DNA of 24,575 nt from a virus. The stretch is taken from the IMG/VR virus record IMGVR_UViG_3300020185_000252, positions 1 to 24,575 of that record, one strand, 5' to 3'. The notes below the pieces were generated by a model. It was not told where the DNA came from. It ran no database searches and was given only the letters and a program-made list of their open reading frames with translations. The stretch's first letter is position 1, and the number at the start of each line of letters is the position of its first letter. Below, piece after piece: positions 1-24,575 of the stretch. The position numbers and the translations under genes were made by a program.

Positions 1-881
1 GCTACTGTATCCGAATTAGCATTACCAAGAGTAACGTTACCATCTACTGAGAAGTTACCACCGACTGAAGCAGCACCAGTTACTGTTAATGCATCTCCAA
101 TAGTAACATCATCGGGTAAGCTTAGTGTAACTGTGACATCGGTTCCAGATTTAGAAGAAACTGTAACAATCTCATTTGCAGTACCAACAATTCTTAGATC
201 GTCGGTTAAAAGATCAACATCGCCTGTACCAGTATCGCCATTAACTGTTAATGCAGTTGCAACGTTTGCGACACCTGCTGCTGTTAATTGGCCTTGAGCA
301 TTAACTGTAAATGTTGGAATCTGAGTTGCAGAACCATATGAACCAGCTGTAACACCAGTATTAGTAATAGAAATTGTTGAAGTATCTGCGCCATCATCAT
401 TAGATACTGTAATACCAGTTCCACCGGTTACTGCACCACCAACTGTATCATAGATGAATTCTGCTAATGAATCTGATGTACCATTAATATATACGTTATG
501 AAGAACAGTCTTACCCGTTCCGTTCGGGTCAATAATAACATCGCCGTTAGTATTGGTAGAAGATAATGTATTAAGATCAAGTCTTAGATTATCTACATTT
601 AATTGATTAATCTTATTACTTGAATCTGTAATAATTGCACTAGACGCTGTAAGAGTTCCATGAACGTGATCTAATAATCCAGTAAAGTACTTACCACCAA
701 TTAAGTCTACACTAGAAGCAACTCCACCAGATTCTGCGCCTGTACCAATGTATAATCTATCACCATTATTTGCTTGTGTACCAGCTACGTAGGAGTATGC
801 TAATTCACCTGTTTTAATATTACTAGGTGCGCTGGTGGTTGCGCCCGTAGTTAAGATTTTTATTCTTGTTAAATTAGCCAC
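1..881 (-). CDS. Fibre-type virion structural protein (N-terminal part; runs off the left edge)
   Basis: The reading frame is open from a GTG at 881-879 to the window edge, about 293 codons, with no stop. The protein starts [20 protein letters not shown] and continues with a TGELAYSY segment, a GDRLYIGTG segment and then Gly/Thr/Asn-rich beta repeats. This is the architecture of T4-type cyanophage fibre proteins. Around residues 155-195 it carries a TGVTAGSYG ... [13 protein letters not shown] repeat, the common phage-fibre version of the GHVT repeats in the 2488-residue fibre. The GTG start is supported by a perfect AGGAGG nine bases upstream and by a TAGTG overlap with the stop of the preceding gene; no nearby ATG in this frame has such a site. 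A role in receptor binding or as an accessory fibre is inferred. The C terminus lies outside the window. Confidence 0.85.
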
Positions 882-1126
882 TAGTAAGTGCCTCCTATGA
901 TGTTCAGATTTTCATTTTCAATCTGAGTTGTAACTTTATATTCTCCAGCGGTGCCATCATACATCATCATAACACCATCACTCTGCCCCGATGTATTTAC
1001 ATCAGCAAGATCGCCTAGGCTTAATTCGCCTGCTTGGATCTTCATAGTAGTAGCTACAATTTCTTGTTGTGCGTTAGCCTTACCTTTTAATTTTCCTGTA
1101 TTTCTAACTTTAGCTTTTATACCCAT
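881..1126 (-). CDS. Small virion-associated protein, 81 aa, function unknown
   Basis: A short basic N terminus ([20 protein letters not shown]) is followed by a segment of the type [20 protein letters not shown] and [10 protein letters not shown]. That pattern recurs in small proteins and fibre N termini of marine T4-like phages, but I cannot assign a function. Its ATG overlaps the stop of the BppU-like gene as TAATG, and its own stop overlaps the GTG of the next fibre gene as TAGTG. The three genes are therefore probably translated together. An AGGAG and an AAGGG lie upstream of the start. It could be a fibre adaptor or a minor baseplate component; that is a guess from position only. Confidence 0.75.
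891..896 (-). promoter_or_regulatory. Strong ribosome-binding site deciding the GTG start of the left-most fibre gene
   Basis: The minus strand reads AGGAGG, then nine bases, then GTG at 881-879. The site lies inside the last codons of the 81-residue gene. It is one of the best Shine-Dalgarno matches in the window and is what identifies the GTG as a start. Confidence 0.8.
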
Positions 1127-1467
1127 TAGTTTGCCCTTGTCACTCCTGGTCTAACCTCTAATTGTCCTTCGATAATTCTTGTTATTTCACTTGTTGATGT
1201 TTTCGTAATCTCGACATCATACACGTATCTTCCAGCTTTTAATGCATTCGTAGTTGTGGCATTTAAAGATATCTTTACAATCCCGCCAGAAGCACTAAAT
1301 ACAGATGAAGTAAAAGCAGTTGAAGTTGTGGACGTATAAGTCTTTCTTAACTGCCCGGCAACCGTATACCCAGTAAGATCTAACGGATCACCATTAGAAT
1401 CTGTTACATCAATTTCAGCACCAAAAGTACTTCCTTGATCAACTGATAAATTAGAATATATCGCCAT
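1126..1467 (-). CDS. BppU-like baseplate/fibre adaptor protein, 113 aa
   Basis: The protein begins MAIYSNLSVDQGSTFGAEID, followed by DVTDSNGDPLDLTGYTVAGQ at about residues 21-40, AGRYVYDVEI at about 81-90 and IIEGQLEVRPGVTR near the end. The pattern 'dqG.tf...v.v.d..G.p.dLtGy.v.gqiRk' followed by a strand-rich Ig-like half matches the N-terminal BppU-type (baseplate upper protein) domain. That domain is often found as a stand-alone small protein in T4-type marine phages. An AAAGGAAA ribosome-binding site lies 6-7 bases before the ATG and overlaps the stop of the giant fibre gene. A TATAAATA late-promoter match sits 17 bases upstream. In lactococcal phages the BppU domain links receptor-binding proteins to the baseplate; the same role here is inferred. 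Confidence 0.75.
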   Translation of the reverse strand: MAIYSNLSVDQGSTFGAEIDVTDSNGDPLDLTGYTVAGQLRKTYTSTTSTAFTSSVFSASGGIVKISLNATTTNALKAGRYVYDVEITKTSTSEITRIIEGQLEVRPGVTRAN

Positions 1468-1479
1468 TCCGTATTTCCT

Positions 1480-4400
1480 TTAACTATTTATATCTTTTAA
1501 GCTTTCAATCTCAGCTCTAAGTAATTTATTTTCTTCTTTTAACTCTTTTATTGCTTCAATGAACAATGCAGATAGTTGGTTATAATCAACTGACTTATGA
1601 GTTTCACCTTCAACTTTTAAAGATTCAACCTCTTTAACAGCAGATGGTAATACCTCTTCTACATTCTGTGCAATTACACCAGCAGATTCTTTACCGTCTC
1701 TAATCCATTCAAAAGTAACACCATCTAATTGAGATACTTTATCAAGAGCGTTTTCAACTTTATTTACATTAGTTTTTAACTTAGCATCAGAGGCTGTTGC
1801 TGATGAGAATGCAATAATATCTCCATCGGCATCAATTTGACCTCCTGCAGAAAATCTAAGTTCATGTGTTCCTGTTGTATCACTCGTCCCACTATGACTA
1901 TCAAAATAAATATATCCAGTAGACGATGCATCGATTGTCATATTGCCAGTACCGATAGTACCCATTTTCCTGATCTGACTTCTTTGATCAGATAGTAATT
2001 TAACTGTTCCAACCTTTGTTGAATTATTTACAGCAGTAGTAAACTGATCAGCCCAGAAGAAAAGTTTCATTTCGGTAGATTTACTATTAGCAGTAATATC
2101 TGTACCACCGCCTGCAGCAGTATATGTACCTAATTCAAAGGTCGAGAATGCATTCTGGTTAACTTCCGCCGTTGTCGCGATAGTCATATCATCGCCACTA
2201 GGTGTTAAGGTGATATTGGTACCAGCTACATATTGTAGATCATGAGCAACCGACGGACTGCTCTGCTGTAATCTGTGAATTACGTTATTACCATTATCCA
2301 CAAACGAATGATCATAAGTTGAATTAGTATCAGTATTAGTATCCGTTGATGAAATATTAAATACTCCAGCGGATGGTTCACTAATTGTTACATTACTACC
2401 ACTCTGGAGTGTGAGATCGCCTGATCTATAAGTACCGCTGTCTTCTCTAATACGAGTAATTGTATTATCATTCGCTGAAGTAAACGTGACTTTCTGATTA
2501 GTGGCATCAAATGATACAGATGTAGCCCCAGATCCTGCAAATCTTATTTCTTCATTTTCTATTACTGTAAACTTATCTGTACCAGCAGAATCCGAAACTT
2601 TAAATCCGTCGCCCATATCAATCGTGTCAGAATTTGTATCAGTATCAGTAGAACTAATAGTAAATTTATTTGCATTAGTTCTTGTTACTGTTGTTGCTCC
2701 ACTTCCTACAAATTCAATATCGTGGGTAGTATTTCCGTCATGACCCGAACCAGTCAATCTAGCTTTTGTAGTTGAAGCTGGAATAGCTAGTGAATATTGG
2801 TTTTGAGTGTTTGTATCTGTATTTGTATCTGTATCTGACCAAGGTACATTAACTACCATTTGATTAGATGAATTAAGTTGTACACCGTATGTTCTACCTG
2901 CAGTTGATGATACACTATTAGCAGCAGTTGGGTTATCAGTATTGCTAAATAATTTAACAAGACCTAGTGTTGTACTAGTTGCAACCCCGTAGGTTGGAAA
3001 TGTTGGTAAAGTAAATGGCTTTGTAGTAACTCCAGTTACGTGGCCCTGACTATTGACCGCAACACCAGACACTACACTAAACGCTGCGCCATTACCTAGA
3101 GTTGTATTTGACGAAGTGGTAGATGTACTAGTTACATCTGAGTGACTAATTTCTAATCTATCGCTTTCGCCAGTGTTCACTGTAATAAAATTAGTACCTA
3201 TTGCAGTTCCACCGTCGATAGCTAATACTTCATCTTTAGTTATTGTCGCTACGCTGTTGCTGTCGTCTCTTACATAAAAGCGAGTTACGTCAGATTCACT
3301 AGGCTTCGGAATAGGATATACAGTACCATTGCTATCGCCAGTAAAGTACCATCGGTCGTTTGCTTCACTCCAATAAATTTCTGCATTTGTTAGCGATCCT
3401 CTATTAACAATCAGACCAGCATCTTCAGTTGGAGTAGAAGTAGCATTTGAGTTAAGCTCAATTTTATTATCTTCAGTAGTAACAGTCTCAGTATTCATTA
3501 TAGTCTGAGTACCTTCAACTCTTAGATTACCTCTGATTCTTAGATCTAGATCGTTGCCGCTGTCTCCAATATAAACAACACCTTGAGCTGGATTTAATCC
3601 TGCGAGCCTTGCTCTTAAGTTAGTATCATTAACATTAATGTCTGTATTTGTATCTGCGGCATGAATAGTTATTGTATCTGCAGATTCACTACCAGTAGTA
3701 GTAACAATTCCACTACCAATGATTCGGACATGATCTGATGTACCATCATTCAATCTAACATATGGATTAGTACTATTCCCTTGAACATCTAATGTAGCCG
3801 TTCTTTGTGACGTTAAGTAACCAGGATCTACAAAGTTAACAGTAACCTGATTTCCGCTTCTTGCAGTACTAATTGCAGTACCACCTGCAATATCTACAGT
3901 TTCATTTGTATCAATTTGAGCTGTGCCACCACTATCAGCAGTTAAATGCCAATGTTGATAATTATCATATCTGCTATCAAGATCCACTGTTCCAACGCTT
4001 CTAACGTGACCATAAGAATCAATATAGAAATCTTCAATTACAATACCGTTATTATTACCACCTACAAATGTTCCGCCTGATGTGAATAGATTGTGATCTA
4101 AACTTACCCCTCCATCGTATGTAGCAGTTATATGATTACCATCTTTCCAATTAGCAACACCACCATTTCCAACATCTAATCTTTTAGTACCATTTACATG
4201 AAGATCCCAACCAGCAAATCCAAGATCAGGAAGACCAATATTTCGTGTAGCAATTGTTGCATTAGCGTCAGTAACATGACCAAGAGTATTAGTTGTAATA
4301 TTAAAATCTAAATCAGAAATTACTGTAGCGCCAGTTAATGCACCAGTATCGATATTAATATCATCACCATCATAGGTTGGTGGAGTATAAACGTATGATT

Positions 4401-7400
4401 CAGTTGCTGATGAAATAGCAGTAATATGACCATAAGTATCAAGAGTAATATCTTGAATATATGTTCTTCCACTATTATTTACAGAACCTTGATTTGAAGT
4501 GTCCGCGTGATTAATAGAAATATGATCGCTTCCAGCAGATACACTTAATGTAATACCGGAGTTTCCTGCGTCAAGATAAAGCGTATCATTATTACCATCT
4601 GCAACAACAGTTCCTAGTACGGTATCAGCTAAATTTCTAACTGCGATATTTTTAAATATATATTGCGATGAACCTTTGTCAGTATTAATTAATCCAGCAG
4701 AACTATTTCCTGTTTGGTTAGCAGTCATTGAGCCAGAACCAGATAGTCCGGAAGAACCGCTTACTGTAAATGTTCCATTACCTATTGTAGGAATCGTAAC
4801 CGTCGCTTCGGTAGCTGTTGCTCCAGTAACGTGACCAAAGGTATCAAACGTAAACGCAAGGTCTTGTATAAAGGTATTACCACTATGATTTTCAGTAAGA
4901 TTACTTACTGATGAAGTGTCTTGGTGAGATATAGTAATGTTACTTTCAGTTCCAACTAATGCTCCAGCAATGTCAATTCCAACGCCTTCGATAAGATCAA
5001 TTTTATCTCCAGGGAATACATCATCAACCTTTGTGTTATTTACTTTAATTTCAAAGGATGGGTTTGTTGCTTGATATCTTGTATCAAAGTCTGCAGATGT
5101 TACACCAGTTACGTGACCTTGAGCATTAGTAATAATTGACTTAATGTATTGACCATCTTGTGTACCTGTAACACCATATGTTCCAGCAGTACCAAGAGCA
5201 TCATGATTAATTACAACACCATCTCCAGAGATTGAAGTTGTAAGATCGGCTCCTGTAGTAAATGCAAGTGAATCAGTATTCGAGTTTGCTGCAACACTAC
5301 CGCTATCAGCAGTAATAGTTTTCCATATATATTGTGATGAACCTCTATCAGTGTTAATATAATTAGTAACAATAGTAGCGCCTGTTTTTACAGAAGTTTC
5401 GCTAAGACCAGCTCCTGCGCTAAACGTTAAGTTGTCGCTTGGACCAAAATCGACTCCTTCAACTTGAGGAGTTGCGAGTGTGGCAGAAGATAGAATCAAA
5501 GAACCATCAGCTTCCCATCGGTCAGTCGCATAGTTATATACAATACTATGAGCGCCTGTTACGTTAGAAGCAACACCGCTTGGACTTGTGATTGGACCAA
5601 CCTCAAAACCAAAACCACCAGTTGATGGTTCGGAAGTTAAACCGTTACCGGCAAGAACTAATGTATCTTCGACTGTTAGAGTTTCAGTATTTAATGTTAC
5701 ACTATCACCTTCGACATATAGATCACCGGCAATATATAGATCTTCTCCAATACCTACGCCACCCACAACAGTTAAAGCACCAGTTGTCGTTGAACTAGAA
5801 GCAGTATTATTAGTAATACTTACTGCACCTCTTAATGTCGAACCAAGTGCAACATCTAATGTTCCGTCTGTATCTACATTACCGGAAATATCTAAAGAAC
5901 CAGCATCTAATTCACCTGACAGTGTAATATTTCTAAATCCTGTAACATCTTTATTTGCATCAACAACTACGGCTTTTGAAGCAACAACTGTTCCAGCATT
6001 TGTTCCATCGATTCTTTCTAATTCTGTTTCATTAATAGCAGCCGATCCGATAGTAAATGATGTTCCAGTAATTGCTCCACCTGTTATAGAACCAGATGTA
6101 GTAATAGTAGATGTTCCAATATTAATACTTCCAAATCCTGATGTAATACTACCAGCATTTAGTGCACCAACTGTTGTAACATTTGATAATGTATCTAATG
6201 CAGATTCAAAGTAGGTTTCAAAGTTCTGAAGACCAACTTGCTTCATCGTTCCATTATCATTTACGACTAATCTATCAGCATCTACAAGAGTTGTAGAAGT
6301 AGCAGATGTTCCACCATCCATTACATTTAATTCTGTAGCAGTAGCAGTAACCGTTGTTCCATTAATTGATAATCCATCGGTTTCGATTGAACCGTTAACA
6401 TCAACATTACCTTCGATATCAACATCATTATTTACGATTAAATTATTTGTGACTGTTAAGTTATTGGCAAAGGTTGCATTGGCACCATTACCTGTGAGCA
6501 TTGTAGATGAGCCAGATTTAATAAGAATATTATTGGTACCACTTACTTTGTCTATTTCTCCAAATTGAGCACCACCAGCTTTTAATGTTATATTTCCAGA
6601 ATTAGAATCTAGTATAACATCTCCAGCAGAATCAATAGTAAAAGTTCCAGAGGTTACATTAAATGCATTTGAACCAGCACTAATCTCATACGTTGATGCA
6701 TCGAAGACACCTTCGATTTCATTAATCGCACCTACTAAATGAGATGCTGATGTGCCTAGGGTAACAGATCCGCTTGTATGAATATCATCATAGATTTCAT
6801 TAATAGCGTCTAGAATAGAAGTTTTATCTGCTGTTTTAAGATCAGACATTTCTCTTCTAGATCCGCCAGATCCAGCATTACCTGAATTAAATAGATCAGC
6901 TTCGATTTCGTTAATCGCACCTTGAATAAATTTGTTTGTTGTATTAAGAGTTGTAAGTGATCCTGAAACTAAAATATCATCTTGTGTATTTTTAATAGCA
7001 GTTGTAAGGTCAGCTCCTGTATAACTTGTATCACCGATTTCAGCATCAAGAACTCTGACTGCTCCAGAAAGATCAGTAGAGTTGGCAGCATCGACAGGAC
7101 CACCAGTTCCAAACACCATGTTACCAATCTGTGATTCGTGTTCGATGATAGCGTCTCTTACATTTTGAGCAGCAGTAGTAAGAGTATAATTTGCGTTTGC
7201 GCCTCTTAGTACTGTTTCAATTTCGTTAATAGCAGCAATTATGTTATTAGCATTCGTGCCCATAACATAACCAGTTCTTTGAGTTGTATCATCTCTTAGA
7301 ACATTTTCTAATTCGTTAATCGCAGAAACTGCATCAGTTGTTACATTAGTATCTAATACTGCATGGTTACCAAGCTCAGTTCTTAGTTCTTCAATTGCTT

Positions 7401-8946
7401 CTTTAAAGAAGTCAGCAGATAGTCCAGTGAATGATACACCAGTACCATCAACAAAAAGTTCACTATGTAATTCATTAATAGAATCTACAATAGAACTTGT
7501 GTCGTCTGTTAATAGATCAGATCTAGTTCGTTTAGTTCCACCCTCGGCGTTAAATAAATCTTCTTCTAATTCATTAATCGCTTCTGTTAAATCTGATGAA
7601 TTCGTATGAAGAGCAAGATCACCAACTTCGGTATGTAATTGATTAAGTGCACCAGTAATTGTATTTGAACCAGAATCAATAGAAGTAATATTTTCATTAC
7701 CTATTTGATCCTCGTGTTCTCTTACTGCTGATGTTAGGTTCGAAGCGGATGTTCCTAAATTAGAAGCGGTGACATCACCTACTTCATCGTGTAATTGTTC
7801 GAGTGCGCCAGTAATGGTATCATTGTTAGCATCAATATTAGTAATATCAACATTACCAATTTGATCTTCATGTTCTCTGATAGCAGTACTTACAGTAGAA
7901 GCAGATGTTCCCATTGCTACAGCCGTAATTGTTCCAAGTTCAGCATCATGTTCATTAATTGCTAGAACTAGGTCATTAGCAGCAGTTGTTAAACTCTCAA
8001 CCGTACCAATGTCATCTTGTAATTCGTTAATTGCAGCTACAACATCTAATGAGAAAACTTTAATTGCATTTCCCGAAGCAGCCGGAGTATTTAGTTCGAT
8101 ATAAGAACCGTATGTAGAATCAACCGGAACTAAAGCTCCGTGATTAGCACCGGTAATTGTATCAGTAGATCCTAATGCTCTTATTAATGTACCGGCATTA
8201 AATGATCCGTTATATGTTTTTACTCTGATTACTCCACCAGAAACAGAATGTAGAGTACCATACCAAGTTGCATTGGCCTCAACAAGTGCCTGTGTGGCTT
8301 GAGAATCGCCTTGATAAATTGTAACACCTTCAGTATAATTAGTAAGAGTTGGCGAACCGGATTGAGTAATAGTTGCTCTAATATTTGCTACGTGGAATCC
8401 GTTAGCAGTCATATCTTGAGTTAGTTCACTATTATTCTTATATACTCTTACAATACCTACAGGATAAGATTCAGTGACGATTCGAATAACTTTAGCGTGA
8501 GCGATAGTGTCTGGAGAACTTGTGCCTACTTTTAAATCTGCAGATATGCTAAATGTTCCTGAGGAATCTCTTACTAAAATTTTACCAATAGAAGCTGATA
8601 TAATAGTTCCAGACCAAGAAGGCGATCCAGTTGTTCCTTGATAAATAATAGCACCGGCAATATAAGAAGATGCAATTGATGAAACGCCTTCTAAAATAAT
8701 GTATCCGCCAGTATTATCTACTGTATGCGCCGGACTTACTTCAAATCTTGCGGTCTTAGCCGGAGAAGAAGTATCAGGACCAGCAAATAATGTATCACCA
8801 GCACCAGCCGAGTACAGATAAGTTTTATCGGCCATGAGAGCATTGAGTTGCTCATTATCACCTAGATGCAGAGAAATCTCGTTAGACTTTTGCCTAAGAG
8901 ATTCTAAGGTATCTGTTTTATAAATTCTAGTTTCTTTGTTAGCCAT
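1480..8946 (-). CDS. Giant tail fibre protein (2488 aa) with C-terminal S74 intramolecular chaperone
   Basis: The N terminus (MANKETRIYKTDTLESLRQK) is followed by two copies of a beta module at about residues 90-270. Next come 17 units of the AINELE/IREHEDQIG type (residues 300-752), a Gly/Ser/Thr/Asn-rich beta region, six repeats with ISH/INH...GHVT histidines (about 1200-1970), and Asp-Thr/Asn-Thr tracts. The last 103 residues form a Peptidase_S74 chaperone that begins SDAKLKTN. The protein is far longer than a usual fibre. Its ATG overlaps the stop of the 76-residue gene as TAATG, with GGTGG upstream and two late-promoter matches inside that gene. It probably trimerises and is the main host-contact fibre, filling the role of T4 gp12 or gp34-37; that role is inferred. 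The frame is intact over 7.4 kb with no sign of decay. Confidence 0.92.
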   Translation of the reverse strand: MANKETRIYKTDTLESLRQKSNEISLHLGDNEQLNALMADKTYLYSAGAGDTLFAGPDTSSPAKTARFEVSPAHTVDNTGGYIILEGVSSIASSYIAGAIIYQGTTGSPSWSGTIISASIGKILVRDSSGTFSISADLKVGTSSPDTIAHAKVIRIVTESYPVGIVRVYKNNSELTQDMTANGFHVANIRATITQSGSPTLTNYTEGVTIYQGDSQATQALVEANATWYGTLHSVSGGVIRVKTYNGSFNAGTLIRALGSTDTITGANHGALVPVDSTYGSYIELNTPAASGNAIKVFSLDVVAAINELQDDIGTVESLTTAANDLVLAINEHDAELGTITAVAMGTSASTVSTAIREHEDQIGNVDITNIDANNDTITGALEQLHDEVGDVTASNLGTSASNLTSAVREHEDQIGNENITSIDSGSNTITGALNQLHTEVGDLALHTNSSDLTEAINELEEDLFNAEGGTKRTRSDLLTDDTSSIVDSINELHSELFVDGTGVSFTGLSADFFKEAIEELRTELGNHAVLDTNVTTDAVSAINELENVLRDDTTQRTGYVMGTNANNIIAAINEIETVLRGANANYTLTTAAQNVRDAIIEHESQIGNMVFGTGGPVDAANSTDLSGAVRVLDAEIGDTSYTGADLTTAIKNTQDDILVSGSLTTLNTTNKFIQGAINEIEADLFNSGNAGSGGSRREMSDLKTADKTSILDAINEIYDDIHTSGSVTLGTSASHLVGAINEIEGVFDASTYEISAGSNAFNVTSGTFTIDSAGDVILDSNSGNITLKAGGAQFGEIDKVSGTNNILIKSGSSTMLTGNGANATFANNLTVTNNLIVNNDVDIEGNVDVNGSIETDGLSINGTTVTATATELNVMDGGTSATSTTLVDADRLVVNDNGTMKQVGLQNFETYFESALDTLSNVTTVGALNAGSITSGFGSINIGTSTITTSGSITGGAITGTSFTIGSAAINETELERIDGTNAGTVVASKAVVVDANKDVTGFRNITLSGELDAGSLDISGNVDTDGTLDVALGSTLRGAVSITNNTASSSTTTGALTVVGGVGIGEDLYIAGDLYVEGDSVTLNTETLTVEDTLVLAGNGLTSEPSTGGFGFEVGPITSPSGVASNVTGAHSIVYNYATDRWEADGSLILSSATLATPQVEGVDFGPSDNLTFSAGAGLSETSVKTGATIVTNYINTDRGSSQYIWKTITADSGSVAANSNTDSLAFTTGADLTTSISGDGVVINHDALGTAGTYGVTGTQDGQYIKSIITNAQGHVTGVTSADFDTRYQATNPSFEIKVNNTKVDDVFPGDKIDLIEGVGIDIAGALVGTESNITISHQDTSSVSNLTENHSGNTFIQDLAFTFDTFGHVTGATATEATVTIPTIGNGTFTVSGSSGLSGSGSMTANQTGNSSAGLINTDKGSSQYIFKNIAVRNLADTVLGTVVADGNNDTLYLDAGNSGITLSVSAGSDHISINHADTSNQGSVNNSGRTYIQDITLDTYGHITAISSATESYVYTPPTYDGDDINIDTGALTGATVISDLDFNITTNTLGHVTDANATIATRNIGLPDLGFAGWDLHVNGTKRLDVGNGGVANWKDGNHITATYDGGVSLDHNLFTSGGTFVGGNNNGIVIEDFYIDSYGHVRSVGTVDLDSRYDNYQHWHLTADSGGTAQIDTNETVDIAGGTAISTARSGNQVTVNFVDPGYLTSQRTATLDVQGNSTNPYVRLNDGTSDHVRIIGSGIVTTTGSESADTITIHAADTNTDINVNDTNLRARLAGLNPAQGVVYIGDSGNDLDLRIRGNLRVEGTQTIMNTETVTTEDNKIELNSNATSTPTEDAGLIVNRGSLTNAEIYWSEANDRWYFTGDSNGTVYPIPKPSESDVTRFYVRDDSNSVATITKDEVLAIDGGTAIGTNFITVNTGESDRLEISHSDVTSTSTTSSNTTLGNGAAFSVVSGVAVNSQGHVTGVTTKPFTLPTFPTYGVATSTTLGLVKLFSNTDNPTAANSVSSTAGRTYGVQLNSSNQMVVNVPWSDTDTNTDTNTQNQYSLAIPASTTKARLTGSGHDGNTTHDIEFVGSGATTVTRTNANKFTISSTDTDTNSDTIDMGDGFKVSDSAGTDKFTVIENEEIRFAGSGATSVSFDATNQKVTFTSANDNTITRIREDSGTYRSGDLTLQSGSNVTISEPSAGVFNISSTDTNTDTNSTYDHSFVDNGNNVIHRLQQSSPSVAHDLQYVAGTNITLTPSGDDMTIATTAEVNQNAFSTFELGTYTAAGGGTDITANSKSTEMKLFFWADQFTTAVNNSTKVGTVKLLSDQRSQIRKMGTIGTGNMTIDASSTGYIYFDSHSGTSDTTGTHELRFSAGGQIDADGDIIAFSSATASDAKLKTNVNKVENALDKVSQLDGVTFEWIRDGKESAGVIAQNVEEVLPSAVKEVESLKVEGETHKSVDYNQLSALFIEAIKELKEENKLLRAEIESLKDINS
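1483..1791 (-). other. S74 (endosialidase-type) intramolecular chaperone domain of the giant fibre
   Basis: Residues 2386-2488 start with SDAKLK, the Ser-Asp-x-x-Leu-Lys signature of the Peptidase_S74 family. They continue through GVTFEWI, SAGVIAQNVEEVLPSAV and the coiled coil IKELKEENKLLRAEIESL. In this family the domain trimerises the fibre and then cuts itself off just before the signature Ser, using the Ser and Lys. The predicted cut is therefore between residues 2385 and 2386, releasing about 11 kDa. Both key residues are present. Confidence 0.85.
1485..1492 (-). promoter_or_regulatory. T4-type late promoter octamer before the BppU-like gene
   Basis: Exact TATAAATA on the minus strand, embedded in the last four codons of the giant fibre gene (coding Asp-Ile-Asn-Ser) and 17 bases before the ATG at 1467. 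T4 late promoters are recognised by the phage sigma factor gp55 through this sequence alone. Function here is inferred from position and the match. Confidence 0.6.
2321..2836 (-). repeat. Asp-Thr/Asn-Thr low-complexity tracts in the giant fibre
   Basis: Three short tracts of alternating DT and NT dipeptides lie at about 2808-2836 (SDTDTNTDTNTQ), 2621-2650 (SSTDTDTNSDT) and 2321-2346 (SSTDTNTDTNST). They are encoded by near-tandem six-base units such as gtatct/gtattt on the plus strand. They separate beta domains and probably act as linkers. Calcium binding or replication slippage are open possibilities. Confidence 0.6.
3030..5340 (-). repeat. Six ISH/INH ... GHVT repeats in the giant fibre
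   Basis: Six copies share an Ile/Leu-x-His segment followed about 25-45 residues later by a D/N-x-x-GHV/I-x motif. The GHVT cores are encoded near 5120, 4838, 4430, 4276, 4010 and 3042. Examples are ITNAQGHVTGVTS, FDTFGHVTGATA, LDTYGHITAISS and IDSYGHVRSVGT. The copies differ in sequence but keep the Gly-His. They belong to the widespread phage-fibre 'DAQGRVTAA' repeat family, with His in place of the usual Arg/Gln position. Confidence 0.7.
4651..5358 (-). repeat. Duplicated NTD(R/K)GSSQYI(W/F)K domain in the giant fibre
   Basis: The peptide INTDRGSSQYIWK is encoded at about 5321-5358 and INTDKGSSQYIFK at about 4651-4690. Each is followed by a beta stretch, an INH and then a GHV/GHI motif, so the whole block of about 220 residues is a tandem duplication. 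The DNA of the two heads is still visibly similar. Confidence 0.65.
6693..8049 (-). repeat. Seventeen AINELE-type helical repeats in the giant fibre
   Basis: Residues 300-752 contain 17 units with the core (A/S)(I/V)xE(L/H/I)xxxxG, spaced about 20-35 residues apart. Examples are AAINELQDDIG, TAIREHEDQIG, GALEQLHDEVG, EAIEELRTELG and GAINEIEADLF. Two of the pairs (units 3/4 and 5/6) form a higher-order repeat. Each core looks like a short amphipathic helix. In a trimeric fibre they would form a chain of short coiled-coil knots linked by beta segments. Confidence 0.75.
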
Positions 8947-9176
8947 TATTTTCCACCAGTTAGTTTCTGTAACATTTTCTTGATTTCAGCAACATCGCTC
9001 TTAAGGTTATTTATATCCTCAGTCTGCTGCTCATCAAGTATTCGTTTATTTTCTGTCGCTTTAATTTGTATTCTTCGTGCGTTATACGCATCGTTGTTAG
9101 TATTTATAATCGCAGTGTTGGCAGTATCTCTGACTAAACTCGGATTATTCTCAACTTTTTGTTTCTTAGCAGGCAT
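8946..9176 (-). CDS. Small coiled-coil protein, 76 aa, function unknown
   Basis: The N terminus is basic (MPAKKQKVENNPSLVRDTAN), followed by TAIINTNNDAYNARR and a C-terminal amphipathic helix, INNLKSDVAEIKKMLQKL, with clear heptads. Short proteins of this form, with 'NPxLVRD ... AIINTN' and a terminal coiled coil, recur near fibre genes of marine T4-like phages, but no function is known to me. A GGAG lies seven bases before the ATG, directly after the stop of the DUF4815-like gene. Its stop overlaps the start of the giant fibre as TAATG, so the two are probably translationally coupled. A role in fibre attachment or oligomerisation is inferred from the coiled coil and position. The gene also carries two late-promoter octamers. 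Confidence 0.8.
   Translation of the reverse strand: MPAKKQKVENNPSLVRDTANTAIINTNNDAYNARRIQIKATENKRILDEQQTEDINNLKSDVAEIKKMLQKLTGGK
9008..9015 (-). promoter_or_regulatory. T4-type late promoter octamer before the giant fibre gene
   Basis: Exact TATAAATA on the minus strand inside the 76-residue gene (coding Asp-Ile-Asn-Asn), 61 bases before the giant fibre ATG. It is the nearer of two such sites in this small gene. Confidence 0.55.
9101..9108 (-). promoter_or_regulatory. Second T4-type late promoter octamer inside the 76-residue gene
   Basis: The minus strand reads TATAAATACTAAC, which also matches the extended T4 late consensus (TATAAATACTATT) at most downstream positions. It lies 154 bases before the giant fibre start and would give a transcript starting inside the small gene. 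Confidence 0.5.
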
Positions 9177-9188
9177 TCATATTCTCCA

Positions 9189-12100
9189 TTAAGTAGCCGC
9201 GATAGCCCTAAAGTCTTTTACAGTAGGAGGCGTTGCAGAGTTTTTAGATTTTAAAATAATTTTAAAGGCCATTGATCCAAAACTACCAGTAGGATCAATT
9301 GCATATTTACTTTCTGCATATACGCTATTATCATCATTAGTTGGCAATACATCAGCTGGAGTCGCTGCAATCCAGGCCAGTGAATTAAAGTCAACATCCG
9401 ATCCAGATGGTAATGTCTTATAATAAAAATCAATGGTTGAACCAGAAGGCCTGTTTGCTGAAAGATAAACATCTATTACGTCGGCTTCTTCTTGCAAATC
9501 AATTTTCTTTGTGATATACTTACACAACTCAGAACCACCGTATGCATTGGTTTCTGCAGTAGTATTATTATGACCGATTCTATTTTGAACAGTAGTTACT
9601 GATAATCTATTAGCATCTATCGTTGGAGACAAGTGACTCTTAGTCGAAGATAAAACGGCTTTTAATGTAAACGTTTTAGCGCCTCCGCTTTCGTTCGCAG
9701 AAGATGATATCACTTTAGGAGTATCAAAGAACTGATTCATATTAGGCAATATCTCAATTATATTATTTGTTGCATATGGAGTTTCTGCTCCGTTAATAGA
9801 CTTTTGAGAAGTCGAAGTAAGATAAAATCTAATATCAGTATTAGGAACAGTTGTCATTCCAGCAACCAAATGACATAAATCATAGTGCCTATTTTCAGTA
9901 GCGGTTATTGATGAACCACCGCCTGCTCCAGTTGAGCTTGCGGTATCACTATTTTTTGCTGTAATAGTATAACTGTCATGTGTGATATTTGCTATGGTAT
10001 GTGTTCCATTAATATTAGCTGCGGTAATGCCGTTAAACGCAGCCGCACCAGCTATAATAACACTCGAGCCGGTTCCGTGCATTCCGTGATTTCGATGTCT
10101 AACCGTCATAACTCCAGAGTTATTAACAGTTGAAATACTATCTGGAAGCAAAGTTTTTACTGGTATAATATCATTCACAAAAGTTACTTCTTTATCTACA
10201 GTACCAAACTCAGCTCTCTTAAGAGTAAACTTAAGATCTTTACTTTGATCTGGAGTCCAAGTTGAAGCATTCTGAGAAGTAAAGAACGAACCACCATGTG
10301 GCTGTTTATTAATTCTATGAGCTGTATTAGTGACATCAAACCCACCCATTTCAGCGACCCATGCTACATACTCATCGCAATCCGATTGGATAACAATCGC
10401 GTATTCTTGGTCTTGCATTAGATATACTGGATTTTCAAATGTAAAGGTTGTCGCACTAGCAGCTGTTGCCGAAACGTTAACACTTCCTGGATATAATTCA
10501 ACCTCAGTTCCAGGAACAACGTTTTGAGTAGGAGTTCCGTTTTCAGTAGTAACAATACTCACTGCGACTGGAATTTCTACATCATCAGAACCACCTTCGG
10601 TTTTAATCTGATATTTAGATTGGAAATATAAATCAATACCAGTTGCAAATATACCACCAGACTTTTCAATTAAAATTGTTTGTGCTAATGGATCTGACCA
10701 AGTAGTAGCTTCTCTTCTAAACGTTTCACTAATAACTCGAGAATCGTTTAATCGAGTTGTGTCTAGTCTTGGAACTTTAGTACTAATAACAGTTCTTTCA
10801 GTAGATTCAATTGAACCTTGTGCATGAAACATCGTTTCTGCAGATGTGATTTCTGTTTGTGTATCATTTGTAGTAGAATCTGAAAGCCTAAACTCTTTAG
10901 TTCCACTTTTAAATTTAACTGAATCGTTCCTAGGAATAATAAATTCACCAGTAATCTGTCCCTTATTATTTGTAGATAATGTACCACCACCGCCTGGGTG
11001 AGATGTAACACCAGGGTATTCAACAACAGCAGTTTGATCTGACCATTCTACGTAATTAGCTTCTTTACAATAAGCCGTAACATTAACGTCATTAAAGAAT
11101 GCATACACTTTAGTATTAGGTTTCATTCTACTTGCTTTAAAGTAAATTTTTCTTGATCTCATGAAAGGTATAAAGTTAACTTCTACAATTCTGTTTCCGG
11201 TTTCACGCGTTACAGTGTCAAAGGCAACATCGGTTCTTAAGCCGGTTCTTGATTGGTTTGAAGTTACTGTAGTAGTAGTCAGAGTTGTTTGTCTAGATCT
11301 TCTTGGTTCTATACCTCTCCACCATCTTCCAAACCTATCACCAAATACACTATTTCTTCCAGCTCCTCTATTAGTGATCTCAGTTTCTACTTGTCTTCCT
11401 GACCAGTTAGTTTCCCACTCGTTCCATACCGTACCTAAAATTCCTTCTTCTCTTGCTCTAGTTACAAACTGATCATACTGTCCATCGTCGTCTATAACAA
11501 CATCTGGTCTTACATCAGTTTCTTTCCACTCGTCAGACTCCGGAGATAACTGGACTCGTCCTCCCCAGCTAAATACGTTATATGGATTTACGTTAATCGC
11601 AACTGAAGCATAAGGCTGAACTGTGTGATCAACGTGTGTATATGGCATTGTCCACAATGATGCAGTCTTTGTAGCAGTATTAGTTACACCTGAAGTTTTA
11701 GTTATTAGGTTAACATTTTTAGCCGGACATTCTGGTCTTAATAACCCGTTCTCTTTATCGATTGATTCACTACATTCTTCATGGGCCATATCAGCAACTT
11801 GCTGATCTTTAAACGAATCTACTAAAATTCCGTTTTTAAATCTTGTAAGACCCGCACCGTCTACCATATGAACATCAGCTGCTGATTGCTCTAGTAAAGA
11901 CAGCGAAGTATAGTATTCTAAATTTTTAATTCTTTTATCAAGCTTGCCAATATCTTTCATTGTGTATCTTCTGTTATCCTGTATTTCTGGGATAACGTCA
12001 GCCAATGTAAATACATATGGTTTAAGTTTTAACTGATACAGTGTTAAACCGTCTTCTCTATCAGCAGGTGGTTGTGGATATTCTGAAGGAACACCTTTAA

Positions 12101-14480
12101 TAATTTCAAACTCACCATCTCTTTTTATTATTAGCTTATCAACTCTAGGCAAATAGTAATTGATGTCTGCAGTTAATGCATGACCCGGCTTAGGAGCTCC
12201 ACACAAACTTGCACCAGTACTTGTAAAGTCATTTGCAACATCAGACTTTCTAGATCTAAAATCAATACAGTCTCTTAATTGTAGGTTACCGCTAGTTGCT
12301 GAAAATGTAGGAATTTGTGCATAATCTGAAGTAGGATATGAATCGACGCAGAAATAATCTCCCGCACCGTGATCATAATACTTAAATGTTACTACCATAT
12401 TTCCAGTAGGTAAAGTCGCAGTACCTGCATTCTTAATTATTTTTCCTTCATCATAAAAATTATCACGCTGTCCGTTATCTAATGTAAAGCTATCTTTATG
12501 ATCTACTGAAGCACTATCTATTATAGAAACAATTTCTATGATATCTGCTTTATCTAAATCATACGAAGCTGCATCTCCATTTGTGACATTTATAGTTTTA
12601 GCTAAAGTTGTATTTGTTTTTGTTTTTGGCGCAATAGTCTTTTTAATTGTAGCAATCACATTACATGCAACATTATTACCAACACCAATTCCATTAGAGA
12701 ATGTAACACCAGTTGTACCATTACCGCCGGCAGTTATATTACCGCTTACATTTGTTTTAACGTCGGCCCCTGTAGGAGCAATAATGATATCGTTAACATC
12801 TTCAAACAATCCGACAGCAGTTGTTATAGCCAACGTTCCAGTTCCACTCGTACTTGCCTGAAAAATCCTTTTAATTAAATATGTAGTATCTCTACTTGGA
12901 TCGGCTAATGTTTTAATAGCAGATTGTGGAAGTTCGAAAACGCTCGTGTTATTACCAACAGCAAATCTAGTACCATCGTTTGCTGGAACAAAGTTACCAA
13001 CAAAACCATACGTGGACTGAGCTACGTTATCAACAGCGCTGAAGTTTCCGGAAGTCATAACGATATCAAAAAGGTATAATCTGACATGATCAGAAAATGA
13101 TTCCATGCCACGAACTCTTGCGGTACCAACTGAAGCACCTACGGCTTTCAAAGTAATTGGAGTAAAGTTTTCTAAATCTGGAACTCCTCTTAATCCTGTC
13201 TTTGATAACTTAACATAGTTACCAATATTAATTTGCGTATTAGATTCGTTTATAAAACCTGTAGCATCAGCACCTCGAGGCTTATCTACTTCAACATATG
13301 TTGTTCCAACTTTATGATTTCTATAACCTTGAACATATGCTGTTGATGGCTCAATACCTAGTGCGATTTTATCTGCGCTACCGCCATCTGATTGTGCATA
13401 CTTACCAAAGTTATTGTTAGCATTTAAGTGTTCTAAGATTTCTAACTCAAAAGGCTTAACTACGTAATCACCAGATTCGTCATGGGTTCTTTGAGCAAGT
13501 CTTAAAGTAAGACCAGTATCTGCAGTCTTATCTGTTTTATCTACAGCAATTTCACCATTGCTTATTGTAACTAAAGTGATATAATCATCAACAGTTCTAT
13601 TTGCAATATCAATAGGTTCCTTAATTAAGGTTGTTGATATTTGATATCTATTTGCGCCAGGAGCCGAAGTGTTTGGAACACCTTGAGCATTATCAACTAA
13701 TGTTCCGTCGGTCGAAGAAGTCACTATATTCTCAGCGACTTGTAAACCAATTATATAAGAAGGGTTGTTCGTATACTTATCAAGTATAAGCGTTGAAGCA
13801 CCAACATACACAAAACATCCAGCAATAAAATATACACCTTCAGCAATAGATACTGCAGATCCCTTTCCTACTGCATTTGAAATGGTTGAAGCGGTATTCG
13901 CGCCATCGGTGTTTGTACCACCACCAACCATACCGAATTTTGGAGTATCGGCATTGGAACTAAATACTTCTCCTGCAACAAATTTTTCTACGGTTTGCAC
14001 AACTTGATTATTTGAATCAAGAGCTCCACCAGACTTTTGATATTTAATATAAAGAGTATCTGCATCAGAGCCAGCCGCTGCAACTACATCTAGAACCAAA
14101 GCAGTAACCTGATTACCAGTATTTCCAGTTCCTGTGATTATTTTACCTTTAAAATTTGCTAATCCTGAAGTTGCGCTTGCATAAGCCGTACCGCTATAGG
14201 TAAATGATGGCTCTAACTTTATATAATCATACTCAACGTTAAGCGACAATTCTCCATTTACAACTCGTGATCCATCTTTAAAAGCATATTGACCATGTCT
14301 ATCAATCTGAGCCTGCAACATAGTTTGCATTTGAGTAAGCTCTCTTGCCTGTACCGCATACCCTGGACGAAATAAAATCCTATGATAGTTTTTAGTTTCA
14401 ACTGTTTCACCACTATAATCTCTAAAGTAGTCATCAAAGTATGGCGTTTTGTTATAAGCTGTTATATTGGTAGTTGTCAT
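9189..14480 (-). CDS. Large baseplate/fibre structural protein, DUF4815-like, 1763 aa
   Basis: The N terminus has the signature FDDYFRDYSGETVETKNYHR, then ILFRPGYAVQARELTQMQTM at residues 35-54. This is the conserved opening of DUF4815-type proteins of T4-like marine phages. Other conserved-looking blocks are YTMKDIGKLDKRIKNLEYYT (about residue 838), RFKNGILVDSFKDQQVAD, the segment around IVEVNFIPFMRSRKIYFKAS, and WSDPLAQTILIEKSGGIFAT with a following beta sandwich. Residues about 106-185 hold a beta module also seen in gp8, gp53 and the giant fibre. The gene follows gp8, where T4 has gp9, gp10 and gp11, so it probably forms the outer baseplate and holds the fibres; that role is inferred. A late-promoter match lies 20 bases upstream of the ATG, with AGAGAG as a weak ribosome-binding site. 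Confidence 0.9.
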   Translation of the reverse strand: MTTTNITAYNKTPYFDDYFRDYSGETVETKNYHRILFRPGYAVQARELTQMQTMLQAQIDRHGQYAFKDGSRVVNGELSLNVEYDYIKLEPSFTYSGTAYASATSGLANFKGKIITGTGNTGNQVTALVLDVVAAAGSDADTLYIKYQKSGGALDSNNQVVQTVEKFVAGEVFSSNADTPKFGMVGGGTNTDGANTASTISNAVGKGSAVSIAEGVYFIAGCFVYVGASTLILDKYTNNPSYIIGLQVAENIVTSSTDGTLVDNAQGVPNTSAPGANRYQISTTLIKEPIDIANRTVDDYITLVTISNGEIAVDKTDKTADTGLTLRLAQRTHDESGDYVVKPFELEILEHLNANNNFGKYAQSDGGSADKIALGIEPSTAYVQGYRNHKVGTTYVEVDKPRGADATGFINESNTQINIGNYVKLSKTGLRGVPDLENFTPITLKAVGASVGTARVRGMESFSDHVRLYLFDIVMTSGNFSAVDNVAQSTYGFVGNFVPANDGTRFAVGNNTSVFELPQSAIKTLADPSRDTTYLIKRIFQASTSGTGTLAITTAVGLFEDVNDIIIAPTGADVKTNVSGNITAGGNGTTGVTFSNGIGVGNNVACNVIATIKKTIAPKTKTNTTLAKTINVTNGDAASYDLDKADIIEIVSIIDSASVDHKDSFTLDNGQRDNFYDEGKIIKNAGTATLPTGNMVVTFKYYDHGAGDYFCVDSYPTSDYAQIPTFSATSGNLQLRDCIDFRSRKSDVANDFTSTGASLCGAPKPGHALTADINYYLPRVDKLIIKRDGEFEIIKGVPSEYPQPPADREDGLTLYQLKLKPYVFTLADVIPEIQDNRRYTMKDIGKLDKRIKNLEYYTSLSLLEQSAADVHMVDGAGLTRFKNGILVDSFKDQQVADMAHEECSESIDKENGLLRPECPAKNVNLITKTSGVTNTATKTASLWTMPYTHVDHTVQPYASVAINVNPYNVFSWGGRVQLSPESDEWKETDVRPDVVIDDDGQYDQFVTRAREEGILGTVWNEWETNWSGRQVETEITNRGAGRNSVFGDRFGRWWRGIEPRRSRQTTLTTTTVTSNQSRTGLRTDVAFDTVTRETGNRIVEVNFIPFMRSRKIYFKASRMKPNTKVYAFFNDVNVTAYCKEANYVEWSDQTAVVEYPGVTSHPGGGGTLSTNNKGQITGEFIIPRNDSVKFKSGTKEFRLSDSTTNDTQTEITSAETMFHAQGSIESTERTVISTKVPRLDTTRLNDSRVISETFRREATTWSDPLAQTILIEKSGGIFATGIDLYFQSKYQIKTEGGSDDVEIPVAVSIVTTENGTPTQNVVPGTEVELYPGSVNVSATAASATTFTFENPVYLMQDQEYAIVIQSDCDEYVAWVAEMGGFDVTNTAHRINKQPHGGSFFTSQNASTWTPDQSKDLKFTLKRAEFGTVDKEVTFVNDIIPVKTLLPDSISTVNNSGVMTVRHRNHGMHGTGSSVIIAGAAAFNGITAANINGTHTIANITHDSYTITAKNSDTASSTGAGGGSSITATENRHYDLCHLVAGMTTVPNTDIRFYLTSTSQKSINGAETPYATNNIIEILPNMNQFFDTPKVISSSANESGGAKTFTLKAVLSSTKSHLSPTIDANRLSVTTVQNRIGHNNTTAETNAYGGSELCKYITKKIDLQEEADVIDVYLSANRPSGSTIDFYYKTLPSGSDVDFNSLAWIAATPADVLPTNDDNSVYAESKYAIDPTGSFGSMAFKIILKSKNSATPPTVKDFRAIAAT

Positions 14481-14500
14481 ATGTTCTCTCTTTTAACTAA

Positions 14501-14508
14501 TATTTATA
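14501..14508 (-). promoter_or_regulatory. T4-type late promoter octamer before the DUF4815-like gene
   Basis: Exact TATAAATA on the minus strand, directly after the gp8 stop codon and 20 bases before the ATG at 14480. Unlike most of the other sites it lies in a true intergenic gap. Confidence 0.65.
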
Positions 14509-15894
14509 TTAGAATTCAATAATAATTTTTATGTCTTCAATCTGTGATGCTGTTCTGTCAATAGGATTTCTGTTTTCGAGGAAGATAACATCTCCACTAT
14601 GGATATCAACTTCTGGGTTAATTAAGAATTGTGAACTAGAAGACTTAGGAGTACCTTGTGCTCCAGATGTTGCACCAGCCACCGCAGTTCCTGTAACAAA
14701 GTTTCCATAACCTGTTTTTGAATTTTGGTTGTAATACACATAACCGGTTCCTGCATCAACCTCAACGACAAATGCTTGAGCGAGGTTAGCCCCTGTTCCT
14801 TGGGTAATTAGTTCATCAACTTGAAAAGCTGATGTAGTTGATTGGAAACTTAAAGCTCCTGTTGCTTTTAAAGTTGTTGCTGTAGAAACTGTAGATGTTC
14901 CAAAATTAAACGGATTCTTAACAAGTGTGATTTGTCTAAAGTCATTTCCAACAGTTAAATCACCACCACCAGTTCCATCTAGCAATGTGTTCACAGCAGA
15001 AAAGAAACCACCTAGTTCTTTTACAGGGTCAGTTCCATGTCCGTTTTCCGGAGAAATAACTGCTCGAGCTGTGGCATCAGAACCGCCTCCACCAGAGATT
15101 ACAACGTGTGCTGTTGAATAATCTGTGCCCTTAGCAGTAACGGTAAGACCGGTCACAACTGTACCGGTTCTCACTGCAGTAGCAGTAGCTCCAGTTCCAG
15201 CACCAGTAATAAACACTGTTGGGTCAGAACTATATCCAGTACCACCAGCCGTTACTTCGAATCTTTCAATACCTGCAGCTGTACCAGAATCCCTAGAAGC
15301 TTTTTGGTTTAGATACTGTGCATAGTCACCTTCAGATAAAGCAGTCTCAGCAGCGTCATCATCAGCAAAGGATTCAACATTAATAGTTTTAACAGGCATG
15401 TATGAAGTTGTAAGGAATTTTTCTGCATCAGCGACGGCAACCGTGTACATATATTTCCAAATATAAAGATCAGACTCTGCTGTTGGAGTAGTTAATGTTT
15501 GTGTTGGCTCTTGAGTTGAACCAGTTCCAGGAGTGTATATACATTTATATACCTTAAACTCTGAAGTAATAACATAAAAAGCTTTATCAAAGATATCCGG
15601 ATCGTTAGAATCCCACGCAACATAACTTGTGCCAGTTGTCCAAGTATGTCTAGGAATAACATGCGATACATCTCCAGCAGCTAGCTTCTTCAGTGCAAAG
15701 ATATTTTCTCTAGCTTCAACTAAAGAATCAATTGTATCGTATGGGGTGAATGGAGTTGTGTCTGTTGTGTCAGAAGTTGAATTAGACCAAGCGTCAGATT
15801 TACCGATCGCTACAAACACGCTTGCGCTTGCTATGTCTTCTTTGAAATTTTCTGCATTCAACGTTCTGAATTTAGAAGTTACTATTGCCGTCAT
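14509..15894 (-). CDS. gp8: Baseplate wedge protein gp8, with inserted beta modules
   Basis: The start (TAIVTSKFRTLNAENF), VIPRHTWTTG at about residue 79, the segment DFRQITLVKNP at about 318-328, and the end GDVIFLENRNPIDRTASQIE with a final EDIKIIIEF match T4 gp8 (AIVTSKFRT, FRQISIITNP, GEMIYMENRPPI...EEINILFTF) in the same order. T4 gp8 has 334 residues; this one has 461. The excess is accounted for mainly by a 'GGTGYSSDPTVFITGAGTGA' beta-repeat block at residues 209-284 and a second module at about 356-412. In T4, gp8 is a wedge subunit bound to gp7 and gp10. Here it follows the gp7 homologue, as in T4. An AGGAAA ribosome-binding site precedes the ATG, and a late-promoter match lies in the end of the gp7 gene. 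Confidence 0.9.
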   Translation of the reverse strand: MTAIVTSKFRTLNAENFKEDIASASVFVAIGKSDAWSNSTSDTTDTTPFTPYDTIDSLVEARENIFALKKLAAGDVSHVIPRHTWTTGTSYVAWDSNDPDIFDKAFYVITSEFKVYKCIYTPGTGSTQEPTQTLTTPTAESDLYIWKYMYTVAVADAEKFLTTSYMPVKTINVESFADDDAAETALSEGDYAQYLNQKASRDSGTAAGIERFEVTAGGTGYSSDPTVFITGAGTGATATAVRTGTVVTGLTVTAKGTDYSTAHVVISGGGGSDATARAVISPENGHGTDPVKELGGFFSAVNTLLDGTGGGDLTVGNDFRQITLVKNPFNFGTSTVSTATTLKATGALSFQSTTSAFQVDELITQGTGANLAQAFVVEVDAGTGYVYYNQNSKTGYGNFVTGTAVAGATSGAQGTPKSSSSQFLINPEVDIHSGDVIFLENRNPIDRTASQIEDIKIIIEF

Positions 15895-15906
15895 TTTTAT
15901 TTCCTA

Positions 15907-18336
15907 TTAATTTGTGTGAATAAAAGAATTCACGTTATATTTATTTATATCACTTATAGAAGTACTTTGTAATTCTACACTACCTAATATCTCTAAAGTT
16001 TCGTTAAAATCGTAAAGCATATTATTTTCTAATATGTTAGTTTTTTGACTATAGTAGTCATTTGATTGGATGGTCCTATATCCTGCAGGAACTACTGTTA
16101 CATCATAACCTCCCATAGCTTTATCACTGGTAGGAGTAGTCTCGGTTACAGTCCAATTTTGTCCAGAAGTTAATACACCTTTCTGTAAAAGATTACCATT
16201 ATATAATTGTCTTCCTCTTACAGATGGGTTGGTTTGTACTGGATTTGTTACTTTATTAAATACTGGATCTACGTCAGTATGGTTTAACTCCAATATTCTA
16301 GTAATTTTATCTGACTTAACCCTAGCTTCATTTTTAGCCCTAGAAGCAATATACACTTGAGGTATTATCACATATCCAAAACCTGGATTAGTGATTGAAG
16401 CTGATGCAATTTCTGATGGAACTAACTGAACTCTTGCGGTTGCATTACCAACAATTGCTATATTAGGAACCTCAGTAAATCCAGATCCAGGATTAACAAC
16501 ATCTATATGTGACACTTTACCGTGTTCAATATAAGATATTGCTGTAGCATTAGAACCGCCACCTCCAGTTATTGATACTGCAGGTGGAGATGTATATCCG
16601 GATCCGCTATTGATAACTTCAATACGATGTACTGAAGTAGCTTGAAGAATATATTTGCCGGTTGCAGTAACATTAGTAGATAAAGGTACACCAAGATTAT
16701 CAACTGAAGTAGGAGCATCAAAGCTAATTAACGGAGGCGTTGAATATTTCTTAGTAGTGTCTGGTGTAACTGTAATATTCGCAATCTTAGATAAGTTTGG
16801 ATTTGCAGCTACATTGGCAAAGGCTGATGAATAGTTTGCGCCAGTAGCAGTAACAGTTGCACTATTAATTTTTCCATCTGAATCTATAGTACAAGTGACA
16901 GTAGCTTGAGTTATTGTTTGACCTGTAGTAGCAACACCGTTAACCACAACTGTTGGTGCAGATGTATACCCGAACCCAGCCTCAGCAATTTCAACTGCAG
17001 TAACTTTACCGGCGTTACTTCCGGATTGCGGAACAGTTAAAGATAATCTTCCAGATTTATGAACATCAACACTAGTAGCCGGTAAAAACAATGAAGCGAA
17101 CATTTCAACAATTAAAGGAATATCCTCAAGTCCAATAACACCAGGCTGTAAATCTGGCATAGACGAATATGTAAATCTGTTTGTTCTTCCATAACCAAAG
17201 AAACTTTCTCCAGTTAATTGATTGTGCTTAGGCCCACCGACGTATCTTAGTTCTCTTAAAAGTTTTTGATCATCTCCTAACTCATCACGAGTTAAGAACA
17301 ATTGGATTAGGATCTCAGCAAAATATTTAAATCCAGCTGGATGTACAAGTCTATTATAGAAATAATCCCATGATGACAAGTTTTGACCTGTACGTATTAA
17401 ATAAGAAAACTTTTGATATCTTAAACTGTCTTGAACTTTAATTGTATCTGATAAGAAACCTTTTTTATCTAAATAGATACCTCCTTTAGGAAGAGCTGGA
17501 TTTACTTCCCAGTTTCCGGAAGAAGGAATGAGTGTACTATCCCACGGATATTCAACCTCAACTTCGTCATCAAATAATAACCTAAAAAATACTTCAATAG
17601 AATCTGACGAACCACGGATTTTATAATAATCTGTAATTGCTTTATACAAGTTTCTTTTATTAACTTGGATAGAACGTGGAACAACAGCCGCAATTTCTTT
17701 TTGGATTAATTCCAAATAAGCTGCGGCTGTGCTATCGATATCCATAGACTCTTCAATTGTATTAAGAGCATATGAAGCACCAGGGCCAGCCCAATATTTT
17801 ATTGGGGTAGTAAGAGTTGCTGTCTGTGTATTGTAATTGACATAACCACTACTAGTCGGATGTCCGAAACTAACAGTAAAAGTTTTACCAATATCAGATG
17901 TTGATTGCGATAGAGAACCAGGCAAATTATTGCCATTGGTTATATTAACATTAGATGCAGTAAGCACATATGTTACAATATCTCCATCACTATCAGTTAA
18001 AGTTAGTGTGGAGTTAGCTCCATCATCATCTGTAAAAAAGTGATCGTTTTCATTTCTTGGATCACTAACTCTAAAAACTGCTTTATTATCTAACACAACA
18101 TCAGTGTATGTTTCTGTCTGTTGATATACGAACTCTTCTAAGTTCATAAATTTATAATAAGCTTCTAATAATAATTGTAATCCACCCGAGTTTTCTAATA
18201 TCTCAGATGGGATTAGTTCTTCTGTTCTTAGATTTTCTTTGGTCTTACTTTTAGAAGACGCAACAGATTGAATATATCCAGGTGAGGATATATCTGAAGA
18301 GAAGAGTGTATTATTTGTTTTATGAGTTCCAGCCAT
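15907..18336 (-). CDS. gp7: Baseplate wedge protein gp7 homologue, short form with C-terminal beta repeats
   Basis: Residues 225-347 match the C-terminal part of T4 gp7: NKRNLYKAITDYYKIRGSSD, IEVFFRLLFDDEVEVEYPW, FSYLIRTGQNLSSW, then RLVHPAGFKYFAEILIQLF. The T4 counterparts, in order, are the RNIYLNADKRDAVARFF and FLFKVLYNEEVEIE segments and SSRWKSDVIRFVHPVGF. The position between gp6 and gp8 is that of T4 gene 7. T4 gp7 has about 1030 residues; the large N-terminal part is missing here. Instead residues 442-675 carry at least four 'GSGYTSPPxVxI' beta repeats. In T4, gp7 is a central wedge subunit that binds gp10 and gp8. The gene starts one base after the gp6 stop, with an AAGG in the gp6 end. 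Confidence 0.8.
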   Translation of the reverse strand: MAGTHKTNNTLFSSDISSPGYIQSVASSKSKTKENLRTEELIPSEILENSGGLQLLLEAYYKFMNLEEFVYQQTETYTDVVLDNKAVFRVSDPRNENDHFFTDDDGANSTLTLTDSDGDIVTYVLTASNVNITNGNNLPGSLSQSTSDIGKTFTVSFGHPTSSGYVNYNTQTATLTTPIKYWAGPGASYALNTIEESMDIDSTAAAYLELIQKEIAAVVPRSIQVNKRNLYKAITDYYKIRGSSDSIEVFFRLLFDDEVEVEYPWDSTLIPSSGNWEVNPALPKGGIYLDKKGFLSDTIKVQDSLRYQKFSYLIRTGQNLSSWDYFYNRLVHPAGFKYFAEILIQLFLTRDELGDDQKLLRELRYVGGPKHNQLTGESFFGYGRTNRFTYSSMPDLQPGVIGLEDIPLIVEMFASLFLPATSVDVHKSGRLSLTVPQSGSNAGKVTAVEIAEAGFGYTSAPTVVVNGVATTGQTITQATVTCTIDSDGKINSATVTATGANYSSAFANVAANPNLSKIANITVTPDTTKKYSTPPLISFDAPTSVDNLGVPLSTNVTATGKYILQATSVHRIEVINSGSGYTSPPAVSITGGGGSNATAISYIEHGKVSHIDVVNPGSGFTEVPNIAIVGNATARVQLVPSEIASASITNPGFGYVIIPQVYIASRAKNEARVKSDKITRILELNHTDVDPVFNKVTNPVQTNPSVRGRQLYNGNLLQKGVLTSGQNWTVTETTPTSDKAMGGYDVTVVPAGYRTIQSNDYYSQKTNILENNMLYDFNETLEILGSVELQSTSISDINKYNVNSFIHTN
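15942..15949 (-). promoter_or_regulatory. T4-type late promoter octamer before gp8
   Basis: Exact TATAAATA on the minus strand within the last codons of the gp7 homologue (coding Asp-Ile-Asn-Lys), 47 bases before the gp8 ATG at 15894. Confidence 0.6.
16312..17013 (-). repeat. GSGYTSPP-type beta repeats in the gp7 homologue
   Basis: The units are AEAGFGYTSAPTVVVNG, INSGSGYTSPPAVSITGG, VNPGSGFTEVPNIAIVG and ITNPGFGYVIIPQVYI, with weaker copies between them. The same unit appears in gp8 at 15043-15270 (VTAGGTGYSSDPTVFITG). They are protein-level repeats with little DNA identity left. Confidence 0.7.
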
Positions 18337-18337
18337 C

Positions 18338-20206
18338 TTATCTTAGCCTTGCGGTCGTTGAATAATCTATTGTACCAGAAGATCCTGCCACTGATATTGT
18401 ATCAACGCTTGGAGTAATCTGAACTCTTAAAGGATCAATTGCAATAAGCTGATCTCTCTTTGGAGCAAGGTCTAATGAGTTAGGTACAACTGTAATTCTA
18501 ATTGTATCTACAGAATCATTATCAGGTATAAAGTTGTTTAATGCAATTGTTCCACTCTGAACATCAATAGTTCCAGCATTGTTAATCACTGTAACATTTT
18601 CTCCATTCACGACTTTATAAACCATAACCTGTCTATTAGTAGATCCTGTAATTGGAATATCACCAAAGTAAACTTCTTCTCCAGCATATTTCCACATTGT
18701 TGAAGTAATAATAAAGTTAGTAGAAGAACCTGAACTAAAGAATGGTGATGTGAATTGTAAATTAAAGTTATTATCTTTATTTGATGCAGCCTTATTAGGA
18801 GTAATCGTCATAAACATATATGGACGTACGTTACTATTCTGTATAGAAGGATCTGCATTATCAATCGCTTTAAGTAATTGTGAGTGTCTAAATACACCAT
18901 CAAATTTATTAAGCTCGTTGAAATTGTAATCTGAAACTGTGTCTCTTACAACAGCAGTTAATTCGACCGGAGATCTATCAGTTAAGTTAGGATTATATTT
19001 AAATGATACGTCGAGATCAAGATATGTAAAGTTAGGATCAACAATCACAGGAGTAATAGATACAACGCTTTTACCCTTTAATATGCTGCTCATAATCTCT
19101 GTTTTTTCTGTTGCAGTTAAAGTCTCGTTCACAAGAGGTTTAATAGAAATATAAATTGAACCATAATCAGGCGGATCATTATCTTCACCACCCCATGTTG
19201 AGATCGAATTAATATTAGTAAATTCTTTCTGAATAATTGCTCTATAGTCATCGGATGTTACTGCTCTATTCTGAGAAGTAAAAGTAAGAGGAGCATTAAA
19301 TCGAATTGATTCGTTTGTTTCTTTGACTGTACCACCGTCTGATTTTGACAATGTTGTAATAGCAATATTACTATATCCGCCAATGTTATCGACCATAGTA
19401 AATAAGTTTGCGCCATTTGAATCAGGACCATTAGTAAATAGATAGTCAAGTGTAACGATATTATTGTTCAGTGGTTTCTTACCAGTTACACCATCTCCAA
19501 AATATACTTCAAAATATTCATTTGAGTTTTCTTGTAGATAATATACACGGCTAGATGAGTCAACATTAATCAGTGATTCAAACTTAGTATAGTTATCGTA
19601 CGACGTAGATAATTCATTTGCCTGTACAAGAACTCTTAATGTGGAAGTGTCAGCATCATCATCTGATATCTGATACTTCTGATTTTCTATATCGTTGTCT
19701 ACTCTGTATAAAAGCTTCTTTCTTGTTCCTTCTGCAATTGTTACATTCGAAAATATATATTTGTTGGCAACGGTTTCTCCAAGTACTGCTGACTGTTCAT
19801 TAAGTACGATGTATCGATAGTTTCTACCATCAACTTGAGTAGTTAGCTTTGTTCCTCTAGTAAGAGTTAACGATGCAGGTTTATTACCTTGCTCATTAGT
19901 GACATCAACAGTAATTGTAACCCGGGCTCTTGGTGCTAAGACTGATCTTGGTACATAACCTAATAGCTTTGCACGTGATACAATGTTACCACGGATTTGT
20001 GCAGAATCTAAGAATGCTTCGTTAAGGGCAAAGTGAGCAGCCATCGCATTATAGTGTGTGTTATATGCCAGCACATCCAAGAGTGAAGATAAACCTGATC
20101 CTTCAAAATCGTGACTACTGAACTCGGTCTGAGTCTTTAGATAGTTCTTTAGATTCTTTTTGATCTGATCGAAATCAAGTTCGGTTACATTTAAATTAGT
20201 TGCCAT
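18338..20206 (-). CDS. gp6: Baseplate wedge protein gp6 (Baseplate_J-like)
   Basis: Length 622 residues, against about 660 in T4. The N terminus has LDFDQIKKNLKNYLKTQTEF, then DFEGSGLSSLLDVLAYNT (residues 33-50) and LNEAFLDSAQIRGNIVSRAK (61-80) with LGYVPRS. These are the hallmark segments of T4 gp6. A Baseplate_J-type FGDGVTGKKP lies at residues 236-245. A conserved RAVTSDDYRAII follows at about 313. In T4, gp6 dimers link the wedges into the inner ring of the baseplate and drive its switch from dome to star. The gene starts seven bases after the gp25 stop, with AAGG ten bases upstream of the ATG. Confidence 0.95.
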   Translation of the reverse strand: MATNLNVTELDFDQIKKNLKNYLKTQTEFSSHDFEGSGLSSLLDVLAYNTHYNAMAAHFALNEAFLDSAQIRGNIVSRAKLLGYVPRSVLAPRARVTITVDVTNEQGNKPASLTLTRGTKLTTQVDGRNYRYIVLNEQSAVLGETVANKYIFSNVTIAEGTRKKLLYRVDNDIENQKYQISDDDADTSTLRVLVQANELSTSYDNYTKFESLINVDSSSRVYYLQENSNEYFEVYFGDGVTGKKPLNNNIVTLDYLFTNGPDSNGANLFTMVDNIGGYSNIAITTLSKSDGGTVKETNESIRFNAPLTFTSQNRAVTSDDYRAIIQKEFTNINSISTWGGEDNDPPDYGSIYISIKPLVNETLTATEKTEIMSSILKGKSVVSITPVIVDPNFTYLDLDVSFKYNPNLTDRSPVELTAVVRDTVSDYNFNELNKFDGVFRHSQLLKAIDNADPSIQNSNVRPYMFMTITPNKAASNKDNNFNLQFTSPFFSSGSSTNFIITSTMWKYAGEEVYFGDIPITGSTNRQVMVYKVVNGENVTVINNAGTIDVQSGTIALNNFIPDNDSVDTIRITVVPNSLDLAPKRDQLIAIDPLRVQITPSVDTISVAGSSGTIDYSTTARLR

Positions 20207-20212
20207 AGTATT

Positions 20213-20662
20213 TTACCTTAAACGTCTTAATACGATTTCTACGTCATCTGTAGCATCGAATTCTTTTATTCTAAATTTTACAAGTATTCTATAAGAGTTA
20301 TTATCTGGTTCATCTACTATATTGACAAAGACAATATCAACTCTTTGTTCACCAGCCTTTATGGCTCTTATAATATTCTTGCGTAATGTTTGTTTTGTAA
20401 TCGCATCAGCCGGTTCGAAAAGCAATGCTCTTAGATTTGCTCCAACTCCCAGGTTAAATGGCTTCTCATAAAAATTAGTTACGAGCAAATTACGTACTGC
20501 ATATCTTATTGCCTGATCATCCTTAAGAGGAATAATATCTTTACGAATCGGATGGAGTGCCAGATTTAAATCAAGGTCAGTCCATTGCTTGAGACGTGAC
20601 GATGTAGAAGCTTTCCTGGTATCCCCTATAACTGATTTATCTGATAAAATTTGTGTAGACAT
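20213..20662 (-). CDS. gp25: Baseplate wedge protein gp25 (GPW/gp25 family)
   Basis: Length 149 residues, against 132 in T4. The block YEKPFNLGVGANLRALLFEP (residues 65-84), followed by TKQTLRKNIIRAIKAGEQRV (89-108) and FRIKE near the end, is typical of the GPW_gp25 family. That family is shared by contractile phage tails and type VI secretion sheath-initiating baseplates. In T4, gp25 joins the gp6-gp7 core bundle and starts sheath assembly. The LFEP at 81-84 corresponds to the family's conserved E-P-R-type site. The leader is unusual: a TATAAATA octamer lies only five bases before the ATG, and the AGGAG is 13 bases from the start. Confidence 0.93.
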   Translation of the reverse strand: MSTQILSDKSVIGDTRKASTSSRLKQWTDLDLNLALHPIRKDIIPLKDDQAIRYAVRNLLVTNFYEKPFNLGVGANLRALLFEPADAITKQTLRKNIIRAIKAGEQRVDIVFVNIVDEPDNNSYRILVKFRIKEFDATDDVEIVLRRLR

Positions 20663-20667
20663 ACTAG

Positions 20668-20675
20668 TATTTATA
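20668..20675 (-). promoter_or_regulatory. T4-type late promoter octamer directly in front of gp25
   Basis: The minus strand reads AGGAGTATAAATACTAGTATG. With T4 spacing, where transcription starts about 6 bases after the octamer, the start would fall at or next to the ATG. The transcript would then have almost no leader, or this match is not used as a promoter. Confidence 0.45.
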
Positions 20676-20679
20676 CTCC

Positions 20680-21417
20680 TTATCCGATTGTTTTGTTGCC
20701 ATCTGCGTCATATGTGACTGTTGTAGATCCACCATATGGTACAGAAGTCATGGTTGTTGCCGGACTTGGAGACGATGCTCCACCAGTTCCAGGAACTTCT
20801 TCGTGTTTATGTGTTGCCAGTGTCGGTGCGTTACCCGCATCAGTCGATACATCACCCACAGAATGAGTAGTACTCGAAACATTTAATGTACCAGTGATCG
20901 ATGTGTTACCGACGATATTCACAGTCTGGTTAGAGGACGACATATTAATCGTACCATCGGCCTCCATTCTCAGGAAGCTCCCGGACGTATGCTTGATATG
21001 GATACGTTCTGAGCCGGAGGTATTGTCGATCTCCACAAGATGGCCGGCTTCGGTTTTGTGTACCTTATTGGTAGGAGGGTTGAGTTGTGCCTCTGTTGGT
21101 ATGTCAATCGTCCCATCCGTAGAGGATGCGATCGACCCCAGTATAATGGCATCCTGCGCACTTGGACCGTCACGGAAGAAACCCACGACCCAGGACCCGA
21201 CCATCAGCTCATGGTTAGAGCCAAACCCTTTAAAGGAAGAGGAGGTATTCGGCATCATGACAGTCGACCAGTTCAGATGCGATTTATCTATGGTCTCATC
21301 ATAGAAACCATATGGCATCACCTTCACTCTATTGGATAAGAGAGGGTCGTCAATATCAACAACTGATCCAATGAACCAGGTGAACTGACTACCTATAAAT
21401 TGATCTAAGTTTTTCAT
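20680..21417 (-). CDS. gp5: Baseplate spike protein gp5-like, without a lysozyme domain
   Basis: Residues 8-98 form an OB-fold of the gp5/VgrG type (FIGSVVDIDDPLLSNRVKVM, VMMPNTSSSFKGFG, LMVGSWVVGFFRDGPSAQDA, ILGS). Residues 118-190 are beta-helix-like (KTEAGHLVEIDNTSGSERIH and later short strands). The tail has THKHEEVPGTGG. T4 gp5 (575 residues) has a lysozyme domain between these two parts; here, at 245 residues, it is absent. A His-Lys-His at 203-205 recalls the metal-binding HxH near the tip of P2-type spikes. The frame also opens 12 bases further up with a GTG at 21429. I prefer the ATG at 21417 because GGAGG lies five bases before it and the GTG has no such site. In T4 the trimer forms the central puncturing spike under gp27. 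Confidence 0.87.
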   Translation of the reverse strand: MKNLDQFIGSQFTWFIGSVVDIDDPLLSNRVKVMPYGFYDETIDKSHLNWSTVMMPNTSSSFKGFGSNHELMVGSWVVGFFRDGPSAQDAIILGSIASSTDGTIDIPTEAQLNPPTNKVHKTEAGHLVEIDNTSGSERIHIKHTSGSFLRMEADGTINMSSSNQTVNIVGNTSITGTLNVSSTTHSVGDVSTDAGNAPTLATHKHEEVPGTGGASSPSPATTMTSVPYGGSTTVTYDADGNKTIG

Positions 21418-21488
21418 CGCGGCCTCCACACCAGATTTTTACCCGGGAAAATTTTTTGAGGGCATATGTTTGAAAATAAATCCGGCAT
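21414..21488 (-). CDS. Possible 24-codon micro-ORF bridging gp27 and gp5
   Basis: The ATG at 21488-21486 overlaps the gp27 stop as TAATG. The frame then reads MPDLFSNICPQKIFPGKNLV plus four residues (WRPR) and ends with TGA at 21416-21414, which overlaps the gp5 ATG as ATGA. So the ORF fills the only sizeable gap between hub genes and is joined at both ends by coupling-type overlaps. Upstream there is only a purine-rich GAGAAGAGAGA, no strong ribosome-binding site. There is no recognisable domain. It may be a real small protein, a coupling device that carries ribosomes into gp5, or chance. Confidence 0.3.
   Translation of the reverse strand: MPDLFSNICPQKIFPGKNLVWRPR
21423..21427 (-). promoter_or_regulatory. 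Ribosome-binding site deciding the gp5 start
   Basis: GGAGG on the minus strand, five bases before the ATG at 21417. It lies inside the extra codons of the longer GTG-started version (21429), which argues against that start. Confidence 0.75.
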
Positions 21489-22798
21489 TATCTATCTCTC
21501 TTCTCTATTGTATCAAGTGACTCTATATAGGAGTCTTTCTTCAATAACACTTCCATGATATACTCATCCTCAAATTTATGGTTAATAGAGGTAACAAGGT
21601 ATTTACCTGATAGGTATTTGTCTTTACCACGTTCACTCTCTGCATTATCAACAGACTTCATTACATTACAAGTAATCACCATACCGACGGAGAGTTTAAA
21701 GTCACCGTATATATTAATGGTCAATACCGTACCATCCATGTTTTCTATATAGGCATTGGCCGTAAGCAAATCGGTATCATTTGGTGCATGGTAGTTAGAC
21801 CCACCGCTGACAGCTGAGGTGTTCAAACTCACATAAAAGTTAGTCGAATCGCGGTGCTCCTGTATGGCCCTGTCGTTTAGCTTCAGCCCAGTAGGTAGCA
21901 CGCCGTTCTTATTCAGCATAAGGTCCTTACCATACTCATACGTAGTCTTCTCATATGTCTTGGTAGCAATGTCAAGAGTGTGTAGCGTACTACTGTAGGC
22001 ACCATTCGCCGCATCGATATACTTCGACATGTTTAAATCGGTTGCAATCTTAAGTATCTTATTCTTTAATTGCTTTATATTCTCCTCAGAACCAACCGTT
22101 GTATTCATAAAAGGACTGTGCATATACTCGTTATGACTCTCCTTATTGATCATATTCTCATAGGAATCAAAGTGAATACCCTGGCCGAGTGTCTCATAGA
22201 AGAAGAAAGGACTTCCGTTGTCATAAGATCTCCTTGTTAACCAGTTAATTAGATACATTGGTCGCATCCGTGGGTATATACCTTTAATAGTTTGTTTAGT
22301 TTCTGTATTGATTGATAGTTCTTCTGGGTCGATTGCTAATACATCTGTACATATATTCTGTATTAACTGTCCTGGTACGTTATCAAAAGGTTTAGATATG
22401 GTGTGTAACTGGCTCATATACGCATGCTCAGAGATACATTTGAGTACATATGTCTGTGTGCCTGGCTTTAATTTGGCATACGACGATACCTCTGATATCC
22501 TAAACGAATGACTGTACTTGTCCGATTGGCCGTCTGCTAGCCTTCGTGTTATCAGTAGGTCCAGTACCTCTCCACTCACGACTTTTAGTTTTTCGAGCAC
22601 ATTTGCAGCATCCAGTATATTGATGTCACATTGCAATGAACCTGCATAGATACTCTCACGTATACTGATTTGTGCACACAGGTCTGTTATATCTCGCACT
22701 TCTCCATTACTGGCAGTGAGTATTACCTCTGCCAGGTTATATGATGATGGTATCAGTGCCTCAGATCCATTGGCCAGCTTACTATTGACTCTACTCAT
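21488..22798 (-). CDS. gp27: Baseplate hub protein gp27-like
   Basis: Length 436 residues, against 391 in T4. Near the N terminus ITDLCAQISIRESIYAGSLQ (residues 37-56), followed by INILDAANVLEKL, corresponds to the T4 gp27 segment TTLTMRDSLYGRN...FYDSKNIHTKM. The C terminus, FKLSVGMVITCNV (from residue 367) and SGKYLVTSINHKFEDEY, is the hub-domain ending shared with T4 gp27 (FNLTPGVKIIF...FYVDEVIHEL) and gpD-type hubs. In T4 a gp27 trimer forms the torus holding the gp5 spike and matches it to the tail tube; the neighbouring gp5-like gene fits. The ATG overlaps the gp53 stop by eight bases, and GAGG lies 12 bases upstream. Codon use is G+C-richer than in gp6-gp8. Confidence 0.85.
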   Translation of the reverse strand: MSRVNSKLANGSEALIPSSYNLAEVILTASNGEVRDITDLCAQISIRESIYAGSLQCDINILDAANVLEKLKVVSGEVLDLLITRRLADGQSDKYSHSFRISEVSSYAKLKPGTQTYVLKCISEHAYMSQLHTISKPFDNVPGQLIQNICTDVLAIDPEELSINTETKQTIKGIYPRMRPMYLINWLTRRSYDNGSPFFFYETLGQGIHFDSYENMINKESHNEYMHSPFMNTTVGSEENIKQLKNKILKIATDLNMSKYIDAANGAYSSTLHTLDIATKTYEKTTYEYGKDLMLNKNGVLPTGLKLNDRAIQEHRDSTNFYVSLNTSAVSGGSNYHAPNDTDLLTANAYIENMDGTVLTINIYGDFKLSVGMVITCNVMKSVDNAESERGKDKYLSGKYLVTSINHKFEDEYIMEVLLKKDSYIESLDTIEKRDR

Positions 22799-23612
22799 TG
22801 TTTATGATTGCCTCATATTTGTCTGCGAACTGTGTGATATACTTAGGATCTATCACTCTGATCTTTGATCTTGCCTCATTTGTATCGAATAGGTATGATC
22901 TATTGGTTCTAAATGATAACTCTCCGGTTGGCTCTCCTCCAGATATGAATATTCCGTTTGATACGACTCTTTTGGCCGGATCATCTGTACGGTAATATGA
23001 ATGAGGGGCATCCAGGTACTTATAGACGTCATATGTGTTGACACTATCCTCTGATTTGTTACCTGTTACACCTTCTGTTGCGTTTGATGGGCCTGGGGCG
23101 GAGGATCCAAGGAATGTTCCTACTACATCTTGCAAGACTAACTGATTCATATCAGAATTCTTCTTAATTAATATACCGGTTGCACCGCTGGTTGTACCTG
23201 TAATGGTCTCTCCTAACTGGAATCTACCTGATAGACTGTTGGGATATGAGGATATGACCCCAATATCGCCGGTCTCATCCACACTTGGGTTAGTCGTGAT
23301 CACGGTTCCGGCGAATTCCTCATCCATATAGTCATGAAGCTTCTCTTGGCTCATAGGCCAGGCGGCAAGACCATCATGCAGGAAGTCATTAATGACGAAG
23401 AATGTCCAGTAATACTGTGTTGTGCCATATAGGCGTTGTGATACGATGTCTGGCCTCTCGCCATTCTTGACACTATAGAAGGAATATGCATTGAGATCAT
23501 CTAGATATGCATCCAATGGGCGTGCTGACCTATAGATATCGACAACCTTTTGCAAGATACCATTGCGATCGAAGTCATAGTTTAACTGTGGAAATTGTCT
23601 GAAGTAACCCAT
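22791..23612 (-). CDS. gp53: Baseplate wedge protein gp53
   Basis: The N-terminal 100 residues are a clear gp53: YFRQFPQLNYDF, then DIYRSARPLDAYLDDLNAYS, RPDIVSQRLYGTTQYYWTFF (residues 53-72) and INDFLHDGLAAWPMSQEKLH. T4 gp53 has 196 residues; this has 273. Residues 129-170 hold a beta module (FQLGETITGTTSGATGILIK) of the type seen in gp8, the DUF4815-like protein and the giant fibre. It is followed by DAPHSYYRTDD and IRVIDPKYITQFADKYEAII. In T4, gp53 clamps the gp6-gp7-gp25 bundle and completes the wedge. Its ribosome-binding site lies inside the glycine codons at the end of the gene in front. Confidence 0.93.
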   Translation of the reverse strand: MGYFRQFPQLNYDFDRNGILQKVVDIYRSARPLDAYLDDLNAYSFYSVKNGERPDIVSQRLYGTTQYYWTFFVINDFLHDGLAAWPMSQEKLHDYMDEEFAGTVITTNPSVDETGDIGVISSYPNSLSGRFQLGETITGTTSGATGILIKKNSDMNQLVLQDVVGTFLGSSAPGPSNATEGVTGNKSEDSVNTYDVYKYLDAPHSYYRTDDPAKRVVSNGIFISGGEPTGELSFRTNRSYLFDTNEARSKIRVIDPKYITQFADKYEAIINNE

Positions 23613-23616
23613 ATTA

Positions 23617-24504
23617 TTATCCTCCTCCTAATTCAGCGGCACGATCAATAGAGGTATTTTGAAGATCGGCAGTATATTCTGCAGCCTCACCGGGAGTATC
23701 TGCAACTGCTCCAACTACATGACCTGCATCGTCGTAACCATCCTTATATACAAGATCTTCACCATATAGATCGTCCCTTGTGATTGAACGTACCTCTTGG
23801 AAGGTCATTGATAGGTCTATTTCGGTCGGTGCAGCACCCAATACACCATCATTTTCATGGAATGCATTGCCTGTTGCGTTATAATTTGCGCCCATACCAG
23901 TGAGATATGTGTCAATGATACGTGGCATGTATTTGTTTGGCTTACCACCTGACATGAATTCGATACGAAACGTAGGCGGATACTCTAGTGAACCTGTACC
24001 TCTTTCTTTTGGATACATGTATTTGCGAAATGCATTCTCTATCTTATGGGCAGTTAATGATTCTTCTTTTGATGTTGGTACTAGCTTAAATGCGAATTCG
24101 AATGATCTGACATTGACTCCTTCGAACGTTGTGGCAGTATATGGATTGACTACAAGGCCTGATTTGAGCTCGAATGCTGTTGCAACACCGCCGGCTGCAC
24201 CACCTCCTGCCTTGAATTTACTCGTTAACTTGGCAACAAGGTCTGATCCTGTCTTTGATTTAGTACCACCCGTACCTGCTCTACCACCAAGTCTTTTATC
24301 TGCTGCAAGAGCGCCGATTGAACCAAGTTCTGAGCTACCATAGTTCATGCTATCGTTTGATGCCATACCTATTGGAATGAATAGATGGATGTCTGTAAAT
24401 TCTCCCATTTCACCTCTCACCATAGAGAAAGACACGTGAGGAAAGCCTTCTTCTGATACTTTTGACCTCAGAGTCTCTGGGAACGTTAATATTGTGTGTG
24501 ACAT
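23617..24504 (-). CDS. Baseplate tail-tube cap/initiator protein (gp48/gp54 family)
   Basis: Length 295 residues. The signature block runs from VNPYTATTFEGVNVRSFEFA (residues 119-138) through LEYPPTFRIEF (173-183), KYMPRIIDTYLTGMGANYNA (191-210) and TEIDLSMTFQEVRSITRDDL (227-246). This is the conserved core of T4 gp48 (364 residues) and gp54 (320 residues), two related tube-like proteins that sit on the gp27 hub and start the tail tube. I cannot tell which one it is; the length is nearer gp54, and no second copy is in the window. Residues 72-107 are a Gly/Ala/Lys-rich loop. The ATG has AAGG five to six bases upstream, and a late-promoter match lies 48 bases upstream. Confidence 0.85.
   Translation of the reverse strand: MSHTILTFPETLRSKVSEEGFPHVSFSMVRGEMGEFTDIHLFIPIGMASNDSMNYGSSELGSIGALAADKRLGGRAGTGGTKSKTGSDLVAKLTSKFKAGGGAAGGVATAFELKSGLVVNPYTATTFEGVNVRSFEFAFKLVPTSKEESLTAHKIENAFRKYMYPKERGTGSLEYPPTFRIEFMSGGKPNKYMPRIIDTYLTGMGANYNATGNAFHENDGVLGAAPTEIDLSMTFQEVRSITRDDLYGEDLVYKDGYDDAGHVVGAVADTPGEAAEYTADLQNTSIDRAAELGGG
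23621..23628 (-). promoter_or_regulatory. Ribosome-binding site for gp53 within upstream glycine codons
   Basis: GGAGGAGG on the minus strand, eight bases before the gp53 ATG. It is formed by the three terminal GGA glycine codons of the gp48/gp54-type gene, so the C-terminal Gly-Gly-Gly may be kept for its RNA sequence rather than for the protein. Confidence 0.7.
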
Positions 24505-24519
24505 ATGCCTTTTTACCTT

Positions 24520-24527
24520 TATAAATA
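24520..24527 (+). promoter_or_regulatory. T4-type late promoter octamer, plus strand
   Basis: Exact TATAAATA on the plus strand, 32 bases before the plus-strand ATG at 24560. It is the only plus-strand copy I found in the window, and it faces the only plus-strand gene. Confidence 0.55.
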
Positions 24528-24552
24528 GTAATACATTTAATAACTATAGATC

Positions 24553-24560
24553 TATTTATA
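24553..24560 (-). promoter_or_regulatory. T4-type late promoter octamer for the minus-strand baseplate operon
   Basis: Exact TATAAATA on the minus strand (TATAAATAGATC), 48 bases before the ATG at 24504. The octamer overlaps the first base of the divergent plus-strand gene's ATG. Confidence 0.65.
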
Positions 24561-24575
24561 TGGCTTACAAAGGTA
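24560..24575 (+). CDS. Start of a divergent plus-strand gene, possibly head-completion protein gp4
   Basis: The plus strand opens ATG GCT TAC AAA GGT at the window edge (MAYKG). Gp4 head-completion proteins of marine T4-like phages commonly open with MAYKG-like residues as I recall them, and in T4 gene 4 lies next to gene 53. Five residues cannot prove this. No clear ribosome-binding site is visible upstream, but a late-promoter octamer lies at a suitable distance. Confidence 0.35.

Follow-up and report, generated by a model that had tools for sequence, protein, structure and literature searches.

A 55-bp intergenic gap in a T4-like phage carries two perfect T4-type late-promoter octamers that face each other between a head-completion gene and a baseplate operon. 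Comparisons with the corresponding regions of related phages indicate that this inward arrangement is real and widely conserved. We favor, with good confidence, the explanation that the gap holds a compact divergent late-promoter module whose two promoters are interlocked by packing. The same layout occurs in T4, in cyanophages and in the Dickeya phage LIMEstone1, and therefore the module represents a type that is already known.

The gp4/gp48 junction and its two octamers

The window, meaning the whole stretch of 24,575 bp that was analyzed, is a complete IMG/VR contig that ends 16 nt into its plus-strand gene. Its source is a T4-like phage whose closest cultured kin, judged by layout, are marine, and whose relatives are viral contigs of metagenomes. 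All long genes up to position 24504 lie on the minus strand. The gp48 gene at this edge is followed, in its own direction, by gp53-like, phrog_350 tail protein, gp5-like, gp25 and gp6 genes. Two very large minus-strand genes lie beyond the baseplate genes, one encoding 1763 aa (9189-14480; phrog_358, unknown function) and the other 2488 aa (1480-8946), with a tail-fibre family match in its C-terminal part only. The features of the junction are as follows, with +1 positions derived by applying the T4 box spacing to the octamers:

23617-24504, minus strand: gp48-like baseplate tail tube cap (phrog_230, E 1.5e-43), first gene of the baseplate operon
24505-24559: intergenic gap of 55 bp containing the whole module, from sequence and open reading frames
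24520-24527, plus strand: late-promoter octamer TATAAATA directed toward gp4, exact match; predicted +1 at 24533, leader of 27 nt
24533-24547: predicted 5′ overlap of both transcripts, 15 nt (ACATTTAATAACTAT), from the octamers and T4 spacing
24553-24560, minus strand: late-promoter octamer TATAAATA directed toward gp48 and the baseplate operon, exact match; predicted +1 at 24547, leader of 43 nt
24560-24575, plus strand: start of gp4 (head completion), encoding MAYKG before the contig ends, from relatives L006 and L037

Because only 16 nt of the plus-strand gene lie within the window, its identity as a head-completion gene cannot be read from the window itself. A blastn comparison of phage records with the window end gave no match, and relatives were therefore sought by protein, with relatives of gp48 found to be encoded by 43 viral contigs. 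In kin that run past the junction, the plus-strand gene encodes a 147-aa protein (phrog_218 head closure, E 7e-53) that is 45% identical to T4 gp4, and gp4 of these kin carries a Pfam TnsA-like endonuclease N-terminal domain. Downstream of gp4 in the kin come genes for the DNA end protector gp2 (phrog_429), for a tail tube protein and for a baseplate hub protein. The relatives thus confirm the identities of gp4 and gp48, and with them the earlier assignment of the two promoters to a head-completion gene and the baseplate operon. Gene starts in uncultured contigs were picked by simple rules. An upstream in-frame ATG that would lengthen gp4, as in L006, was rejected because the reading frame in the window meets a TAG stop codon (24526-24528) inside the octamer; a longer start is also countered by the MAY(K/S)G start, which aligns with T4 gp4.

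The first-pass annotation described two inward-facing, overlapping late promoters, and the evidence supports this description: both octamers are perfect and both reside in the 55-bp gap. Written out, the gap is atgcctttttacct-t-TATAAATA-gtaatacatttaataactatagatc-TATTTAT; the second box is completed by the base that follows, the A of the gp4 ATG (24560-24562). The overlap previously noted between the minus-strand octamer and this start codon therefore amounts to exactly one base, the A at 24560. The motif alone is mildly enriched in the whole window (8 copies versus 3.8 ± 1.6 expected), and an inward perfect pair arose in 35 of 20,000 dinucleotide shuffles of the AT-rich 57-bp stretch. A palindrome at the spacer edge, ATAGATCTAT, was considered as an additional element and rejected, as it is not conserved and appears as ATAGTTCTAT in many relatives.

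Each box is the 8-bp TATAAATA of T4-type (gp55) late promoters, with its distance of -13 to -6 from the start site assumed from T4 (PMC1524935), and virion genes, gp4 and gp48, are located downstream. The window is a fragment, and the gp55 protein and gp45 clamp of this promoter type were found through the kin contigs G001 and G002, which encode homologs of gp55 (E 7e-44 and 4e-44, respectively) and of gp45 (E 2e-62 and 1e-61). A gp45-like match in a third, 187-kb contig (G003:C1:35429-36085, minus strand) includes one in-frame TGA, which might be a sequencing error or a case of recoding.

Conservation of the inward pair

The first-pass annotation had staked its proposal on conservation of the octamers in close relatives, and both are kept in 40 of the 40 close relatives, which comprise all those with the upstream region. 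The spacer between the boxes measures 24-27 bp in these relatives and is represented by seven different sequences. For a broader survey, gp4 loci from viral contigs yielded 165 usable examples, 58 of which remained at <75% gp4 identity, and 51 of these non-redundant loci have a divergent neighbor within 110 bp. Inward pairs of the TAAATA/TATTTA core are present at 34 of the 51 divergent junctions, versus 1.1 ± 1.0 in dinucleotide shuffles, and outward core pairs at 4 of 51, versus 1.0 in shuffles. This comparison constitutes strong evidence that the boxes are paired more often than by chance. Approximately one-third of the 51 junctions are without one box in strict form, and therefore the inward pair is not obligatory.

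Known phages carry the same arrangement. At T4 genes 4/53, as in the window, gp4 diverges from a baseplate operon and two perfect TATAAATA boxes face inward. However, the T4 gap is 47 bp (TATAAATA-GATAATA-TATTTATA), and its boxes are only 7 bp apart compared to 25 bp in the window. The predicted +1 sites in T4 diverge by 4 bp, so the two RNAs would not overlap, unlike those of the window. T4 genes 4 and 53 also both have a strong Shine-Dalgarno sequence, which window gp4 lacks. The partner of gp4 differs as well, being gp53 in T4, gp48 in the window and gp2 in the cultured Pelagibacter phage HTVC008M. Elsewhere in T4, the 49-bp inh/segE gap contains a comparable inward pair in which one box is a variant. 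In the 50-bp 26/51 gap, the two boxes overlap as a palindrome.

In LIMEstone1 (Ackermannviridae), the depositors annotated an inward pair at gp48/F-LimII-gp4 with the term ‘putative late promoter’. Unlike in the window, a homing endonuclease gene lies between promoter and gp4, and the boxes are CTTAAATA and CCTAAATA. The gp48/gp4 junctions of cyanophages Syn9 and S-RIM2 resemble the window in having inward boxes, a baseplate-ward box on the gp4 ATG (TATTTATG) and a gp4 gene without a Shine-Dalgarno sequence, but they differ in having CTAAATA-type and CATAAATA boxes and a shorter predicted transcript overlap, within a gap of 36-37 bp. We searched the literature for start-site mapping in Syn9 or at T4 4/53 and obtained nothing usable. 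These examples show deep conservation of the divergent late-promoter layout of T4 across the T4 superfamily, extending through coliphages, cyanophages and uncultured marine phages.

Warman, Grainger and colleagues (PMC12825309) described bidirectional promoters in E. coli and other prokaryotes that likewise place opposed -10 elements on overlapping DNA. These promoters use one shared pseudo-symmetric -10 element, and their divergent starts are mostly 18 bp apart, with 10 and 23 bp as other common distances (PMC12825309). By the definition of Warman et al., start sites flank the one shared -10 element or fall inside it. The gp4/gp48 junction does not have this form, as its two boxes are 25 bp apart and the predicted starts lie between them.

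Leaders, gap length and promoter polarity

Many late boxes in the window phage group are located exactly 5 nt before an ATG, a spacing at which the predicted +1 coincides with the first base of that codon. For gp25, all 17 of the non-redundant contigs (<80% identity; L239-L318) have the octamer at this 5-nt distance from the ATG, and the window has the same arrangement:

20668-20675, minus strand: gp25 late octamer, 5 nt before the ATG, as in relatives

For gp2, the gene after gp4, 18 of 35 cases have an offset of 5 nt and 6 of 35 an offset of 6 nt, among the boxes listed. Several other late genes of the window phage group and of HTVC008M (31119 and others) also have an octamer at offset 5. 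In HTVC008M, this offset is found for 5 of the 21 perfect boxes and for 7 of the 122 variant ones, versus 0.4% per site for permuted octamers. By contrast, perfect boxes in T4 are never less than 13 nt from the ATG of a 60-codon frame. The octamer-N5-ATG pattern was not seen in contig G003. From these positions, we predict that the window phage group, unlike T4, produces leaderless late mRNAs. A limited search of open papers found no report of leaderless late mRNAs in T4-like phages. If RNA data confirm the prediction, many late mRNAs of marine T4-like phages would be leaderless, those of cultured HTVC008M included.

The distance between a box and its start codon also tracks with promoter orientation. 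Inward pairs occupy gaps of at least 28 bp, and each box is at least 17 nt from its own ATG, with one exception at 9 nt. Where the gap is very short, one box is 4-8 nt away from an ATG; if both boxes are present, the pair stands back-to-back, as evident in L064 (21-bp gap) and in HTVC008M. The 26-bp gp2/gp4 gap of HTVC008M (L323 18917-18942) reads CAT-gttac-TATTTATA-TCTAAATA-aggat-ATG, such that its back-to-back octamers are each exactly 5 nt from an ATG, unlike the inward pair of the window. In each outward pair, one or both of the octamers are no more than 6 nt from the corresponding ATG. Two longer gaps, L120 (49 bp) and L085 (54 bp), are also outward, each with one box 5-6 nt from the ATG, and therefore gap length alone is not decisive. 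It appears that the need for a leader, combined with compaction, sets promoter polarity, although this geometric argument is partly forced by arithmetic because two promoters with leaders can share a short gap only by interlocking. The pattern suggests a rule in which leadered late genes interlock their promoters, whereas leaderless ones can place promoters back-to-back.

The packing explanation would operate as follows. Two gp55-type -10 boxes face each other between the gp4 operon and the baseplate operon. Each promoter would fire across the other into its own gene, such that the module would activate the two operons during the replication-coupled late phase. With leaders of approximately 27 and 43 nt, two promoters and their leaders would fit into 55 bp only if interlocked. 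We infer that both promoters fire, that they do so from the predicted +1 positions, and that they exclude each other, in which case overlapping footprints would cause the operons to take turns. Neither regulated balance nor antisense control would be needed. Packing accounts for the layout, but this is not proof that competition is unimportant.

Interference, antisense pairing and the box at the gp4 start

The outer edges of the two boxes span 41 bp in the window, 23 bp in T4 and 17-43 bp in 36 non-redundant relatives. DNA in a late open complex is melted between -12 and +2 (PMC7892883), and by this measure the two bubbles are separate in the window and overlapping in T4. At both junctions the polymerase bodies should overlap, and the two sites are not expected to be occupied at once. 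Because both polymerase complexes would cover the same DNA, physical interference is plausible, and initiation at the two sites is probably mutually exclusive given these overlapping footprints. For bidirectional promoters, polymerase binding in both directions at once is expected to be impossible, and those of E. coli show competition only under strong activation of one direction (PMC12825309). By analogy, clamp-activated late promoters could operate in this strongly activated, competing regime. Such considerations, along with conservation of the module from T4 to marine phages, are what recommend the idea that mutual interference is itself the selected function, serving to set the ratio between head-completion and baseplate expression. 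We judge this to be quite unlikely: the box span varies over the range given above, the partner gene of gp4 differs, some lineages have a single box, and compaction explains the layout without such a function. That the sequence encodes a ratio setter in which clamp-activated polymerase engages one direction at a time, so that the operons time-share the initiation site, likewise seems unlikely. In this reading, loss of the leader through octamer-N5-ATG spacing would let some lineages go back-to-back.

Two further readings are considerably less attractive than interlocking by packing. The first-pass annotation suggested that the transcripts share about 20 complementary bases and might pair as antisense RNAs, with the duplex repressing one or both messages. 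T4 spacing reduces the shared stretch to 15 nt, which fall within the gp4 leader and would pair with a calculated energy of about -14 kcal/mol. This stretch is short and A/T-rich. The overlap is predicted to vary between -9 and +17 nt among the 36 non-redundant relatives, and neither T4 nor HTVC008M is predicted to have one. The conserved complementary stretch of a cis-encoded antisense RNA pair is therefore not observed, and an RNA-duplex function is very improbable because the overlap is so variable in length. Even less weight, close to none, is given to the proposal that only the plus-strand promoter is real and that the minus-strand octamer is an A/T-rich translation-start sequence of gp4, despite the lack of a Shine-Dalgarno sequence for this gene and the recurrence of TATTTATATG at the gp4 start in many phages. 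The octamer matches the late consensus perfectly, the equivalent box is 6-12 nt upstream of the gp4 start in other lineages including T4, and the LIMEstone1 annotation lists both boxes as promoters. Moreover, this reading would leave the baseplate operon without an adjacent late promoter.

The distance from the baseplate-ward box to the gp4 start has a bimodal distribution. In 14 non-redundant phages the box overlaps the start codon or lies within 3 nt of it, and in 22 it is 6-21 nt upstream. By a crude 4-mer test, a Shine-Dalgarno-like sequence precedes gp4 in 1 of the 14 phages with the box at the start, versus 8 of the 22 with the box upstream. The window belongs with those whose gp4 is without a Shine-Dalgarno sequence, and its gp48 has AAGG. 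Judged from these sequences, low translation of gp4 is a possible consequence of this placement.

Start codons and boxes are also merged on the other side of some junctions. In L054, L069, L096, L110 and L115, the start codon of the partner gene lies inside the gp4-ward box or directly adjoins it. In the 30-bp gap of L128, both boxes overlap or touch the start codon of the opposite gene (CATCTAAATA...TATTTATG).
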